A stretch of DNA of 64,000 bases, taken from NCBI RefSeq assembly GCF_001562055.1, contig NZ_LLWE01000029.1, positions 1-64,000 of the forward strand. The letters are read 5' to 3'. The translations under genes were made by a program, and so were the position numbers. The notes below the pieces were generated by a model that did not search any database, had not been told where the DNA came from, and saw only the letters and a program-made list of their open reading frames with translations. The DNA is from Polycladidibacter stylochi. GTDB taxonomy: Bacteria > Pseudomonadota > Alphaproteobacteria > Rhizobiales > Stappiaceae. Shown one piece after another: positions 1-64,000 of this stretch; within the stretch, counting starts at the first letter, position 1, and every line of letters starts with the position of its first letter.

Positions 1-60
1 CGGCCCAACATGGCCATCGGCGGCATAACACCTGCCACTAAACTAAAACTGGCAGCGTAA
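1..60 (+). CDS. IS3-family transposase (orfB), 3' end only
   Basis: The first 20 codons of the window are open and end in TAA at 58-60. They encode the tail RPNMAIGGITPATKLKLAA. The pattern RPxMxIGGxTPAxKLKxAA closes many IS3-family orfB (DDE) transposases, so this is read as the C-terminus of such an enzyme. The body, with the catalytic residues, lies outside the window, so I cannot tell whether the element is intact. Confidence 0.6.
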   Translation, partial: RPNMAIGGITPATKLKLAA

Positions 61-106
61 CTCTACAGCCAAGCTCCTCCAAAAATGGGGGGATTTCCGG
101 GATACA
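1..106 (+). mobile_element. Right end of an IS3-like insertion sequence (partial)
   Basis: The transposase stop at 58-60 is followed by about 45 bases with a C-rich then G-rich inverted stretch (CTCCAAAAATGGGGGGATTT, about 76-95). This is typical of the short spacer between an IS3 orfB stop and the terminal inverted repeat. The sequence turns AT-rich and featureless after about position 106. The exact terminus and any target duplication cannot be fixed because the left end is outside the window. Confidence 0.4.
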
Positions 107-760
107 GTAGTTTGATGATAGTTAAATATTGAATGTTCCGATTTTTTTACATATTTTATAGTAGATTGGGTTATCACTATTAGATTTTTCTTTCATAAGG
201 AGAGCTATAGTTGTCTCAAATAGTGGATTGAATTTATAAAGAGATTTCTTTTTCGCCATTTGCCAGTCATTACATTTTGAAGCAATCTATAGCTGCAAAC
301 ACCTATCGAGCTTTTCCTATTGAAAGTGCGTAAGCGTGAAGCAATCCAAGAGCCTCGAAAAGTGGTCGACAATAGTTAGGCCATTAAAATTTTTCAGTTT
401 TTCGGAATACGGGTACACAATAGGTACATATTCAAGATTATTTGCTTCCTGCCTACTGCCTAGTAGTACAGCCACCATTATCGTATTAACTAATCATTTT
501 AATTAAGCTTAGAGCTCTTATCGTCTATTGATTTCTAATTGCATAAAGCTGATAACACTGAATTTATTGAGGCCTATTTTGGACCAACTACTTCTTGAAT
601 AAAATATAAAGCAAATCTTGGATACCTGTATGGCTGCAACAGCCCTTAACAGTTTGAATACCAATTTCCTCTTCATTCGTCCCGCTGATTAACTGCTCTC
701 CTTAACCGCGCTAATTCCCCACTCTATGAAAGTGCAAGAATGTCTCCTATCACAAGCTCA
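107..760. other. AT-rich intergenic stretch, no gene seen
   Basis: I see no open frame with a ribosome-binding site, no tRNA and no convincing intrinsic terminator in this stretch. It lies between the IS end and the 3' end of dusA. Confidence 0.5.
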
Positions 761-1786
761 TTAGTCTGAAGGCAGTAGATCTTTTGCAAAGCCGCCTACG
801 GCTGCTAAGGCTTCATGCACCACTTCAATGCCTGCACCTTTTTTTGTGGCCCCGGTGGTTAAGATGCGGCGGAAATGGCGGGCACCTGGCACCCCTTGAA
901 AGGTGCCGAGCATATGGCGGGTTATCGCAGCCAAGCGCTCGCCCTTCGCAAGCTGTTCCTCGATAAACGGTAGATACGCCATTACCGCCTGATTTGCTGT
1001 GAGCGGTGGCATATCGCTTGCAAATACCTCTTGGTCTACATTGGAAAGAAGCATGGGGTTTTGGTAGGCAGCGCGACCCATCATAACACCATCGACTTGC
1101 TTTAGATGCTCTTTGGTTTCTTCTAATGTGGCAATACCCCCATTGATACCAACAAAGATATGGGGCAAGCGCTGTTTCAGGCGATACACAAGCTCATAGT
1201 TGAGTGGCGGCACATCGCGGTTTTCTTTGGGGCTAAGGCCCTTAAGCCATGCTTTACGTGCATGAACCCATAGGGCATCGGTACCTGCAGCAACAACTGC
1301 GTCGGCCAAAGCATTGAGTGCCGCCTCTTCGTCTTGCTCATCAACACCAATGCGGCACTTGGTGGTAACCGGAATGCTCACCGCGTTCTTCATGGCGGCG
1401 ATACAATCGGCCACCAGTTGCGGCTCTAACATCAGGCAGGCGCCAAAACGGCCGGATTGCACACGGTCTGAAGGGCAACCAACATTCAAGTTAACCTCGT
1501 CGTAGCCCCAATCTTCTATGAGTTTGGCGCATTGCGCCAGTACTTTCGGGTCTGAACCGCCAAGTTGGCAGGCTACCGGCTGCTCTTGCTGGCGATTAAA
1601 CTGCAAATGGCGCTCTTTATCTCCATGGATAAGTGCGCCCGTTGTTATCATTTCGGTATATAACAATGCCTTTTTGCTGAGTACCCGATGGTAGGCACGG
1701 CAATAGCGATCGGTCCAGTCAAGCATCGGTGCAACTGAAAATACCGGCGTGCCCAGGCTATAAAGCGTTTGTTTTTTTTCTGGCAT
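761..1786 (-). CDS. dusA: tRNA-dihydrouridine synthase A
   Basis: A 341-residue flavoenzyme of the Dus family, which reduces specific uridines in tRNA D-loops with FMN and NADPH. The N-terminal TIM-barrel start FSVAPMLDWTDRYCR and the catalytic loop NLNVGCPSDRVQ (C104 is the expected active-site cysteine) are intact, as are the FMN-phosphate motifs GINGGI and GVMMGRAAY. The small helical C-terminal domain includes ITRHMLGTFQGVPGARHFRR. The length and the MLDWTDR/RVQSGRFGACLM signatures fit the DusA subfamily rather than DusB or DusC. It stands alone on the minus strand with no operon partner in view. Confidence 0.95.
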   Translation of the reverse strand: MPEKKQTLYSLGTPVFSVAPMLDWTDRYCRAYHRVLSKKALLYTEMITTGALIHGDKERHLQFNRQQEQPVACQLGGSDPKVLAQCAKLIEDWGYDEVNLNVGCPSDRVQSGRFGACLMLEPQLVADCIAAMKNAVSIPVTTKCRIGVDEQDEEAALNALADAVVAAGTDALWVHARKAWLKGLSPKENRDVPPLNYELVYRLKQRLPHIFVGINGGIATLEETKEHLKQVDGVMMGRAAYQNPMLLSNVDQEVFASDMPPLTANQAVMAYLPFIEEQLAKGERLAAITRHMLGTFQGVPGARHFRRILTTGATKKGAGIEVVHEALAAVGGFAKDLLPSD

Positions 1787-1985
1787 TTCTATTATTCCAA
1801 CTCAACTTTATAACCCGGTGTTTATTCAAGAGGCCTTGCGTTGCTGACGCAGCCGCTGATTTTAGCGCAACATATAATCAAGATTAGCATGCAATCAAGA
1901 CCGCTGTTGATTGCCGGCCTTCGGTTTCAAACCTTAAAGCAATGCCCAGCTGCCTTGCATTGGTATTTGCAAGGCATTTAGGCGC

Positions 1986-2014
1986 AAAAAAGCCACGGCG
2001 AGTATCACCGTGGC
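1986..2014 (-). terminator. Rho-independent terminator of the PiT gene
   Basis: Read on the minus strand, GCCACGG and CCGTGGC form a 7-bp stem (1992-1998 with 2008-2014). It is followed at once by a run of six U (complement of A1986-A1991). It begins about 20 bases after the stop codon of the phosphate permease gene. Confidence 0.75.
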
Positions 2015-2035
2015 CAGAATTGCATGCGAACTGCC

Positions 2036-3520
2036 TTACTTGAGTACAAATGACAGGGCTAAGAACACCCCACCTGACAATAATGCGGTTGCCGGCACTG
2101 TAATGACCCAAGCAGCAATAATTGTCATGAAACTGGCGCGCCGTACGAGCAGGCGATTACCGGAATCGCTTTTTTCCTTTTTATAGTCCTGTGTGCCCGT
2201 GGACTTTTGTACATAAGCGATTCTGCGTTTTGAGTTCTTGGTGTACCACTCACGGAAGAAACCAACACCAAAAACACCGCCAACAGCGATATGTGTTGAG
2301 CTAACCGGCAGGCCAAGCCAAGAAGCGATAATAACGGTGATGGCAGCAGATAGCGCCACACAATAGGCGCGCATGGGGTTGAGTTTGGTAATCTTCTCCC
2401 CAACCATTTTGATGAGCTTGGGCCCAAAAAGCAGTAAGCCAAAGGAGATACCAAAAGCACCTATTATCATTACCCAGAGGGGGATTTGCACTTTTGCAGC
2501 AATTTCACCGTATTCTATACCGTGTACAATTGCAGCCAAGGGGCCAATGGCGTTGGCAACGTCGTTAGCACCATGGGCAAAGGATAAAAGAGCTGCAGAG
2601 AAAATCAGTGGCCCACGGAACAATTTACGCAAGGACTGATTGCGATTTTCTAACCCCTCTGACTGGCGACGAATGATCGGCTTTGTGACGAACCAGCCAA
2701 CAAAGAACATGGCAACTCCGATCAACAAGGCCATTTGCAAATCGATCTTGACGATTTTCTTAAGCCCTTTAAGTGCTAGATAAGCGGAAAAAGCCCCTGT
2801 CATTATAGCAATAAGCAACGGCACCCAGCGCCTTGCTGCAGCTATTTTATCATCCTGATAAATGATAAATGTTTTGATGAAGGCTAGAAAAGCTGCGGCA
2901 ATCAGGCCGCCGAGCAGTGGAGAGATAACCCAGCTCGCGGCAATGGAGCCCATAGTGCCCCAGTTAACGGCCGCAAAACCAGCAGCCACAATACCCGAAC
3001 CGGCAACGCCGCCGACAACAGCATGTGTGGTGGAAACCGGTGCACCAATCCATGTGGCGAGGTTTACCCATAAAGCTGCGGAAATAAGTGCAGCCAACAT
3101 AACATTGACGAAAACATAGCTATTTTGCGTGCTGGCCGGATCGATAATGCCTTTTGATACTGTGGAGACCACATCACCACCAGCAATCAACGCACCAGCA
3201 CTTTCGAAGATGGCTGCGATGATTAAGGCACCGCCTATGGACAGGGCCTGCGAGCCTACGGCGGGGCCAACATTGTTGGCAACATCATTGGCACCAATAT
3301 TGATGGCAAGATATGCGCCGATACCTGCGGCTGCAATGATAATGCCACCGCCATAACCGCCGGAAACATAAAAGCTGGCAACCATCATTGCCACAAGAAG
3401 GAAAACAAATGCAATTGCAGGTGCCAACAGGCGTCGCGCCATGGTAAAGCCTGCAATTTCAAGCCCGACAAACTTGTCTAAATCTTTGTCCAGCGTAGGT
3501 TTTTTTGGTGAATACGACAT
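2036..3520 (-). CDS. Inorganic phosphate transporter, PiT family
   Basis: A 494-residue integral membrane permease that imports phosphate by cation symport. Both diagnostic PiT/PHO4 repeats are present: INIGANDVANNVGPAVGSQA in the N-terminal half and SFAHGANDVANAIGPLAAI in the C-terminal half, each followed by an APVSTTHA/LPVSSTHI-type helix. About ten or more hydrophobic segments are visible, with a longer cytoplasmic loop between the halves (about residues 290-310) and a charged insert (KKEKSDSGNR) near the C-terminus. No PhoU-like partner gene is adjacent. A strong terminator follows it. Confidence 0.93.
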   Translation of the reverse strand: MSYSPKKPTLDKDLDKFVGLEIAGFTMARRLLAPAIAFVFLLVAMMVASFYVSGGYGGGIIIAAAGIGAYLAINIGANDVANNVGPAVGSQALSIGGALIIAAIFESAGALIAGGDVVSTVSKGIIDPASTQNSYVFVNVMLAALISAALWVNLATWIGAPVSTTHAVVGGVAGSGIVAAGFAAVNWGTMGSIAASWVISPLLGGLIAAAFLAFIKTFIIYQDDKIAAARRWVPLLIAIMTGAFSAYLALKGLKKIVKIDLQMALLIGVAMFFVGWFVTKPIIRRQSEGLENRNQSLRKLFRGPLIFSAALLSFAHGANDVANAIGPLAAIVHGIEYGEIAAKVQIPLWVMIIGAFGISFGLLLFGPKLIKMVGEKITKLNPMRAYCVALSAAITVIIASWLGLPVSSTHIAVGGVFGVGFFREWYTKNSKRRIAYVQKSTGTQDYKKEKSDSGNRLLVRRASFMTIIAAWVITVPATALLSGGVFLALSFVLK

Positions 3521-4003
3521 TCGGCTACTTTGTTACTTCTAATAGCTCTGTTTGCAGGACGCTTTAGAGCGGACGTGGGGTAAAAGGCACATTCCGTTTC
3601 TATCGCTTGACCTATTACATTTATAATAAGCCCCTACCTTCGGTTTTCTTTAAAAGCCTGCTTTCGATGCTGTGCCGGTGCTACAGTGGCCGATACATAC
3701 AAATCAACCACTTGCGACATATGCACAAAAAAAGCATACTTTGCTGGCTCGTTCATACGATTACTTAGCCCCTGTGGGAAGAGCTTTGTCACGAAAACGC
3801 AATAAAAAATTATAAGTAATTGTTATTATTAATTAATTTACTGAATAAAATCATAATATTATTCAATATCATAAATATAATTCGACTTACCCATAAAATC
3901 TGCTAGTAAACCTCAGGGTGCACCTTGAACAAGACGCTTGTAACTTGTTTCATAGGTGTGAGATGTTTGGTTTCGGCATATTTTGAAGTTATGAGGAAAT
4001 ATC
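3521..4003. other. Divergent intergenic region, promoters presumed
   Basis: This 483-bp gap separates two divergent genes (PiT on minus, NDUFS4-like on plus). Its middle part (3805-3885) is extremely AT-rich, with runs such as TTATTATTAATTAATTTA. No open frame with a plausible start is visible. It probably holds the promoters of both neighbours, but no box stands out enough to call. Confidence 0.4.
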
Positions 4004-4309
4004 ATGAGCGCCAGGATTTATAGCCCAGCTAAAAATGCGATGCAGTCGGGTAAGGGCAAAGCAGGCAAGTGGGTTTTATCTTACGAACCCGAAACTGCCA
4101 AAACAATTGACCCGCTTATGGGGTATACCTCTAGTGGTGATATGAGCCAGCAAATTAAAATTACCTTCTCCTGCAAGGAAGAAGCTGTTGCCTATGCCGA
4201 GCGTGAAAACATTGCGTATAAGCTAATTGAACCACGCAAGAAGAAAACCCAAATTGCTTCGTATTCAGAAAATTTCCGCCATGACAGAATTGCTCCGTGG
4301 ACACATTAA
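4004..4309 (+). CDS. NADH dehydrogenase accessory subunit, NDUFS4-like (ETC complex I)
   Basis: A 101-residue protein matching the alphaproteobacterial NDUFS4/18-kDa complex I subunit family, which stabilises the N-module of respiratory complex I. The family features are visible: ARIYSPAKNAMQSGK at the start, KWVLSYEPETAKTIDPLMGYTSSGDM in the middle, and FSCKEEAVAYAERENIAYKLIEP, ending with FRHDRIAPWTH. The start at 4004 has a GAGGAA ribosome-binding site at suitable spacing. It is commonly a single gene away from the nuo operon, as here. It is followed by tRNA-Arg. Confidence 0.9.
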   Translation: MSARIYSPAKNAMQSGKGKAGKWVLSYEPETAKTIDPLMGYTSSGDMSQQIKITFSCKEEAVAYAERENIAYKLIEPRKKKTQIASYSENFRHDRIAPWTH

Positions 4310-4350
4310 ATTCAGCATTGAGTTTATAAGTTTTCTGCCTTAAAAGCATC

Positions 4351-4370
4351 GTCGCTACAAATGTAGCGAT
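4351..4370 (+). other. Small hairpin between the NDUFS4-like gene and tRNA-Arg
   Basis: TCGCTAC and GTAGCGA pair perfectly (4352-4358 with 4363-4369) around an AAAT loop. There is no U-run, so it may be a weak terminator of the upstream gene or part of the tRNA leader transcript. The role is unproven. Confidence 0.3.
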
Positions 4371-4374
4371 ACGC

Positions 4375-4451
4375 GGTCCCTTAGCTCAGCTGGATAGAGC
4401 ACCGGCCTTCTAAGCCGACGGTCGCAGGTTCGAATCCTGCAGGGATCGCCA
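4375..4451 (+). tRNA. tRNA-Arg (anticodon TCT)
   Basis: A full cloverleaf can be drawn. The acceptor stem GGTCCCT/AGGGATC has one G-U pair, discriminator G73 and an encoded CCA. The D-arm is GCTC/GAGC and the anticodon loop CTTCTAA gives anticodon TCT (reads AGA). The T-arm is GCAGG TTCGAAT CCTGC. One anticodon-stem end pair (27-43) is C-A mismatched. The Mu-like prophage begins 85 bp downstream, but its transposition does not use the tRNA as an attachment site. Confidence 0.95.
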
Positions 4452-4530
4452 TTCTTTTCAATAAGTTACAGCATTTAGCAAACCAAACTGACCCAATGTT
4501 TTACAGTGTGTTTTACAGTTTTGTTGCTAA

Positions 4531-4535
4531 GCTGT
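4531..4535. repeat. Left copy of the 5-bp target-site duplication (GCTGT)
   Basis: GCTGT sits immediately outside the left prophage terminus, which starts TGTAGCGCG at 4536. The same five bases flank the right terminus. A 5-bp duplication is the hallmark of Mu-type transposition. Confidence 0.85.
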
Positions 4536-4540
4536 TGTAG

Positions 4541-4584
4541 CGCGCAACTTCGTAATGGAAAACGCGCAACTTCGTAATGGAAAA
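4541..4584 (+). repeat. Left-end transposase-binding sites L1 and L2 (two tandem 22-bp repeats)
   Basis: Two identical 22-bp copies (4541-4562 and 4563-4584) lie head to tail. Each starts CGCGCAACTTCG and ends TAATGGAAAA. The same motif recurs inverted at the right end of the prophage. By analogy with Mu attL these are binding sites for the A transposase. The 22-bp period puts them about two helical turns apart. Confidence 0.8.
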
Positions 4585-4607
4585 TAATGCGCCGCGCATT
4601 TCAAAGA

Positions 4608-4628
4608 AATAACAGCCGATAAGTTATT
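4608..4628 (-). terminator. Weak hairpin after luxI, possible terminator
   Basis: AATAAC (4608-4613) pairs with GTTATT (4623-4628) just beyond the luxI stop codon. The stem is short and AT-rich with no real U-run, so it is at best a weak end to the leftward transcript before the phage terminus. Confidence 0.25.
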
Positions 4629-4633
4629 CCAGT

Positions 4634-5227
4634 TCACATATCTTCAAATATCGGCTTAAATTTACCAAGAGCCTCATTCACATTAATCAATCCAATAATG
4701 CAACGCTGCTGATCTACAATCCATTCTGCAGCTACGCTGAATGGTACGCGTCGCTGCGCTAAAAGTGCCTTCATAATGACTGGATGCATGACGCCTAGCA
4801 AATGGGTTACCGCTTGTTCGCTGGCACGCTTTAGTACGTTTTGAATGAGCAGATCCAAAGCTTTTTGTCGCTCTGGGGGCGGCAGGTTCTTTGCGGTGCA
4901 TATTCTGCTGGCCTCAATTAATCTGGCTGGCTTTATGGATATTGTTGAGGTCTGCTCAATCCAGTGATCATAGGCCATTGTTGCAGAAGTGCAGTTAATT
5001 AAACGGCAGCAGGCAATAGCTACACCATCTTTCAATACGACCACATACTCAGCCTCTGGTGTGTCATATTGATCATATTCCCAGCCTTGGTGTTTACGGA
5101 CCTGTCCCATGGATTTTTGATCGTATGCCAGTCTGTCAATGAAGCTTTCAGCCCTAAGTATATGCTGGGCAGGCCATGCCTTACATCCAGAACTCGCCTG
5201 CTTCCAATTTGTTATAATGACTTTCAT
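4634..5227 (-). CDS. luxI: LuxI-family acyl-homoserine-lactone synthase carried by the prophage
   Basis: A 197-residue autoinducer synthase, expected to make an N-acyl-homoserine lactone from S-adenosylmethionine and acyl-ACP (or acyl-CoA). The conserved family positions can be read: R25 and F29 in LRAESF, D52 and D55 in GWEYDQYD, the YVVV strand, R75 in ACCRL, and E105/R108 in LIEASR. The usual tryptophan ten residues after the first arginine is Y35 here, with W49 close to the DxxD. The ATG at 5227 is preferred because AGAGG lies 6 bases upstream; a GTG eight codons earlier has no such site. It lies 59 bp downstream of luxR on the same strand and only 98 bp inside the left phage end, so it is phage cargo. 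Acyl-chain specificity cannot be read from the sequence. Confidence 0.9.
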   Translation of the reverse strand: MKVIITNWKQASSGCKAWPAQHILRAESFIDRLAYDQKSMGQVRKHQGWEYDQYDTPEAEYVVVLKDGVAIACCRLINCTSATMAYDHWIEQTSTISIKPARLIEASRICTAKNLPPPERQKALDLLIQNVLKRASEQAVTHLLGVMHPVIMKALLAQRRVPFSVAAEWIVDQQRCIIGLINVNEALGKFKPIFEDM

Positions 5228-5286
5228 GGAACCTCTCGTTTCTTGAGGCACTAAAGTCGGTTTCTATAAGTTTGGGCAGGGTGACA

Positions 5287-5946
5287 TCAAACAATGCCCA
5301 GTCGTGCTGCTGCAGATATAGCGGTGGCTGCATTTCCATTTTCAAGTTTTGAATAAACTTTGCGCAGGTGCCAATTAATGCCATCGCGGGTGATATTCAG
5401 AGTGTCAGCGATTTCTTCGCCGGACATACCTGCGGCAAGATATTGAAGAATTTCCTTCTGGCGCGGACTTAATGATTGCAAAGGGTGTGAAAACAGGTCT
5501 GTGTCATAAGTTGCAAGTGATTGAGAGTGAAAAATCGCCCCTGCGCCAATGGCTTGATCTGTCTGCTGACGGTCAATTCTCTGGGTGGATCCAAATGACA
5601 GGCAGAACCGAGCGCCACCCGGACCCAGTAGAGGCACTGCAAACCCGTGGCGTAGGCCGTGAGAAGCCGCTGCCTCCAATACCCTTGTCTCCTGCTTGCA
5701 GCTAGTAAGTTCATGCCAATCTAGCGCGATACCAGCTTTTACGCAGTTATTGATGACTGGATCGTTCGCGTTCAACTCCTGCTCAAAATACTCGTCCACC
5801 CACGCATCTGGATAATTTAAAAGCACCGCAGGAGATCGGTGATCTATCCCTACATGGCCACTCAGGCACCCATAGGCGACGTATTCGATTCCCAATTCAT
5901 TACATTGAGCAGCAAGTCTGGCAAAACTCATGTGGTCAAACTCCAT
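5287..5946 (-). CDS. luxR: LuxR-family AHL-responsive regulator carried by the prophage
   Basis: A 219-residue quorum-sensing regulator. Residues 1-145 form the autoinducer-binding domain and keep the ligand-pocket set W49, Y53, D62, P63, W77 and G101, with spacing matching TraR-type receptors. Residues 158-215 are the LuxR-type helix-turn-helix (LSPRQKEILQYLAAG, then EEIADTLNI and the recognition helix around GINWHLRKVYSKL), with the conserved E165 and G173. No receiver domain is present, so this is an AHL receptor and not a two-component regulator. ATG at 5946 is used; ATG at 5931 (residue 6) has GGAG upstream and could be the true start. It lies between the phage repressor and luxI, all transcribed leftward. 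Confidence 0.93.
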   Translation of the reverse strand: MEFDHMSFARLAAQCNELGIEYVAYGCLSGHVGIDHRSPAVLLNYPDAWVDEYFEQELNANDPVINNCVKAGIALDWHELTSCKQETRVLEAAASHGLRHGFAVPLLGPGGARFCLSFGSTQRIDRQQTDQAIGAGAIFHSQSLATYDTDLFSHPLQSLSPRQKEILQYLAAGMSGEEIADTLNITRDGINWHLRKVYSKLENGNAATAISAAARLGIV

Positions 5947-5950
5947 TAAT

Positions 5951-5970
5951 AACTACACACATGATTAGTT
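5951..5970 (-). promoter_or_regulatory. Candidate lux-type box upstream of luxR
   Basis: The 20-mer AACTACACACATGATTAGTT has the form NNCT-N12-AGNN known for LasR/RhlR-type boxes. It sits in a longer perfect inverted repeat (ATAACTA at 5949-5955 and TAGTTAT at 5966-5972). It ends 5 bases before the luxR start codon. Read leftward, a TTGAAA -35-like hexamer lies 17 bases before TAACTA in this repeat, so a bound receptor could block or tune luxR-luxI transcription. The promoter call is weak; the palindrome is clear. Confidence 0.5.
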
Positions 5971-5979
5971 ATCAACAGT

Positions 5980-6003
5980 TGAATGACTTTTCAATTACAT
6001 TCA
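5980..6003. promoter_or_regulatory. Inverted repeat between repressor gene and luxR, possible operator
   Basis: TGAATG (5980-5985) and CATTCA (5998-6003) are perfect inverted arms 12 bases apart, in the 152-bp gap between the repressor stop and luxR. The position fits a second regulator site controlling luxR-luxI separately from the repressor transcript. There is no direct evidence for the binding protein. Confidence 0.25.
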
Positions 6004-6098
6004 TTTGGAGTGGTAAATACTCACAAATTGTAAACAGCAATATACATCGCTATTCATGTCATACAGCAAGTGAACGAGTAACAACTCTGGATAGCCGC

Positions 6099-6536
6099 TC
6101 AATCTAACAAAAACTTAATCACATCCGGCAGGGTTGCCAGCTTGTTTTTAGCTACATTGCCCTCTGCATCAGCCTTACTCAGTGCCAATTGATAGGCGCT
6201 TGCAAGTATACCGCTAATCTGTGCGCTCTGGAATTCATCTAGAGATTTCCGAGCTTTAAGCTCACTCAGTACGATTTCAAAAACTTGTTTAAATACAGTT
6301 TCATTTATAGAGCCGGAAAGCACAGGCACTCTTTCTTCACCTGATATCAGCCAGTTTAGGTCCGTACCAAATTGCTCGGCGTATCTAGCCAGTAAATCAG
6401 CCGGTGGCTGGCGCTTATTCAGCTCGTAATTGGAGAGAGTTGATTCAGCTATTCCAAAAAGAGTGGCAACTGATCTGCGCGTGCGTGGCTCACGAGCTAT
6501 GGCCATGCGCTGCCCTAATGTTTGGTCGTTTGGCAT
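6099..6536 (-). CDS. Phage repressor, XRE/Cro-CI helix-turn-helix family
   Basis: A 145-residue protein at the position of the Mu c repressor: leftward, facing Ner and the transposase. The N-terminal HTH spans about residues 5-65 (LGQRMAIAREPRTRRSVATLF, then IAESTLSNYELNKRQPP and LLARYAEQFGTDLNWLISG), the usual XRE repressor pattern. The C-terminal part is helical with no S24 peptidase motif, so classical RecA-driven self-cleavage is not expected. ATG 6536 has GGAG 6-7 bases upstream. The same-strand genes downstream are luxR and luxI, so transcription from the repressor promoter could run into the quorum-sensing pair. Confidence 0.85.
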   Translation of the reverse strand: MPNDQTLGQRMAIAREPRTRRSVATLFGIAESTLSNYELNKRQPPADLLARYAEQFGTDLNWLISGEERVPVLSGSINETVFKQVFEIVLSELKARKSLDEFQSAQISGILASAYQLALSKADAEGNVAKNKLATLPDVIKFLLD

Positions 6537-6565
6537 CCATGTCTCCACAAAACACTTGCCAACAT

Positions 6566-6577
6566 AGTCATATGACT
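6566..6577. promoter_or_regulatory. 12-bp perfect palindrome in the repressor-Ner divergent control region
   Basis: AGTCATATGACT is a perfect palindrome in the 79-bp gap between the divergent repressor and Ner starts. It is the best operator candidate for the repressor or Ner in the early lytic switch. No second exact copy was seen in the gap. Confidence 0.45.
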
Positions 6578-6615
6578 GTTAGCTTATTCACAAATGTAAC
6601 AAAGTGAGCGCAGTT

Positions 6616-6966
6616 ATGAACAAACCGGCCCGCGATAAGTTTGACGTCCAGAGACGATTGGCGGCACAAAATCGCACATTAACAAGCCTTGCTCGTGATG
6701 CCGGTTACTCTGAGTCGCTCTGTCGTAATGCTTTTTACCGCCCAACCCTTATAGGTGAAGAGCTAATAATTGCAGCCACAGGCTATTCCGGACACGATTT
6801 ATGGCCAGATAGATATGACTGCCACGGCAAACGGCACGTCCAACAAGGAAAAACTACGCCGAAAACATTACCCGCACAATGTCAAACAGATTGCCAATAT
6901 TTAGCTACAGAACAGTGTAGCACGCACGTTTGTAGTTGTTTGCCTACTCATGGGAGCAAGCAATGA
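6616..6966 (+). CDS. ner: Ner-like early DNA-binding regulator
   Basis: A 116-residue protein whose first 70 residues match the Ner/Nlp fold: DVQRRLAAQNRTLTSLARDAGYSESL, then CRNAFYRP, and GHDLWPDRYD closing the domain. In Mu, Ner is a small negative regulator of the early and repressor promoters. This version has an extra tail of about 45 residues rich in cysteine (C-x(3)-C, CSTHVCSC), absent from typical 70-90-residue Ner proteins. A GTG at 6604 is an alternative start. Its stop overlaps the next start as ATGA at 6963. Confidence 0.8.
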   Translation: MNKPARDKFDVQRRLAAQNRTLTSLARDAGYSESLCRNAFYRPTLIGEELIIAATGYSGHDLWPDRYDCHGKRHVQQGKTTPKTLPAQCQTDCQYLATEQCSTHVCSCLPTHGSKQ

Positions 6967-7391
6967 ACGACCTCTGCAAAACATGGGGGATTGACGACTT
7001 GGGAGAGACGCGTGCTCTCCAAGGCACCGAGGTGAGCGCGGCATTAAAACTGGAACTGAGCGAGGCTATGGCTCGCAGCCCTCTCAGCCGCGCCGAAATC
7101 GCCCATCGAATGACGCTTTATCTGGGCACTAAAATTAGCGAAGCACAGTTAAACCAGTATGCAGCCCCTTCTGCTGGTGACAAACAAATGTCACTACCCC
7201 GCCTTGCTGCTTTTATTCACGCGACGAATGACAGCCATCTCATCCAGTTTTTACCATCGCTATTTGGCTTAACTGTCATCAATCAGCGCCAGCGTGCCCT
7301 CTTGGAAAGAGAGCTGTTAAAGGAACGTTTAAAGGCGCTTGAAAGCGATATTGCACTTGCCGACGCCACCTATCGGGGGAGCAGCCAATGA
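6963..7391 (+). CDS. Uncharacterised early protein between Ner and transposase A
   Basis: A 142-residue protein starting MNDLCKTWGIDD, with GGGAG upstream and ATGA overlaps on both sides (with Ner and with the transposase), so it is translationally coupled to them. A helix-turn-helix-like stretch, SRAEIAHRMTLYLGTKISEAQLNQYAA (about residues 41-67), and a helical, charged C-terminus (LLERELLKERLKALESD) are visible. Its place suggests a role in transposition control, but I recognise no named family. Confidence 0.6.
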   Translation: MNDLCKTWGIDDLGETRALQGTEVSAALKLELSEAMARSPLSRAEIAHRMTLYLGTKISEAQLNQYAAPSAGDKQMSLPRLAAFIHATNDSHLIQFLPSLFGLTVINQRQRALLERELLKERLKALESDIALADATYRGSSQ

Positions 7392-9631
7392 AACAATGGT
7401 GGACTAGGCGCGAATTAATTGCCGCTCGTTTACCGGGCTTATCATCGGCTGCTGCTGTATCACGTTGTGCAGTGACGATGAATTGGGCAGAAAATCCCGA
7501 AAAGTACCGGCGTAATGCAGGTAGTGCTAGCGGCACTTACGAAGTTCATTACACATTACTACCAAGAAAAGCGCGGGATGCGATAGCGGCCAAAGAGGCT
7601 ATGGCACGTATAAATAATGCGCCAGTAAACGAAAGCTGTGAGCAAATCGGCTACAAGCACGATGCGGCCAGCAACGCTATTGAGCGAAGCGAACTTGATG
7701 CCAGAATGGCAATCCTTTCAGCCATTGAAAACTATCAGAATTCAGCGAATTGCAGCTTTTCCAAGGCGCTAGTGGTTGTTTCCCATCAATACAATACGGG
7801 TGAATTTAAAATCGCCACTTGGGTGAAGGACGCAATACCATCCTTTAAAAAATCGGCTGTCTACAATTGGCGATCAGCCATGAAAAATGGTGATTTTTCG
7901 GCCCTTGCCAGTACGCGCAAACTGTCGCGTGCACAAACTGGTGTGCTGGAGGTTGCGCATAGCGGTGCTGTCAAACAATTCATCCTCGGGTTGATTGCCA
8001 AGCAACCGCATCTGAGCTGCAAACCGATACGCGCCGCGGTGATTGCCAAGTTTGGCGAGTGCTTTGAGCTGGTGGTCCGTTCTGGCGAGGTCAAAACCGT
8101 TGCCTGCCCGCCGCTGCGCACCTTCCAGCATCATATCAAGGCATGGAAACAGGAGCACGCCAACGAGCTGCTACGCCTCACCAACCCCGATAAATACAAG
8201 GGCAGTGTGCGTATGGTGGCCGCTGGCGGTGCCAGCGCCAATATCCACCGCCTGAACCAGTTATGGGAAATTGATGCATCACCCGCCGATGTCATGACCA
8301 CCGAGGGCCGCTGGCATATTTACGCCTGTGTTGATGTATTCTCGCGCCGCGCATTGGTACTGGTGACACAAACCCCGCGTGCAGACGCTGTGGGTGTGCT
8401 CATTCGGGACGCCATTGCAAAATGGGGTGTGCCAGAGGCCGTAAAAACAGATAATGGTAGCGACTTTGTTGCCAAACAGACAGAGCGGCTGTTCGCCGCC
8501 CTTGGCATTGAGGTGCTGACCTGTGATGCCTACAGCCCCGAGCAAAAGCCCCACGTGGAGCGGTTTATTGGCACATGGCAGCGTGGATTTGCCGAGTTAC
8601 TGCCCGGCTATGTGGGCCACAGCGTTGCGGACCGCTCCGTCATTGAATCGCGCAGGAAGTTTTCTGATCGGCTCGGCACATCGGATGCCGAGATATTTGC
8701 GGTCGATCTATCCCCGCAAGAGTTGCAGGAGGCTTCTACCCAATGGGTAGAGACAGTCTACGAGCACAATCGCCACGGCGCATTAGGCTGCACGCCATTT
8801 ACCAAGGCACAGCAATACACAGGCTCCATTAAAACGGTTGGTGAAACCGCACTCAATGTGCTGCTGGCGCCAATTGCCAGCGGCAATGGTATTCGCACAG
8901 TGACAAAATCGGGCATCCGCTGCAACAACGAGCACTATCTGATCGGCAACGTGATGGTGGGCGAGCGGGTGTTCTGCCGCCAAGACCCTCGCGATCTGGG
9001 CAAGCTGTTTGTGTTTTCAGATGACGGCGAGCAGTTCCTCGGCCATGCCTTTGCACCGGTGCTGGCTGGGCTGGATCCGGTCAAAACCATCGCGCATGTG
9101 CGCAAAATGCAAAAAGCGCTGGAGGAAGAACAGATCACCTCCATGCGTCGCCAGATGCGCAAGATCGGCCCGCGCGATGTGTTGAACGCGGTGCTGGAAC
9201 AGGGCCAAAGCAACATCACAGCCTTCCCGAAACCAAGCGAGACACACAGCACACCAATGCTTTCGGCCGCTGGCGAGGTGACAAAACTCACCCAGCCGGA
9301 ACTGCCGGACGGGCTGGATGATGTGATGGCGCAAATAAAAGCCGAGCTGGATAGTGAGGCAGTACAGCCAGTACAGCCAGAACAGCCCGCCCAGCCCTCA
9401 AAGACACCAAGACAATCGCGGCCAAGCACGGCCGCAAACACCCGCCCCATTAAGGCAGAGAGCCAGTTCGACCGTTATCGCCGCGCATTGGCCTTGGAAA
9501 AACGCATCAGCGCAGGCGATCCGCTGAGTGAGGCTGATGCCCGTTGGCTGGCAGGATATCGCGAAGGTGCGGAATACAAATCCATGAAAATCATGGCTGA
9601 CGAGTTCGGGGAGAGTTTTCTGGAGGGCTAG
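7388..9631 (+). CDS. A: Mu-type transposase A (DDE recombinase)
   Basis: A 747-residue transposase. Residues 1-70 form the MuA-type winged-helix end-binding domain (WWTRRELIAARLPGLS and NPEKYRRNAG). The catalytic rve core has D296 (WEIDASPAD), D355 (VKTDNGSDF) and E391 (PHVERFIGTW), giving the D-x58-D-x35-E spacing of Mu-type enzymes. The C-terminal part carries a basic linker and proline/glutamine repeats (PVQPVQPEQPAQP-like, about 655-665), followed by a tail of the kind that contacts B and ClpX in Mu. It performs strand transfer at the phage ends during integration and replicative transposition. It overlaps the preceding gene by ATGA. Confidence 0.96.
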   Translation: MKQWWTRRELIAARLPGLSSAAAVSRCAVTMNWAENPEKYRRNAGSASGTYEVHYTLLPRKARDAIAAKEAMARINNAPVNESCEQIGYKHDAASNAIERSELDARMAILSAIENYQNSANCSFSKALVVVSHQYNTGEFKIATWVKDAIPSFKKSAVYNWRSAMKNGDFSALASTRKLSRAQTGVLEVAHSGAVKQFILGLIAKQPHLSCKPIRAAVIAKFGECFELVVRSGEVKTVACPPLRTFQHHIKAWKQEHANELLRLTNPDKYKGSVRMVAAGGASANIHRLNQLWEIDASPADVMTTEGRWHIYACVDVFSRRALVLVTQTPRADAVGVLIRDAIAKWGVPEAVKTDNGSDFVAKQTERLFAALGIEVLTCDAYSPEQKPHVERFIGTWQRGFAELLPGYVGHSVADRSVIESRRKFSDRLGTSDAEIFAVDLSPQELQEASTQWVETVYEHNRHGALGCTPFTKAQQYTGSIKTVGETALNVLLAPIASGNGIRTVTKSGIRCNNEHYLIGNVMVGERVFCRQDPRDLGKLFVFSDDGEQFLGHAFAPVLAGLDPVKTIAHVRKMQKALEEEQITSMRRQMRKIGPRDVLNAVLEQGQSNITAFPKPSETHSTPMLSAAGEVTKLTQPELPDGLDDVMAQIKAELDSEAVQPVQPEQPAQPSKTPRQSRPSTAANTRPIKAESQFDRYRRALALEKRISAGDPLSEADARWLAGYREGAEYKSMKIMADEFGESFLEG

Positions 9632-9639
9632 ACCTTCCC

Positions 9640-9663
9640 AAAAAAAAGACCGCTCGAAAGCGG
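9640..9663 (-). terminator. Intrinsic terminator facing leftward between A and B
   Basis: On the minus strand a CCGCT/AGCGG stem with a TTCG-type tetraloop is followed by eight U (complement of A9640-A9647). It would stop antisense transcription entering the transposase gene. On the plus strand there is a hairpin without a U-run. Confidence 0.5.
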
Positions 9664-9688
9664 CCAATCTTCTAATGAGGACTAAAAC

Positions 9689-10438
9689 ATGACAGGTAAC
9701 CGGAATGTTGTCAATGGCGGCTTTGCACCGCTTAAAAATGTCGCTCTAGCCATGCAACTGGCGAATAAGCTGATTGACCGTGATTTTAGCTTACCCGGCT
9801 TTGGTGTCTTTTATGGCCCCTCTGGGTTTGGCAAAACCCAGTCGAGCATTTTCGTCCAGAACAAAACCGGTGCCACCCGCATCGAAATTGCTGATAGCTG
9901 GACGAAAAAGAAAATGGTCTCGGCCATCTTGATGGAGCTGGGCGTACAAAAACCGCGCGGCACCATTGCCGATCTCACCGAACAGGCCATTCACCTGCTC
10001 TCGGACAACCCGCATCAGCCGCTGATTATTGATGAAGCGGATAAGCTGATTGAGAAAAAGCTGGTAGAGCTGGTGCGCGAAATCCAAGAGCACAGCCAAG
10101 CGCCCGTACTGCTACTGGGCGAAGAGCTGTTGCCGCAAAAGCTGGAACAATATGAACGCGCCCATAACCGCGTGCTGGAATTTGTAGGCGCATTGCCATG
10201 CGATCTGGCCGACACACAAGCGCTGGCCCGCTGCTATGCCCCAAAACTGGACATCATGGAGGATCTGGCACAGCGCATTTGCGATGAAACCCATGGCCGC
10301 GCAAGGCGCATTGCCACCACTTTGGTGGCTGTGCGTGAGTTTGCCACCAATGCCGGGCTGGAGCGCATAGGTAGCGCTGACTACACCGGCAAAATCATCT
10401 CTGGTGCGTCTCCGGCAACACGGAGGCTGGGCAAATGA
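9689..10438 (+). CDS. B: MuB-like AAA+ ATPase, target capture protein
   Basis: A 249-residue ATPase with Walker A at residues 43-50 (GPSGFGKT) and Walker B PLIIDEADKL (D115, E116). Further AAA motifs follow (VLLLGEELLP as sensor 1-like, and a C-terminal helical domain with ETHGRARRIATTLV). MuB-type proteins bind DNA as filaments, deliver target DNA to the transposase and give target immunity. The start has TGAGGA about 10 bases upstream. Its stop overlaps the next gene by ATGA. Confidence 0.92.
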   Translation: MTGNRNVVNGGFAPLKNVALAMQLANKLIDRDFSLPGFGVFYGPSGFGKTQSSIFVQNKTGATRIEIADSWTKKKMVSAILMELGVQKPRGTIADLTEQAIHLLSDNPHQPLIIDEADKLIEKKLVELVREIQEHSQAPVLLLGEELLPQKLEQYERAHNRVLEFVGALPCDLADTQALARCYAPKLDIMEDLAQRICDETHGRARRIATTLVAVREFATNAGLERIGSADYTGKIISGASPATRRLGK

Positions 10439-11046
10439 GCAAGATATTCGCAGTTGATGTGAAAACAGCCCAGATCAAGCGTGGTTTCCACCACATCTGG
10501 CAGGTTATCCGCGAGCTGGATAAGACACAAACAGTGTTTACCGCCACTGATATTACTCAAAAATGCAGTGCAGGTGCCGATAGCGATGTACGCGACTACC
10601 TTAAGAGGCTGGTACTGGCGCAGTTTATCGAGCCGGTACGCTTTGGCCAGATGCAGGGCTACAAGCTGGTGCGCAGGCAACTGGCGTATCCACGTATCCG
10701 CCGCGATGGCACGTTGCTGCCCATGAAAGGGCAACAGCATATGTGGAATGCCATCCGCCAGCTCAAATGGTTTTCCGCACAGGATTTGGCTATTGCCAGC
10801 ACCACCGACTGTTATCAGCCCACCCGTGCGACAGCGCAGGCATACCTGCGCAAACTGGTACAGGCCGGTTATCTCTCGGTACGCGAAACCGGCAAGCTCA
10901 AGTCGCATCTTTACCGTCTCAAACCGACGCAAAATACAGGGCCACAAGCGCCGCTGATCTTGAGAACCAAAGTGGTGTTTGACCCCAACCTCAACAAACT
11001 CATGGAAACCATCAGCGCACAGGAGGAGAGCAATGACACTGCGTGA
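10435..11046 (+). CDS. Uncharacterised early protein with two winged-helix-like halves
   Basis: A 203-residue protein, coupled to B by an ATGA overlap. Two similar halves are visible (about 12-75 and 95-160). Each begins with an aromatic-rich helix (HHIWQVIREL; QHMWNAIRQL) and contains a helix-turn-helix-like pattern ending in a YLKRL/YLRKL helix. This resembles tandem winged-helix modules, so DNA binding is likely. No named family is recognised. Confidence 0.6.
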   Translation: MSKIFAVDVKTAQIKRGFHHIWQVIRELDKTQTVFTATDITQKCSAGADSDVRDYLKRLVLAQFIEPVRFGQMQGYKLVRRQLAYPRIRRDGTLLPMKGQQHMWNAIRQLKWFSAQDLAIASTTDCYQPTRATAQAYLRKLVQAGYLSVRETGKLKSHLYRLKPTQNTGPQAPLILRTKVVFDPNLNKLMETISAQEESNDTA

Positions 11047-11410
11047 CATGCGCCCCTTTAGCGAGCAGATCACGGATTTTTGGCAGCCGGTGCCAGACTG
11101 GGTGGCCGCACTGGCTGGTGAGTGTGACCGTACCAGCCAAGTTAAGGTCTCCCGCCGCTTGGGCGTATCCAATGCACTGATCTCCGGCACCTTAAAGCGC
11201 TCGTACAAGGGCGATCTCAGCCGCATCGAGGAGCTGGTGCGCGGGGCACTGTTAAGCGAGTGCGTCGAGTGTCCGGTACTGGGCGAAATCACCCGCGACA
11301 TCTGTCTTAACAACCAGAGCCGCGATTTTGTCGCCACCAGCAGCGTGCGCACACGTGTTTATCGCGCCTGCCGCTCCGGATGCCCGCATTCCAAACTGGA
11401 GGAGAGCTAA
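11033..11410 (+). CDS. Small HTH protein of the early operon
   Basis: A 125-residue protein starting MTLRDMRPF after an excellent AGGAGGAG site. The segment SQVKVSRRLGVSNALISGTLKRSYKGD (about residues 32-58) looks like a helix-turn-helix. Later cysteines (CVEC, CLNN, CRSGC) could bind metal. It overlaps the previous gene's end by 14 bases. Phages of this type often carry such a protein here; the function is unknown. Confidence 0.6.
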   Translation: MTLRDMRPFSEQITDFWQPVPDWVAALAGECDRTSQVKVSRRLGVSNALISGTLKRSYKGDLSRIEELVRGALLSECVECPVLGEITRDICLNNQSRDFVATSSVRTRVYRACRSGCPHSKLEES

Positions 11411-11685
11411 TGGAAGTGCCGATCATTATCACGTTGAACTATGTGCGTGAAAAGCTGCTGGAACAGGCAGCGGGCGCACCCATGAGTCAAAAGCTGTGCC
11501 TTGATCTTTCCGACATGTGCGAGCAGGCCGCCCGCGCGGCAACGCAGCTGGAATTGAGCCTGCCGCACAGCACCCTTCAAGAGCTTTTTAATCCGGCTTT
11601 AAAGGTTGCGGCTGAGCCGGAAAGAGCAGCCACGATCATCCCGTTCAAGCAACGCCCGTTCAAACAGCGAAAGGTTTCCAAATGA
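11410..11685 (+). CDS. Hypothetical early protein (91 aa)
   Basis: The start overlaps the previous stop as TAATG, with GGAGGAG upstream. The protein is largely helical and its basic C-terminus has a repeat (KQRPFKQRK). No family is recognised. Its 4-base overlap with the DUF3164 gene places it firmly in the early operon. Confidence 0.55.
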   Translation: MEVPIIITLNYVREKLLEQAAGAPMSQKLCLDLSDMCEQAARAATQLELSLPHSTLQELFNPALKVAAEPERAATIIPFKQRPFKQRKVSK

Positions 11686-12311
11686 GTGAGCAAGCAACCC
11701 AAATGAGTGAGCAAGAAGTAATGTGGAAGGATGGCAAGGGCCGCTTGGTGCCGATCAGTGCCATTAAAACAGAACACCAGATTGAAGATGGTCTGGTGCG
11801 CACTGTTGCTATCAAAGCCGCCGAGCTATCGCAGCTTTTAACTGAGTTTAAAAGCACTGTTCTTGAAGAAACGGAAGGGTTTAAAGACCTGCTGGCAGGC
11901 GAATACGGTATCAAACGTGGTGGCAAGAAGGGCAACATGACGCTCACCAGTTACGACCAGAGCCTCAAGCTGGAAATCCAGAACACAGACCGCATCGTGT
12001 TCGGTCCCGAGCTGGAGGTCGCCCAGCAGCTGATAGACGAGTGCATCAAACGCTGGTCGGTTGGAGCCAATGATCATTTAAAGGTCATTGTGCAAAGCGC
12101 ATTCGAGACCGATCGCAAGGGCAATCTGTCGGTTGCCAAAATTATGGGGCTGCGCAAGCACGATCTGGATGATCCGGATTGGCGTAAGGCCATGGGTGCC
12201 ATCGCCGATGCCATTCGCCCCTATGAAACGGCCACTTACGTGCGCGTTTATCAGCGCAACGAGCGCACCGGTGCCTTTGAGCCGATCACTCTTGATCTGG
12301 CGAAAGCGTAA
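11682..12311 (+). CDS. DUF3164 family early phage protein
   Basis: A 209-residue protein with the features of DUF3164, a family found in the early operons of Mu-like phages. These are MWKDGKGRLVPISAIK near the start, the stretch GIKRGGKKGNMTLTSYDQSLKLEI (about 75-98), KIMGLRKHDLDDPDWRKAM, and a final strand YVRVYQRNERTGAFEPITLDLA. The biochemical role is unknown. The first twelve bases of the gene recur at codon 8, giving a second possible ATG at 11703. Confidence 0.85.
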   Translation: MSEQATQMSEQEVMWKDGKGRLVPISAIKTEHQIEDGLVRTVAIKAAELSQLLTEFKSTVLEETEGFKDLLAGEYGIKRGGKKGNMTLTSYDQSLKLEIQNTDRIVFGPELEVAQQLIDECIKRWSVGANDHLKVIVQSAFETDRKGNLSVAKIMGLRKHDLDDPDWRKAMGAIADAIRPYETATYVRVYQRNERTGAFEPITLDLAKA

Positions 12312-12320
12312 GGGGGCATT

Positions 12321-12575
12321 ATGGGCGATTTATCACGCGATCAGGATGCCATGACCATGCAACACGCCATGCTCATTCGCGATGTGTGGGCACGTCGTGG
12401 CTATCCGCTCACCATTTCTGTGGTGAGCGAGATAACTGAGAACGGCAGAGTAACGTGGATAGCCTCTGGCCTGCGTAATGGCCTGCCCCATGGCTGGACT
12501 GGCGTCAAAGCACCGGTGCAGCCGCTGCCAATTACAAGACTGCGCAAGGGAGGCTGCCATGATCCCGCGCATTGA
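12321..12575 (+). CDS. Hypothetical early protein (84 aa)
   Basis: It starts after a GGGGG-type site 9 bases past the DUF3164 stop. The sequence has a strand-rich middle (YPLTISVVSEITENGRVTWIASGL) and no recognised domain. It overlaps the next gene start by 17 bases. Confidence 0.5.
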   Translation: MGDLSRDQDAMTMQHAMLIRDVWARRGYPLTISVVSEITENGRVTWIASGLRNGLPHGWTGVKAPVQPLPITRLRKGGCHDPAH

Positions 12576-13131
12576 CCATTTGACAGCGCAGCAATTAACC
12601 AGCATAGTGGCGGGTGAGGCGTCAGAACCTCTCACGAAGCGGACACCGCACCCGTCAGCCTGCGGTATTTTTGTGCCCGGAATCTATCCGGCGCACGATC
12701 TCGCTATGGGCGGGAGGGCGGTGAATACAATACCCGTAAGGGGAATAAACCCGCCTTTTCTTTGTGAAGGTTCTGAACCTCCCGCTCACCAGTGGGTCGT
12801 CAGAAACTCTCTGTTGAGTGGTTCCCAAACTGCCAACAAAGAGGCTTTTGATATGACCCATGCGAATAGCGCCCACAATGCGCTGAGAGAAATCCGAAAA
12901 ACCCTTGATGACATGGATGCGGGGCTGCTGGAGATAAGAAGTCTGGCCAGCGCTCTTGTAACTGTTCTCGACCAGAGCAAGCAGGATGCCTCTGCCCATG
13001 AAACGGTTCATGTGCTCGCCCGTCTGCTGCACGAGCGTGCAATCTCTCCCGACCTTTCCGCCGATCGCACCAACCACAATCTGTGCGTTGTTTATGACTG
13101 TCTGACAGCAAAGGAATTCGGCCATGCATGA
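12559..13131 (+). CDS. Hypothetical protein; N-terminal half may be a non-coding structured region
   Basis: The frame is open for 190 codons from an ATG with GGGAGG upstream. Residues 98-190 (from MTHANSAHNALREIRKTLDD) form a normal helical protein, and an internal ATG at 12853 with AGAGG upstream could serve as its start. Residues 30-95 are unusual (GIFVPGIYPAHDLAMGGRAV, PVRGINPPFLCEGSEP) and coincide with a hairpin-rich DNA stretch. They recall P4-type phage Ash/Icd-like entries, where an RNA element is translated in silico. The real product may be only the 92-residue protein 12853-13131. Confidence 0.45.
   Translation: MIPRIDHLTAQQLTSIVAGEASEPLTKRTPHPSACGIFVPGIYPAHDLAMGGRAVNTIPVRGINPPFLCEGSEPPAHQWVVRNSLLSGSQTANKEAFDMTHANSAHNALREIRKTLDDMDAGLLEIRSLASALVTVLDQSKQDASAHETVHVLARLLHERAISPDLSADRTNHNLCVVYDCLTAKEFGHA
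12673..12759 (+). ncRNA. Candidate structured RNA element with two hairpins and a U-run
   Basis: Hairpin 1 pairs GTGC-CCGG with CCGG-C-GCAC (12673-12696, one bulge). Hairpin 2 has an outer GGCGGG/CCCGCC stem (12709-12714 with 12750-12755), a nested CCC-GTAA-GGG stem with a GNRA tetraloop (12733-12742), and then UUUU. This is terminator-like and lies in the early operon. It could be an attenuator or small RNA with a role like P4 immunity RNA. The structure is read directly; the function is a guess. Confidence 0.35.
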
Positions 13132-13816
13132 GATCAGTTTTATCTATTTCGAACCCTACATCATCCGCATGATCAATCGGCCCACAGCTCCGCTGTTTAT
13201 GGTCAGCGATATTAGCCGGGTGCTGGGCTATTACAGCAGTATCCACCTGCGCCGTCGCCTTGCCCCCGAACAGCGCCATTTATGCCAGCTGCCCACCCGC
13301 TTCGGGTTGCAAACATGCATTTTCACCGATGTTGTCGGGCTGGAGCAGATGTTCAGAACCAGCCACAAACCCCGCACAGCCAAGCTGGCAGCTTTTCTCA
13401 TGGGGTGCGCGCAGGGGCGTGGGCAACCGCCGCTACAAGTACCTCAATCCATGTCGAGCCGCGAAATTGCCGAGCGTTGCAACAAGCAGCATAAACATGT
13501 CATTCGCGATATTGAAAAGATGCTGGATGACCTGTCAGAAGATCGGCTCAAATTTGAGCACATCTCAAAAGACAGCTATGGGCGCGACCAAAAATCCTAT
13601 CTCTTGCCTAAAGACCTAACTCTCACTCTGGTTACCGGCTACAACGTCAAGCTACGCAAGGCCATCATTGACCGCTGGCAGCAACTGGAAGAACAGGCAT
13701 GGCAACGGCACTTTGCTGGTCCTTCGCTGGTGCTGGATATGCCCGCCGCCCATAGCGAGTTGCAACGCAAAGCCGCTGCCTATGACAAGGTGGCACAGCT
13801 GTTGGGAGAGCACTAA
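13124..13816 (+). CDS. Antirepressor-type protein: BRO-N-like N-terminus plus Rha domain
   Basis: A 230-residue regulator. Residues 1-85 look like a BRO/KilA-type N-terminal module (PLFMVSDISRVLGYYSSIHLRRRL, FTDVVGLEQMF). Residues 105-200 match the phage Rha regulator pattern: SSREIAERCNKQHKHVIRDIEKML, then KSYLLPKDLTLTLVTGYNVKLRKAIIDRWQQLE. Rha proteins influence phage development in lambdoid phages. A 72-bp piece of the Rha part is almost duplicated in the next gene. Confidence 0.75.
   Translation: MHEISFIYFEPYIIRMINRPTAPLFMVSDISRVLGYYSSIHLRRRLAPEQRHLCQLPTRFGLQTCIFTDVVGLEQMFRTSHKPRTAKLAAFLMGCAQGRGQPPLQVPQSMSSREIAERCNKQHKHVIRDIEKMLDDLSEDRLKFEHISKDSYGRDQKSYLLPKDLTLTLVTGYNVKLRKAIIDRWQQLEEQAWQRHFAGPSLVLDMPAAHSELQRKAAAYDKVAQLLGEH
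13610..13681 (+). repeat. 72-bp Rha-module repeat, copy 1 (copy 2 at 14086-14157)
   Basis: The block encoding KDLTLTLVTGYNxKLRKAIIDRWQ occurs twice with a single base difference. This shows a recent duplication or recombination between the two adjacent Rha-like genes. Confidence 0.85.
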
Positions 13817-14322
13817 TGCCAAGCCACAGTAATCACAAAAGTGTTTGGCAGCCGGTGCAGCTGTCAAACACCATGGAAAAGGGCCTATCAAAAGATCGGC
13901 CCAAATTTGAGGTGAGCTATTTTTCCCATAAAGACAAGCGGTTTAAGCACATTACGCAGTGGGTCAATAAACACGTCATTCGTGACATTGAAAAGATGCT
14001 GGATGAGTTAGAAATAGGACACCTCAAATTTGAGGGCACCTATCAAACCCCACAGAGCAAAATAGCAAAATGCTACAACCTTCCCAAAGACCTAACTCTC
14101 ACTCTGGTTACCGGCTACAACTTCAAGCTACGCAAGGCCATCATTGACCGCTGGCAGTTGGCGCAGCTGTCAAACACCATGGAAAATGGCCTGTCAAAAG
14201 ATCGGCCCAAATTTGGGCCGATCTATTTTTCCCATAAAGACAAACGGCTTAAGCACATTACGCAGCAGGCCAATAAACGCACAGTGATTTTGGAAACCAT
14301 TGCAAATGGAGGTGTGGAATGA
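13816..14322 (+). CDS. Mosaic Rha-like protein built from internal repeats
   Basis: A 168-residue protein made of recombined pieces. Residues about 15-52 (QLSNTMEKGLSKDRPKF, then YFSHKDKRFKHITQ) recur at about 117-154. The intervening part (NKHVIRDIEKMLDELE, then PKDLTLTLVTGYNFKLRKAIIDRWQ) copies the Rha segment of the upstream gene. At the DNA level the internal repeats are 115 bp long and about 90% identical. It overlaps its neighbours by 1 and 4 bases. The function is presumably regulatory like Rha, or it may be a decaying shuffled copy. Confidence 0.6.
   Translation: MPSHSNHKSVWQPVQLSNTMEKGLSKDRPKFEVSYFSHKDKRFKHITQWVNKHVIRDIEKMLDELEIGHLKFEGTYQTPQSKIAKCYNLPKDLTLTLVTGYNFKLRKAIIDRWQLAQLSNTMENGLSKDRPKFGPIYFSHKDKRLKHITQQANKRTVILETIANGGVE
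13858..13972 (+). repeat. 115-bp direct repeat, copy 1 (copy 2 at 14164-14278)
   Basis: By eye the two copies differ at 11 positions. They flank the Rha core of the same gene, 306 bp apart, and could recombine to delete it. Confidence 0.85.
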
Positions 14323-14969
14323 CGTCGATAAAAGCCTTGTTTGGCCGCGCCCGCCAGCTTGGACTGGCCGAGGAAGACTTGCGGGATGTGGCCCGCCAGA
14401 TCACCGGCAGTGACAGTTTGCGTGGTCACAGCCGCGATACCTATGAGGTGATTCTACAGCGCATGGGTCCAGCGCCACGCAGCACCAAAGCATCCTCACC
14501 ATACCTGACCAAGGCGCGGGCGCTTTGGATTGCCGGATACAATCTGGGTCTGGTGCGCGATAAACGCGATGCCGCTTTGTATGCATTTATCAAGCGGCAA
14601 ACCGGTTTGGATCATGGTACATGGCTCAGCCGTGAGCGCGATGGCAAGCGGGTAGTTGAAGCACTCAAGGGGTGGCTGGCGCGTGATGGCGGTGTGGACT
14701 GGAGCACAGATAACAACCAGCCTGCACCATATAACAACCCGCGCTTTCAGGTGGCGATTGCCATTTACCGCGTGCTCCAGCAAGTGGCGGGAACACAAGA
14801 GGAATCAACCTTGCGTGGCCTACAGTGTTTTATCGAGGCCCATACCGGCTTGCAAAGCCTTACGCATCTCACACCCGCACAGTGGATAAGGGTGCAAAAC
14901 GCACTTGGCGAACGGCTACGTGATGTGCGTGGCGGTCTTGGCAAAGCCGCAATTCGCCGCGCCTCTTGA
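14319..14969 (+). CDS. gemA: GemA family regulator (Mu gp16-like, DUF1018)
   Basis: A 216-residue protein matching GemA/gp16 of Mu-like phages, a family linked to modulation of host gene expression and DNA supercoiling. The diagnostic part is TKARALWIAGYNLGLVRDKRDAALYAFIKRQTGLDH (about 65-100). The paired helices DGKRVVEALKGWLARDGGVDW and FQVAIAIYRVLQQ follow. It starts 4 bases inside the preceding gene and is followed at 10 bases by the Mor-like activator, the order seen in Mu-like phages. Confidence 0.85.
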   Translation: MTSIKALFGRARQLGLAEEDLRDVARQITGSDSLRGHSRDTYEVILQRMGPAPRSTKASSPYLTKARALWIAGYNLGLVRDKRDAALYAFIKRQTGLDHGTWLSRERDGKRVVEALKGWLARDGGVDWSTDNNQPAPYNNPRFQVAIAIYRVLQQVAGTQEESTLRGLQCFIEAHTGLQSLTHLTPAQWIRVQNALGERLRDVRGGLGKAAIRRAS

Positions 14970-14979
14970 GGAGAAAGGG

Positions 14980-15405
14980 ATGCCGATGGATCGCCGTTAT
15001 TTCACACCCAAGATGAATGAAATGATTGAGCTGGCAGGCATATCTCAAGTGGCGGTTGAGATGCTTATCAAAAGCCATGGTGGCTGCCGCATCCGCATCC
15101 CGCGCAGCCCCGGTGCGGACCACTGGCTATGCGGGCTGATTGGCGCAAAAAACGCTACGTTACTCTCCGATTATTATGGCGGCGAGGATATCGATCTACC
15201 GTTAGGGCCGTTCTCGTCATCTGCAGAGCGGCATCAGGCCATCCGGCGGCTGGATCGTGAGGGCCTGAATTATAACGAAATCGCCAAGCTTACCGGCATC
15301 AACCGGCGTACTGCCATCCGCCACGTTAAGGGTACCAGCAACCGCAGCCAGCAAGAACAACCGGACATGTTTGCCGGCCACCACCCGCGACCAAAGCGAA
15401 AATAA
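14980..15405 (+). CDS. mor: Mor-like transcription activator of late genes
   Basis: A 141-residue protein of the Mor/C activator family, which opens middle and late promoters in Mu. The dimerisation part contains GGCRIRIPRSPGADHWL and YYGGEDIDLP (about 34-74). The helix-turn-helix is GLNYNEIAKLTGINRRTAIRHVKG (95-118). ATG 14980 has a GAGGAGA site; an ATG two codons later is possible. It is the last gene before a strong terminator. Only one Mor/C-type gene is visible, so it may do both jobs here. Confidence 0.85.
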   Translation: MPMDRRYFTPKMNEMIELAGISQVAVEMLIKSHGGCRIRIPRSPGADHWLCGLIGAKNATLLSDYYGGEDIDLPLGPFSSSAERHQAIRRLDREGLNYNEIAKLTGINRRTAIRHVKGTSNRSQQEQPDMFAGHHPRPKRK

Positions 15406-15439
15406 CAATGTCAATGCAGAATAAAGATTCTTTCCCCTA

Positions 15440-15469
15440 GGGGCGGTGAACCTGTCACCGTCCCTTTTT
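15440..15469 (+). terminator. Strong rho-independent terminator of the early/middle operon
   Basis: GGGGCGGTGA pairs with TCACCGTCCC (10 bp, one G-U) around a 5-base loop and is followed by TTTTT at 15465-15469. It separates the Mor-like gene from the lysis and late genes, so a late promoter should lie in 15470-15515. Confidence 0.9.
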
Positions 15470-15518
15470 ACTGCACGTAATGGCAATCTTTGAGCGTTGA
15501 TTGTTTGGAGTTGCGTGC

Positions 15519-16172
15519 ATGAATAATATATTGTCAAAACGTTCTGTGAGTAAGCTTGAAGACATCCACCCGGATTTACTTCAAGTTGTGTTGCGGGCCT
15601 GTGAGTTAACCAGCCAGCCCTTTCAAATTAGTGAGGGTCGACGCACACTTGAGCGGCAAAAAAATCTTTTAAAACGCGGAGCCACCCGCACATTGAATTC
15701 GCGCCATTTAACCGGCCATGCGATTGATCTCTATGCAACCGAGGAAGACGGCTCCGGCGCGTTATGGCAATTCTCGCTTTATTGCGACATTGCTGATGCC
15801 ATGTTCGCCGCAGCAGACGAGCTGAATGTGGATCTGGAATGGGGTGGCAATTGGTCATCATTTCGCGATGGTCCGCACTTCCAGCTTTGCTGGCAAAAAT
15901 ACCCCGCTGGCTCCAATCCCGAGTTTCCAAATGCTCAAACGCAAGTAGATAAACAAGGCGTTGTGCTGGCCGCAGGTTGTAGTGGTGATCTGGTGACAGT
16001 TCTACAGCAAAGTCTGAAAAAGCTGAACGCAGGTTTCTTGAGTATAGACGGCGATTTCGGCCCGCAAACGCGGCTGGCCGTTAAGCGGTTCCAGCGCCAG
16101 CAGGGCCTAGCGCCTGATGGTATCGTCGGTCCGCAAACCCGCAAGGCGTTGCAACGCGCCTTGCAACAATAA
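15519..16172 (+). CDS. Endolysin: M15 peptidase with peptidoglycan-binding domain
   Basis: A 217-residue cell-wall hydrolase. The N-terminal peptidase part has the VanX/VanY-type zinc set H63, D70 (SRHLTGHAID) and H120 (DGPHFQL), typical of L-Ala-D-Glu or D-Ala carboxypeptidase-like endolysins. Residues 150-217 form a peptidoglycan_binding_1 domain (DLVTVLQQSLKKLNAG, DGDFGPQTRLAVKRFQRQQGL, DGIVGPQTRKAL). No signal peptide is seen, so release needs the holin. ATG 15519 has TGGAG upstream and is preferred to an earlier TTG. Confidence 0.9.
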   Translation: MNNILSKRSVSKLEDIHPDLLQVVLRACELTSQPFQISEGRRTLERQKNLLKRGATRTLNSRHLTGHAIDLYATEEDGSGALWQFSLYCDIADAMFAAADELNVDLEWGGNWSSFRDGPHFQLCWQKYPAGSNPEFPNAQTQVDKQGVVLAAGCSGDLVTVLQQSLKKLNAGFLSIDGDFGPQTRLAVKRFQRQQGLAPDGIVGPQTRKALQRALQQ

Positions 16173-16237
16173 ACATCAACACATGCACGCGGCCCCATCA
16201 TCAAACCTCAAAACCCCGGCTTTAAAGGAGCTTTAAA

Positions 16238-16435
16238 ATGACCCCGACCAAATCCGCTTGGGCCTCGAAAATCAACTGGACAGCCACCATCGGCGCACTG
16301 GCAGCCGTTGCTACCGTGTTCGGCATTGATATCGACCCGGCATTACAGGCCAAAATCGCCGCTTCCATATCGGCGGTATCCGGTGTGGCGGTGGTGATCT
16401 GGCGCACGTGGTTCACCAGCAAAAAAATCGGCTAG
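16238..16435 (+). CDS. Small holin-like membrane protein
   Basis: A 65-residue protein. It has a positively charged start, one or two hydrophobic helices (TIGALAAVATVFGI and ISAVSGVAVVIWRTWF) and a basic end (TSKKIG). It lies between the endolysin and spanin genes with AAGGAG upstream, which together suggests a holin. No strong family signature is visible. Confidence 0.65.
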   Translation: MTPTKSAWASKINWTATIGALAAVATVFGIDIDPALQAKIAASISAVSGVAVVIWRTWFTSKKIG

Positions 16436-16438
16436 CTG

Positions 16439-16678
16439 ATGGGCTGGCTCACCATGATCACCGCACTCGTTAAATTTCTGGGTGCGGTGGCAACATACTC
16501 AAAACAGATGCAATCAGAAAAAGCAGGCCGCACTCAGGTGATCGCACTGCTTTTGCAAAGGATGAGCGATGACCTGCAATTGGCCGCGCGAACGCGTACT
16601 GAGTTTGATCGTGATTTACTGCGCAATCCTGAGCGGCTGTACGACGATGACGGCTACAAACGCTCCGGAGATGGGTGA
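16439..16678 (+). CDS. Inner-membrane spanin candidate (Rz-like)
   Basis: A 79-residue protein with an N-terminal hydrophobic stretch (WLTMITALVKFLGAVATY) followed by a charged, helical periplasm-type tail. The lipoprotein gene downstream starts inside it in another frame, the overlapping layout of Rz/Rz1 spanins. It is shorter than most Rz proteins, so the call rests mainly on position and overlap. Confidence 0.5.
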   Translation: MGWLTMITALVKFLGAVATYSKQMQSEKAGRTQVIALLLQRMSDDLQLAARTRTEFDRDLLRNPERLYDDDGYKRSGDG

Positions 16679-16829
16679 TTTGCCACGCATGCAATGCCTG
16701 ATTTTTACGCCGCTCGGCTGGCACGAAAATGACACGCGCCGAACCATTGAGGGCGTCAAACGCCACAACGCTGTTTATGCCCGCCAATGTTCGTCGATCA
16801 TTCCCATCGCCAAACCGGAGATAGAGTAG
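16569..16829 (+). CDS. Outer-membrane lipoprotein, spanin candidate (Rz1-like)
   Basis: An 86-residue protein with a lipoprotein signal sequence: hydrophobic VLSLIVIYCAI, then the lipobox LSGC with C24 as the acylation site. It overlaps the Rz-like gene by 110 bases in a different frame. A conserved-looking pair PRMQCL and YARQCSSI follows, typical of Rz1-like cysteine patterns. It would join the inner-membrane partner to fuse membranes at lysis. Confidence 0.6.
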   Translation: MTCNWPRERVLSLIVIYCAILSGCTTMTATNAPEMGDLPRMQCLIFTPLGWHENDTRRTIEGVKRHNAVYARQCSSIIPIAKPEIE

Positions 16830-17044
16830 TGAACCAAGAGGCCCAGATCGAACAGGCACGAAAGCGTGTTGAAGCCGAGGCCCGCGAGGCGATTACATCT
16901 ATCCAGCAACAGCTGGATGCCAGAGGGTGCGAGCGCTGTGTCGATTGCGAGGCGGTTATTCCAAAGCGTCGCCGCGCGGCGAGCCCCAGTGCCATTCGTT
17001 GCATTGATTGCCAGAGCCGCTTCGAGATTGAGGGAGGCCGGTAA
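16829..17044 (+). CDS. TraR/DksA-type C4 zinc-finger protein
   Basis: A 71-residue protein starting at a GTG that overlaps the previous stop (TAGTG). The helical N-terminus is followed by C37-x2-C40-x17-C58-x2-C61, the DksA/TraR zinc-finger spacing, within RCVDCEAVIPKRRRA and AIRCIDCQSRFE. Such phage proteins can act on RNA polymerase through its secondary channel. It is common in this slot of Mu-like and P2-like phages. Confidence 0.85.
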   Translation: MNQEAQIEQARKRVEAEAREAITSIQQQLDARGCERCVDCEAVIPKRRRAASPSAIRCIDCQSRFEIEGGR

Positions 17045-17374
17045 ATGTGGAGCGCCGAAGATTTGCGAAACTGGCTGGCGGTATCGCTCTCGACCATCGC
17101 CATCATCACCACCATCTGGGGCTGGTTGCAAACCCGTGCCCGTGACAACTCCGGCAAAATTGAGCGCTTGTCAGAGCGTTTGGTGAAAACCGAAGGCACG
17201 CTCAAATCATTGGAACGCGAGCTGGAGCATTTGCCGAGCAAAGAGGCGGTGCATCAGATCGAATTGACGCTGGCCGAGGTGCGCGGCGGTCTTAATACCA
17301 TGGCCACGTCGTTCGAGAGCATCAAGCGCACCACCGAGCGCATTGAAAACCACCTGATGGAGAGCGGTAAATGA
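17045..17374 (+). CDS. DUF2730 family phage protein
   Basis: A 109-residue protein with one N-terminal membrane helix (WLAVSLSTIAIITTIWGWL) and a coiled-coil tail (KIERLSERLVKTEGTLKSLERELEHL). This is the pattern of DUF2730 in Mu-like phages, between the lysis and terminase genes. The role is unknown. Confidence 0.75.
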   Translation: MWSAEDLRNWLAVSLSTIAIITTIWGWLQTRARDNSGKIERLSERLVKTEGTLKSLERELEHLPSKEAVHQIELTLAEVRGGLNTMATSFESIKRTTERIENHLMESGK

Positions 17375-17670
17375 ATTATGCCGACAAAATAAATTCTGAT
17401 GTGCGCCTGATTGTATTGCGCGCACTCTATAACGAGCCGGATTATTCCTTGAATTCGTCGATCCTGACCAAAATTCTGGAGGAGTTCGGCCATGTGAAAT
17501 CGCGTGATTATGTGCACAATCAGCTGCGCTATCTGGAGCGCGAAGTACAGGCGCTCACATTGCGCAGTGCCGGGTCTATACTCATCGCCCAGCTCACACA
17601 GTCGGGGCGCGATCATGTGGAGCGCCGCTGTGTACTGACTGGCGTTGATCGCCCCTCTCCGGAGGCATGA
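17371..17670 (+). CDS. Small winged-helix phage protein
   Basis: A 99-residue protein, overlapping DUF2730 by ATGA. VRLIVLRALYNEPDYSLNSSILTKILEEFGHVKSRDYVHNQLRYLEREVQALTL reads as a winged helix, with a wing strand TLRSAGSILIAQLTQSGRDHV. Homologues of similar size sit before the DUF3486 gene in many Mu-like phages. The function is unknown; a regulatory or packaging-accessory role is possible. Confidence 0.65.
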   Translation: MNYADKINSDVRLIVLRALYNEPDYSLNSSILTKILEEFGHVKSRDYVHNQLRYLEREVQALTLRSAGSILIAQLTQSGRDHVERRCVLTGVDRPSPEA

Positions 17671-17673
17671 TCA

Positions 17674-18261
17674 ATGGCAAAAGAGCGTGCCAGTCGTGGG
17701 CGTTTGTCCGATATTGATCTGCTGCCGGACGAAGCGCAAAGCGTGGTGGAATGGGCAGCGCAGGAGCTGGCAAAAACCGACCGCACCCAGCAAGACATTC
17801 TGGAAGAATTTAACAGCCGGTTGAAGATCATTGATCCAACGCTCGGTCCCATATCCAGATCGGCGTTCAATCGCTACTCCATCCGCCAATCAATCATGAC
17901 AAGGCGTCAAAAAAACACCCGTGAAATCGCCAAGGCGATGGCGCTCAATCTGGGCACACAAAGCTCTGATGAGGTGACAATTCTGGCTGCGGAAGCCATC
18001 AAGACATTGATTTTTGAAATCCTTGGCGATGCAGGCGAAACCGGTCTTGCACCGGTTGAGGCCATGCGGTTGGCCACGGCGCTCAAACAGGCCACAGCAG
18101 CCCAGCATATTTCCTCCGATCGCAGGGCCAAGGTCGAGCGCGAGTTTGAAGAAAAGGCGAAGGCGGCCGTTGACCGTGTTGCCAAGAAAAAAGGCATTTC
18201 CAAAGACGCGGCCAATACCATCAAATCCGCCATTCTGGGTGTGGACATGGAGGGTAAATAA
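17674..18261 (+). CDS. DUF3486 family protein, small terminase (Mu gp27-like)
   Basis: A 195-residue protein of the DUF3486 family. It opens with RASRGRLSDIDLLPDEAQ, continues with TQQDILEEFNSRLKIIDPTLGPISRSAFNRYSIR (about 49-82, an HTH-like DNA-recognition part), and ends with helical sequence. It pairs with the large terminase that follows with a 1-base overlap, to recognise and package phage DNA. Confidence 0.85.
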   Translation: MAKERASRGRLSDIDLLPDEAQSVVEWAAQELAKTDRTQQDILEEFNSRLKIIDPTLGPISRSAFNRYSIRQSIMTRRQKNTREIAKAMALNLGTQSSDEVTILAAEAIKTLIFEILGDAGETGLAPVEAMRLATALKQATAAQHISSDRRAKVEREFEEKAKAAVDRVAKKKGISKDAANTIKSAILGVDMEGK

Positions 18262-19925
18262 TGAGCGCACCCGTTCGCCAGAAACAGATAGAGAGCGCCG
18301 AGCGCTTAACAAAACGGCAATGGGCAGAACTGCGAGCCGATAGTGGGCGCGTAACTCCAGCAGTCGGCAATCTGGCAGACATGGGACAAACAGATGTGCT
18401 GCTGGGGTATCAGCAGCGCTTATTGCTAACAACCGCCAGCCATCAGGTGACAGTGGTTGAAAAATCACGCCGAACCGGTGCCACATGGGCGCTGGGGGCC
18501 GATGCGGTTTTGACCAGCGCAACGGCAAAATCCGATGGCGGCCAGAACACATACTACATCGGCTTTAATCTGGAGATGGCGCGCGAGTTTATCGATTGCT
18601 GCGGCGAGTGGGCGAGTGCCTTCCATAATCTGGCAGTCGAGATCGAGGAGTATTTGTTTACCGATGGCAAATTGCCGGATGGCAAGGACAACAATATCCA
18701 AGCCTTCCGGATCCGCTTTGCCTCCGGTTTCCAGATCGTGGCGCTTTCCTCCAAGCCGCGTTCATTGCGTGGCCGTCAGGGCTATGTAATTATTGACGAG
18801 GCCGCGTTTCATGACGATTTAAAAGAGCTTTTAAAAGCAGCCCTTGCCCTGCTTATGTGGGGTGGTAAGGTTTGTATTATTTCCACTCATGATGGCGACG
18901 AGAACCCGTTCAACCAGCTGGTGAATGACGTGCGTGCGGGACGCAAGCCCTACGCCTTGCTGCGCTTTGATCTGGATGATGCGCTTATCGAGGGACTGTA
19001 TGAGCGTATTTGCCTGCGCACAGCCGTGGTTTGGAGCGCAGAAGGCGAAGCGCTGTGGCGCGAAAAGCTCATCGCCTCCTATGGCGAGGGCGCAGAAGAA
19101 GAGCTGTACTGTGTACCGTCAAAAGGTTCCGGCGCTTATTTGCCAAGTTCGCTTATTCGCGCCCGTATGGAAGACGTGCCGGTGCTGCGCTGGTCCTGTC
19201 CGGACGGGTTCGTACATGAGCCGGAAGAAAAGCGCATCGCTGATACCAATGACTGGTTGGAGGAGCATGTGGCTCCGGTGCTGGCAGCGCTTGATCCGGA
19301 TCTGCGCCATCATGCCGGGCTGGATTTTGCCCGTGTGGCCGATTTGACTGTACTATGGCCCTTGCAGGTGCAGCGCAATATGGCCCTGCGCACACCGTTT
19401 GTGCTTGAGCTGCGCAATGTACCGTTCGAACAACAAAAACAAATCCTGCTCTATGTGCTCAAAGCCTTGCCACTATTCTCCTCTGCCGCCCTTGATGGTG
19501 GCGGTAATGGTGCCCATCTGGCCGAGGTTATCCAGCAGCAGTTCGGTGCACACTGTATCGAGATCATTCTGTTCAGCCAGAGTTTTTACCGCGACAATTT
19601 TCCTGTTCTGAAAGCTGGGTTTGAGGATGGCGATTTTGCTATCCCCAAGGATGATGACATCCACAACGATTTTCGCGCCATTAAAACCCAGCGTGGCATT
19701 CCGCAGGTGCCGAGCGACCAGCGTACACTGGAGCTGGCCTCAAAGGGCAAGAAACGCCATGGCGATGGCGCAATTGCAGCGCTGCTAGCCAAATATGCAA
19801 GTGATATGGACGTGGCCGAATACGCCTACATTACACAGCTAAATGATGAGCTGGACAGCACCGACGAGGATGACTGGGACGATGAGGCAACCCTTTATAA
19901 TGCGCGCACAGATGGATTGGTCTGA
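18261..19925 (+). CDS. Terminase large subunit (Mu gp28-like)
   Basis: A 554-residue packaging motor. The ATPase part has a Walker A-like segment EKSRRTGATW (67-76), Walker B GYVIIDEAAF (D179, E180) and a C-motif-like CIISTHDG (205-212). The nuclease part has GLDFARVADLTV (D355, D361), ALDGGGNG and a late acidic segment, as expected for an RNase H-type fold. It overlaps the small-subunit gene by one base and the portal gene by one base. Confidence 0.93.
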   Translation: MSAPVRQKQIESAERLTKRQWAELRADSGRVTPAVGNLADMGQTDVLLGYQQRLLLTTASHQVTVVEKSRRTGATWALGADAVLTSATAKSDGGQNTYYIGFNLEMAREFIDCCGEWASAFHNLAVEIEEYLFTDGKLPDGKDNNIQAFRIRFASGFQIVALSSKPRSLRGRQGYVIIDEAAFHDDLKELLKAALALLMWGGKVCIISTHDGDENPFNQLVNDVRAGRKPYALLRFDLDDALIEGLYERICLRTAVVWSAEGEALWREKLIASYGEGAEEELYCVPSKGSGAYLPSSLIRARMEDVPVLRWSCPDGFVHEPEEKRIADTNDWLEEHVAPVLAALDPDLRHHAGLDFARVADLTVLWPLQVQRNMALRTPFVLELRNVPFEQQKQILLYVLKALPLFSSAALDGGGNGAHLAEVIQQQFGAHCIEIILFSQSFYRDNFPVLKAGFEDGDFAIPKDDDIHNDFRAIKTQRGIPQVPSDQRTLELASKGKKRHGDGAIAALLAKYASDMDVAEYAYITQLNDELDSTDEDDWDDEATLYNARTDGLV

Positions 19926-21484
19926 TGGATTTAAAAGAGACTTTAAAGCGCTTTGCAAAGCCTAAAAAACTGGCTCAGCGCCAAGCAACCGCCACCGCGC
20001 AGGGTGTGCGCTCGGTGGTGAGCGAACCGGTTGCCAATGCGCTGACCCCGCAAAAACTGGCGGGTATTTTGAAGGCGGCCGTTGACGATGACCCGGCAGA
20101 TTTTTTCGAGTTGGCGCAGGAGATGGAGGAACGCGACGGCCATTACGCATCCGTGATCTCAACCCGCAAGCTTGCGCTGATAGGGCTGGAAGATGAACTC
20201 GGTGCAGAAGACAGTGACAAAAAAGCCTTCGAGATTGCCGAGGCTGTGCGCACGGACATTTTAGAGAACCCGCTGTTTGATGGTCTCAAAATGGATTTGC
20301 TGGACGCGCTCGGCAAAGGGGTGGCGCTGGTGGAAATCACGTGGGACACATCCGGCCCACGCTGGAAACCCGCCGCCTTTGACTGGGTGGATCCGCGCTG
20401 GCTGCAGTTCGACAAAGAAACACGGCGCGAAATCCGCCTCAAGCAGGATGAAAGTGCAGAGGGCACCGCGCTGCAAGAGTTCAAGTATGTCACCCACTTG
20501 CCCAAGATCAAGTCGGGCCTGCCGGTGCGCGGCGGTCTGGCGCGGTTGGCTGTTTGGTCATGGATGCTAAAAAGCTACACGCTCAAGGATTGGGCGGCGT
20601 TTGGCGAAATCTTTGGCCAGCCCCTACGGCTTGGCAAATACAGCGCCAATGCTAGTGACAAGGACAAGCGAGCGCTGCTGCAGGCGGTGCGCTCAATCGC
20701 CCGTGATGCAGCCGCTATCATTCCGCAATCCATGGATATGGAGCTGATCCAGAGCAAATCCTCTGGCGGGGCCGTATTTAAAGAACTGGCGGAATATCTG
20801 GACAAACAGATAAGTAAAGCGGTGCTTGGCCAAACCATGACCACCGATGATGGTTCCTCCCAGTCACAGGCTACTGTGCACGATGATGTACGATCCGACA
20901 TCAAGGCGGCGGACGCGGCGCAGCTGGCTAGATCGATTAATACCCATTTGATCCAGCCCTATGTGATGCTCAATTTCGGGCGGCAGGAACACTATCCCGT
21001 TTACAAGCTGGTGATTGATGAGCCGGAAGACCTCAAAACCGAAGTGGAAATTCTGGATACGTTGCTAAACAATGGTCTGGACGTATCGCGATCGCAGATA
21101 CGCGATAAATTCGGTTGGCGGGCACCGGAGGATAAGGAGGACGTGTTCCTGGGCAAACAGAAAGAGGAACCGCATAAACCTGCCAATAAGCCGCCTATGA
21201 GCACTGCACTTAACCGCCAAAAGCTGCCAAATGACGCGCATGAACACACGCATGATCACCCGGATCACTTGGACACGATCATCCAAGACGGGCTGGCCGA
21301 TTGGCAAAAGCAAGGTGACCCGCTGCTGGATCCGGTGATTAAAGCGCTGGAGCAAGCCCACGATTACACGGGTTTTTTAAAGGCGCTTGAAAGCTTGATG
21401 CAACAGCAGGATATGGGTCCGCTAACCGATGCGCTGACGCAGGCCACCATCACAGCACGCATGAGCGGGGCAGCGGATGAGTGA
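19925..21484 (+). CDS. Portal protein, DUF935 family (Mu gp29-like)
   Basis: A 519-residue protein of DUF935, the portal ring of Mu-like heads. Typical parts are MEERDGHYASVISTRKLAL, FDWVDPRWLQFDKETRREIRL, WSWMLKSYTLKDWAAFGEIFGQPLRLGKY (about 205-233) and KAVLGQTMTTDDGSSQSQATVHDDVR. A histidine-rich patch (HEHTHDHPDHLD, about 438-449) lies in the C-terminal region. It overlaps the next gene by 8 bases. Confidence 0.92.
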   Translation: MDLKETLKRFAKPKKLAQRQATATAQGVRSVVSEPVANALTPQKLAGILKAAVDDDPADFFELAQEMEERDGHYASVISTRKLALIGLEDELGAEDSDKKAFEIAEAVRTDILENPLFDGLKMDLLDALGKGVALVEITWDTSGPRWKPAAFDWVDPRWLQFDKETRREIRLKQDESAEGTALQEFKYVTHLPKIKSGLPVRGGLARLAVWSWMLKSYTLKDWAAFGEIFGQPLRLGKYSANASDKDKRALLQAVRSIARDAAAIIPQSMDMELIQSKSSGGAVFKELAEYLDKQISKAVLGQTMTTDDGSSQSQATVHDDVRSDIKAADAAQLARSINTHLIQPYVMLNFGRQEHYPVYKLVIDEPEDLKTEVEILDTLLNNGLDVSRSQIRDKFGWRAPEDKEDVFLGKQKEEPHKPANKPPMSTALNRQKLPNDAHEHTHDHPDHLDTIIQDGLADWQKQGDPLLDPVIKALEQAHDYTGFLKALESLMQQQDMGPLTDALTQATITARMSGAADE

Positions 21485-22691
21485 CACATTCCGCTTTGCG
21501 CAAGGGCCTGCGCCGGAGGTGGCTGCCTATCTGGATGCCCGCACGGTTGCCGCCAGTTTCGATTGGCGCGACATCTACGGCCAAGAGCACGCGTTTAATT
21601 TTACGGTCGCCAAAGCCACGCAGCTGGATGTCTTGACGCAGCTACACACGGCCACACGCACTGCGATTGATCAGGGTCTGCCGTTTGAAGCGTTCAAAAA
21701 GCAGCTCACGCCCGAATTGCGCGCTATGGGCTGGTGGGGCAAGCAGGAAATGCGCGACCCGAAAACCGGCGAACGCAAACTTGTCCAGCTGGGTTCCAAC
21801 CGCCGCTTGAAAACCATTTACTGGGCCAACACCCGCACCGCATATGGCGCGGGCAAGTGGCAGCGGGCGCAGCGTACCAAAAAAGCGCTGCCCTATTTTG
21901 TGTATCGGCTTGGGGTGTCCAACGAGCACCGCCCGCATCATGTGGCCAAGGAAAATGTGGTACTGCCGGTTGACCACCCGTTTTGGGATACGTGGTACCC
22001 GCCTAATGGCTGGGGCTGTAACTGCTGGCTGCGACAGATCACCAGACGCGAGGCGGAGCACTATGGCGGCGAGAGCACCCCGCCACAGGTGCCAATGCGT
22101 GAATGGACTAACAAGCGCACCGGCGAGGTGTTGCAGGTGCCCGAGGGCATTGACGCAGGTTGGCAAACCAACCCCGGCAAGAGCCGCGCCCGCAATCTGG
22201 CACAGCATCTCAGCGGCAAACTGGACGCAGCGCCCGCGCCACTTCGCAGTGCAGCCATGCATGACATGCTGAATTCCCAAGTCTTCAAGCAGGTGCAAGG
22301 CGGCGCGTTTGGGACCAGTAAAGAGGTGTTTGTGCCAGTTGCCATTGTGCCGCAAAATGTTGCCAAACAAATGGGCGCGACAACACGAGTGGCGCTATTC
22401 TCACCAGAAGATGCGGCCAAGCAGATTCGCAAGCGCGACGGCTTGGATGGATTGAACCTGCAGCCTAATGACTATTTGAAAGTTCAGCAACTCTTGGACA
22501 ATGGTGTCATATTACATGAACGCGAACGCAGTTTCTCGGCTTTCGGCCTTGTCGATAATCGTTACTGGTTTGCAGCCTTCCGGGTGACAAAAGATGGCAA
22601 ACAGTTGTTTTTGAAGTCATTCCGAAGAGCGAATGATAATGAACCTATTAATAGGCCGCGGAAGTTCAAAACAATTAGGGAAGGTAAGTAG
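21477..22691 (+). CDS. Head morphogenesis protein (Mu gp30/SPP1 gp7-like) with C-terminal nuclease-like domain
   Basis: A 404-residue two-part protein. Residues 1-255 are the minor head protein (FDWRDIYGQEHAFNFTVAKA, TIYWANTRTAYGAGKWQRAQR, and the CNCWLRQITRREA cysteine/tryptophan motif). Residues about 275-404 look like a PBECR-type nuclease domain of the Barnase-EndoU-ColicinE5-RelE group (LLDNGVILHERERSFSAFGLVDNRYWFAAFRVTKDG, FLKSFRRAN). Such domains are known fused to phage head proteins and may enter the host with DNA to act against rivals or host RNA. The C-terminal assignment is by pattern only. Confidence 0.85.
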   Translation: MSDTFRFAQGPAPEVAAYLDARTVAASFDWRDIYGQEHAFNFTVAKATQLDVLTQLHTATRTAIDQGLPFEAFKKQLTPELRAMGWWGKQEMRDPKTGERKLVQLGSNRRLKTIYWANTRTAYGAGKWQRAQRTKKALPYFVYRLGVSNEHRPHHVAKENVVLPVDHPFWDTWYPPNGWGCNCWLRQITRREAEHYGGESTPPQVPMREWTNKRTGEVLQVPEGIDAGWQTNPGKSRARNLAQHLSGKLDAAPAPLRSAAMHDMLNSQVFKQVQGGAFGTSKEVFVPVAIVPQNVAKQMGATTRVALFSPEDAAKQIRKRDGLDGLNLQPNDYLKVQQLLDNGVILHERERSFSAFGLVDNRYWFAAFRVTKDGKQLFLKSFRRANDNEPINRPRKFKTIREGK

Positions 22692-22771
22692 CGCCCTGAG
22701 AGCCGGAAACCGCTCCCAGAGGGTTTCCCCTCGCATCGCAGGTGCGATGGTTGTCCGTTGCGTGGGCGCTG
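22691..22771 (+). ncRNA. Candidate three-way-junction RNA between head and exported-protein genes
   Basis: AGCGCCC (22691-22697) pairs with GGGCGCT (22765-22771) as a closing stem. Inside it are two perfect hairpins, GGAAACC/GGTTTCC (22706-22712 with 22723-22729) and CATCGC-AGGT-GCGATG (22735-22750). This is dense structure in a late-operon gap and has no U-run. It may be an RNA element, a processing site, or a structured leader for the following cargo gene. Confidence 0.4.
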
Positions 22772-22816
22772 TCCTATAGTTAGGTGCATTTTGATTTGCA
22801 ATCAAGGAGATTTTAA

Positions 22817-23239
22817 ATGCGCTTTCTTTTAGGAATACTCTTTTCTTGCTTCTTAACCATTTCGGCCCAAGCCAAAACATACACCTTGGAGGAAGTCGAA
22901 AGCTTTGTTTATCAAGCCAATCAACTACTGGAGTACCAGAACATCGTCTTACTGATGGAGGCAGAGGAGTTTGAAGAATACCTTTACAAGCGGTTTTATC
23001 CGCAATTTCGAAAGGCAAGCGATAGAGGACATGACTTTTCTCCTCGTGAATTGCGCCATTGCCAATTGTTAACCGAATTCGTGGTCCTCTACGCAGATGA
23101 GGTTATCAGCTACAAACGGGGCAACACAACTCTCGCAAAGTTTATAAGAGAATCCGATAATCAACTCGATTTAATTTACGACATGCAGAGCATTTGTGAA
23201 GAAGGCATGGAAGCCTTCAAAAACAACAATTCAGAATAA
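22817..23239 (+). CDS. Exported protein of unknown function, probable lysogenic cargo (moron)
   Basis: A 140-residue protein with a clear signal peptide (MRFLLGILFSCFLTISAQAK, cleavage expected after AQA). The mature part is acidic and helical, with two or three cysteines (RHCQLL, QSICEEG). AAGGAGA lies upstream. It is AT-richer than its neighbours and interrupts the otherwise tight head operon, typical of a moron gene. No family is recognised; periplasmic superinfection exclusion is one possibility among many. Confidence 0.6.
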   Translation: MRFLLGILFSCFLTISAQAKTYTLEEVESFVYQANQLLEYQNIVLLMEAEEFEEYLYKRFYPQFRKASDRGHDFSPRELRHCQLLTEFVVLYADEVISYKRGNTTLAKFIRESDNQLDLIYDMQSICEEGMEAFKNNNSE

Positions 23240-23436
23240 ACGCCATAGAGGCGTCTCTACAACCTCTCTGGTATGTTGGGGCACGGCGAACCCAAACGCC
23301 GCCCCAACCTTTCAAAACCCCTTTTAACGGCGAAATACTTCCCGCCACTCCACCCCCACATTACAATTAGCCCGTGTGATGGCCCGTTCCTGCTGTCACC
23401 GTGCCTAAAAACGGGTTCGTGCCGCATACTCGCGCC

Positions 23437-24489
23437 ATGAACACGAAACCACACCATCTTGCGGCAACCGGTATTGCTCTGGCGCTCAATCGCGCTGAGG
23501 AGAAATCCGCTGTGCCATCCATGATTGAGCTGCTACCCAAGGGGCGCATGCAGGGTATTGACGGGCGCGAGTGGCGCAACAGCCAGCCTGATGCGGTGAT
23601 TGCAGCGTTTAACAGGCAAGGCAATCCGCTACCTGTCGATTACGAGCATGCCACGCATCTCAATGATGGTCAGTCGGCACCGGCCAGCGGCTGGATCAAC
23701 CGCCTTGAAAACCGTGATGGCGCGATTTGGGGGCATGTGGAGTGGACCGAGGCGGCCAATAAAATGATCGCCGCGCGTGAATACCGTTTCATCTCGCCTG
23801 TTTTTACCTACAGCGCATCTACCGGACAAATTTCCGCGCTGCGTTCTGCTGCGCTCACCAATCTGCCTAATCTCAAATTAACAGCGCTTAACAAGGCAGG
23901 CTCTGGCCACACGCCGGAGGCACGCGCTCACATTCCTTTTGAAACACCCCTCTTACCGGAGAGCACCATGAACAAAGATCAGCGGCTGGCGCTGTGTCGC
24001 CAGCTGGGGCTGGCCGACGAAGCATCGGACAGTGCCATTTTGCAAGCGGTAACCAAGCTGCAGGATGACACAAAACTGGCCATGAACAAGGCGCAGCAGC
24101 CTGACAGCAAGCTGTTCGTGCCGCGTGCCGATTATGAAAAGGTCTCAGGCGATCTTATCGAGGCGCAAAACAAAATCAATGAGGCGCACCACGCATCCAT
24201 TGAGGCCGAGGTGGATGCCGCAATCAAGGCTGGCAAAATCGCCCCGTCAAGCAAGGACTACCATCTGGCCGCGTGTAAAGCCGAGGACGGTCTAAAAGGA
24301 TTTCGCGAGCTGGTTGGAATGCAAACCTCCATCAAGGAGCCGGGCGCTGGCAAAAAAGGCGAGCCGGACACCAAACTGGCTCTCAACAAGGACCAGCAGA
24401 GCATTCTTGCAAGCCTCGGCGTTGACTTGAATGACGAGAAACAAAAGGCGGCCGCACTGGCTGATTTGAAGGAGGCAGGAGCATGCTGA
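23437..24489 (+). CDS. Phage head maturation protease (Mu gpI-like) with C-terminal scaffold part
   Basis: A 350-residue protein. The N-terminal protease part (about 1-165) has AAVIAAFNRQGNPLPVDYEHAT-type and DGQSAPASGWINRLENRDGAIWGHVEWTEAANKMIAAREYRFISPVF motifs of Mu-like protease I. The C-terminal part is acidic and coiled (scaffold). ATG 23437 (MNTKPHHLAAT) fits the family start; a GTG at 23401 in the same frame is an alternative. An internal start at 23968 gives the free scaffold, as in Mu I/Z. Confidence 0.85.
   Translation: MNTKPHHLAATGIALALNRAEEKSAVPSMIELLPKGRMQGIDGREWRNSQPDAVIAAFNRQGNPLPVDYEHATHLNDGQSAPASGWINRLENRDGAIWGHVEWTEAANKMIAAREYRFISPVFTYSASTGQISALRSAALTNLPNLKLTALNKAGSGHTPEARAHIPFETPLLPESTMNKDQRLALCRQLGLADEASDSAILQAVTKLQDDTKLAMNKAQQPDSKLFVPRADYEKVSGDLIEAQNKINEAHHASIEAEVDAAIKAGKIAPSSKDYHLAACKAEDGLKGFRELVGMQTSIKEPGAGKKGEPDTKLALNKDQQSILASLGVDLNDEKQKAAALADLKEAGAC
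23968..24489 (+). CDS. Nested scaffold protein (Mu gpZ-like) from an internal start of the protease gene
   Basis: An in-frame ATG (MNKDQRLALCRQLGL) is preceded by GGAGAG at 5 bases, in the middle of the protease gene. It would make a 173-residue protein, helical and rich in K, E and Q. In Mu the scaffold Z is translated from inside gene I in the same way, so this internal start is very likely used. Confidence 0.65.
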   Translation: MNKDQRLALCRQLGLADEASDSAILQAVTKLQDDTKLAMNKAQQPDSKLFVPRADYEKVSGDLIEAQNKINEAHHASIEAEVDAAIKAGKIAPSSKDYHLAACKAEDGLKGFRELVGMQTSIKEPGAGKKGEPDTKLALNKDQQSILASLGVDLNDEKQKAAALADLKEAGAC

Positions 24490-24881
24490 CACGAGGCCGC
24501 TTATATGAACGGCGGGCGGGCGAACGCATCACCCTGCCGCTAGCACCGCAAACCGGCATCTATAAAGGTGCACTGGTGATGGTTGAGGGAAACACTGCTG
24601 TGCCCGGCAAAACCGCAAAAGGTTTGGTGTGCGTGGGCATTGCCGAAAATAGCGTTTACCCGGCGGCTCCCGGACAAACCGCCAGCGTCGATATTCGCCG
24701 CGATGGTTGGTTCCCGTTTGCCAATAGTGCCGATGACCCGATCAGCCGTGCTGATATCGGCCGCGACTGCTTTGTGGTTGATGACACAACGCTCGCCAAA
24801 ACCCATGGCGGCAACACCCGTTCGGTTGCAGGCATCGTTCGCGATGTGGATGCCACCGGTGTCTGGATCTCGTTTAAATAG
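24483..24881 (+). CDS. Capsid decoration / head fibre-type protein (DUF2190-like)
   Basis: A 132-residue beta-rich protein placed between protease/scaffold and major head protein, the usual place for a head decoration protein. The glycine-rich strands (TGIYKGALVMVEGNTAVPG, GLVCVGIAENSVYPAAPGQTASVDIRRDGWFPFAN, SVAGIVRDVDATGVWISF) match the DUF2190/head-decoration pattern. Confidence 0.7.
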   Translation: MLTRGRLYERRAGERITLPLAPQTGIYKGALVMVEGNTAVPGKTAKGLVCVGIAENSVYPAAPGQTASVDIRRDGWFPFANSADDPISRADIGRDCFVVDDTTLAKTHGGNTRSVAGIVRDVDATGVWISFK

Positions 24882-24889
24882 GTGCTCCC

Positions 24890-25789
24890 ATGGATTTAAA
24901 CCATACTAATTTGCGTACTGCCGGTGTCGGTTTTAAAGCCGCTTATAATATCGGTTTTAATAGTGTTGCCCCGCTGTGGCAAAGAATCGCCACCGAGGTG
25001 CCATCCTCCACAAGCGAAAACGAATATGGCTGGCTGGGCGCGTTTCCGGCCATGCGTGAATGGCTGGGCGAGCGTGTGATCAACCAAATCGGCACCCATG
25101 ATTACACACTCAAAAACCGCAAGTTTGAAAGCACTGTCGCGGTGCTGCTCGACAAACTCGCCGACGACAATGTGGGCATTTATCGCCCGCTCATGCAGGG
25201 CATGGGCGAATCGGCGGCCCGTCATCCGGACGAGCTGGTATTTGAAGCGTTATTGGCGGGGTTCAGCCAGTCCTGTTATGATGGCCAGAACTTCTTTGAT
25301 GCCGAACACCCAGTGCTGGATAAAGACAAAAAGGAGCAACCGGTCTCCAACCTGTTTGGCGGCAAGGAAAACAACCCGGCTTGGTTCTTGATGGATACCA
25401 GCCGTGCACTCAAGCCGCTCATTAGGCAGGTACGGCAAAAACCTGAATTTGCCACTCTCAGTGACATTAGTTCAGACCATGTGTTCAATCTCGACGAGGT
25501 GCTCTACGGCGTCAAATCCCGCGAGAATGTGGGCTACGGGTTCTGGCAGATGGCATTTGCCAGCAAGCAGGAATTTACCGCCGAGCACTTTGCCAAAATG
25601 TACACCGCCATGACCTCGCAAACTGGCGACTATGGCAGGAAGCTGGCGCTGCGCCCGAATGTGCTGCTGGTGCCAAGCGCACACGAAGATGCGGCCAAGG
25701 TGCTGATGAGCGCCGATAAAATCAATGGCGAGCCGAACCCGCACAAAGGCAAGGTCGAGGTCGTGGTTTCTCCGTGGCTGAACGACTAG
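24890..25789 (+). CDS. Major head protein (Mu gpT-like)
   Basis: A 299-residue protein matching the Mu gpT major head family. Diagnostic segments are YGWLGAFPAMREWLGERVINQIGTHDYTLKNRKFESTVAV (about 45-84), DNVGIYRPLMQGMGESAARHPDELVFEAL, YDGQNFFDAEHPV, and LALRPNVLLVPSAHEDAAKVLMSADKINGEPNPHKGKVEVVVSPWLND. The family forms the HK97-type capsid shell. Confidence 0.94.
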   Translation: MDLNHTNLRTAGVGFKAAYNIGFNSVAPLWQRIATEVPSSTSENEYGWLGAFPAMREWLGERVINQIGTHDYTLKNRKFESTVAVLLDKLADDNVGIYRPLMQGMGESAARHPDELVFEALLAGFSQSCYDGQNFFDAEHPVLDKDKKEQPVSNLFGGKENNPAWFLMDTSRALKPLIRQVRQKPEFATLSDISSDHVFNLDEVLYGVKSRENVGYGFWQMAFASKQEFTAEHFAKMYTAMTSQTGDYGRKLALRPNVLLVPSAHEDAAKVLMSADKINGEPNPHKGKVEVVVSPWLND

Positions 25790-25813
25790 CTCTGTGGCTG
25801 AACGACTAGCTCT
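25774..25813 (+). repeat. Perfect 20-bp tandem duplication at the end of the major head gene
   Basis: GTGGCTGAACGACTAGCTCT occurs twice in a row (25774-25793 and 25794-25813). It duplicates the last codons and stop (WLND-stop). It has no coding effect, as the first stop already ends the protein. Confidence 0.9.
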
Positions 25814-25845
25814 GCCATTACCGCGTAAGTTCAAAGGGTAAAACC

Positions 25846-26133
25846 ATGCAAGAGAACACGACAACGAAACGGGCGGTGACTGTCACCGCCCTGACAGATC
25901 GCCGACGTGGTGGGCTAAAGTTCCTCAAGAACCAGCCGGTGACGGTGCCACTTGGCGAGGACGATAAGAAACTACTTGATACGTTGATGGATGATCCAAT
26001 CCTCAATGTGTCAGCACCGTTCGAGCTGGAGCCGGAGGAAGGTGAAGAAGAGCCGAGTGCTGGGGATGATGCGTCGACTGGCGGGAGTGAACCACGCAGC
26101 CGCAAACCGGCCACCAAAGCACCTGCCAGCTAG
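25846..26133 (+). CDS. Small head-region protein, HI1506-like (FluMu) family candidate
   Basis: A 95-residue protein with an N-terminal folded part (TDRRRGGLKFLKNQPVTVPLGEDDKKLLDTLMDDPIL) and a disordered acidic, then basic, tail (EPEEGEEEPSAGD, SRKPATKAPAS). This fits the short HI1506-type protein that follows gpT in Mu-like phages. The role is unknown. Confidence 0.6.
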   Translation: MQENTTTKRAVTVTALTDRRRGGLKFLKNQPVTVPLGEDDKKLLDTLMDDPILNVSAPFELEPEEGEEEPSAGDDASTGGSEPRSRKPATKAPAS

Positions 26134-26238
26134 CACAGCGTTGGGGTGACATTTCGCCTAGACCCGCCGCGCTGGATTCGTTCAACGTGGCAGGTGTTCT
26201 CTGACTGCAAATCAACATCTAGATTATTGAGGTGAAGC

Positions 26239-26436
26239 ATGAAGGATACTCAAGATGGTTTTTTGTTTGAGAGCGAGATTGCTGACCAGATGGGGCAGCT
26301 GATGCTCGAGGCAGTCGATCGCTTAAAGGTGGTCGATGACCTTTGTCCCGGATCTCAGGCAAAATGGTCATTTGAGTTGGACGGCATAACCTTCCAAGCC
26401 TGCATAAGCGTCTTGCCAAGTTCTGAGCCTGAGTGA
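26239..26436 (+). CDS. Small acidic protein of unknown family (paralogue 1)
   Basis: A 65-residue protein with GAGGTG upstream. About half its residues are identical to the protein at 26777-26977, including the block CPGSQAKWSF and flanking DRLK and LDG motifs. No family is recognised. It is part of a small three-gene insert between conserved head genes. Confidence 0.55.
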   Translation: MKDTQDGFLFESEIADQMGQLMLEAVDRLKVVDDLCPGSQAKWSFELDGITFQACISVLPSSEPE

Positions 26437-26574
26437 GATACCAAGGATCAATGGACAAACGCGCCGTTGGCATAACACGTCTTTCGGTTTGCAGGCAAAA
26501 CAAGGTAACCCCTCTACAAGTTGCCTTTGATGCACATTTTTCTTCATAGCTTAAAGTTTTAAAAGAGGTATGCG

Positions 26575-26760
26575 ATGACTTGTTTGTGCCCTCATTGCGG
26601 CTTTGATCATGCCGAGGAGTTTCCAGGGGAGCTGCCCTATGATGATAATGCAGATCCGGAGTTTGGTTGCTTTTCATGTGGTGAGACATTCTTCATAAAA
26701 ACTCATATTTCTGTAAGCTGGAAAACGTTTGAAACTGAAGACGAATATGATCTCGCTTGA
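26575..26760 (+). CDS. Small zinc-ribbon-like protein
   Basis: A 61-residue acidic protein with two CxxC-type knuckles (CPHCGFDHAEE and CFSCGETFF) that should bind zinc, preceded by AGAGG. It lies between the two paralogous small genes. The function is unknown. Confidence 0.5.
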   Translation: MTCLCPHCGFDHAEEFPGELPYDDNADPEFGCFSCGETFFIKTHISVSWKTFETEDEYDLA

Positions 26761-26776
26761 AAATTCAGAGGTAGTT

Positions 26777-26977
26777 ATGCATGAATTTCAAAATGACGCT
26801 CTGTCCAGTTCAGAAGTGGTTGAGCACATGGGGCAAATGCTATTGGATACTGCGGATCGGTTGAAAACGATTGATAGTGTGTGTCCCGGCTCACAAGCTA
26901 AATGGTCATTTCTGTTGGACGGACAACGCTATGAAGTTTGCTTGAAATTGTTGCAAGAAACCGATCAATCAAGCTAA
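26777..26977 (+). CDS. Small acidic protein of unknown family (paralogue 2)
   Basis: A 66-residue paralogue of the protein at 26239 (24 identities over 45 aligned residues by eye, block CPGSQAKWSF unchanged). ATG 26777 has GAGG 5 bases upstream and is preferred to an earlier in-frame ATG inside the zinc-ribbon gene. Confidence 0.55.
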   Translation: MHEFQNDALSSSEVVEHMGQMLLDTADRLKTIDSVCPGSQAKWSFLLDGQRYEVCLKLLQETDQSS

Positions 26978-26988
26978 CGGACCCTGCA

Positions 26989-27429
26989 ATGAGCTACGCA
27001 AGCATTGACGAGTTAACCCGCGCCATTGGCGAGGACGAGCTGCTGACATTGGCGGACCCGCAGCATAGTGGCAAAGCCGATCTGGCGCTGGTGCAAACGG
27101 CGCTGGACGATGCCAGCGCACAGATTGATGGCTATCTGACCATGCGCTACCAACTGCCATTGGCAGGTAAACCGGTGGTGCTGCGCCGCCAAGCAATTGA
27201 TATTGCCGTTTATCTGTTGGCGCAAAGCCATGCACAGCTCACCGAGGCCATTGAGACCAGATACAAACACGCGGTGCGGTTTCTAGAGCGTGTGGCCGAT
27301 GGTAAGGCGGGGCTGGGACTGGCAGAGCCGGAGGCCACTAACCCCGGCGATGCGGATGGCAGTGACAATGTGTTGTTCGACGCACCGCCTGAACGGGTGA
27401 TGACCCGCCAAAACCTGCGCGGTATGTAA
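26989..27429 (+). CDS. DUF1320 head-completion/connector protein (Mu gp36-like)
   Basis: A 146-residue protein matching DUF1320. SYASIDELTRAIGEDELLTLAD lies at the start, then ALDDASAQIDGYLTMRYQLPL (about 37-57), LRRQAIDIAVYLLAQ and RYKHAVRFLERVADGKAGLGL. In Mu, gp36 is a head-to-tail connector component. It overlaps the next gene by one base. Confidence 0.85.
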   Translation: MSYASIDELTRAIGEDELLTLADPQHSGKADLALVQTALDDASAQIDGYLTMRYQLPLAGKPVVLRRQAIDIAVYLLAQSHAQLTEAIETRYKHAVRFLERVADGKAGLGLAEPEATNPGDADGSDNVLFDAPPERVMTRQNLRGM

Positions 27430-27902
27430 TGTCTACCGGTTTTACCGTTGATTTTCCTATTGATGAGATCAGCCGAGCGATCAGTGCGCTGACCGATTTA
27501 CGCACGTTCGAGCTGCGCGATGCCATTGGCGCTCTGGTTGTCAGCCAGACCCAGCGGCGCATTGACGAGGAGAAAACATCCCCCTCCGGCGAACCATGGG
27601 CTGCCAACCGCGAGGGCAGCGAAACGCTGGTTAAAACCGGCGCGCTGCGCGATACCATCGACCTCCGGCTGGAGGGGGATGACATTATTGTCGGCACGCC
27701 GATGATCTACGGCGCTATCCACCAGTTTGGCGGCACGATAGTGCCCAAGGAAGCGCAGCATCTGGTGTTTAACGCCGGTGGCCGCAAAATCTTTGCCAAA
27801 CAGGTCACCATTCCGGCGCGGCCATTTCTGGGGCTATCTGCTGACAATACACGGGAAATCGAAGAGCTGGTGACCGATATTTTAACGGAGCTGATTGAAT
27901 GA
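27429..27902 (+). CDS. Phage virion morphogenesis protein (Mu gpG-like)
   Basis: A 157-residue protein of the gpG/phage virion morphogenesis family. Recognisable parts are RRIDEEKTSPSGEPWAANREGSETLVKTGALRDTI, VGTPMIYGAIHQFGGTIVPK (about 96-115) and ITIPARPFLGLSADN-type ends (VTIPARPFLGLS). It works in tail completion and head-tail joining. Confidence 0.88.
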   Translation: MSTGFTVDFPIDEISRAISALTDLRTFELRDAIGALVVSQTQRRIDEEKTSPSGEPWAANREGSETLVKTGALRDTIDLRLEGDDIIVGTPMIYGAIHQFGGTIVPKEAQHLVFNAGGRKIFAKQVTIPARPFLGLSADNTREIEELVTDILTELIE

Positions 27903-28387
27903 GCGCTTACCCCGATCCAGACACGTTGCTAGATAATATCTGCAAGCAGATTGAAGCAATGAACATCTTTGCCGATGTGGAGGTGTTGCATGGCAAGTTT
28001 CGTATTGAGGATCTGGATACGCGCAGCTTTCGCAGTCCATCTGCATTTGTAACCATGTCCAGCGCCACCCCGCGCATTCAGCACGCAGGGCAAGTGCGGC
28101 TGATGTGTGCGCTTGCTGTCATGATTGTTGCCAAAACGACGGACCGGCGCATAAGCGCGTGGCAAGCGGCAACCAAAACGCTGGAGCTTTGCCATCGCAA
28201 TATGTGGGAGCTGACACAAATCAGCCAGCCAACGGATTTCCAGATCATTCCGGTGGTCTCCAGTAGTGAGCGGCAAAAAAACCAAACGCTGACCGCCCTC
28301 ACATGGAAACAGAATTTAACTCTAAGCGAGCCGCAAACGCCCGCCAAACCTGCAGAGCGAATTGCAGAGGACCGGCCCCATGGTTGA
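27899..28387 (+). CDS. Gp37-like tail terminator-region protein (DUF1834 type)
   Basis: A 162-residue protein in the place of Mu gp37, directly after gpG with an ATGA overlap. The pattern RSPSAFVTMSSATPRIQHAGQVRLMCALAVMIVAK fits the gp37/DUF1834-type family. The precise role (tail terminator) is inferred from position. Confidence 0.65.
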   Translation: MSAYPDPDTLLDNICKQIEAMNIFADVEVLHGKFRIEDLDTRSFRSPSAFVTMSSATPRIQHAGQVRLMCALAVMIVAKTTDRRISAWQAATKTLELCHRNMWELTQISQPTDFQIIPVVSSSERQKNQTLTALTWKQNLTLSEPQTPAKPAERIAEDRPHG

Positions 28388-28910
28388 TGCAAGAGACATT
28401 CGCGCGCTACAGGCGCAAATTACCGATCTGCAAGCGCAAATTCGCAATATGGTGCGCGTTGCCACGGTTACGTCATTTGACGCCACAAACAACCGCTTGG
28501 TGGCACAGGATCAAAGTGATGGCGATAGTGACAGGCTGCAAACACCGCCAATCCCGTTCCTGCATCAATCAGGTGCTGTGCAGCGCCGGGCAACCATCAG
28601 TGCCGGGGAACAGGTGCTGGTAATATCGCCATGTGGCCAGTTCGGCCCAGCCAGCTTCGCCATACCGATCGGTAGCACAGAGACCAACCCCAGCCCGTCG
28701 GCGGCAGAGGTGGAGGATGTGACAATTGTTGGTGAAACAACACAGCGACTATTGCCCGAGCAGGCCGAACTCACATCTAAGCGCGTGGACCTTGGCGCGA
28801 CTGGCGGACCAGCGGTGGCGCGGGTTGGCGACATGGTGCAAATTGATCGTGGCTCCTCCAGAGGGCTATGGCCGATTGTCACCGGCGCAAAGCGAACATT
28901 CGCGCAGTAA
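28380..28910 (+). CDS. Baseplate spike protein V (P2 V / Mu gp45-like)
   Basis: A 176-residue protein with an N-terminal coiled segment (IRALQAQITDLQAQIRNMV) and an OB-like domain (VATVTSFDATNNRLVAQDQ, GAVQRRATISAGEQVLVISPCGQFGPASFAIP). It matches baseplate assembly protein V, which forms the membrane-piercing spike. It starts 8 bases inside the preceding gene and leads the P2-type baseplate genes. Confidence 0.85.
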   Translation: MVDARDIRALQAQITDLQAQIRNMVRVATVTSFDATNNRLVAQDQSDGDSDRLQTPPIPFLHQSGAVQRRATISAGEQVLVISPCGQFGPASFAIPIGSTETNPSPSAAEVEDVTIVGETTQRLLPEQAELTSKRVDLGATGGPAVARVGDMVQIDRGSSRGLWPIVTGAKRTFAQ

Positions 28911-28962
28911 ATTAACGGGCGAAACGCATTCCTTTTAATAGCCTTTAAATGGTGAGGTAGTG

Positions 28963-29217
28963 ATGGCCCGAACTCCCGCAAAAACCGCAAAACCAGACGA
29001 AGCGAAACAGCCCGTATTACCCGAGGGCTATAGCGCACAGGATGCCCGTATCCTGCAGCGTGAGGTGATGATTGGTAAACTTTACAAGGTAGGCACACTA
29101 GTGCTGATCAATGATCGCGGCGACGTCAAATTCAACGCGCATCATGACATTCTCGTTCTCACCCGTGAACTGGTCGAAAACTGGGATGCAGCCGGATTTA
29201 CCACGGCATACGCGTAA
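28963..29217 (+). CDS. Small baseplate-region protein, unknown
   Basis: An 84-residue protein preceded by GAGGT. A lysine/proline-rich start is followed by a folded part (EGYSAQDARILQREVMIGKLYKVGTLVLINDRGDVKF). It lies between V and the W-like gene. No family is recognised. Confidence 0.5.
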   Translation: MARTPAKTAKPDEAKQPVLPEGYSAQDARILQREVMIGKLYKVGTLVLINDRGDVKFNAHHDILVLTRELVENWDAAGFTTAYA

Positions 29218-29219
29218 AC

Positions 29220-29567
29220 ATGCTGGTTGGTATGGACCGCTATAACGGGGCCGAGCTATCCGGCCCCGAGCGGGCCTTTCAATCTGTAGAAGCCACGCTG
29301 GAAACCCCGCGCAAATCGCAGGTTGGTGCACGTGGCTACGGCTCCGATTTACCCTTGCGCATCTCATCTCCCATGAATGAGGAGAGCGAGATCGAAATCG
29401 CCGCCGATCTGGTGGATGCGTTTTTATGGGAACCCGAGCTGGAACTGCTCGACTACCGACTGGAGCAGGCAACACCGACCGGCATGCTGCGCATTTCATA
29501 TCGGGCAAAATTTATCCCCTCTGGCAAAATCCACACCCGCATTATTGAAAAGGGAGTGCGCATATGA
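29220..29567 (+). CDS. Baseplate wedge protein W (gp25-like)
   Basis: A 115-residue protein of the P2 W/T4 gp25 family. It has the usual disposition of DLPLRISSPMNEESEIEIAADLVDAFLWEPELELLDYRLEQAT and a final strand pair (MLRISYRAKFIPSGKIHTRII). It links sheath assembly to the wedge. The next gene overlaps by ATGA. Confidence 0.8.
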   Translation: MLVGMDRYNGAELSGPERAFQSVEATLETPRKSQVGARGYGSDLPLRISSPMNEESEIEIAADLVDAFLWEPELELLDYRLEQATPTGMLRISYRAKFIPSGKIHTRIIEKGVRI

Positions 29568-30442
29568 ACGATCTATCGTTATTGCCAGCGCCCTTGTTGG
29601 TTGGCGAGCCAAGCGTTGAGGACATACTGGCACGAAAACTGGATGTGTTTTTGCGTCATTATAAAACCGAGACAGGCAAGGATTTTACAGCGCTAACAGA
29701 GAGCAGCCCTGTTGTATCATTGCTGCGCGCGGCGGCAGAGGATGAGTATAACGAGCGCTTGCGCCAGAATGCCCGTTATCGTGCCCGTTTTGTCTACTTT
29801 GCAGATGGTGACAATCTGGATCTTTTGCTGAGCGAAGAAGGCTTGCAGCCGGTTGCTGGCGAGAGCCGTGCACGCAAACAGGAGCGGATACGATTACAAC
29901 GGGCCGGATCCTCTGCAGCTGGTCCGGCAGAGTGGTATCGCCGTCATGGCATCGGGGTGGCTCCGGACGAGATTGCCGACATAAAGGTCGATTTCCCGCA
30001 GCTCTCGCATGTGCGTGTCACTGTACTGGCGAGCAATGCGACGGGCATTCCAAGCTCTCAGCTCTTGCAAGCAGTGAATGCCCGTCTGCAAGCGGATGAT
30101 GCGCATCCGGATGATCATATTGCTGTTTCTGTTGTCCCGGCTGTTGGCGTGCCGGTGTTTGTCCATGCCGCAATTGTGTTCGAGCGCGGCGCGGATCAAT
30201 CCATTTTAAAGCCACTTGAAACCGCCTTTCACATGACATGGGCTGCCAAGCGTGCGCTGGGGCGCAAACACGCATGGAGCTGGATTTCGTCGCAGTTTAT
30301 GGGCGCTGGCATTGTTGATGTGCAAAATCTGGGCGCACCACCGCCAGATATCTTGCCTAACCAAGTGCCGCTGCTGAGCGCAGTTAAACTGGAGCCACGG
30401 GTACAGGGCGCACGATTACACGGCAAGGGAGAGAGCGCATGA
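29564..30442 (+). CDS. Baseplate assembly protein J
   Basis: A 292-residue baseplate J-like protein. SVEDILARKLDVFLRHYKTETGKDFTALTESSPVVSLLRAAAEDEYNERLRQN is the typical N-terminus. The YFADGDNLDLLLSEEGLQPVAGE segment and the repeated alpha/beta part (DIKVDFPQLSHVRVTVLAS) follow. It overlaps its neighbours W and I by ATGA. Confidence 0.92.
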   Translation: MNDLSLLPAPLLVGEPSVEDILARKLDVFLRHYKTETGKDFTALTESSPVVSLLRAAAEDEYNERLRQNARYRARFVYFADGDNLDLLLSEEGLQPVAGESRARKQERIRLQRAGSSAAGPAEWYRRHGIGVAPDEIADIKVDFPQLSHVRVTVLASNATGIPSSQLLQAVNARLQADDAHPDDHIAVSVVPAVGVPVFVHAAIVFERGADQSILKPLETAFHMTWAAKRALGRKHAWSWISSQFMGAGIVDVQNLGAPPPDILPNQVPLLSAVKLEPRVQGARLHGKGESA

Positions 30443-31275
30443 GTCTGCCGCTACCTGTGAGCGCCACACCGCTCATGCGGGCGCTGGCTGCTGCCATGGC
30501 CCTGCCAGATGATATGCGGGCGCTGCCAGAGCGCATAGCACAGCGGTTCAACAATCCGGCAGATGAGGACTTGCCGTTCCTGATCTGGGAATGGGGACTG
30601 GGCGTTGTTGTCAATTACCTGCAAGACCCGCGCGCTGCGCTTGCAAAGGGGCGCGCGTGGCAGCGCATACGCGGGACTATTGACGCAGGCCACATGGCCC
30701 GCGAATGGATTGGCGTGAGCGCAGACCATGAACAACATGCACAAAAATACACAACGCTGCACTTGGATGCCCCAACGAGCGGACGGCAAAGCGAGGCAGT
30801 AATTGCACTTTCCAAAGCGTCAGTGTCATTGCGTTCTCATCTACATCGCCTCACGTACAATCTGGACCATCGCGCATTCCAGTTCGCAAGTGATCATTCC
30901 CGTTATGGCCATATGATTTATGGCGCAGATAGCGGCGTGCCGTATAGCTCGATCGGACCGTTATTGTCATATTTAGATCACGCGCATTTCACTGTCTCTA
31001 CTGAGGCCGATCCGCTTGCAATTTTCTCTCAAGTAGTCGTGAGTGTTGCGCATTTAGAGGGCGACATTCGTTATGGCGCAACGCAATTGCCAGCAATTTC
31101 AACTCGTAGCGCACTCGCAGCTGTCACCGCTGTAGAGCAGGTTGAAGACTGGCAAACTACTATTAATGTTGGCGGCCAAGCAGAAATCATAGCGGCTCCA
31201 CCTAGCGGGTTACCGCCAGATACGCACCTTCCGGGCACAAGCCCCCAAACCATTTTTGTTGTTTTCGAGGACTGA
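30439..31275 (+). CDS. Tail protein I (P2 gpI-like)
   Basis: A 278-residue protein with the P2 I pattern: LMRALAAAMALPDDMRALPERIAQRFNNPADEDLPFLIWEWGLGV near the start and GRAWQRIRGTIDAGHMAREWIG after it. The C-terminal half (about 130-278) is longer than in P2 gpI and beta-rich, so it may anchor the fibre proteins that follow. Confidence 0.85.
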   Translation: MSLPLPVSATPLMRALAAAMALPDDMRALPERIAQRFNNPADEDLPFLIWEWGLGVVVNYLQDPRAALAKGRAWQRIRGTIDAGHMAREWIGVSADHEQHAQKYTTLHLDAPTSGRQSEAVIALSKASVSLRSHLHRLTYNLDHRAFQFASDHSRYGHMIYGADSGVPYSSIGPLLSYLDHAHFTVSTEADPLAIFSQVVVSVAHLEGDIRYGATQLPAISTRSALAAVTAVEQVEDWQTTINVGGQAEIIAAPPSGLPPDTHLPGTSPQTIFVVFED

Positions 31276-31276
31276 T

Positions 31277-32005
31277 ATGTCGGTTTACACAAATTCAGGT
31301 CGTGCCACGATTGTCGAGCAGGTCCAGAAGATGATCCATGGTCACCCCGGTAGCACCATGATTGCCGTAGGCACTGGCCAGCATTGGTGGGGTCGCAAGC
31401 TCGTTGAAACTCATGTTTTTTCAACGCAGCGGCAAATCCAGCTTGCTCACCCGCCACATGATCTTGCCGATGTGACGTTGATTGTAGATGGCGATGATCA
31501 TCCAGCCCATCCACAAGCCTATGATGTGCGCATGGATGGTCGTATTATGTTGTCTCCCAATAGCGCCGTTGCTGATGGTGCCAAAGTTACAGTCAAATAC
31601 CGCGCCCATGTACCGCCTCCACCCTTGGCTGTATCCGGTTTGGTGAATGAGGTTGGCCGCACGCGTATCGCCGGACTGTCGTATCTGGAACATATCCCAC
31701 AAGGACAGGTACCCCAAGGTGATTTCATTACGGTTGGCGGGATCCACTACCAGCTGGTTGATCACCCAACTCGCATGCTGCTCATACGCGGCAAGCTGGA
31801 GGCTGGAGACGCGGTTGGCGATGACATCAACGAGTTTGCGCTGATGACTGGCTGCAAAATTGCCGATGATGCACCGAAAGATCAAATCTATTACGACGCC
31901 GATCAGGTGGAAATAACTGGTACGGCGCTGGCAATCGAGCGCCGCCTACCGGTGCCGCGTGACGGCACGCTTGGCACTGATTTTGCTCTAATTCTGGTGA
32001 TCTAA
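31277..32005 (+). CDS. Tail-associated structural protein, unknown family
   Basis: A 242-residue beta-rich protein between gpI and the large DUF4815-like protein, overlapping the latter by one base. Visible strands include SAVADGAKVTVKYRAHVPPPPLAVSGLVNEVGRT and FITVGGIHYQLVDHPTRMLLIRGKLEAGDAVGDDINEF. The position suggests a fibre-attachment or baseplate-periphery protein. Confidence 0.55.
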   Translation: MSVYTNSGRATIVEQVQKMIHGHPGSTMIAVGTGQHWWGRKLVETHVFSTQRQIQLAHPPHDLADVTLIVDGDDHPAHPQAYDVRMDGRIMLSPNSAVADGAKVTVKYRAHVPPPPLAVSGLVNEVGRTRIAGLSYLEHIPQGQVPQGDFITVGGIHYQLVDHPTRMLLIRGKLEAGDAVGDDINEFALMTGCKIADDAPKDQIYYDADQVEITGTALAIERRLPVPRDGTLGTDFALILVI

Positions 32006-35000
32006 TGAAGCTACCTGCAAACGCTCAAAGCGATTATAACCCTGACGATAACCGCACCTCGCTGCTTTATGGCGAAGGCGAGTATGCCTTTGCCATTGAC
32101 CACTCGGTTGCCCGCGATATGGGGCACCGCCGCATCGCGTCGATTGGTGATGCGTTATTGGTAGATGGCAAGCTGACCTCCGGTGGCACTTTGACCATTG
32201 ATGGTGATGGAACGGCCCATCTGGAACCCGCCCAGCTTTACACTGATGGGCTGGTGCGTGATCTGGGTGCGGCCACTATTGCATTGCCAGAGGGGCAATT
32301 GTTTATTGGTGTAATGTTGGCAATGCGTGTGGTGCCGGGTGAGCCGTTTATTAACCCTGCCTATCTTGCACTGGCAAAACCCCGCGCCGCGCAAGTTGAA
32401 GAAGTGCCAAGCTGGGCGCTCTCCACGCAAGTACCAGATGATACACCGGAAACGAGCTACCGCTTTTTCCCGATTTACGAAATCAATGATCGACAGCTGG
32501 TTGCCTATACACCGCCACCGGAACTCACCGGCTTTGATGCGCGGCTCGCCCGCTATGACAGGCAGGCCAACGGTCACTATGTGGTCGAGGGCTTGGATGT
32601 AGCTTTTGTCAGCAAGCAAGCAGATAAAAGCCTCCTCTCGGTTAAAGAGGGGCTAGCCCATGTTTGGGGGCTGGAGGTGATCAAACCCAACGCCACGCCG
32701 TTTGATCTGCCCTTCGATCCGGATTTGGAAATCATCAAGGCCGAACCACACTATTTCAACGATGGCGGGTCTGGCTCTCTCACCATCACATTGAATCGCA
32801 CACCGATTGCGCAAATCTCCGATATCTCAGTGCTGGAAGAAAAAACGGTTGAGGTCAAACGCGGTCTGGTTGCGGGAGGCCGCGACGCGCTCCCTGATGC
32901 GCAAATCGCCGGTATTGTCGAGATTAAACAGGGCGACACTACTTTTGTGACCGGTAACGATTACCATCTGTTCGGCGATGAGGTGGACTGGTCGAAAAAC
33001 GGCGGTGAACCGGCAACAGGCTCCACCTATCAGGTCACATACCGCTACAAACGATCAATTGATGCCGACGCACAAACCAGTACATCGGTGACAATCTCCG
33101 GTGCAGTTACCGGCACGCAGGTTGAGATTGATTACAGCCACCAGATGCCACGCATTGATTTGCTGGTACTGGACCGTGATGGCGTATTCAAACGGGTCAA
33201 AGGCGTATCGCGGCCCTATCGTCCGCAAGTGCCACAAGCTGCACCAAACGATCTCACCCTCGCACAAATCCACCACACTTGGGACGGTGACCCGACTTTG
33301 GTGAATGTTGCTGTGCGCCGCGTACCCGTCTCGGAGCAGGAACGCACGCGAGAGTTGGCCATAACCGCCATGAACGAGGTAGGACGATTGCAACTACAAC
33401 TGGAGGCTGGCAGCGCCAACGGCTATGCAAAAAGCAGCATCTGGGTAGATAATTTCATTGATGACAGCCAGCGCGATGCCGGAGTGGATCAAACACTGGA
33501 AATCGTCTCAGGCTTTTTAACCCTGCCGCTGACCGCCACCTTGATCCATGATCTGGGCGACGGGATTTGGCAAAACACCTATGATTATGAAGAAGTGCTG
33601 GTGCAGCAGCTGGCAACCGGCTCTATGAAAGTCAATCCCTATCAGGCGTTTGAACCGTTACCTGCCAAGGTCAAACTCACACCTGCCTCCGACCAATGGG
33701 CGCAAAACGTGACAAAGTGGCGCTCGGCCATCACCCAGCGGCTCTCGGATGTGCGCCGGTTTATTGGATCCGGCCAGAGGGCGCGCACAAATTCCGATCT
33801 GGTGAGCACAAGTGCCACGCAGGTGCTCTCGAGCCAGCAGCGCGCGGCCGAGTTGCTACGCGTACGCGATGTCGCCTATGAGATCGCAGGTTTCGAGGCT
33901 GGCGAGCGTTTGATAAAAATCCGCTTTGATGGCCGAGATTTACCGCTACCGGATCCGGCACCGATTGCAGATCAGGGCGGCGTACTTGTCGGTGCCTTCA
34001 CGATCCCTGATGGTGTGCCAGCCGGTTCCAAACTGGTGGAATTTTTGGGAGATCAAGGCAGCTTTGGCGAGGCCAGCTACATTGGCCGTGGCACCATCAC
34101 GGTAACAGAAATGCGCCGCGTCACCACCACCCGCCGCATTCTCACCACGCGCCGCTTTGATCCATTGGGCTACATCTGGACACCGCAAGAGCGGATGCCG
34201 CTGGGTGCGGTTAGCGTTAAGGTGACAGATATCGGCAATCCCGATAATCCGATAATTTTGCAGGTCCGCGAGACACTCGCCAGCCAGCCAACCGGCCTGC
34301 CATTGGCCGAGGTCGAGCTGGATATGCACGGCGTTAAAGTTGGTGACATCTTGCGCTTTGAGCTGCCAATGCCGCTCTGGCTGGAAGCTGGTACCGAATA
34401 CGCCCACGTATGGCTGAGCGATGATCCAACCCATGCACTGGCCATTGCCCGGCTAGGAAAGCGCGATCCGGATCATGGATGGGTACGTGCCCAGCCCAAT
34501 GTCAATATGGTCTGCATATCATCGTCCAACAACACCGCATTTTCCTACCACCATGACCGCGATTTATGGACGGTGATTGAAAAAGCGGTGTTTACCAGCA
34601 CCAAAACACGGGTCGATCTGGGCGCACTGCCAGCCACAATCGCCACCGATCTATTGGCATTGGCCGGCGTGGAACACCCAAGCGCCGAAACCCGCGTAGA
34701 ATTGATCCTCACCCGTCCTGACAGCAGTGAGATCCGCATGTTGCCGGGCGAGGTTATCAATCTGCCAGAAGAGCTAAACGAAGAGCTGCAGGTCTCGGTT
34801 GAACTGGTTGGCACGAATGCGGCTTCGCCGGTGATGCTGGCCAGTCCGCAGCTGGTACTGGCGCAAATCGAGCAAAGCGGCAGCTACGTTTCAAGGGCAT
34901 TTAAATGCGGTGACAACCGCACCGTTGAGATCACCAGCTTTGAGCGTACACCCGGAGCCAGTTCATTCGAGCTCGCCATCCGCACCGCTGATGACAACTG

Positions 35001-35178
35001 GCTTGATGTGCCGCTTCACGCCCAAGAGAACCACGGGGATGGCTGGCACAAAAAAGTGTATCGCCGCGCCGATGTCAGCACACCGGAAACAGCTGTGCGC
35101 ATCACCGCCAAGGGCAGCGCACGGGACCGGCCAATTATGGCTTACATCTATGCCGCCCCGCTTGATGTCAGCGTTTAG
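32005..35178 (+). CDS. Large tail protein with DUF4815 domain
   Basis: A 1057-residue structural protein. The N-terminal 700 residues match the DUF4815 pattern (NPDDNRTSLLYGEGEYAFAIDHSVARDMGHRRIASIGDALLVDG, GLAHVWGLEVIKPNATPFDLPFDPDLEIIKAEPHYF, SIWVDNFIDDSQRDAGVDQT). This family is found in large tail or fibre-hub proteins of myophages. The C-terminal part is beta-rich. It probably connects the baseplate to the receptor-binding fibre. Confidence 0.8.
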   Translation: MKLPANAQSDYNPDDNRTSLLYGEGEYAFAIDHSVARDMGHRRIASIGDALLVDGKLTSGGTLTIDGDGTAHLEPAQLYTDGLVRDLGAATIALPEGQLFIGVMLAMRVVPGEPFINPAYLALAKPRAAQVEEVPSWALSTQVPDDTPETSYRFFPIYEINDRQLVAYTPPPELTGFDARLARYDRQANGHYVVEGLDVAFVSKQADKSLLSVKEGLAHVWGLEVIKPNATPFDLPFDPDLEIIKAEPHYFNDGGSGSLTITLNRTPIAQISDISVLEEKTVEVKRGLVAGGRDALPDAQIAGIVEIKQGDTTFVTGNDYHLFGDEVDWSKNGGEPATGSTYQVTYRYKRSIDADAQTSTSVTISGAVTGTQVEIDYSHQMPRIDLLVLDRDGVFKRVKGVSRPYRPQVPQAAPNDLTLAQIHHTWDGDPTLVNVAVRRVPVSEQERTRELAITAMNEVGRLQLQLEAGSANGYAKSSIWVDNFIDDSQRDAGVDQTLEIVSGFLTLPLTATLIHDLGDGIWQNTYDYEEVLVQQLATGSMKVNPYQAFEPLPAKVKLTPASDQWAQNVTKWRSAITQRLSDVRRFIGSGQRARTNSDLVSTSATQVLSSQQRAAELLRVRDVAYEIAGFEAGERLIKIRFDGRDLPLPDPAPIADQGGVLVGAFTIPDGVPAGSKLVEFLGDQGSFGEASYIGRGTITVTEMRRVTTTRRILTTRRFDPLGYIWTPQERMPLGAVSVKVTDIGNPDNPIILQVRETLASQPTGLPLAEVELDMHGVKVGDILRFELPMPLWLEAGTEYAHVWLSDDPTHALAIARLGKRDPDHGWVRAQPNVNMVCISSSNNTAFSYHHDRDLWTVIEKAVFTSTKTRVDLGALPATIATDLLALAGVEHPSAETRVELILTRPDSSEIRMLPGEVINLPEELNEELQVSVELVGTNAASPVMLASPQLVLAQIEQSGSYVSRAFKCGDNRTVEITSFERTPGASSFELAIRTADDNWLDVPLHAQENHGDGWHKKVYRRADVSTPETAVRITAKGSARDRPIMAYIYAAPLDVSV

Positions 35179-35189
35179 AAAGGTTCATG

Positions 35190-36488
35190 ATGAGCACCAC
35201 AGACAATAAAAACTATCCGCTGGCCGTATTAAGCGAAAGCGAGATCGATTGTCTCTTGCGTTTGAACGACGCCATCAAAGCCATTGATGGTGACGTGGCA
35301 GCGCTGGCGCTGGCGATTGTCGCCGCCAAAAACGATGCCATCGAAACAATCATGGGCGGGGCGACACAGGCCGAGCTGGATACCATCAAGGAACTGGGTG
35401 AACGGCTGAATGATGATGCGGATGCAATAGCTGCGATAATGAAAACAATGGCGAGCAAGGCTGACATTCAAAAGCCTAATATATTTAAAAAAATGCAGAC
35501 TTTTGCTGCTGGGATCTATGTGAAAAGCCGTAGAATTGTGTTCAACATAGCGGATGACGCTGATCTGTCGAGTAGTGATAATGTGGACTGCATATGGCAT
35601 GATGATAGTAAAAATCGGCTGCATATAGTCTCTGATATGCCGATAGGGACAGAGGGCAAAGATGGTAAAACCATCGTAGAGGCGGCTGGGTTCACCAGTA
35701 AAAATGGTGACGTGCTGGCAAGTGGTGATGTTGCCACCATTGATAGTATTTCATCTGATGATAACCAGCTGATAAATGTTGGCGTATTTAGGGAAATTCT
35801 GATTAAAGGTGGTGTTGATATTGATGTCGATTTAATTAGTGAGGACACCAGTGATCTTATTGTCTCGTCTGAAAAGTATTTCCATGCTCAATTTTTGCTG
35901 ATTGGCGCTGGTGGCGGTGGTCGTGGGAATGGTCAAGAACAAAAATGGCAACATGGTGGACGTGGCGGCCGTCTATTACATAATTGTCTACTTGATGAAA
36001 TCTTTGATATCACAGTTGGTAAAGCCGTGACCATACCTGAAGATGATGTTGATGGTGAAGAAGGTGGAGCAACCAAAATCAGTTTTAAGGGGGCAAATGT
36101 TGAATATTTTGCTAGCGGTGGTAAGGGCGGTTTGGCATTAACAAGCCCAATTTTCGCAATGGATGGCAGCGGTTTTAAAACGCAAGGGGAAGTTACAGAA
36201 CCAAGTGCTGGAGAAAGTCTCGCATATCTGAACAGATACGGATTTAATCCAGTAGTGGCGAAGATATTTAAATATATAGATGTTACAAGTTTTCATCATT
36301 TTCCAGCCGGAACGACCATTGGTACAAATCTGTACGTACCAAGAGCCGCAATAACGCAGGATGGAAATATTATCGCAGGTGAAAGGGGGGTGGCAGAGGA
36401 AAATCCACTTCACGGTATGAATTATAGTAACGCAACAGCAGGTGTGCATGGACTGGCGATATTACTAAAGTTTCGCCATGCATTTTAA
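35190..36488 (+). CDS. Tail fibre / receptor-binding protein with glycine-rich tip
   Basis: A 432-residue fibre protein. The N-terminal part (1-95) is helical and GC-rich like its neighbours. From about residue 95 the DNA turns AT-rich and the protein becomes beta-rich, with a glycine-rich tip (LLIGAGGGGRGNG, GGRGG, ASGGKGG, about 245-315). This resembles the polyglycine tips of phage adhesins. No tail-fibre chaperone gene and no invertible segment follow. ATG 35190 is chosen over 35187 for ribosome-site spacing. Confidence 0.75.
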   Translation: MSTTDNKNYPLAVLSESEIDCLLRLNDAIKAIDGDVAALALAIVAAKNDAIETIMGGATQAELDTIKELGERLNDDADAIAAIMKTMASKADIQKPNIFKKMQTFAAGIYVKSRRIVFNIADDADLSSSDNVDCIWHDDSKNRLHIVSDMPIGTEGKDGKTIVEAAGFTSKNGDVLASGDVATIDSISSDDNQLINVGVFREILIKGGVDIDVDLISEDTSDLIVSSEKYFHAQFLLIGAGGGGRGNGQEQKWQHGGRGGRLLHNCLLDEIFDITVGKAVTIPEDDVDGEEGGATKISFKGANVEYFASGGKGGLALTSPIFAMDGSGFKTQGEVTEPSAGESLAYLNRYGFNPVVAKIFKYIDVTSFHHFPAGTTIGTNLYVPRAAITQDGNIIAGERGVAEENPLHGMNYSNATAGVHGLAILLKFRHAF

Positions 36489-36533
36489 AGCCTGCGTAAT
36501 CTGTCACCGCCCCCATATCATTACTGATTGTAT

Positions 36534-36562
36534 AGGGTCTTCATAAACCGCATGGAGACCCT
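36534..36562 (+). promoter_or_regulatory. Hairpin covering the ribosome-binding site of the sheath gene
   Basis: AGGGTCT (36534-36540) pairs with AGACCCT (36556-36562), two bases before the sheath start codon. The GGAG ribosome-binding site (36554-36557) falls at the base of this stem. It could be a translational control element or a weak terminator between fibre and sheath. Confidence 0.4.
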
Positions 36563-36564
36563 TT

Positions 36565-37761
36565 ATGGCTGCCCAAGACGAATTTCACCATGGCCTGCGC
36601 TTCAAGCGCAAACTCGGCGATAGTATCGGCGCGATTAGCGTGCATGACACCAACACGGTCGGCATGAACCTCACAGCTCCCGATGCTGACAATTCATTGC
36701 CGCGCAATGAGCCGTTTCTCCTTTTCAAGCACGATCATGAAAAGCGCCTGAAGCTGGGTGAGACCGGTAATGCCAAGCGCAGCCTTGATCGCTTTTTTGC
36801 CGGTGTTGCCTCTGCTGCCGTACTGGTCAACTTATACGAAACCGGCGCGACTACTGACAAAACACTGGAAAATGCAGCCGGTTCTGAAGCCAGCCTCACT
36901 GGGCTTTATGCCTTGGTCGCTGCTGTCAGCACCTTCGGTATTGCTCCAAAAATTCTACTCACACCGGGTGTGACCAATTATCGTGTCGATAATGCCGCCA
37001 ATCCCGTGCTGGCCACCCAGTCGCTCATCGCCAAGCAGCTCGGCGCAGTCCACATATCCGGCGCTCCGGGCACAACCGACGCTGATGCTTTTGCTTTCCG
37101 GCAAGACTTTGATGACGAGCGCTTGATCCTGTTTGAACCGTTCATCAAAACGGCACAAGGTCTGGCTTCGCCCGAGCCGTTTGTTGCCGCGATTGGTGTC
37201 AACACAGATGTCGAGGTTGGCTATCACGCCAGCTGGGGTAACAAGGTGGTACCCGGGGCGCTGGGAATATCGCGCCCGATCCAGCATCATATGCGCCACT
37301 CGGATAACCGCGCCAATTATCTGCTCTCGCACCAGATCAACACATTTATCAACCAGCAAGGTGGCTGGCGCACATGGGGCGACTATGCCGCCACGACCAA
37401 TGCTGCACGCCAGTTCTACTGTCAAACACGGGTTCGTGACATCATCAACGAGGCATTGTCCCGTCATATCTGGCAAGTGGTATCCGACCCCTTGATTGCC
37501 GATAAGGTCTCCACACTGCTGGATCGAATGAACGCACTGCTGTTTGATTTGGTGAACGAGGGTAAGCTACTGGGCGGTACTGCATACTTTGAGGGTGACC
37601 GCAATTCGGTTAACGCACTCGAACAGGGCAAAATCACCGTGAACTACAAGTCATTCGCGCCGCCACCGATCACCCAGATTAATGTCGAATATGAGGACGA
37701 GCCGCAATATCTCGACCTCCTCGTGGCCGATGTGCTCAAGCAAACCCAGTTCAAGGCATAG
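36565..37761 (+). CDS. Tail sheath protein (P2 FI-like)
   Basis: A 398-residue contractile sheath subunit, close to the 396 residues of P2 FI. It opens with EFHHGLRFKRKLGDSIGAISVHDTNTVGMNLTAPDAD. The conserved middle (TPGVTNYRVDNAANPVLATQ, YHASWGNKVVPGALGISRPI) and C-terminus (FYCQTRVRDIINEALSRHIWQVVSDPLIADKVSTLLDRMNALLFDLVNEGKLLGG, SVNALEQGKITVNYKSFAPPPITQINVEYE) match the family. Confidence 0.94.
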   Translation: MAAQDEFHHGLRFKRKLGDSIGAISVHDTNTVGMNLTAPDADNSLPRNEPFLLFKHDHEKRLKLGETGNAKRSLDRFFAGVASAAVLVNLYETGATTDKTLENAAGSEASLTGLYALVAAVSTFGIAPKILLTPGVTNYRVDNAANPVLATQSLIAKQLGAVHISGAPGTTDADAFAFRQDFDDERLILFEPFIKTAQGLASPEPFVAAIGVNTDVEVGYHASWGNKVVPGALGISRPIQHHMRHSDNRANYLLSHQINTFINQQGGWRTWGDYAATTNAARQFYCQTRVRDIINEALSRHIWQVVSDPLIADKVSTLLDRMNALLFDLVNEGKLLGGTAYFEGDRNSVNALEQGKITVNYKSFAPPPITQINVEYEDEPQYLDLLVADVLKQTQFKA

Positions 37762-37770
37762 GAGGCGCAT

Positions 37771-38280
37771 ATGAGCAGATTACTGATCCCGCGCGACTTT
37801 AACCTCGTCATCAATGGCAACCAGAACCTCTATGGCCAGCTGAGCACGGTCACACCCGGCGGTATTGAGGTGGAGCGCAAGGACTATCGCGCGGGCGGTG
37901 CAATGCTGGACCGCCAACCGATCACCGGTTTCAAGTTTAAGCCCTTCAAGTTCAAAGTGGCAGCCTATCCAGATGGCTTTGATGCTCTGCCAATTGGCGA
38001 GCAATTGATCCTATCGTTTACAGAGTACCTCGTGGACGAAAATGATGGCAGCGAGCACGGACTTCGCCATGTTTACCATGGCGAGCTGGACTTGCCCGGC
38101 GAGTCTGATCGCAAACCGGGTGATCTGCCCGAGTGGGACTATGAGGTCAAGAACACCCGTCTCTATCAAAAGTTCAAGAATGACAAGTTGATTGATGAAG
38201 GCAGCTTGAAAACCAATTCTTTGATGCTGAATGGTAACCGTCTCTGGGCAAAGCGACGTTCGTACCTACAGCTGGGTTAA
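37771..38280 (+). CDS. Major tail tube protein (P2 FII-like)
   Basis: A 169-residue tube protein with family motifs LLIPRDFNLVINGNQNLYGQLSTVTPGGIEVERKDYRAGGAM, ITGFKFKPFKFKVAAYPDGFDAL-type strands and the RHVYHGELDLPGES/PEWDYEVKNTRLYQKFKN loop. It lies 9 bases after the sheath stop with GGAGG upstream, as in P2. Confidence 0.92.
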   Translation: MSRLLIPRDFNLVINGNQNLYGQLSTVTPGGIEVERKDYRAGGAMLDRQPITGFKFKPFKFKVAAYPDGFDALPIGEQLILSFTEYLVDENDGSEHGLRHVYHGELDLPGESDRKPGDLPEWDYEVKNTRLYQKFKNDKLIDEGSLKTNSLMLNGNRLWAKRRSYLQLG

Positions 38281-38303
38281 AAGCGTTTTTAAAGGGTTTA
38301 AAC

Positions 38304-38669
38304 ATGAATGAATACAAACTGATTGACCCAATTGACAAAGGTGATGGCTCGTCCATCACCACGGTGAAACTGGTTAAGCCGCGCCTGTGTCATATTCAGA
38401 AATTTATGCTGGCGATAGGCTCGGAAGTTTTGGCCGAGGTGTTGACCAAAGCAGCCGCAGGCAAGCTGGATGCAGCAACCGGTGCCGATTTATCGCGCCA
38501 TCTGCTCAATGCCGACCGGTTTAACGCATTCAATCATGCAGTCGGCCATTATCTAGCGCTTGATGACAGTGATGCCGAACAGCTTGGATTGGAAGATTTG
38601 ATCGAAATCGGTCGCCGGTTAACGGTTTTTTTTCCAGCTATCCAGAGGGCGCTGGCAGCTACCTCATAA
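38304..38669 (+). CDS. Tail assembly protein E (short, unshifted form)
   Basis: A 121-residue P2 E/Mu gp41-like tail assembly chaperone (VKLVKPRLCHIQKFMLAIGSEVLAEVLTKAA, GLEDLIEIGRRLTVFFPAIQ). Near its end the mRNA contains eight U in a row (38626-38633), a -1 frameshift site that extends some copies into the E' form. Confidence 0.88.
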   Translation: MNEYKLIDPIDKGDGSSITTVKLVKPRLCHIQKFMLAIGSEVLAEVLTKAAAGKLDAATGADLSRHLLNADRFNAFNHAVGHYLALDDSDAEQLGLEDLIEIGRRLTVFFPAIQRALAATS

Positions 38670-38803
38670 ACTGCGAAGCGGTACTTGTGGAACTGATGCT
38701 GCATTGCGGCGGCGGGCCTGATGGCTGGTTGCAGATGGAGTTCGAGGCCCTTGTCCGGCTCCATATAAAACTACGCGATCAGCTGAAGAGGACAAATGCG
38801 TGA
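38304..38803 (+). CDS. Tail assembly protein E-E' (-1 frameshift fusion)
   Basis: Slipping back one base at the T-run (GTT TTT TTT, 38625-38633) continues translation as SSYPEGAGSYLINCEAVLVE, then a further stretch to LRDQLKRTNA, ending at TGA 38801-38803. This gives a 166-residue fusion. E plus E' (or G plus GT) frameshifting just before the tape measure gene is a conserved feature of long-tailed phages. The shifted frame has no good start of its own, which supports expression only through frameshifting. Confidence 0.8.
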
Positions 38804-41187
38804 GTGATCTCAACTTCAAAATGGTGCTGCGTTTTGTCGAGCATGTGACGCCCAAGGCGCAGGCTGTTGCCCGCGCTGTCGAGCGCATGGCTGACAAGGT
38901 TGAACGCTCTACGCAAGATATGGCCCGTAAAACCAATGCAGCGTTTGATCGTGCCTTTGATCAAAAACGCATTGATAAACGCATGAGCCGCATTGAGGCT
39001 CGTGCCAATAAAATGCGCGGCAAGCTGGCAGGAGCGCTGGCCATGGGCGCAGCTGTTGTTGCACCGTTGATGCGCGTAGGTGATTTCGAGCACAAAATGG
39101 CCAGCCTTGGCAATGTGGCTGGGCTAACCAGTGACAAACTTAAGAAGATTGAGGCGGAGCTACGCAAAAGCGCTGGTACAACCAACCAGTATGCCACAGA
39201 GTTGCTAGGTGGCCTAAACTTGTTGATGAGTGTTGGACTTCACGACAAGGTCGGAATTGATGGCACAGTAAAAGTCGTTGAGAATATCGGTAAAACCGCG
39301 ACTGCTACCGGAGCGAGTGTGGAGCACCTGTCAAGGGTCGGATATGCGGCCTTGGGCAACCTCAATGTTGCTGTTGACGATTTGGGCGAAGCATTTGAGG
39401 TGATGAGTGCCTCGGGAAAAATGGGCGGCTTTGAACTCAAAGACATGGCCCAGCATTTTCCGGGACTGACAGCATCTGCCAAAAATTTGAGAATGGAAGG
39501 TGTTGACGCCGTAGCCAAGCTCGGTGCTGCCTTGCAAATTGCCATGCGCGGCGCAGCGGACCCCGCCGAGGCGGCCAATAATTTCAAAAATTTTCTGGCT
39601 AAATTTGAAGGCCCTGAAGCGGTAAACAAGTTTAAAAAAATCGGCATTGATCTGCACACGGAGTTGGATAACGCCATCGCCAATGGCAAAGGCCCATTGG
39701 AATACATGCTGGTGCGCATCCATGACCTTGCCGAAGAGAACCCGCGTATCATTGGTGAGTTGTTCGGTGATATGCAGGTCCAGCAGTTTTTAAAGCCGAT
39801 GATTGCCGACTTGGATGATTATAAACGCATCCGTGATGACAGCCTGAATGCCTCTGGCGGTATAGACCAGGACTTCAATCGCATGATGGACACGATGATT
39901 GAACAAGGCAAGGCGGCAGGTATCGAGTTGGATAACATCAACTCGCGCTCTTCGGCTCTGCTTGGCATAATCAAGGAAATTATTGCTGAGTTTCGCAGCT
40001 GGCTCAAAGTACTTGATGATTTTGCAGGAAAGAACCCCGAGCTAACGAAATTTCTCTTAACTGCCAGCACCGGTTTGCTAGCATTTGGCGTGATTGCTCG
40101 GGTTGCCGGTTTTAGTATCAATCTGGTCGCCGGTGGCTTTACCCGCCTGCAAGGGGCTGCATCCAAGCTGTTTGGAGCCAAGTGGCTACGAAGGATCAGG
40201 CTTCTCACCAGAATGCGAAAAATCTTCACCGCGCTTCGGCTTGCGGTTATCCCGTTAGCCGCTGGTCTGGCAACGCTTAGTGCCCCAATCGCAGCAATTA
40301 TCGGGCTGCTGGCACTGGGTGCGTTCGTAATTTGGAAATACTGGTATCCTCTGGAAGCATGGTTCGATGGTTTTTGGCAGGGCATCGCCGAAGAAGCAGA
40401 AAAAGGCTTTGCCAATCTTGATAAAACATATGAAGAAACAAAAGCCTCACTAGCCGGTTACTTTTCTGATTTGGGTGATTTACTGGGACTGGATGAAGAA
40501 CAAAAACAAAAAATCAAAACGTTTTTTGAAGATGCCTTTGACTTTTCTTGGATTGGTGAACCTCTGGATCGGGCTTACTCGCAAGTCAGTGAATTTTTTA
40601 ATAATCTTTTCTCTCAAGAAGAGCTGAGCGATGAAGAGCGGGCCAGCCTAGAGGCCAAGGGGAAAACAGCTGGAATAAGTGTGGCATCCGCCTATTTCGA
40701 CTGGGTCTCATTCATGCTCACCGGTCCACTCAAGCTCACAAAAATTGGGGCAGAATGGGGTTCCTCGCTGATTGCCGGTTTTAAAGAAAGGTGGGCTGAG
40801 TTTAAAGCGTGGCTGGAGCGACAGATCAATACACTCAAAGAGTTCTTCAAGTTTGATTTTGAAATTAACTGGCCAGACCCTCCGGATTGGCTCATGAATA
40901 TGGGGAAATTTTTAGGTATTGTAGACGATCCTCAACCTGCGGCCAATGATAATCGGGCACAGGCAATCCCGCCATATCTTCCGGCAATATCACCGCAGGT
41001 TGATCCTGTTACAGCCCTTCAGGACTTTACAGCATCACTCGGACCGCAATCCTTAGACCAGTCGAAAACCATCAATCAGACCAATCATTATACCGTTAAT
41101 GTCACTGCAGGCGGCGGTGCGCTTGCTAACCGGTTAATGGGGGTTGCCGCTGCTGCCAATAACCGGGCGCTGCGTGATACAGATTAG
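38800..41187 (+). CDS. Tail tape measure protein
   Basis: A 795-residue tape measure protein. It has a basic coiled N-terminus and a TP901-type core (LMSVGLHDKVGIDGTVKVVENIGKTATATGASVEHLSRVGYAALGNLNV, DMAQHFPGLTASAKNLRMEGVDAVAKLGAALQIAMRGA). Hydrophobic segments are at about 420-450 and 480-515, and the C-terminus is amphipathic. It starts at a GTG that overlaps the E' stop. Its length sets the tail length and it is ejected during infection. Confidence 0.93.
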   Translation: MSDLNFKMVLRFVEHVTPKAQAVARAVERMADKVERSTQDMARKTNAAFDRAFDQKRIDKRMSRIEARANKMRGKLAGALAMGAAVVAPLMRVGDFEHKMASLGNVAGLTSDKLKKIEAELRKSAGTTNQYATELLGGLNLLMSVGLHDKVGIDGTVKVVENIGKTATATGASVEHLSRVGYAALGNLNVAVDDLGEAFEVMSASGKMGGFELKDMAQHFPGLTASAKNLRMEGVDAVAKLGAALQIAMRGAADPAEAANNFKNFLAKFEGPEAVNKFKKIGIDLHTELDNAIANGKGPLEYMLVRIHDLAEENPRIIGELFGDMQVQQFLKPMIADLDDYKRIRDDSLNASGGIDQDFNRMMDTMIEQGKAAGIELDNINSRSSALLGIIKEIIAEFRSWLKVLDDFAGKNPELTKFLLTASTGLLAFGVIARVAGFSINLVAGGFTRLQGAASKLFGAKWLRRIRLLTRMRKIFTALRLAVIPLAAGLATLSAPIAAIIGLLALGAFVIWKYWYPLEAWFDGFWQGIAEEAEKGFANLDKTYEETKASLAGYFSDLGDLLGLDEEQKQKIKTFFEDAFDFSWIGEPLDRAYSQVSEFFNNLFSQEELSDEERASLEAKGKTAGISVASAYFDWVSFMLTGPLKLTKIGAEWGSSLIAGFKERWAEFKAWLERQINTLKEFFKFDFEINWPDPPDWLMNMGKFLGIVDDPQPAANDNRAQAIPPYLPAISPQVDPVTALQDFTASLGPQSLDQSKTINQTNHYTVNVTAGGGALANRLMGVAAAANNRALRDTD

Positions 41188-41195
41188 GAGGGAGC

Positions 41196-41672
41196 ATGGC
41201 ACTACTTGCACTTGGTCCTCACCGCTTTCGGATCGAAGGGCTGAACTATCAAAAACTGGAGCGTGAATTTGCTGGACGCTGGAAAGAGCACTTTACGGCA
41301 AATGGCAGCCACGTGGATCAGTTTTTAGGGGCAACGCCGCGCACTCTTATGCTCTCAGGTGTGTTGTTTCCGCAAAGCTATGGCGGATATGAGGCGGCTG
41401 TTGCGGTCGGTCTCAGCATAGAGCGTGGCCATATTCTGCCACTATTTTCAATCACCAAGCCGTTTGGGCTTTATAAAGCGCTTTCGCTACGTTTATCCGA
41501 CGAGACGACAGGGCCAGGTGGAGTCATTGAAGCCTCTTACGAGCTGGAGCTCTCCAGCTTTCAAGGCACCTTGTACCGTAACACGCTTCTATCCGGTATG
41601 GCGCAGGGTGTAGACGGGCTAATTTCAAAGGCAAGTGACACAGCTGCACAGCTGGTTAAAAGGTTATTTTAA
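41196..41672 (+). CDS. Tail protein U (P2 gpU-like)
   Basis: A 158-residue gpU family protein (MALLALGPHRFRIEGLNYQKLERE, FLGATPRTLMLSGVLFPQSYGGYEAAV). It is preceded by GGAGGGAG and overlaps gpX by one base. In P2 it is a tail completion protein. Confidence 0.88.
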   Translation: MALLALGPHRFRIEGLNYQKLEREFAGRWKEHFTANGSHVDQFLGATPRTLMLSGVLFPQSYGGYEAAVAVGLSIERGHILPLFSITKPFGLYKALSLRLSDETTGPGGVIEASYELELSSFQGTLYRNTLLSGMAQGVDGLISKASDTAAQLVKRLF

Positions 41673-41893
41673 TGGCGGCTCACATCAAAACACGCATGAG
41701 CAAAGATGGCGATATGGTCGATCTCATTGCCTATGAGGAATACGGCAATGAAGCAGGCCGCTCGGCGATTCACAAAGCTAATCCCGCTCTGGCTGATCAT
41801 GGCTTGGTATTGCCTGCTGGAATAGTCATCGTAATTCCAGAATTTGAGCAACCAAAACAGCCAGCTGTACATGGTGGAGTGACCGCCAGATGA
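41672..41893 (+). CDS. Tail protein X (LysM-like)
   Basis: A 73-residue gpX protein: KTRMSKDGDMVDLIAYEEYGN, then NPALADHGLVLPAGIVIVIPEF, a LysM-like fold. It is coupled by overlap to U and D, as in P2. Confidence 0.88.
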   Translation: MAAHIKTRMSKDGDMVDLIAYEEYGNEAGRSAIHKANPALADHGLVLPAGIVIVIPEFEQPKQPAVHGGVTAR

Positions 41894-42876
41894 AACCAGT
41901 TTGCCTGTTGGAATGGGATGGTAAGCAATCGCAATTGGTGACAAAACAGCTGCTATCGCTCACCCTAACTCTCAACTCCGGCAACGACCCGGATAAATGT
42001 GATGTTGTTTTAGCGGATCCATTCTTGCAACTACCTGCACCAAGAGAAAAAGCCGAGCTGATTATTACACTTGGCTATTTTGAGGGAAAACAGCGTCGTT
42101 TCGGGCCATTCAAGGTGGACCAGTACACACGTGAGGTGGAGGCGGAAGAAGGTGACATTATGGTCATCACCTGTACCTCGGTAGATTTTAACGGCAAGGG
42201 AAAGGAGCGGCGCAGCGCGAGTTATGAAAACACAAGTCTAGGTGACATAATCAGAAGTGAAGCCGCACGAGACGGCTATCAGGTGGAGATTGATCCGGCA
42301 TTAGGAGCCTTTCAGTACAGTCATTTTTCTCGCGATAGCCAGTCCCTCTATCAGATGATCGGTGATTTGGCTGATGTCCATGATGCCATTGAAAAGTACT
42401 CTGGCAAAAAAATAGTCGTTCTCCCCAAAGGCGGTGGCAAGGACATCATTGGGCGAGAGCTACAGCATCGGCTAACGCGGGCAGATGTGCAAACGCTTAC
42501 CTTCACCAAGGATTTTAAGGCGCAATATGGTGGTGTCAAAGCGGTGGCCGTTGACCCGAAAAAAGGAAAACGGATCAGCGCCGTGAAGAAGCTGAATAAA
42601 GACGATCCTTATTATGAAATCAGGCGCTTGTTCCCGGATAAAAAAGTTGCCGAAAAAGCAGCAGCTAGTAAAGCCAAACAGCTAAAGCGGGCGCAAAAGC
42701 GTGCCTCAATCAAGACCAGACAAGGTGATCCTGACCTATTGGAACAGATTGACCTACATTTGGCTGGTTTCGCCCCGGACATCGATGGCATCTGGACACC
42801 TGTAACCGTTACCCATGAATACAATGCAGAGACGGATGGATATACAACGACAGCTGAATGTGAGCCAAAAAATTGA
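41890..42876 (+). CDS. Tail hub protein D (phage late control D family)
   Basis: A 328-residue gpD/hub protein. It has the family order: LTLTLNSGNDPDKCDVVLADPFLQLPAPREKAELIITLGYFEG, FGPFKVDQYTREVEAEEGDIMVITCTSVDFNGKGKERRSASYENTSLGDI, then YQMIGDLADVHDAIEKYSGKKIVVLPKG. In P2 it is the baseplate hub under the spike. It overlaps X by ATGA and ends the tail operon. Confidence 0.9.
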   Translation: MKPVCLLEWDGKQSQLVTKQLLSLTLTLNSGNDPDKCDVVLADPFLQLPAPREKAELIITLGYFEGKQRRFGPFKVDQYTREVEAEEGDIMVITCTSVDFNGKGKERRSASYENTSLGDIIRSEAARDGYQVEIDPALGAFQYSHFSRDSQSLYQMIGDLADVHDAIEKYSGKKIVVLPKGGGKDIIGRELQHRLTRADVQTLTFTKDFKAQYGGVKAVAVDPKKGKRISAVKKLNKDDPYYEIRRLFPDKKVAEKAAASKAKQLKRAQKRASIKTRQGDPDLLEQIDLHLAGFAPDIDGIWTPVTVTHEYNAETDGYTTTAECEPKN

Positions 42877-42886
42877 GGCGAGAGAC

Positions 42887-42906
42887 CCGGAAGATTGAGC
42901 TTCCGG
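42887..42906 (+). other. Hairpin between D and com
   Basis: CCGGAAG-ATTGAG-CTTCCGG forms a 7-bp stem (42887-42906) 11 bases after the gpD stop, without a U-run. A second inverted pair (TCGGG with CCCGA, about 42910-42938) follows. It may separate late tail transcripts from the com-methyltransferase pair or regulate them. Confidence 0.35.
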
Positions 42907-43022
42907 ATGTCGGGTTCAAGCACCAACCAGACCCCGACCGATGTAGACAAGCATAACATCGCTCCCGCCACATAAACTCACCTAAGCAGATGAGCAGGAG
43001 CTTTATTTATGCGAGAACTGGA

Positions 43023-43193
43023 ATGGAGTCTATCCGCTGCAACAATTGCACAAAACTTCTTTTTAAAACGAACCTAACGGCCACAAAAGGCCGAATTGAA
43101 ATCAAATGTACCCGCTGTGGCACATTTAATGATGTGAGATCCGCCGAGATCCAATCCAAGGCATATTACCATGCAACCAACAACACCCGTTAA
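43023..43193 (+). CDS. com: Com-like zinc-finger translational regulator
   Basis: A 56-residue protein that resembles Mu Com: MESIRCNNCTKLLFK and IEIKCTRCGTFN, with zinc ligands C6, C9, C29 and C32. In Mu, Com binds mRNA to open translation of the DNA-modification gene mom. Here the next gene, a methyltransferase, starts 23 bases before the com stop, keeping the Mu-like overlap. ATG 43023 is chosen for its match to the Com start; an earlier in-frame ATG at 42990 exists. Confidence 0.85.
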   Translation: MESIRCNNCTKLLFKTNLTATKGRIEIKCTRCGTFNDVRSAEIQSKAYYHATNNTR

Positions 43194-43965
43194 ACCTGTC
43201 GCGCCGTATATTGGCGGAAAACTCCAGCTTTCAAAACACATTGTAAAACGGATTAAAAGTATCCAGCATGATAACTATGTTGAACCCTTTGTGGGTATGG
43301 GCGGTGTGTTTCTGCGCCGTGATCATCAAGTGAAATGCGAGGTCATAAATGATATCAGCCGCGATGTTTCGGGCTTGTTTCGCATTCTGCAGCGGCATTA
43401 CCCACAGTTTCTGGATGTGCTTAAGTACCAACTAACAAGCCGGTCGGAGTTTGTGCGCCTGTCTAAAACAGATCCTGAAACCCTGACTGATCTGGAGCGG
43501 GCTGCCCGCTTTCTTTATCTCCAGCGTACCAGCTTTGGTGGTAAAGTGGACGGACGAACTTTTGGCGTCTCTCTGCGCCCCGCACGATTTGACCTAACAA
43601 AAGTGGTACCATTGCTGGAAGATGTACACGAACGTCTGTCGGGCGTTACGATTGAATGCTTGCCATACGAGGACTGCATCAAGCGCTATGATCGACCAGA
43701 GACCCTGTTCTATCTCGACCCGCCATACTGGGATACCGAGCACTACTATGGAAAAGGGGTTTTTTCCAAAGCAGATTTTACAGCGCTTGCCGAGCTTTTA
43801 AAGGGCATTAAAGGCAGGTTTATAATGTCCATAAACGACACCCCGGAGATACGGGAAATCTTTCGCGACTTCGCGCAAGAGCAGGTCAGTCTGAACTACT
43901 CGGCAAGCGCTCATAAAGGTAAAAAAGCCTTTGAATTGCTCATTACAAACGCGGCGTGCACGTGA
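43171..43965 (+). CDS. D12-class DNA adenine-N6 methyltransferase
   Basis: A 264-residue Dam-type enzyme. It has APYIGGKLQLSKHIVKRI, the SAM-binding motif VEPFVGMGGVFLRR (37-50), catalytic DPPY at 183-186 in LFYLDPPYWDT, and the family block FLYLQRTSFGGKVDGRTFGVS. It would methylate adenine in phage (and host) DNA, likely protecting against restriction. It takes the position of mom in Mu and overlaps com, so translation is probably Com-dependent. Recognition specificity is not readable. Confidence 0.92.
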   Translation: MQPTTPVKPVAPYIGGKLQLSKHIVKRIKSIQHDNYVEPFVGMGGVFLRRDHQVKCEVINDISRDVSGLFRILQRHYPQFLDVLKYQLTSRSEFVRLSKTDPETLTDLERAARFLYLQRTSFGGKVDGRTFGVSLRPARFDLTKVVPLLEDVHERLSGVTIECLPYEDCIKRYDRPETLFYLDPPYWDTEHYYGKGVFSKADFTALAELLKGIKGRFIMSINDTPEIREIFRDFAQEQVSLNYSASAHKGKKAFELLITNAACT

Positions 43966-44066
43966 GCAATGTCATTGCTGAGATAACCTGAACAAAGCAA
44001 TGCCATGAGCTGGCAATGCAGTCGCTGTGCTCCACATGTCCAGTGTAAAAAACAAAGGAGTTTACA

Positions 44067-44306
44067 ATGGACGATCAAACCGCAAACGCTGCAGTCAAGG
44101 CGACACTTGAAGCGCTTGTAAAGCAACTTGAGGACACGACAAGCAGAGCCAAGTTGGCGCTTGAAGGTTTTACTGAAAACCGGGACCTGCAAAGCCAGCG
44201 CAATATAGTGTTCGGTGGGTTGGCAGGATTAGAAACCCAATTAACCGGTGCGACACAAACACTGAAAGGAATTGAAGCAATACATTTAGCTGCGCGGAAA
44301 TACTAA
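44067..44306 (+). CDS. Small helical protein at the right end, unknown
   Basis: A 79-residue helical, coiled-coil-like protein (AAVKATLEALVKQLEDTTSRAKLALEGF) preceded by AAGGAG. It is the last gene before the right phage terminus. No family is recognised. Confidence 0.6.
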   Translation: MDDQTANAAVKATLEALVKQLEDTTSRAKLALEGFTENRDLQSQRNIVFGGLAGLETQLTGATQTLKGIEAIHLAARKY

Positions 44307-44335
44307 GCAAATCAGGTGGAAAAGTTGAAATCAAA

Positions 44336-44357
44336 AAGTGGCGGTTTTCTGCCACTT
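44336..44357 (+). terminator. Hairpin at the end of the last phage gene, likely terminator
   Basis: AAGTGGC and GCCACTT form a 7-bp stem with an 8-base loop, 30 bases after the last phage gene. The following sequence (ATACTTTTCC) is only moderately U-rich. Confidence 0.45.
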
Positions 44358-44455
44358 ATACTTTTCCATCCGCTCTACAAAATGGAAAAGTTCGTGACGC
44401 TAAATCGCAGAAATCTGGGATTCCTAAAAATTACCCACTTACAAAATTGCAGGAT

Positions 44456-44477
44456 TTTTCCATTTCGAAGTTGCGCG
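44456..44477 (-). repeat. Right-end transposase-binding site R2
   Basis: Read leftward this is the same 22-bp motif as the left-end repeats with one mismatch (TTCGAAATGG in place of TTCGTAATGG). It lies about 120 bp inside the right terminus, inverted relative to L1/L2. Confidence 0.75.
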
Positions 44478-44572
44478 GCATTTTCTAAGAGGGTGACAGC
44501 TAGTTCAACATAAGCCATTGAAAAACCGTATATTCCCGCCTAATCCCACTTATTCCCGCAAACTTTTCCAGA

Positions 44573-44592
44573 TTCCATTACGAACTTGCGCG
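44573..44592 (-). repeat. Right-end transposase-binding site R1
   Basis: Read leftward, CGCGCAAGTTCGTAATGGAA matches the first 20 bases of L1 with one mismatch. It sits 5 bp from the right terminus (TGTAA when read inward). Confidence 0.8.
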
Positions 44593-44597
44593 TTACA

Positions 44598-44602
44598 GCT
44601 GT
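44598..44602. repeat. Right copy of the 5-bp target-site duplication (GCTGT)
   Basis: GCTGT follows the last prophage base (44597) and matches the bases before the left terminus exactly. Removing the prophage and one copy restores TTGCTAAGCTGTTCACGCTC. Confidence 0.85.
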
Positions 44603-45010
44603 TCACGCTCGAGTCTCATTAGCCCGTAAATATAACACTGCCGAGTGCGCTAGAGCTCCCTTTGAAGAGTTAACGCTAAAGAATTCTCTATTGTTATTTA
44701 ACAACTTGAAATATTTTCTGGCTTTTCTCTTGGTTAGAAAACAAGTGGCGACATTGGCTTTGTCTTATGTTTTCATCCCACTCATAATAGAAACTCACAG
44801 AAAATGTGGCAAATATATCATCCAACTCAACAAGAGTTCAAAATCTGCTTCATTTTACTAGTAAAAATCAAGTTAATACACATTTTTTATCGATATAAAT
44901 ATCATGTATTTTTTTAACTATTTAATTACCAATATTTTGCTGTGTTTTTTTACATGACAATACTCGTTGTACTTGGTTTTGAATTATAAAATAGAAGCAG
45001 GTTGCGAGCG
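44603..45010. other. AT-rich host intergenic region, no gene seen
   Basis: No frame here has a convincing start and ribosome site. The 3' half is very AT-rich (for example ATGTATTTTTTTAACTATTTA) and should contain the promoter of the outer-membrane protein gene. Confidence 0.45.
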
Positions 45011-45958
45011 ATGATATCTGGCCAATTGAAAGGCAATTGCAGTTGCAAGCATTATTGCGTCATAAATACGGTTATTATTCGTAGGCACAATTGCAGCAAT
45101 TTGCTTACGGCACTCAAGAAACTAGGCCTTACTTGCCTAAAACATTTCGTTGTTGGCGCGTATGCTTTGGCATTTATATTGGCTTATGTTTTATCTACTC
45201 ATGCGGCCGATTATGACGTCGAAACCATTGAAAAAAAAGAAAGTTCGCGAGTAAAACTACTCGAGAACTGGGATTTTGTAGCCGGACTATATGCTGAATT
45301 GCCTTGGGTTTCCGGTTTCGTACAGGCTGGGCCGGTTGGGTCGAGTGTATCTTTCACAGCGCATGACGCTCTCGACACAATCCGGTTTGCTTTTTTTGCA
45401 GACTTGGAAGCCACCTATAAAAAGAAGTACTCTTTTTCTATTGACGGAGCATACGGTGACTTTGGCAAGTCTGTTCAACTCAACGCAATAAACCGCGTGG
45501 GTTTTACGTTTCAACAAACTGTAATTGAAGTACGTGGCGGTTACCGGCTATGGCACGAGGAAGATTCATTTATCGAGGTGTTTGTAGGCGGCCGTTATTG
45601 GGATGTGGATGCAAATTTGCAGCTGTTTCGCCCTGAAAGGCCCGACCCCTTTAGCGGATCGAGTGGTTCTTTTTGGGTTGATCCATTTTGGGGCTTTCAG
45701 ACTAACTTCCAGATATACGGCCCTCTACGTTTTCGCGGTCTTGCCGATATTGGCGGATTTAGTGGCTTTGGTCTGGGCTCTGACTTCACGTACCGCGTAC
45801 AAGCGGGTTTGCAATACGAATTTGAGAGCGGCTTTGGCTTAGAGGGGAGCTTCAAAGCACTCTATGCCAATTATGATAACGGCAAACCGGGCCTGCAACG
45901 TTTTGTATGGGACACAACCACAAGCTTGGCTATTGGGCGGGCCTACTACAAGTTTTAA
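45011..45958 (+). CDS. Outer-membrane beta-barrel protein
   Basis: A 315-residue protein. It has an unusually long, cysteine-containing N-terminus, then a hydrophobic export segment (FVVGAYALAFILAYVLSTHAADY) and amphipathic strands through to the C-terminal aromatic end SLAIGRAYYKF, the usual barrel-assembly signal. Strands such as FTFQQTVIEVRGGYRLW and FRVQAGLQYEFESGFGLEGSFKALYANY-type repeats alternate polar and aromatic residues. The true start may be a TTG at about codon 33, closer to the signal peptide. Confidence 0.7.
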   Translation: MISGQLKGNCSCKHYCVINTVIIRRHNCSNLLTALKKLGLTCLKHFVVGAYALAFILAYVLSTHAADYDVETIEKKESSRVKLLENWDFVAGLYAELPWVSGFVQAGPVGSSVSFTAHDALDTIRFAFFADLEATYKKKYSFSIDGAYGDFGKSVQLNAINRVGFTFQQTVIEVRGGYRLWHEEDSFIEVFVGGRYWDVDANLQLFRPERPDPFSGSSGSFWVDPFWGFQTNFQIYGPLRFRGLADIGGFSGFGLGSDFTYRVQAGLQYEFESGFGLEGSFKALYANYDNGKPGLQRFVWDTTTSLAIGRAYYKF

Positions 45959-46033
45959 TCTAGGCTAGAATGTTGATTTTTTTCCGCTTTTCTCACGTCA
46001 ATTTGCTCTCTCGAGATTCTACTATCAAGAGAT

Positions 46034-47065
46034 CTAAAAGTTTGTGTCTGCATTGATTTTCATGTTTGCCGTTGATTGCCGAATTACCAACTCGGGCATC
46101 AAGCGCGTGCGCCGCACAGGCGAAGTATCACCTTCTAGCCTTTGCAGGAGATGTAAACCAACATCCCTACCAATTGCACTTGGATTCGCGCGAACTGTTG
46201 TTAAGGGTGGTGCCCAGAGCTCCGTATCCTTGAGGCCATCAAAGCCTGTAACTGCAACATCTTTGCCCACTTTGACACCGGCTTTCATAAGGGCAGTATA
46301 AACCCCTGCTGCTACGATATCATTTTGGCACATAATCGCTGTATAAAACATTGGATTTTGAATGAGGTCTTGGGCAATTTGTTTTCCAAATGCCCTTGTG
46401 GCATCACCGGAAATTATTCTAGATGTTGCCATGGAGATACCTTGCTCTTCGAAGGCATCACAAAAACCTTTTGTACGTAACCGCCCTGTACTAACGCTTT
46501 CGCGCCCACCAACTTTGACTATTCTTCGATGACCTGCATCAAGGAGATGCTTGGTTACTAATTTTGCACCTTGATAATCATCGGCTCCAACGAAATCAAA
46601 ACTTAAATCCGCCAGCTCTCGTGTGCTTAAAACGCACGGGACCTTACGCGCCTTTATTAGCGCCATGTCTGCAACTTCAGTGCCATTGGAAGGTGCTAAA
46701 ACAATTCCGGCAACACCCTGCCCGACCATTTCTTCAATAAGACGACGCTGGCTTACGACATTATCATTCGTGTTTGCCAGAAGAGGTAGATAACCCTTTT
46801 GCGCTAATACTTCTTCAAGGGCTACCGTTTGTTCGGACATGTAGGGGTTGGTTATGTCCTCTACTATTACGCCTATGAGATTGGATTTTCCGCTTTTTAA
46901 TTTGGAGGCATTATAATTGGGAACGAAGCCCAATTCCTCAGCTGCTGCAATAACTTTTTTGCGCGTCGTTTCCGAGATACGTCCTTTGTTATTCAGCGCG
47001 TTTGACACTGTGCCAATAGAAACACCTGCAAACTTGGCAATATCAACGATAGTAGGTTTTGACAT
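46034..47065 (-). CDS. LacI-family transcriptional regulator
   Basis: A 343-residue regulator. The N-terminal HTH and hinge (TIVDIAKFAGVSIGTVSNALNNKGRISETTRKKVIAAAEELGFVPNYNASKLKSGKS) is followed by a periplasmic-binding-protein-like sugar domain (LIGVIVEDITNPYM through FDGLKDTELWAPPLTTVRANP). It lies downstream of the dehydratase and TRAP genes on the same strand and is the obvious candidate to control them in response to a sugar or sugar acid. Confidence 0.93.
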   Translation of the reverse strand: MSKPTIVDIAKFAGVSIGTVSNALNNKGRISETTRKKVIAAAEELGFVPNYNASKLKSGKSNLIGVIVEDITNPYMSEQTVALEEVLAQKGYLPLLANTNDNVVSQRRLIEEMVGQGVAGIVLAPSNGTEVADMALIKARKVPCVLSTRELADLSFDFVGADDYQGAKLVTKHLLDAGHRRIVKVGGRESVSTGRLRTKGFCDAFEEQGISMATSRIISGDATRAFGKQIAQDLIQNPMFYTAIMCQNDIVAAGVYTALMKAGVKVGKDVAVTGFDGLKDTELWAPPLTTVRANPSAIGRDVGLHLLQRLEGDTSPVRRTRLMPELVIRQSTANMKINADTNF

Positions 47066-47161
47066 TATTCGATTCCATGAACAGAACTGGAATTATTAAT
47101 CGATTGATGAAGTTTGGCAAACTTCCAAACGTGGATATTTAGCTATCTTTCATGGCTCGAT

Positions 47162-47199
47162 ATTGAACCGGAGTTACACTCGTGTACCTCCGGTTCAAT
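47162..47199 (-). terminator. Long perfect hairpin between dehydratase and lacI-type genes
   Basis: ATTGAACCGGAG (47162-47173) pairs with CTCCGGTTCAAT (47188-47199). The stem continues, after one mismatch, as TACAC/GTGTA. It follows the dehydratase stop by 13 bases. No U-run follows, but it probably ends or stabilises the operon transcript. Confidence 0.5.
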
Positions 47200-47211
47200 C
47201 TATTAATTCTA

Positions 47212-48876
47212 TTAGTTCTCGAAGATGGCCCCCAGACTTGCAGAGGATACCATTTTGGAGTAGCGGCCTAAATAACCATCTGTGACTTTTGGCGGTAATG
47301 GCTTATGAGATTGGCGACGCTCTGCCAACTCCTCGTCACTAACTAAAACATTGATTGTTTTGGCTTTAAGATCGATCGCAATTTTATCGCCTTCGCGTAC
47401 CAAACCAATCGGTCCACCCTTACTGGCCTCAGGTGCACAATGGCCGATTGCTGCACCGCGTGTTGCACCAGAAAAGCGTCCATCAGTTATGAGTGCAACT
47501 TTATCATCCAGCCCAGCGCCGCAAAGGGATCCGGTTGGCAAGAGCATTTCACGCATACCGGACTGAGGCCCTTCATAAATGATCACAACCACATCACCCG
47601 GTACAATTTTACCGGAGTTGATAGCGGTAACCGCATCTTCCTCACGTGTAAACACACGGGCTGAGCCAGTGTATTGCTTCATTTTGTCGTCGACAACGCC
47701 GATTTTGACCACAGCACCTTCAGGAGCGATGTTACCGTAAACAACAGCGAGGCCGCCTTCTGCTTTGTAAGCTTCAGGAACCGAGCGGGCAACATCGGAA
47801 CTTTTTGCATCTAGTTTGCCAATAAGCTCGTCAAAGTTAACTGCTGAAGCTGTCAATGCGCTACCATCGAACATGTCACCATCTTTCAAGTGCTTCATGA
47901 CAACTTTTAGGCCACCAACCAAATGAAGGTCTTGAATGTGGAACTCACCACCTGGTGAAAATGAGCAGAGTTTTGGTACTTCACGACTGATCTGATCGAA
48001 ATCATCCAGATCCAAGTCTACATCACACTCATTTGCGATGGCCAACAAATGCAGCATGGTATTTGTGGAGCCGCCTATAGCCATATCAACCGCCATAGCA
48101 TTATGGAATGCAGTGCGTGTCATGATTTGGCGCGGTAAGACCTGCTTTTCGAAAAGCTCCATAATTTTGATGCCGACGTCTTTAGCCAAACGGTTGCGCT
48201 CGCTATAGGTTGCCGGAATGGTCGATGAACCTGGCAGCGTCATACCCAAAGCTTCTGCCATGATATTCATGGAATTAGCTGTACCAAGGTGGGCGCAGCA
48301 ACCGATTGTGGGTCCTGCAACATCTTCACGCGCTAGCAGTTCATCCATATCAATGTGACCAGCGGCATATTCACCAATTGTCTCACACATCATGGAGCCG
48401 TCAATGCGCTTATTATCAAAATAACCCGGCTCCATACATCCGCCCGAAAGCAGCACACAAGGAATATTAAGACGGCCAGCTGCCATGAGGGCTGCTGGTG
48501 TGATTTTATCGCAGTTGGTGATCAACACCATTGCATCGAACTGATGGCCTTGGATTTGCACTTCAATGGCGTCGGCAATTAATTCGCGGCTTGCCAATGG
48601 ATAGTGCATTCCCACATGTGTCATGGCAATACCGTCGCAAATTGAGGGCATTGTCATCTCAAATGGATATCCGCCGGCTTCATAAACACCATATTTTACA
48701 CGCTCGCATAACTGACGAAGGTTTTGGTGCCCCGGGATAATCTCGTTATAAGCGTGAATGACCCCAATAATTGGCTTCGTTGCCAAATCCTTATCACTCA
48801 TACCGGCAGATTTGAGCATAGAACGCTGATTAGCAGCAGCATAGCCTTTGGTAATAATATCAGAGCGTTTAGACAT
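47212..48876 (-). CDS. IlvD/Edd-family dehydratase (dihydroxy-acid or sugar-acid dehydratase)
   Basis: A 554-residue iron-sulfur dehydratase. Family motifs include [28 protein letters not shown] (78-105), [21 protein letters not shown] with ligand C122, and [17 protein letters not shown] with C193/C194. C-terminal signatures are [24 protein letters not shown] and [16 protein letters not shown]. Sitting in an operon with TRAP transporter and LacI-type genes suggests it dehydrates an imported aldonic or other sugar acid rather than serving branched-chain amino acid synthesis; the sequence alone does not settle this. Confidence 0.85.
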
Positions 48877-48893
48877 TTTATTATCCTTTTATT

Positions 48894-50180
48894 CTAGCCA
48901 AACAGCGTCGGCAACAGCAGCGATATCTGCGGAATATAACTGACCAAAATCAAGCAGATCATCATGGCAACCAAGAATGGGGCGATTGCTTTGAATACGG
49001 CTTCAATGGAAAGATCAGCGACAGATGAGGAGACGAACAGATTGACACCCAGTGGCGGTGTACAAAAACCAATCGCCAGATTGACAGTCAGGATCACGCC
49101 AAAGTGAATTGGGTCTACTCCTACACTCACGGCAACTGGTAACAAAATTGGTGTAAGGATGATGATTGCTGCGACTGTTTCCATAAACATACCAACCGCG
49201 AGCAGTACGAGGTTCAGCAGCAAAATGATTACGTACATGTTGTCAGAGAATGACGTAATCATGTTGGCAACAGTATTCGGGATTTGCTCGATAGTCAGCA
49301 AGCGGCCAAAGACAAAAGCCATAACTACCATTACTAGGCAAGTGGCAGCGGTCAGTGAGGATCTGGCAAGGATTGCAGGCAACTCGCTAAACTTGATTTC
49401 CTTGTATACGAAGAGGGAAATAAATGCTGCATAGATAACGGCAACACCTGCGGCTTCAGTTGGCGTAAAGATACCACCATAAATACCACCCAAAATGATA
49501 ATTGGTACGAGAAGCGCCCAAATGGTGTTTCCATTATCTTCCTCTGCTTTTTGAGCGGCCAGTTCCTCTTTTGTAGAAACGAGGTCATTTCGGTCACGCA
49601 AGAGGTACTTGGAAACGAGCACGTAGCTAATAGCGAAGAGAAAACCGGGAATGAGACCCGCCATAAACAACTTGCCAATAGATTGGCCCGAGGTAACGCC
49701 GTAAATAATGAAAGGAATGGAAGGTGGGATCATGACACCCAACATACCGGAGGCTGCGGTTAGGCCGGCAGAAAACTCTTTCGGGTAACCACGCTTCACC
49801 ATTTCCGGGATCATGTTGGAGCCAATAGCCGCAACGGTTGCCGGTGAAGAGCCGGAAATGGCGGCGAAGAACATGGAAGCCAACACATTTACATATGCAA
49901 GTCCTGCCTTTAAGTGACCCACACCGCGGGCTGCCATGCCAACAATACGTCGTGACAAGCCACCTGACTGCATTATATCGCCAGCAAGAATAAACATTGG
50001 CACCGCTACAAGTGGGAAGTTATTCCCCCCCATAACCGCACTTTTTAGGAGCAAGATATCACTGGGCGTTCCCGGCAGGAAGCTCATGACAAACAAGGAG
50101 GCCACACCAAGAGCAGCACCAATTGGCATTCCCAGTAGAACGAGTGCAAAAAAGCCAAAGAATAAGACAATTCCTGACAT
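48894..50180 (-). CDS. dctM: TRAP transporter large permease (DctM)
   Basis: A 428-residue membrane protein with about a dozen hydrophobic segments. It has DctM motifs such as LLGMPIGAALGVASLFVM, NNFPLVAVPMFILAGDIMQSGGLSRRIVGMA, SGSSPATVAAIGSNMIPEM, GVMIPPSIPFIIYGV and NLAIGFCTPPLGVNLFVSSSVA. It drives sodium-coupled uptake with DctQ and DctP. It follows DctQ by 3 bases. Confidence 0.95.
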   Translation of the reverse strand: MSGIVLFFGFFALVLLGMPIGAALGVASLFVMSFLPGTPSDILLLKSAVMGGNNFPLVAVPMFILAGDIMQSGGLSRRIVGMAARGVGHLKAGLAYVNVLASMFFAAISGSSPATVAAIGSNMIPEMVKRGYPKEFSAGLTAASGMLGVMIPPSIPFIIYGVTSGQSIGKLFMAGLIPGFLFAISYVLVSKYLLRDRNDLVSTKEELAAQKAEEDNGNTIWALLVPIIILGGIYGGIFTPTEAAGVAVIYAAFISLFVYKEIKFSELPAILARSSLTAATCLVMVVMAFVFGRLLTIEQIPNTVANMITSFSDNMYVIILLLNLVLLAVGMFMETVAAIIILTPILLPVAVSVGVDPIHFGVILTVNLAIGFCTPPLGVNLFVSSSVADLSIEAVFKAIAPFLVAMMICLILVSYIPQISLLLPTLFG

Positions 50181-50183
50181 GGT

Positions 50184-50729
50184 CTACCCTTTCACGCTTG
50201 TGTTGGCTCGCAATGAAGACAGCTTTTTAAGCGCTTTGCAGTCAACAATCATGCTTTGTAAAATCCGAAATGAAGCAAGAGCTGCCCCCACTGGCATTGA
50301 CCAGTACAAGAATGCGAGGCTGATACGGGTTGAAGTTCCAGGTACGAAAAGTACAGGTGATGTTTGCTTGATAACAAACGGGCTGGTTGCCTGTGCATTA
50401 CCGCGAACAGCCAGATAAGCAAAGAAAACCAGCATTACCGCTGAAAGAAACAGACCAAGATATAACTGGCCCTTTTGCGAAAGCTTACCAGAAACGATGG
50501 TTACTGCGACGTGTTTACGTTCTTTATAACCATAGCTAATACCTAGCCAGATAAACCAGACAAATAGCCAACGGACTAATTCTTCTGACCAAGAGAGAGA
50601 GTTCTGCACCACGTAGCGCATAAAAACCTGAAGGAAGATAAGTATGGCGATTGATGCCAAAGAGACAACAAGCAGGTCCCGCTCCAGATACTTATCTAGA
50701 TAGGCTAGCATTTTCATTGTTTTGTTCAC
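50184..50729 (-). CDS. dctQ: TRAP transporter small permease (DctQ)
   Basis: A 181-residue protein with four membrane helices (LLVVSLASIAILIFLQVFMRYV, WLFVWFIWLGISYGYKE, LYLGLFLSAVMLVFFAYLAV, SLAFLYWSMPVGAALASFRIL). It carries the typical SLSWSEELVRWLFVWF motif of DctQ. Confidence 0.92.
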   Translation of the reverse strand: MNKTMKMLAYLDKYLERDLLVVSLASIAILIFLQVFMRYVVQNSLSWSEELVRWLFVWFIWLGISYGYKERKHVAVTIVSGKLSQKGQLYLGLFLSAVMLVFFAYLAVRGNAQATSPFVIKQTSPVLFVPGTSTRISLAFLYWSMPVGAALASFRILQSMIVDCKALKKLSSLRANTSVKG

Positions 50730-50741
50730 TTAAACTGGAGG

Positions 50742-50769
50742 AAAAACGGGGCCACTAGGCGCGACCCCG
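50742..50769 (-). terminator. Intercistronic attenuator between dctP and dctQ
   Basis: On the minus strand CGGGG (complement of 50765-50769) pairs with CCCCG (50747-50751) around a 13-base loop and is followed by UUUUU (complement of 50742-50746). Partial termination here would raise the ratio of binding protein to permease, common in TRAP operons. Confidence 0.6.
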
Positions 50770-50783
50770 ACAAATGCTGAAAT

Positions 50784-51788
50784 TTATTTCAATTCAGCTT
50801 CTGCTTTGGCAACCGCTGCCATAAGCTTACCGTAGGCTTCTTCGCCTACCAGTTTTTGGAACTCAGGCTTGAGCTCTTTGATTTTGCTTTGGAACTGAGC
50901 CATTTGCTCAGGGGTAAGCTCATTAACTTCGTTACCCTGCGCACGGAACCAATCAACTAACTCTGGTTCTTCTGCCTTGATGAGGTCCTGCTGGTACTCG
51001 GAAGCTTCAATTACAGCATCAGAGACGATTTTTTGCTGCTCTGCTGAGAGACTTTCGTATTTAGCAGGGTTCATTACAACAGTGTAAGCTGAATAAACGT
51101 GGTTGGTTAGTGAGATGTACTTATTCACCTCATGAGTACGCATGGAGCGGATATTTGAGAGCGGATTTTCTTGCGCGTCAATCACACCTTGTTGTAGCGC
51201 TGAATATACCTCACCAGAAGCCATCGGCATTGGGTTAGCACCCAACTTAGACCAAGCAGTAATGTGCGCATCAACTTGCATGGTGCGTAGTTTCAAGCCT
51301 TCTACATCCGCTGGTGTGTAAACAGGCCCGCGACTGTTTGTCAGCTGACGAATGCCGATTTCAAACCAACCCATGGATTTAAGACCAATAGGTTCCATTT
51401 TTTCGCCAAGCCAATCACCGTATTCACCCAAGAATACTTTACGGGCAACTTCACGGCTTGCAAAAGTATAAGGCAATTCTGTTGCTGCAAAGATATCATC
51501 CCAGCCTGATAGAACGCCGACGGCTTCCGCATTCAAGTCAATTTCGCCCATTTGAACGAATTCAAGTAACTCACGGCCTTCACCCAATTGACCTGCTGGG
51601 TAAATTTCAACTTCAATATCGCCATTCGTGCGTTTTTCGACAATTTCTTCGAACTTTTGCCATGCTTTATGCATATGGTTCGATTCCGGTGCCCCATGAG
51701 CCACTTTAAGAGTGACATCGGCAGCTAGTGCAGTTCCAGCCATAAGGATTGATGCAGCCGCAAGGCAGATAGAAAAACGTTTTTTCAC
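50784..51788 (-). CDS. dctP: TRAP transporter substrate-binding protein (DctP)
   Basis: A 334-residue periplasmic binding protein. The signal peptide KKRFSICLAAASILMAGTALAA is followed by VTLKVAHGAPESNHMHKAWQKFEEIVEKRTNGDIEVEIYPAGQLGEGRELLEFVQMGEIDLN. The conserved substrate-arginine region is IGIRQLTNSRGPVYTPADVEGLKLR, and NPLSNI follows later. The GTG at 51788 with GGGAG upstream is chosen because it places the signal peptide at the start; an ATG 63 codons earlier would not. Confidence 0.95.
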   Translation of the reverse strand: MKKRFSICLAAASILMAGTALAADVTLKVAHGAPESNHMHKAWQKFEEIVEKRTNGDIEVEIYPAGQLGEGRELLEFVQMGEIDLNAEAVGVLSGWDDIFAATELPYTFASREVARKVFLGEYGDWLGEKMEPIGLKSMGWFEIGIRQLTNSRGPVYTPADVEGLKLRTMQVDAHITAWSKLGANPMPMASGEVYSALQQGVIDAQENPLSNIRSMRTHEVNKYISLTNHVYSAYTVVMNPAKYESLSAEQQKIVSDAVIEASEYQQDLIKAEEPELVDWFRAQGNEVNELTPEQMAQFQSKIKELKPEFQKLVGEEAYGKLMAAVAKAEAELK

Positions 51789-52363
51789 AGTGATACTCCC
51801 ATTATTTTTTGACTTCCCTTGAGTCAATTCCAATAAAATGAAAAAACGTTTTAGCAACAAGCTGGGAGCTCTACGTAAGCAATAGCGCTGGTATATTAAA
51901 AGCTGTGGCGTGATTGAGATGCACATATTTATTTTCAAAGAAAAATCACTTACCAAAACCAAGCGCTTTAGCGCCAATCACGTTTGCTTCTTAAAATAAT
52001 GATTGAATTCTAGTATGTTAGTCGATGCTTTATAAAGTGAACCATTCTATTGGCTCAATTTTCTTTTATATATGAACTTCTTCGTTACTCGTTTTACACG
52101 AATACAGTTGGTTTACCAGTTCTGAATTGCGACAAAATATCACCCCATTTTTTTGAAAATTCAGTAGGTGGATAACTGTTTATAGAATTTGAACACAAGA
52201 TTTGAGAGAATAATTGCTACGAAAAACTCTGGGTTAAGATGCTCAATTATTGAATGATAGATTTATAACGAGTTTGAAAATTTCAATATAATACGGGGAG
52301 CACCACTGGTCCCCCCCGCAATTAACGCTGAAACGTTTTACTAAGCCGCTATAGATTTTCGTG
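51789..52363. promoter_or_regulatory. Promoter region of the TRAP/dehydratase operon with palindromes
   Basis: This 575-bp gap contains no gene I can support. Two LacI-family-operator-like palindromes are visible: AAAACGTTTT at 51843-51852 and AAGCGCTT at 51961-51968, both upstream of dctP. A G/C hairpin (CGGGG with CCCCG, 52294-52318) lies beyond the znuA stop and may end that transcript. Operator function is inferred from position only. Confidence 0.4.
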
Positions 52364-53521
52364 CTATTTCAGGCATTTTTCCATGGAATTTGCCACACCC
52401 TCGATGAGTTGCAAATACATGTCTGGGCCTGGCGTTAATTCTGCGCCTAATGGGTCAATTTTTTCCAGTTTTGTATGTTGCTCTTGTGCCAAAACTTTAA
52501 TCGTTTTTGGGTTGAATTGCGGCTCGTAAAAAGCACATGAGATGTTTTTGCCATCTAAACGTTGGGAAATTTCGCGCATCTGCTTAGCGCCTGGAGTTAC
52601 TTGCGGGTTAAGCGTCATAGAACCGGATGCATGTAAACCATAGTGCTTTTCAAAGTACTGATAGGCATCATGGAACACGATGAAGCCCTTATTTTGATAT
52701 GGTTCAAGCCGGTGCTTAATTTTCTCATCAAGCTTATTTAGTTTCGCAATGGCATCTTTCGTATTTTGTTTGTAGCTTTCAGCGTGAATCGGGTCTTCTT
52801 TTTCAAGCTTTGCACTTATTGCTTTCAACATTGCTATGGCATTATGTGGATCTAACCATAGGTGAGGGTCGGCATTTCCATGATGTGCGTGGCCATCATG
52901 ATCTTCATGCTCGCCATGACCTTCCTCGTGCTTTTCATGGTCTGCATGTTTTTCATGCTCTTCATGATGTTCACCTTCGTGCTTATCGTGAGCTTCGTCA
53001 TGATCATGATCTTTGTGATCGTTATGATCCGCGTGCTCTTTATGCCCCTCTTGTTCGTGCTCGTGTTCTGCATGTTCATCGTGTTCTTCATGCGCGCCAT
53101 GACTATGCTTTTCAAAACCATCACCCGTGCGACGGCTTAAAATTTCCATTCCTTGAGCTTCCGAGAGCTCTGTCACACTGGCATTTTCGGCTAATGAATG
53201 GAGCGGTTTTTCTAAAAATGTTTCTAACTGCGGACCAACCCAGAACACGATATCTGCATTTTGCAAATCTCGTGCTTGCGATGGTTTTAAGCTATAGGTA
53301 TGTGGAGATCCGGCTCCGGTAACAATGAGCTTTGGTGTTGTCACACCTTTTGTAACTGATGCGACTAGCGCGTGGACAGGTTTGATTGACACCACGATTT
53401 GCGGTGCCTCGTCAGCTTTGGCATGCGAGGCAAAACTGGCTGTTAGCAAACTTGTTGCTAGAAGCAGCTTGGAAACATTTTTTTTAAAAGAAGCACTTTT
53501 AGGGAAACGATAATAGGTCAC
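52364..53521 (-). CDS. znuA: Zinc ABC transporter substrate-binding protein ZnuA
   Basis: A 385-residue periplasmic zinc-binding protein. The signal peptide (about 1-36) is followed by VVSIKPVHALVASVTKGV, GSPHTYSLKPSQARDLQNADIVFWVG (ligand H74) and DPHLWLDPHNAIAM (H220). FIVFHDAYQYFEKHYGL and a C-terminal disulfide-type cysteine pair (SCAFYEP, EKCLK) come next. Residues 139-214 are an exceptionally long His/Glu/Asp-rich loop, the flexible zinc-sensing loop of ZnuA proteins. The GTG start has GAGGATC upstream. znuB and znuC are not in the window. Confidence 0.95.
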   Translation of the reverse strand: MTYYRFPKSASFKKNVSKLLLATSLLTASFASHAKADEAPQIVVSIKPVHALVASVTKGVTTPKLIVTGAGSPHTYSLKPSQARDLQNADIVFWVGPQLETFLEKPLHSLAENASVTELSEAQGMEILSRRTGDGFEKHSHGAHEEHDEHAEHEHEQEGHKEHADHNDHKDHDHDEAHDKHEGEHHEEHEKHADHEKHEEGHGEHEDHDGHAHHGNADPHLWLDPHNAIAMLKAISAKLEKEDPIHAESYKQNTKDAIAKLNKLDEKIKHRLEPYQNKGFIVFHDAYQYFEKHYGLHASGSMTLNPQVTPGAKQMREISQRLDGKNISCAFYEPQFNPKTIKVLAQEQHTKLEKIDPLGAELTPGPDMYLQLIEGVANSMEKCLK

Positions 53522-53602
53522 TTGATCCTCATAGATGCACTATCATGAAGTTACGTTTGCGATGGGGTTGGCTAGCTCTTGTGGGGCTTGGTAGCTGGTA
53601 TA

Positions 53603-53641
53603 CTGATACAATATAACATCACGAATGTGATAATATAACAT
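53603..53641 (-). promoter_or_regulatory. Tandem Zur-box-like sites upstream of znuA
   Basis: ATGTGATAATATAACAT (53625-53641) is a 17-bp palindrome with one mismatch, of the ATGTTATAnTATAACAT type used by zinc-uptake repressor Zur. A second copy, 22 bp away (53603-53619), shares the perfect right half TATAACAT. They lie about 80-120 bp upstream of znuA, as expected for zinc-dependent repression. Confidence 0.6.
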
Positions 53642-53742
53642 CGCAATAAGCGCAAGCTTTATTTCTAAACTGTTTATTGTCATGGCTACACACTGACAAA
53701 TTGCCGGTTTTTTGTTAGAAGGACGGAAACAGGATGCTATAA

Positions 53743-54219
53743 ATGGCCGAAATTAAAGACGACCTAGACCGAAAACTGATTGCAATTCTACAGGCCAATG
53801 CACGTGAGCCTGTTTCTGCCATTGCTAGAAAACTGGATGTGGCTCGCTCTACTGTTCAAGAAAGAATAAGCCGCTTGGAGAGAAGCGGTGTCATTGCTGG
53901 CTATACCGCCATTCTTGGGGATTTGGAAGAAGGGCAGAAACTACAAGCTTTGGTCATGCTTTCTGTTTCGCAGCAACACTCACGGGAATTGGTGAAGCAG
54001 TTGGAATCCTTTCCCGAGATAAAAAGCTGCGTGACCATTTCCGGCGAATTTGATGTGTTTTTGGTGGTTGAACCCAATCGTCTTGAAGACCTCGACGATA
54101 TTTTGGATGACATTGCTGAAATTCCCGGCGTTCTGCGCTCACGCTCTTCAATTGTGCTTTCGAAGCGGTTTGAGCGGCAAAAACCGTTTTTACCCCGCGC
54201 CAGTATTCCACTTGGGTAA
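53743..54219 (+). CDS. Lrp/AsnC-family transcriptional regulator
   Basis: A 158-residue regulator. It has an N-terminal winged HTH (DLDRKLIAILQANAREPVSAIARKLDVARSTVQERISRLERSGVI) and a C-terminal ligand-binding RAM domain (LQALVMLSVSQQHSRELVKQLESFPEIKSCVTISGEFDVFLVVE). It is transcribed towards a saccharopine-dehydrogenase-like gene 150 bp downstream, which suggests control of an amino-acid catabolic step. Confidence 0.92.
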   Translation: MAEIKDDLDRKLIAILQANAREPVSAIARKLDVARSTVQERISRLERSGVIAGYTAILGDLEEGQKLQALVMLSVSQQHSRELVKQLESFPEIKSCVTISGEFDVFLVVEPNRLEDLDDILDDIAEIPGVLRSRSSIVLSKRFERQKPFLPRASIPLG

Positions 54220-54371
54220 CTCTTCCTCGATCTTTCTTACGCTAGATTATACATTTTGCTGGATATTTCGTCAATTTAACGGATATCAATATCTAACCCG
54301 TTATTTCCATCCCTAGGAAGTGAACGTAAATTCACTTAGCCTTTCCTCTTAGAGTTTAGGGAGGAGTGGAC

Positions 54372-55487
54372 ATGACGAACTGGAAACTAGCTGTTATAGG
54401 GGCGGGGAAAATCGGGCGGACGATTGCCAACCTGCTACATGCTGGCGGCACCTATCATGTAAGTGTTTTTGATCAAAACAAAACAGCTTTAGATAGTCTG
54501 CCGGAGTTTATTGAATGCCATCATGTGGACATTCAAGATGGAGAGAGGTTAGAGAACGCATTGCGCGGACACAATGCTGTCATCTCTGCTGCACCTTTTT
54601 ACCTTACCGAAACAATCGCCCAGTCTGCTTTCAATGCTGGTGTGCATTACTTTGACTTAACCGAGGATGTTGCTTCTACAGCATTTGTCGAAAAGCTTGC
54701 GCGCGGCGGAAAAACTGCTTTTGCTCCGCAATGCGGTCTTGCGCCCGGCTTTGTGAGTATTGCTGCCAGTGCTCTGGCCAAACAATTCGACTCGCTTGAG
54801 AGCCTTGTTTTACGGGTTGGTGCGCTACCGCGCTTCCCAACAAACAGGTTAAAATATAACTTAACCTGGTCAACGGACGGACTGATAAATGAATATTGCA
54901 ATCCGTGCATTGCAATTGATCATGGTAGCTTGCGCCATGTGGCACCGCTTGAGGGCTACGAGAGTTTTAGCCTTGAAGGCGCGGATTATGAAGCCTTTAA
55001 TACCTCTGGCGGCTTAGGCTCACTGGCAAATTCACTATCGGGTAAGGTGCAGAACCTGCGCTATTTGAGTATTCGCTACCCTGGACACCGTGATGTTATG
55101 CGTTTGCTTTTGCATGACTTAGGCCTGGAGCGGCGGCGCGATTTATTAAAGCAAGTTATGGAAGAGGCTATTCCTGCCACCATACAAGACAGGGTACTGG
55201 TATTTATAACCGCTCGCGGCGAGATTGATGGTCGCTTTGAAGAGCGCTCTTATTTGAATAACATCAATGCCAGAAAGATTAATGGTGAGGCCTGGAGCGC
55301 TATTCAGATAACAACAGCTGCTGGTATTTGCGCTTGTGTTGATCTTATGCGAACTGGCGACTTGCCGCAAAGCGGATTTATACATCAAGAAGACATCTGC
55401 TTTGAGCAGTTTTTGCAAAACCGCTATGGTGCACTTTATACACCTGACACAAGCGATATTGCCCAGTTCAACCAGCTTGCGGCATAA
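54372..55487 (+). CDS. Saccharopine dehydrogenase-like NAD(P)-binding oxidoreductase
   Basis: A 371-residue enzyme with an N-terminal Rossmann fold (KLAVIGAGKIGRTIANLLHAGG) and the saccharopine dehydrogenase-type body (GHNAVISAAPFYLTETIAQSAFNAGVHYFDLTED, APQCGLAPGFVSIAASALAK, LRVGALPRFPTNRLKYNLTWSTDGLINEYCNP). The neighbouring Lrp-type regulator suggests an amino-acid substrate, for instance a lysine-related dehydrogenase, but this is not proven. ATG 54372 has GGGAGGAG upstream. Confidence 0.85.
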   Translation: MTNWKLAVIGAGKIGRTIANLLHAGGTYHVSVFDQNKTALDSLPEFIECHHVDIQDGERLENALRGHNAVISAAPFYLTETIAQSAFNAGVHYFDLTEDVASTAFVEKLARGGKTAFAPQCGLAPGFVSIAASALAKQFDSLESLVLRVGALPRFPTNRLKYNLTWSTDGLINEYCNPCIAIDHGSLRHVAPLEGYESFSLEGADYEAFNTSGGLGSLANSLSGKVQNLRYLSIRYPGHRDVMRLLLHDLGLERRRDLLKQVMEEAIPATIQDRVLVFITARGEIDGRFEERSYLNNINARKINGEAWSAIQITTAAGICACVDLMRTGDLPQSGFIHQEDICFEQFLQNRYGALYTPDTSDIAQFNQLAA

Positions 55488-55515
55488 AGCCATCACCTTG
55501 AACAGACAATGGTTG

Positions 55516-55544
55516 GCAAATGGGGCAGTTGCCTCCCCATTTGC
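55516..55544. terminator. Inverted repeat between convergent genes, possible bidirectional terminator
   Basis: GCAAATGGGG (55516-55525) and CCCCATTTGC (55535-55544) pair perfectly over 10 bp, between the convergent dehydrogenase-like and cydC genes. There is no U-run on either side, so it may act with Rho or only stabilise mRNA ends. Confidence 0.45.
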
Positions 55545-55570
55545 TGGTCCATCTTACTGGAGCAATGCTA

Positions 55571-57295
55571 TCAGTCTTGGCGTAATCCCGTTTGTACTTC
55601 AGGGGTTGCAGGTTTTCCCAGATCGTTGAGTACGCCATCTTGCAAACTATAAACTTTGTTTACGTTTTCCAACTCAAGCGCCCTATGGGAGATAAGAAGT
55701 ACTGTTGACCCTTGGCTTAGTTGCCAAAATGCCTGCATTATTTGCGACGCCGTTTGCGCATCCAGGCCTTCTGTCATTTCGTCAGCGATCCATATGCGCG
55801 GCTGTCGTAAAAAAGCTCGCGCCATTGCCAGTCGGCGATTTTCACCTCCCGAAAGGCCTTGCCCTCCTTCACCCATCAATGTTTCCAGCTGCTCCGGCAT
55901 TGCCTTGATGCGTGTTTGCAAGCCAGCGACCGTTAAGGCCTGCCACAACTCGGCATCACTTGCCTCCGGCTTTGCTATCCGTAAGTTGTCAGCAATAGAG
56001 GCATGGAAAACCTCCGTTTTTTGGCCAATAACAATTACTTGTTGGCGCAGCTCTGCTTCGGGTATTTGTGCAAGTGGCTTTCCGAAAATACTGATCTTGC
56101 CCGTATGATCTGGGAGTAAGCGCGCAATGATTGCTGCTAGTGTGGACTTTCCAGCTCCGCTTTGACCGATGATTGCCAGTGATTGCCCGGGGGATACAGT
56201 TAAATCTATCTGTTTTAGAGGTGCATAATTGCTCCCCGGATAGCTATAGGACAAGCCAGCAATAGCGATTGCAGGTGCATTGGCAATTGCTGATTGGTCT
56301 GAGCCGGTTAGCACGGGTTCATCTGCTGTTTGTTTGGTGTAGCTTATTACACGCTCAGCAGCCTTAGCCATTTTACTCCAGCTACCAGCGCCACTGGCTG
56401 TTGAAACCAAAAGCTCCGGTAGTGCCAGCGCTACAAACGCAAACAGCGCAACATGTTTAAATTCCATAGCGCCTTGATCGTAAGCCATTGCAGCAAGTAA
56501 AAAGGTCACGGCCAACAGCACTTGAGAAAGTGTTGAGACAAGTACCAGATTGCGCTGTTCATGGTGCTGCGAGGTAATCAGATCTTCTTCCAAGCGACTG
56601 GAAGCCTTTAAAACCTTTGTTTCTTGACGTTTAAGGCCACCGTATATCGCTAAGTCGCGGCGACCACGTACAAGGTCAGAAATGCGCACTCTTAAAGCAT
56701 CGCGTGAGACATCAATGTGTTTTGCCCGATTGCGCTCGGCTTTTGTGGCGCTTAATGCAAGAATTGCAAGTGTTCCCGCTTGTAAGCAAGCAATTACCAT
56801 AGCTGCAAGCGGTGCATAATGTGCAAGGATAAAGACTGTTAACGCCGTTATGGTCAGTGTGGTGAATAACGGAAGTGCAAGACGCAAATACAAACCGTCT
56901 AGCTGGTCGACATCACTTACAATACGGTTCAATGCCGTAGCAGAGCGCTGCATGTGATTTGGCTGCTTCATGCGTGCAACCATACCCTTAAAAACTTGCA
57001 GGCGTAAAAGGGCAAGAAAACGGAATGTGGCATCATGAGTGACAACGCGTTCTACATAGCGCCCGAAAATGCGCAATATGGCATAGGTACGGATACGTGA
57101 AGAAAAAAGCGCGTAATTGAAGAGTAGCCCCGCTCCTCCTGCAGCGGCCAATGCAGCAGAACTGATGAAGTAACCCGACACTGCGAGCAGAGCGATACCA
57201 GATGCGGCGGGAAGTAATGCCACAAACGCACCAACCCAAAAGGCTATTGGATGTTGCTTTTGCAAGCGGTTTAAGAGAATAAGAATGGCTTTCAT
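55571..57295 (-). CDS. cydC: Thiol reductant ABC exporter, subunit CydC
   Basis: A 574-residue half-transporter. Six membrane helices in residues 15-310 precede an ABC ATPase domain with Walker A GQSGAGKST (377-385), signature LSGGENRRLAMARAFL (481-496) and Walker B IWIADEMTEGLD (501-512). CydDC exports glutathione and cysteine and is needed for assembly of cytochrome bd and periplasmic cytochromes. It overlaps cydD by ATGA. cydAB are not in the window. Confidence 0.93.
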   Translation of the reverse strand: MKAILILLNRLQKQHPIAFWVGAFVALLPAASGIALLAVSGYFISSAALAAAGGAGLLFNYALFSSRIRTYAILRIFGRYVERVVTHDATFRFLALLRLQVFKGMVARMKQPNHMQRSATALNRIVSDVDQLDGLYLRLALPLFTTLTITALTVFILAHYAPLAAMVIACLQAGTLAILALSATKAERNRAKHIDVSRDALRVRISDLVRGRRDLAIYGGLKRQETKVLKASSRLEEDLITSQHHEQRNLVLVSTLSQVLLAVTFLLAAMAYDQGAMEFKHVALFAFVALALPELLVSTASGAGSWSKMAKAAERVISYTKQTADEPVLTGSDQSAIANAPAIAIAGLSYSYPGSNYAPLKQIDLTVSPGQSLAIIGQSGAGKSTLAAIIARLLPDHTGKISIFGKPLAQIPEAELRQQVIVIGQKTEVFHASIADNLRIAKPEASDAELWQALTVAGLQTRIKAMPEQLETLMGEGGQGLSGGENRRLAMARAFLRQPRIWIADEMTEGLDAQTASQIMQAFWQLSQGSTVLLISHRALELENVNKVYSLQDGVLNDLGKPATPEVQTGLRQD

Positions 57296-59118
57296 TGTTC
57301 TTCTCCACCGCTTTTCGAGAGAAACTTCGTCTTTTTATTGGTTTGTTTTGTTATCAATTGCCCATCGATTAACTCATATAGGCGGTCTGCCCTTTCACAA
57401 ACGCTTTTATCGTGCGTTGCAACCAACACTGGCTTTCGCTTTGATAGTTTAACAAGGCTGGATAGCACTTGCTGGGCTGTGTAGCCGTCCAAATCTGCGG
57501 TTGGCTCATCCGCTAGTATTATTAGTGCATCATCACGAATTGCTGCCCTTGCGATGGCGAAGCGACGGCGTTCACCCATAGATAGCCCAAGGCCTTCCTC
57601 GCCAATACCTCCGGAAAGCCCACCTTGAATTTTCTCAATTAGCTGTCCAGCATGAGCTTCTTTTAATGCAGCAATCATCTGCTCATCACTGGCAGCGCGG
57701 TTTGCTAAATGAAGATTCGAGCGCAACGTGCCATGAAACAGTTTTGGTGATTGAGAGACAACCGCTATGCTTTTTTGCCATAATGAGTGGTCAAGATGCT
57801 TTAAATCTTTCTCCGCATATTTAATCGTGCCGCTATCAGGTGTGATAAATTTTTGCAGTACGTCAAGTAAAGTGGATTTACCTGCGCCGCTTTCACCAGT
57901 AATTACAACGAGTTCCGGCCCATCCATTTGGAAGGATACTTTATCTAGAATAGTTTTGCTATCTCGGGAAAAGCCAAGATTTTCAATGATAAGCTTTCCT
58001 TGAACTGACAGGTCAATGTTGGATGGCGGCTGTAGCGGTTGCGCTTTCACAGTTGTTTGATTGTTTGGGGTATCATCAGCCTTTGCCAGTAGCTCTGCCG
58101 CCGCAATTGCAGCTGCTCTGTCATGATAGGCTTGGGCAAACAAGCGTAAGGGTGCAAAAAACTCTGGCACAAGCAGAAGAATAAACAGGCTCGTTCCCAA
58201 ATTAAGTTCAACACCATAGCTGCCAAAACTCCAATAGCCCAGTAGCGAAAAACCGGCATATATTGCTGCAAGGGCCAAGCCCAAAGCACTGAACAATTCT
58301 AATGAAGTGCTTGAAAGGAATGCAATGCGCAGGACTTTCATTGTTGAAGCTCTGAACTGGTTCGCAAAACGGTCCATATCTGCTTCTGTGGTCTTTATGG
58401 CCCCAAAAATTTGCAGTGTTTCCAAACCACGCAGCCGATCAAGTAAGAAAGCGCTCATATCTGCCAGTATGCCCAATTGCTGCTCGCTTGCCCGTTTTGC
58501 TTTAATGCCAACAAGCGCCATAGCAAGTGGCACTAAAGGTGCTAATACAATCAGTAGCAGGGCTACGAACCAGCTAACACTTGCAATGGCGATTAGGAAC
58601 CCCAGAGGCACCAAAATTAAACGACGCTCAATTGGTAGATACTTTGCAATGTAAGGCCCAATAGCCTGAATATGCTCCACTGCTAAGCTTGCAAACTTAC
58701 CACTTGCTGGCAGTGGTGTTGCAGGAGAAACACCAGATATTCGAGAGAGTAGTTTTTCTTGCAGTGTTTGTCGTGTTCTGGCAGCAGCCACGATTGCAAT
58801 GTGATCAGCCTTTAAGCGCAAGTACGCGCGTATCCCACTTATAACGATAATAACAAGCGTTGCCAGTATTGCGACCTTAAGCCCTTGGTGCTCGCTCATA
58901 AGCCAATTTATGGCATAGGCAAGAGCCGCAGCCTGAGCTACCCATAGTAACTCCGAGGCAGCATGTAGATAGGACGAATGAGAAATTGCTGTTTTTTCTG
59001 GGGCGATTGCAGTTTGCAGCCAGCTACTTCCAACGGATTGTTTTCGCTTCCTCTTTTTCTTTTTCGGCATGTTTTGATTATCGACAATTGTTTGTTGTTG
59101 TTTATTAATTGTAGTCAT
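57292..59118 (-). CDS. cydD: Thiol reductant ABC exporter, subunit CydD
   Basis: A 608-residue half-transporter with a lysine/arginine-rich cytoplasmic start (PKKKKRKRKQS), six membrane helices (about 50-335), and an ATPase domain. That domain has Walker A GESGAGKST (408-416), signature LSMGERRRFAIARAAI and Walker B LIILADEPTADLD. It forms the heterodimer with the CydC encoded just downstream. Confidence 0.93.
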   Translation of the reverse strand: MTTINKQQQTIVDNQNMPKKKKRKRKQSVGSSWLQTAIAPEKTAISHSSYLHAASELLWVAQAAALAYAINWLMSEHQGLKVAILATLVIIVISGIRAYLRLKADHIAIVAAARTRQTLQEKLLSRISGVSPATPLPASGKFASLAVEHIQAIGPYIAKYLPIERRLILVPLGFLIAIASVSWFVALLLIVLAPLVPLAMALVGIKAKRASEQQLGILADMSAFLLDRLRGLETLQIFGAIKTTEADMDRFANQFRASTMKVLRIAFLSSTSLELFSALGLALAAIYAGFSLLGYWSFGSYGVELNLGTSLFILLLVPEFFAPLRLFAQAYHDRAAAIAAAELLAKADDTPNNQTTVKAQPLQPPSNIDLSVQGKLIIENLGFSRDSKTILDKVSFQMDGPELVVITGESGAGKSTLLDVLQKFITPDSGTIKYAEKDLKHLDHSLWQKSIAVVSQSPKLFHGTLRSNLHLANRAASDEQMIAALKEAHAGQLIEKIQGGLSGGIGEEGLGLSMGERRRFAIARAAIRDDALIILADEPTADLDGYTAQQVLSSLVKLSKRKPVLVATHDKSVCERADRLYELIDGQLITKQTNKKTKFLSKSGGEEQ

Positions 59119-59471
59119 ATGTCTGCATGCCTCGCTCCACCTTTTGGCAATCCATTCCTTAATAGAATTTTTTGCTTATCGGGATAATTGATAGGCAGCT
59201 TTCCCCTCATCAGCTCCAAATCAGTACCCACAATATTATGGGAATACTGCTAATGCGTGGCTATTCGCAAGTTATTCTTATTCGAAACCACGTAGGAGTA
59301 CTGAGACAAAAGAGCGCATCTCTAATTATAAGCAGGATAAGGCTGTTTGCATTTTGAGTGAAACAAATTCACGAATAACCCATTGCAAGGCATTTAACAG
59401 GTTAAATTCAATTATTGGACATAAAACGCCACCCTAAAAAGTAGAGTGGCGCTTACCTTGTTTCCCAGGTA
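59119..59471. other. Intergenic region between cydD and mmsA with an mmsA terminator
   Basis: No gene is supported here. At its mmsA end a hairpin (CGCCAC 59427-59432 with GTGGCG 59446-59451) is followed on the minus strand by GUUUUAU, a plausible terminator for mmsA. The rest should contain the cydDC promoter. Confidence 0.45.
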
Positions 59472-60968
59472 TTAACCCATTGTAGGAATTGTCATTTCTG
59501 CACCTTCTTTAACACCCGACGGCCAGCGGGCTGTTACTGTTTTGGTGCGGGTGTAGAATTTAAAACCGTCTGGACCATGCTGGTTCAAATCGCCAAAGCC
59601 TGAACGCTTCCAGCCACCAAAACTGTGATAAGCCAGCGGCACAGGAATTGGCACATTAATCCCCACCATACCGATATTAATTCTTGCAGCAAAATCTCTT
59701 GCTGTATCACCATCACGGGTAAAAATGGCAGTTCCATTGCCGTATTCGTGGCTCATTGGCAGGTCGAGGGCTTCCTCATAGGATTCGGCCCTTACAACTG
59801 AGAGAACAGGTCCAAAGATTTCCTCTTTGTAGATTCGCATATCTTTCGTGACATTGTCAAAAAGGCAGCCCCCCATGAAGTTGCCATTCTCATAGCCTTG
59901 AAGTGTGAAGTCGCGACCATCGACAACCAGATTGGCACCTTCTTCAACACCACTGCTCACAAGGCCCTTGATACGTTCCATCGCCTCTTTGGAGATAAGC
60001 GGACCGAAGTCAACATCATTCCCTGCCGAGTATGGAGCGATTTTCAAAGCCTCAACCCTCGGTGCCAATTTAGCAATCAGTTTATCCGCGGTTTCTTTAC
60101 CGACTGGAACAGCAACCGAAATAGCCATACAACGCTCACCAGCGGCACCATAACCAGCGCCCACCAAGGCGTCGACGGCCTGATCCATATCAGCATCCGG
60201 CATGATGATCATATGGTTTTTGGCTCCACCAAAACACTGAACCCGCTTACCACTTGCTGTTCCGCGGCTGTACACATATTCGGCAATTGGCGTTGAACCA
60301 ACAAAACCGACAGCCTGAATGGTTTCATCGTCAAGTATAGCATCAACCACTTGCTTATCGCCATTAACGACGTTCAAAATACCAGCTGGTAAGCCCGCTT
60401 CAATCATCAGCTCTGCCAACATAATCGGCACAGTCGGGTTGCGCTCGGATGGCTTTAAGATAAACGCGTTGCCCGCAGCTATGGCAGTACAAAACTTCCA
60501 CATGGGAATCATTGCGGGAAAGTTAAATGGGGTAATGCCTGCGACAACACCCAATGGCTGTCGCATAGAGTACATATCTATATCTGGTCCCGCGCCATCG
60601 GTATATTCTCCCTTCAACATTTGCGGTGCACCGATACAAAACTCGGCGACTTCCAGACCACGAATTACATCTCCTTTGGCATCAGGGATTGTTTTGCCAT
60701 GCTCTTTGGAAAGCGCTTCAGCCAGTTTATCCATGTCGCGATTGAGTAGGTCAACGAACCGCATCATGACACGCGCACGGCGCTGTGGATTTGTCGCTGC
60801 CCATGCCGGTTGCGCGTGTGCGCTATTGGCTACGGCTGCCTTTAGCTCTTCTTCGTTTGCCATAGCAACATGGCCGATGACCTCACCGGTTGCCGGATTA
60901 AACACTTCTTTTGTACGCCCCGACGTTCCTGCAACACGCTTTGCGCCAATAAAGTGACCAAGTTCCAT
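59472..60968 (-). CDS. mmsA: CoA-acylating methylmalonate-semialdehyde dehydrogenase
   Basis: A 498-residue aldehyde dehydrogenase of the MmsA type, converting (methyl)malonate semialdehyde to propionyl-CoA or acetyl-CoA in valine and inositol breakdown. It has GVVAGITPFNFPAMIPMWKFCTAIAAGNAFILKPSERNP (140-178), GFVGSTPIAEYVY, the MmsA-type FGGAKNHMIIMPDAD instead of the usual ALDH motif, and catalytic C280 in GAAGERCMA. It is divergent from a LysR regulator. Confidence 0.94.
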   Translation of the reverse strand: MELGHFIGAKRVAGTSGRTKEVFNPATGEVIGHVAMANEEELKAAVANSAHAQPAWAATNPQRRARVMMRFVDLLNRDMDKLAEALSKEHGKTIPDAKGDVIRGLEVAEFCIGAPQMLKGEYTDGAGPDIDMYSMRQPLGVVAGITPFNFPAMIPMWKFCTAIAAGNAFILKPSERNPTVPIMLAELMIEAGLPAGILNVVNGDKQVVDAILDDETIQAVGFVGSTPIAEYVYSRGTASGKRVQCFGGAKNHMIIMPDADMDQAVDALVGAGYGAAGERCMAISVAVPVGKETADKLIAKLAPRVEALKIAPYSAGNDVDFGPLISKEAMERIKGLVSSGVEEGANLVVDGRDFTLQGYENGNFMGGCLFDNVTKDMRIYKEEIFGPVLSVVRAESYEEALDLPMSHEYGNGTAIFTRDGDTARDFAARINIGMVGINVPIPVPLAYHSFGGWKRSGFGDLNQHGPDGFKFYTRTKTVTARWPSGVKEGAEMTIPTMG

Positions 60969-61098
60969 TTGTCCCTCCCGTTCTATCTTTTACACTCGCC
61001 TCACAGTTGATCATCAAATTTTTAAAGTTACAATGCTATATAAAGCGCATCTATTGTGCGTAAAATATAGATCAAAAAGTTAAGGTGATGGACTATCT

Positions 61099-61992
61099 AT
61101 GAATTGGGATGATACACGGATTTTTTTAGCAATAGCCCGCAATGGGCAGATTTTGGCCGCTGCAAACAGGCTTGGCCTTAACCATGCAACCGTTGCACGT
61201 CGCTTAAATAACCTGGAAGACGCTTTGGGCGTTAAACTATTTAAGCGCCTACCCAGCGGAAGCAACCTCAGCGAGGCTGGAGAACGTTTTTTTGAATATG
61301 CAGAACGTATTGAAGCTGAAATGGAGCAAGCACAAAGTCACATTGGTTCTGGTAATTTAACCCTTGAAGGAACGGTACGCATTAGTGCCCCCGATGGCTT
61401 CGCGGTTGCTTTTTTAGCCAAACATCTTGGTTTCTTGAGCCAACAGCATGAACAATTGAATGTTCAGCTGGTTCCTATGCACCGCAGCTTATCCTTATCC
61501 AAACGTGAGGCAGATATTGCCATTACCGTTGGTGCTCCGGAGCAAGGGCGTGTGGTCGCCCGCCGTTTGGTAGATTATCACTTGGGTCTTTTTGCCAGTA
61601 CACATTACCTTGACCGTTATGGCCCCCCCCTAACTGCACAGTCTTTAGCCAATCACCAACTGGTTGGCTATGTTGAAGACCTTGTTGTGTCCCCTGCCCT
61701 TGATTATGCGCAGGAATTTTGGCGGGGTTGGCGTGCCAGCTTTGAATGTGCCAGTGCGATGGCGCAATATGAAGCGGTACGCGCGGGGGCCGGCATAGGT
61801 ATTTTACATGGGTTTATTGCAGCGGATGACCGTAACCTAACACCTGTTTTGCCAGAACTGGGCATAAATCGCAGCTACCACCTTGTTTACCACGAGAGTA
61901 GCCGCGAACAACGGCGCGTGCGTGTTGTTGCCGACTACATTATCGAGCTCGTGGATACGCACCGCGATCTGTTCAGACAGTATGAGCGATAA
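61099..61992 (+). CDS. LysR-family transcriptional regulator
   Basis: A 297-residue regulator. It has an N-terminal winged HTH (MNWDDTRIFLAIARNGQILAAANRLGLNHATVARRLNNLEDALGVKLFKRLPSGSNLSEAGERF) and a LysR effector domain (GTVRISAPDGFAVAFLAKHLGFL, ADIAITVGAPEQGRVVARRLVDYHLGLFAS). Divergent from mmsA across a 130-bp gap, it probably regulates that gene. Confidence 0.92.
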   Translation: MNWDDTRIFLAIARNGQILAAANRLGLNHATVARRLNNLEDALGVKLFKRLPSGSNLSEAGERFFEYAERIEAEMEQAQSHIGSGNLTLEGTVRISAPDGFAVAFLAKHLGFLSQQHEQLNVQLVPMHRSLSLSKREADIAITVGAPEQGRVVARRLVDYHLGLFASTHYLDRYGPPLTAQSLANHQLVGYVEDLVVSPALDYAQEFWRGWRASFECASAMAQYEAVRAGAGIGILHGFIAADDRNLTPVLPELGINRSYHLVYHESSREQRRVRVVADYIIELVDTHRDLFRQYER

Positions 61993-62023
61993 ACGTAATT
62001 CTGTTGTGTTTTTCTTTTTACAC

Positions 62024-62623
62024 TTAGGATGAGAGACGCAGCTGTAGGGCCTGATAAAGCATCATCAACCGCGGGCATTGAATTTCACCATTTTTATATA
62101 TTTGTTGCAGCTGCTTTAATGGCAATTCGATAATTTCGATGTTTTCATCTTCATCTTGTTGGCGGATTTCTGCCCTTGCTGAGCCTTGAGTATAGCCCGC
62201 TAAAAACAAGTGAGCCCGCTCCTTCATACGAGCAGGGTTAATATAGACCGTTGCTATTTTGACAAGGCTATTTAACTTGCAACCCATTTCTTCCATTGCC
62301 TCACGGTGGACTGCTGCCTCGATATCATCGTCGCTATCTTCAATTCCCCCGGCGCAAGCTTCTAAAATTACAGCGTTATCAGCCAATAATGGCGCAGCAC
62401 GGGCTTGGCGTACCAATAAAACGGTCTCGCGCTTGCTGTCATAGGGAAGTACCGAGATTGAATCGCAAGAAGCCCAGATTATTTCTGTTGCTTGATGTAC
62501 GAGAGCCGACTTTCTGGTTTCAACGCTAACGGCCAGTATTTCTCCATTTGCCTTTAACAGACTTTCCCTTTTGGTAATCAGCGGCTGCAACTTTGAAGGT
62601 GGAAGAAACATGTTATCGGGCAA
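62024..62623 (-). CDS. NUDIX hydrolase (nucleoside-diphosphate-sugar type)
   Basis: A 199-residue NUDIX enzyme with the box starting at G93 (GGIEDSDDDIEAAVHREAMEEMGC). The first box glutamate is D99; R107-E108, E111-E112 and G114 are intact. The preceding strand arrangement (SISVLPYDSKRETVLLVRQARAAPLL) resembles the ADP-ribose/GDP-mannose pyrophosphatase group. It follows the phosphomannomutase gene on the same strand, which would fit a nucleotide-sugar role, but a terminator lies between them. Confidence 0.88.
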   Translation of the reverse strand: MPDNMFLPPSKLQPLITKRESLLKANGEILAVSVETRKSALVHQATEIIWASCDSISVLPYDSKRETVLLVRQARAAPLLADNAVILEACAGGIEDSDDDIEAAVHREAMEEMGCKLNSLVKIATVYINPARMKERAHLFLAGYTQGSARAEIRQQDEDENIEIIELPLKQLQQIYKNGEIQCPRLMMLYQALQLRLSS

Positions 62624-62698
62624 TGTTCTGCAATCCTTAAATGAAGATCGGTTAGAAAGTACTTAGAGGCATTTTCATATTTAATAGTAATCTGATTG

Positions 62699-62728
62699 AA
62701 AAAAGGGCAGGAAATCCCCTGCCCTTTT
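62699..62728 (-). terminator. Strong terminator of the phosphohexomutase gene
   Basis: AAAAGGGCAGG (62701-62711) pairs with CCTGCCCTTTT (62718-62728) over 11 bp. On the minus strand it is followed by a U-run, 20 bases after the stop of the mutase gene. It is nearly symmetrical and may work in both directions. Confidence 0.85.
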
Positions 62729-62748
62729 GTTTTTATTTGCCTAGAGAC

Positions 62749-64000
62749 CTAGATCGTTTGGTTGTACTCGCCAACCTCAGGATTTTCACGCAAAACAGCA
62801 TCTACCGCTTTGAACATTTCGTGAAGGCGCTCGTTTGAAACCGGGCTTTCAACAACCACAACCAGCTCTGGCTTATTTGAGGAAGCCCGTACAAGACCCC
62901 ATGTGCCATCTTCGCTCACAACGCGAATACCGTTCACGGTTATCAAGTCAACAATTTTTTGACCACCAACTTTTTCACCAGCTTGTTGCATGGCTTTAAA
63001 GCGAGCCACAACTTTGTCCACCACTGCGTATTTCTCTTCATCGGCGCAATGTGGTGACATGGTGGGCGAACCCCATGTTTTTGGCAGTTCCCGGCGCAAA
63101 TCTGCCATTGTTTTACCCGGATTGCGGTCAAGCATATCCAGCGCAGCAATCGCAGAGACAAGGCCATCATCATAGCCACGACCAATTGGTGCATTAAAGA
63201 AGTAGTGACCGGATTTTTCAAAACCTGCCAGAGCGTTTAGGTCAGATACGCGGCGTTTGATGTAGGAATGGCCTGTTTTGTAGTAGTCGGTTTTGGCTCC
63301 GAGTTCTTTTAGAACTGGATCGCTGTGATATAGCCCCGTTGATTTAACATCCACCACAAACTGGGCATCTTTATAGATTGCACTTAAATCACGCGCCAGC
63401 ATTACACCGACTTTATCGGCGAAGATTTCTTCCCCTTCATTATCAACGACACCACAGCGATCGCCGTCACCATCGAATCCCAAACCAATTTCAGCACCGG
63501 TTTCCAGCACTTTATCCCGAATGGCATGCAACATTTTCATGTCTTCCGGATTTGGGTTGTAGTTCGGGAACGTATGATCGAGCTCGCAATCCAGCTCAAT
63601 CACCTCAGCACCCAAAGCCCTTAGGATTTTCGGCGCAAAAGCACCGGCTGTGCCATTACCGCAGGCAACAACTGCTTTAATTGGCCGCTTGAACTTATCC
63701 CGGTTCGTTAAATCAGAAATATATTCTTGAGCAAAATCATCGTGATAAATGTAAGCACCGCCTGAGGAAAGCTCAAACTTAGCTTCTAATACGAGTTCTT
63801 TTAACCGCGACATTTCATCGGGACCAAAAGTGAGCGGGCGATTTACACCCATCTTGACCCCTGTCCAGCCATTATCGTTATGGGATGCGGTGACCATGGC
63901 AACGCAAGCGACATCCAGCTCGAACTGGGCAAAGTATGCCATAGGGGACATGGCCATGCCAATATCATGCACCTTGATGCCTGTTGCCATCAAGCCGTTA
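62749..64000 (-). CDS. Phosphomannomutase/phosphoglucomutase (5' end outside window)
   Basis: At least 416 residues of the alpha-D-phosphohexomutase family. The active-site serine loop is VTASHNDNGWTGVKMG. The metal loop is FDGDGDRCGVVD and the sugar-binding loop is FEKSGHYFFN. The phosphate-binding C-terminal domain is VRASSNKPELVVVVES. The frame is open to the end of the window, so the N-terminus is missing. It interconverts mannose or glucose 6- and 1-phosphates for polysaccharide and nucleotide-sugar synthesis. Confidence 0.92.
   Translation of the reverse strand, partial: NGLMATGIKVHDIGMAMSPMAYFAQFELDVACVAMVTASHNDNGWTGVKMGVNRPLTFGPDEMSRLKELVLEAKFELSSGGAYIYHDDFAQEYISDLTNRDKFKRPIKAVVACGNGTAGAFAPKILRALGAEVIELDCELDHTFPNYNPNPEDMKMLHAIRDKVLETGAEIGLGFDGDGDRCGVVDNEGEEIFADKVGVMLARDLSAIYKDAQFVVDVKSTGLYHSDPVLKELGAKTDYYKTGHSYIKRRVSDLNALAGFEKSGHYFFNAPIGRGYDDGLVSAIAALDMLDRNPGKTMADLRRELPKTWGSPTMSPHCADEEKYAVVDKVVARFKAMQQAGEKVGGQKIVDLITVNGIRVVSEDGTWGLVRASSNKPELVVVVESPVSNERLHEMFKAVDAVLRENPEVGEYNQTI

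Follow-up and report, generated by a model that had tools for sequence, protein, structure and literature searches.

A LuxI-LuxR pair beside the repressor-like gene of a Mu-like prophage of Polycladidibacter stylochi, and related modules in other alphaproteobacterial phages

The closest described systems are two prophages of Phaeobacter inhibens T5, Phage A of the Mu family and Phage B, each of which carries an hth gene together with the genes xre, luxR, and luxI (PMC13345283, a bioRxiv preprint of July 2026). According to this preprint, the LuxI proteins of the T5 phages make AHLs, each AHL activates the lysogeny program of its own phage, and the lysogeny promoter requires luxI and luxR and, in Phage A, xre too. 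The preprint itself draws the parallel to arbitrium, the AimR-AimP system of SPbeta-type Bacillus phages, in which, as also summarized there, a signal released by lysogens favours lysogeny. In its survey of complete RefSeq genomes of Alphaproteobacteria with at least two luxI genes, prophage modules are described from the Roseobacter clade only. Besides this preprint, our search for literature on phage AHL modules, also outside Roseobacter or in Pseudovibrio, and on Mu-like phages at tRNA genes, with subscription journals thinly covered, led us only to the mention of a phage bin of a coral metagenome in which an AHL synthase and a LuxR regulator are encoded (2024; PMC11309003).

In the present study, we analyzed 64,000 nucleotides of the Polycladidibacter stylochi genome (contig NZ_LLWE01000029.1, positions 1 to 64,000 of the forward strand), hereafter the window. 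The initial annotation of this DNA had placed a LuxI-LuxR pair inside a Mu-like prophage, 98 bp from its end and downstream of the phage repressor on the same strand. The prophage extends from 4536 to 44597 on the plus strand (40,062 bp), looks complete, and has TGT...ACA ends; its left end reads TGTAGCGCGCAAC from 4536 and its right end GTTACA, with the last base at 44597. These ends, the target repeat, the virion genes, and the Pfam matches bear out the location of the pair, the order xre-luxR-luxI on the minus strand agrees with the described position, and the distance of 98 bp is correct when measured to the stop codon of luxI. The features of the left part are as follows.

4375-4451, plus strand: host tRNA-Arg (TCT), with 84 bp between it and the left end of the prophage
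4531-4535, no strand: left copy of the target-site duplication GCTGT; right copy at 44598-44602, both directly outside the prophage ends
4634-5227, minus strand: luxI, predicted AHL synthase of 197 aa (PF00765, 2.6e-13); start GTG 5251 according to the ORF finder
5287-5946, minus strand: luxR, predicted AHL receptor and regulator of 219 aa (PF03472, 4.5e-25; PF00196, 9.8e-14)
5965-5995, minus strand: 31-bp stretch in the xre-luxR gap, the same in the phage of P. hongkongensis; candidate for a regulatory site
6099-6536, minus strand: xre, repressor-like HTH protein (PF12844, PF01381, PF07022); start GTG 6548 or ATG 6536
6566-6577, no strand: palindrome AGTCATATGACT, candidate operator in the divergent promoter region; 22% of shuffled sequences reach it
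6604-6966, plus strand: hth, HTH_35 / phage repressor family (PF13693, 4.2e-12; phrog_769); opens the divergent early operon
6960-7391, plus strand: CII-like regulator (phrog_2345, 2.6e-25; phrog_101); ORF listed from 6936
7388-9631, plus strand: MuA-like transposase (PF00665, PF09299; phrog_310, 3.3e-92)
9689-10438, plus strand: MuB/TniB-like ATPase (PF13401, PF05621; phrog_296, 2.2e-47)

A DDE transposase with the Mu C-terminal domain, a MuB-like ATPase, the ends, and the 5-bp repeat identify the element as a Mu-like transposable phage. When 20 further ORFs of the prophage were scanned against PHROGs (E <= 1e-5), 18 were matched, among them those for terminase, portal, head protease, major head protein, baseplate, sheath, tape measure, endolysin, and DNA methyltransferase. 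As to a CI or Ner/C regulator apart from the module, which is not expected in phages of the kind described from Phaeobacter, the hth product itself fell in the phage repressor family in the scanned subset of ORFs; we take it to be Ner-like. The early region also contains an anti-repressor-like gene (13124-13816; phrog_63, 2.2e-21) without counterpart in the P. hongkongensis phage.

The luxI ORF (4634-5251, minus strand) scores 50.4 bits against PF00765 (cut-off 24). Its start is probably ATG 5227 and not GTG 5251, judging from the alignment of this ATG with the start in relatives. The luxR product scores 88.3 bits against PF03472 (cut-off 23) and 51.2 bits against PF00196; it thus has an AHL-binding domain and a GerE-type DNA-binding domain, together with the pocket residues W, Y, D, and W. 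No NCBIfam equivalog was matched above its own cut-off by LuxI or LuxR of the window. As profiles, the five aligned LuxI sequences align with solved AHL synthases (7 sequences; best, 6wn0, 7.4e-26), and the five aligned LuxR sequences match chains of RhlR, LasR, SdiA, and TraR. Across the four aligned Mu-like phages with the module, R25, F29, D52, D55, R75, E105, and R108 of LuxI and Y45, W49, Y53, D62, P63, W77, and G101 of LuxR are identical; we take these to be catalytic positions in LuxI and ligand-pocket positions in LuxR. Both reading frames are intact, and at the level of sequence the claim of conserved catalytic and ligand-pocket residues appears to be justified. The LuxI protein of the window thus combines the PF00765 score with the conserved R, D, D, R, E, and R, and deviates in Tyr 35; it also carries Met at position 84. 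The LuxI family usually has Trp and Phe at the positions matching 35 and 84. In the XRE proteins of the window, P. hongkongensis, the uncultured Pseudovibrio genome G008, and the Cohaesibacteraceae MAG (L137), no S24 peptidase was found with Pfam, in which they differ from the CI protein of phage RS1; this fits a switch that is not built on SOS cleavage.

Outside the 31-bp block at 5965-5995, the gap between xre and luxR is poorly conserved between the window and the P. hongkongensis phage. The xre-hth region of the latter has a similar palindrome at the same position as that of the window. As operators, however, the palindromes did no better than shuffled sequences and are not significant by themselves. 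Likewise, the 3' end of luxI showed no more RNA structure than shuffled sequences, and the surroundings of the module contained no excess of consensus promoters or terminators over shuffled sequences (within one standard deviation).

We then asked to which element the pair belongs. The end motif TGTAGCGCGCAA was found in six copies, namely in the window, on contig C13 of the same genome, on contigs C2 and C7 of P. hongkongensis, in Pseudovibrio G008, and in the Cohaesibacteraceae MAG L137. In all six, luxI or a broken copy of it is the first gene inside, and the DNA outside differs. P. hongkongensis is Polycladidibacter hongkongensis in the NCBI taxonomy (Stappiaceae, Hyphomicrobiales); it belongs to the same genus as the window, as does the uncultured Pseudovibrio G008. 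Among the 16 genomes of the genus, three have the transposase, and all three have the module. The layout of xre-luxR-luxI with hth occurs in 3/3 Pseudovibrio-group species with this transposase and in the Cohaesibacteraceae MAG; luxR and luxI follow xre on one strand, opposite to hth, in each of the four Mu-like modules that could be fully read. A luxI-luxR pair at the same site in strains lacking the prophage, which would speak against the initial annotation, was sought in the other 15 genomes of this genus. The left flank found its best match in the NDUFS4-like gene with its tRNA-Arg in 14 genomes and in a tRNA only in the 15th (L231), and the 2.1-3.5 kb fetched around these matches contained no luxI, luxR, or phage transposase. 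Among the 14, the genome of P. hongkongensis (L217) has its own prophage, the right end of which lies beside this tRNA-Arg. The luxI-luxR pair therefore belongs to the phage, not to the insertion site.

Damaged copies were also observed. On contig C13 of the window genome (L022 8647-9575), the second related prophage end has a luxI with an in-frame stop, and the luxR match breaks off near the contig end into unrelated sequence, by eye the end of an IS. No second match to the transposase was found in this genome. Contig C7 of P. hongkongensis (L024 10025-10925) holds a phage remnant in which the luxI frame is intact and only an 85-aa end of luxR is left.

Comparison of the window phage with the P. 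hongkongensis phage matched 29 of 31 proteins. LuxI, LuxR, and XRE are 65-71% identical, in contrast to the portal, large terminase, and major head proteins (90-96%) and the small terminase (100%); this difference fits exchange of the module or fast divergence of signal specificity. The module is not the sole variable part, since low identity is also seen elsewhere, in an early gene (55%) and in the tape measure and endolysin (72-73%), and two proteins are unmatched. The dN/dS values against P. hongkongensis are 0.18 for luxI (dS 1.3) and 0.10 for xre (dS 2.1), both rough owing to the high dS, and luxR yielded no dS. In a tree of 23 LuxI sequences, the five from Mu-like phages of Hyphomicrobiales form one clade (98/97), which is joined with weaker support (81/81) by LuxI of an Azospirillum phage-plasmid. 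LuxI of plasmid pP88_h groups with that of G011, another genome of the genus (99/98), and the L160 sequence stands elsewhere on a long branch. A single origin of all phage LuxI proteins is unsupported, as the tree requires three changes.

The initial annotation had proposed looking for the pair beside the repressor of other Mu-like prophages. A related transposase was found at 174 loci; among the best 80 of these, all named, luxI and luxR lie within the phage in four: L136 (P. hongkongensis), L137 (Cohaesibacteraceae MAG), L139 (Pseudovibrio), and L160 (Rhizobiales bacterium 65-79). With four of 80, the pair is not needed for this type of phage, although the strict left-end motif was found in just 36 of the 80 loci and many loci are cut short, so that absence elsewhere is unproven. 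In L160 (2913-6760), luxI-luxR lies between the left end, with motif TGTAACGCGCAAG, and a longer CI-like repressor, a 200-aa ORF without Pfam match; the gap between repressor and luxR is about 0.6 kb, and LuxI is 16% identical to that of the window. This module is probably a separate acquisition. LuxI in L150 and LuxR in L155 both lie outside the left end of the prophage and were rejected as phage genes; L212 contains just a short LuxR-like stretch, and no prophage end was found. No luxI or luxR was found in more distantly related Mu-like phages of the order, for which 32 early regions of 27 genomes were searched, several of them cut by contig ends.

Modules of other phage types were also found. 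Contig C21 of G011 (L133, L297), from the same genus, has HTH-luxR-luxI adjoining a tyrosine integrase and encodes a major head protein, portal, and terminase; it is an integrase-type prophage unrelated to the Mu-like phage. In a plasmid collection, 27 records match LuxI of the window, of which three were read. Two of them, pP88_h of P. inhibens P88 and p2 of Azospirillum sp. TSH100, have HTH-luxR-luxI together with terminase, portal, and tail genes; the third, a Leisingera plasmid, has luxI amid metabolic genes with no terminase, portal, or tail genes nearby. In p2 (L267/L236), a phage-plasmid of Rhodospirillales, the cassette lies between lysozyme and replication genes. In IMG/VR, LuxI of the window matched one contig whose luxI is identical and which may stem from the same genome, and LuxI of pP88_h, Azospirillum, G011, and L137 matched 5, 1, 3, and 0 loci, respectively (one of the G011 matches being weak and partial). 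Single-protein LuxI searches of phage records and of genome contigs gave no match. The XRE profile matched 304 of 394 Rhodobacteraceae genomes and was discarded as a marker because it is too general; the fetched flanks of the 30 XRE loci among the matches listed contained no luxI or luxR. At 13 LuxI loci of other genomes (12 from the searches of the class and relatives, and G011), our own profiles detected no transposase nearby and a weak XRE match only in L132. Since G011 was recognized as a prophage only by PHROGs, the other 12 loci may hide phages too.

The position beside a tRNA gene recurs. In the 36 loci with the strict motif, nine loci (L139, L146, L149, L158, L160, L178, L193, L201, and L210) have a tRNA gene within 500 bp upstream of the left end, that is, nine genes in 17.7 kb. 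All nine point at the phage, at distances of 26-456 bp. Further upstream, there are two tRNA genes in 155.5 kb, and the densities are thus 0.51 versus 0.013 per kb; some of the loci are related or belong to one genome. With a looser left-end motif, a tRNA gene is nearby in 10 of 39 loci. On P. hongkongensis C7, tRNA-Met lies about 95 bp from the left end. On its contig C2 (L232 6300-6460), the prophage adjoins the same tRNA-Arg as in the window in inverted orientation, with the right end about 75 bp off; the opposite orientation in two species indicates two separate insertions. It is likely that these Mu-like phages insert preferentially near tRNA genes, and the pattern points to a transposable phage whose choice of targets is linked to tRNA genes.

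In the 16 genomes of the genus, PF00765 matches at seven places in five genomes, and six of them are in phage DNA (the window, C13, two in P. hongkongensis, G008, and G011). The seventh, in G005, has an oppositely facing LuxR gene, with two radical-SAM genes and a cytochrome peroxidase gene near; no XRE or transposase match was found around it, and it is probably not a phage gene. The window genome has only two LuxI matches, both phage-borne, with the C13 copy broken. As the phage copies are the sole LuxI matches of this genome, the AHL would probably report lysogens alone. The genome also contains a further host LuxR-like gene (G000:C39:99718-100257; 27% identical to LuxR of the phage across residues 44-219), the product of which is a possible host listener.

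We consider it likely that the xre-luxR-luxI operon is the lysogeny operon of the phage with a built-in quorum-sensing loop. The genes, their order, their location in a phage, and the recurrence of the module were observed here; AHL production, the direction of control, and the effect on lysogeny we infer mainly from the related Phaeobacter phage. LuxI would produce an AHL; LuxR with AHL, probably together with XRE, would activate the promoter of its own operon, and XRE would hold the divergent hth-cII-transposase operon off. When lysogens are dense, AHL would accumulate and the phage would be kept in lysogeny; when they are rare, the loop would weaken and replicative transposition would start. 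This proposal is based on the gene order and divergent hth, as in phages A and B of P. inhibens T5, and on the recurrent layout, the left ends with luxI first, the retained residues, the rough dN/dS values, the lack of S24, and the lack of another LuxI. Tyr 35 and Met 84, the missing dS of luxR, palindromes equal to shuffled sequences, the pair in four of 80 loci, and two damaged copies count against it.

An alternative possibility could be that the pair is cargo of lysogenic conversion, which alters the behavior of the host through its own LuxR or through LuxR-like proteins of the host, without steering the phage itself. The host protein encoded on C39 could hear the signal, and in P. inhibens one phage AHL activates host quorum sensing too (PMC13345283). 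However, the pair is not loosely placed but tied to xre and hth in all of the fully read Mu-like modules, and we regard this explanation as unlikely. The two damaged copies described above, luxI with a stop and luxR cut on C13 and the 85-aa remainder of luxR on C7, could instead mean that the prophage is decaying and its luxI-luxR genes are of no further importance; for the window copy, which has intact frames, intact ends on both sides, and intact virion genes, this is very improbable. We give least credence to the opposite logic, in which LuxR-AHL drives lysis at high density, as host signals do in phage VP882, which according to PMC13345283 lyses at high density. Phages with a LuxR receptor but without luxI do exist, and 14 phage records match LuxR of the window. 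Nevertheless, it is the repressor operon and not the lytic one that contains luxR and luxI, and the nearest tested system promotes lysogeny (PMC13345283).

Returning to the lysogeny operon with its own loop, we lean to the broader view that AHL lysogeny switches are an exchangeable cassette of alphaproteobacterial temperate phages, found in at least three orders (Rhodobacterales, Hyphomicrobiales, and Rhodospirillales) and three phage types (transposable, integrase-type, and phage-plasmid), and are not a specialty of Roseobacter; in hosts without a luxI of their own, such as that of the window, the AHL would be a signal private to the phage, by which only lysogens are counted. The modules beyond Roseobacter are those of the Mu-like phages of Hyphomicrobiales, the integrase-type Pseudovibrio prophage, and the Azospirillum phage-plasmid. 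The very recently reported virus-to-virus signaling would be extended beyond the Roseobacter clade, reaching further types of phage and two additional orders. A host seemingly without its own AHL synthase could be simpler than Phaeobacter for testing self-counting by lysogens.

Among known phages, the nearest named ones by transposase are Rhodovulum phage RS1 and Rhodobacter phage RC1 (37% identity, 98% covered). RS1 has the same early layout as the window, but has the S24-containing CI and a hypothetical gene at the position of the module. Azospirillum p2 and pP88_h resemble the window in HTH-luxR-luxI with phage genes, but they are not transposable phages, and their LuxI proteins are 33.5% and 27.1% identical to that of the window, respectively. 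VP882 (as described in PMC13345283) and Aeromonas phage phiARM81ld also have a LuxR-type receptor but no luxI; they hear signals made by others, whereas the window phage carries the synthase as well. With arbitrium, the likeness is one of logic only, in that the system of the window would act alike; a peptide and AimR are used there and LuxI and LuxR here, the window genes match the LuxR and LuxI families and not AimR or AimP, and the systems are not related by descent. The initial annotation had presented a transposable phage that both makes and senses an AHL as a counterpart of arbitrium. That the phage encodes a synthase and a receptor is observed, and production of the AHL is predicted. 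The arbitrium parallel gains from the experiments on the Mu-family phage of Phaeobacter, but it is no longer new, since it is already drawn in PMC13345283; the window phage is a further example, from a different bacterial order. With the T5 phages, as described there, it shares xre-luxR-luxI with divergent hth, membership of the Mu family (Phage A), and phage-encoded copies of both genes, and the modules likewise diverge and are exchanged between related phages. It differs in its host, which belongs to Hyphomicrobiales and not to the Roseobacter clade of the survey, and in that Phaeobacter has a host luxI besides the phage ones, whereas no other luxI was found in the window genome. Its genome, in 43 contigs, may have fallen outside that survey of complete genomes. 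The two are likened by gene layout as described, rather than by alignment of sequences, and the function of the window module would follow by analogy. With xre, luxR, and luxI in order on one strand, a counter-oriented hth upstream of xre, and its location in a prophage, the window module is by anatomy a member of the kind described in PMC13345283, outside the host range reported there.
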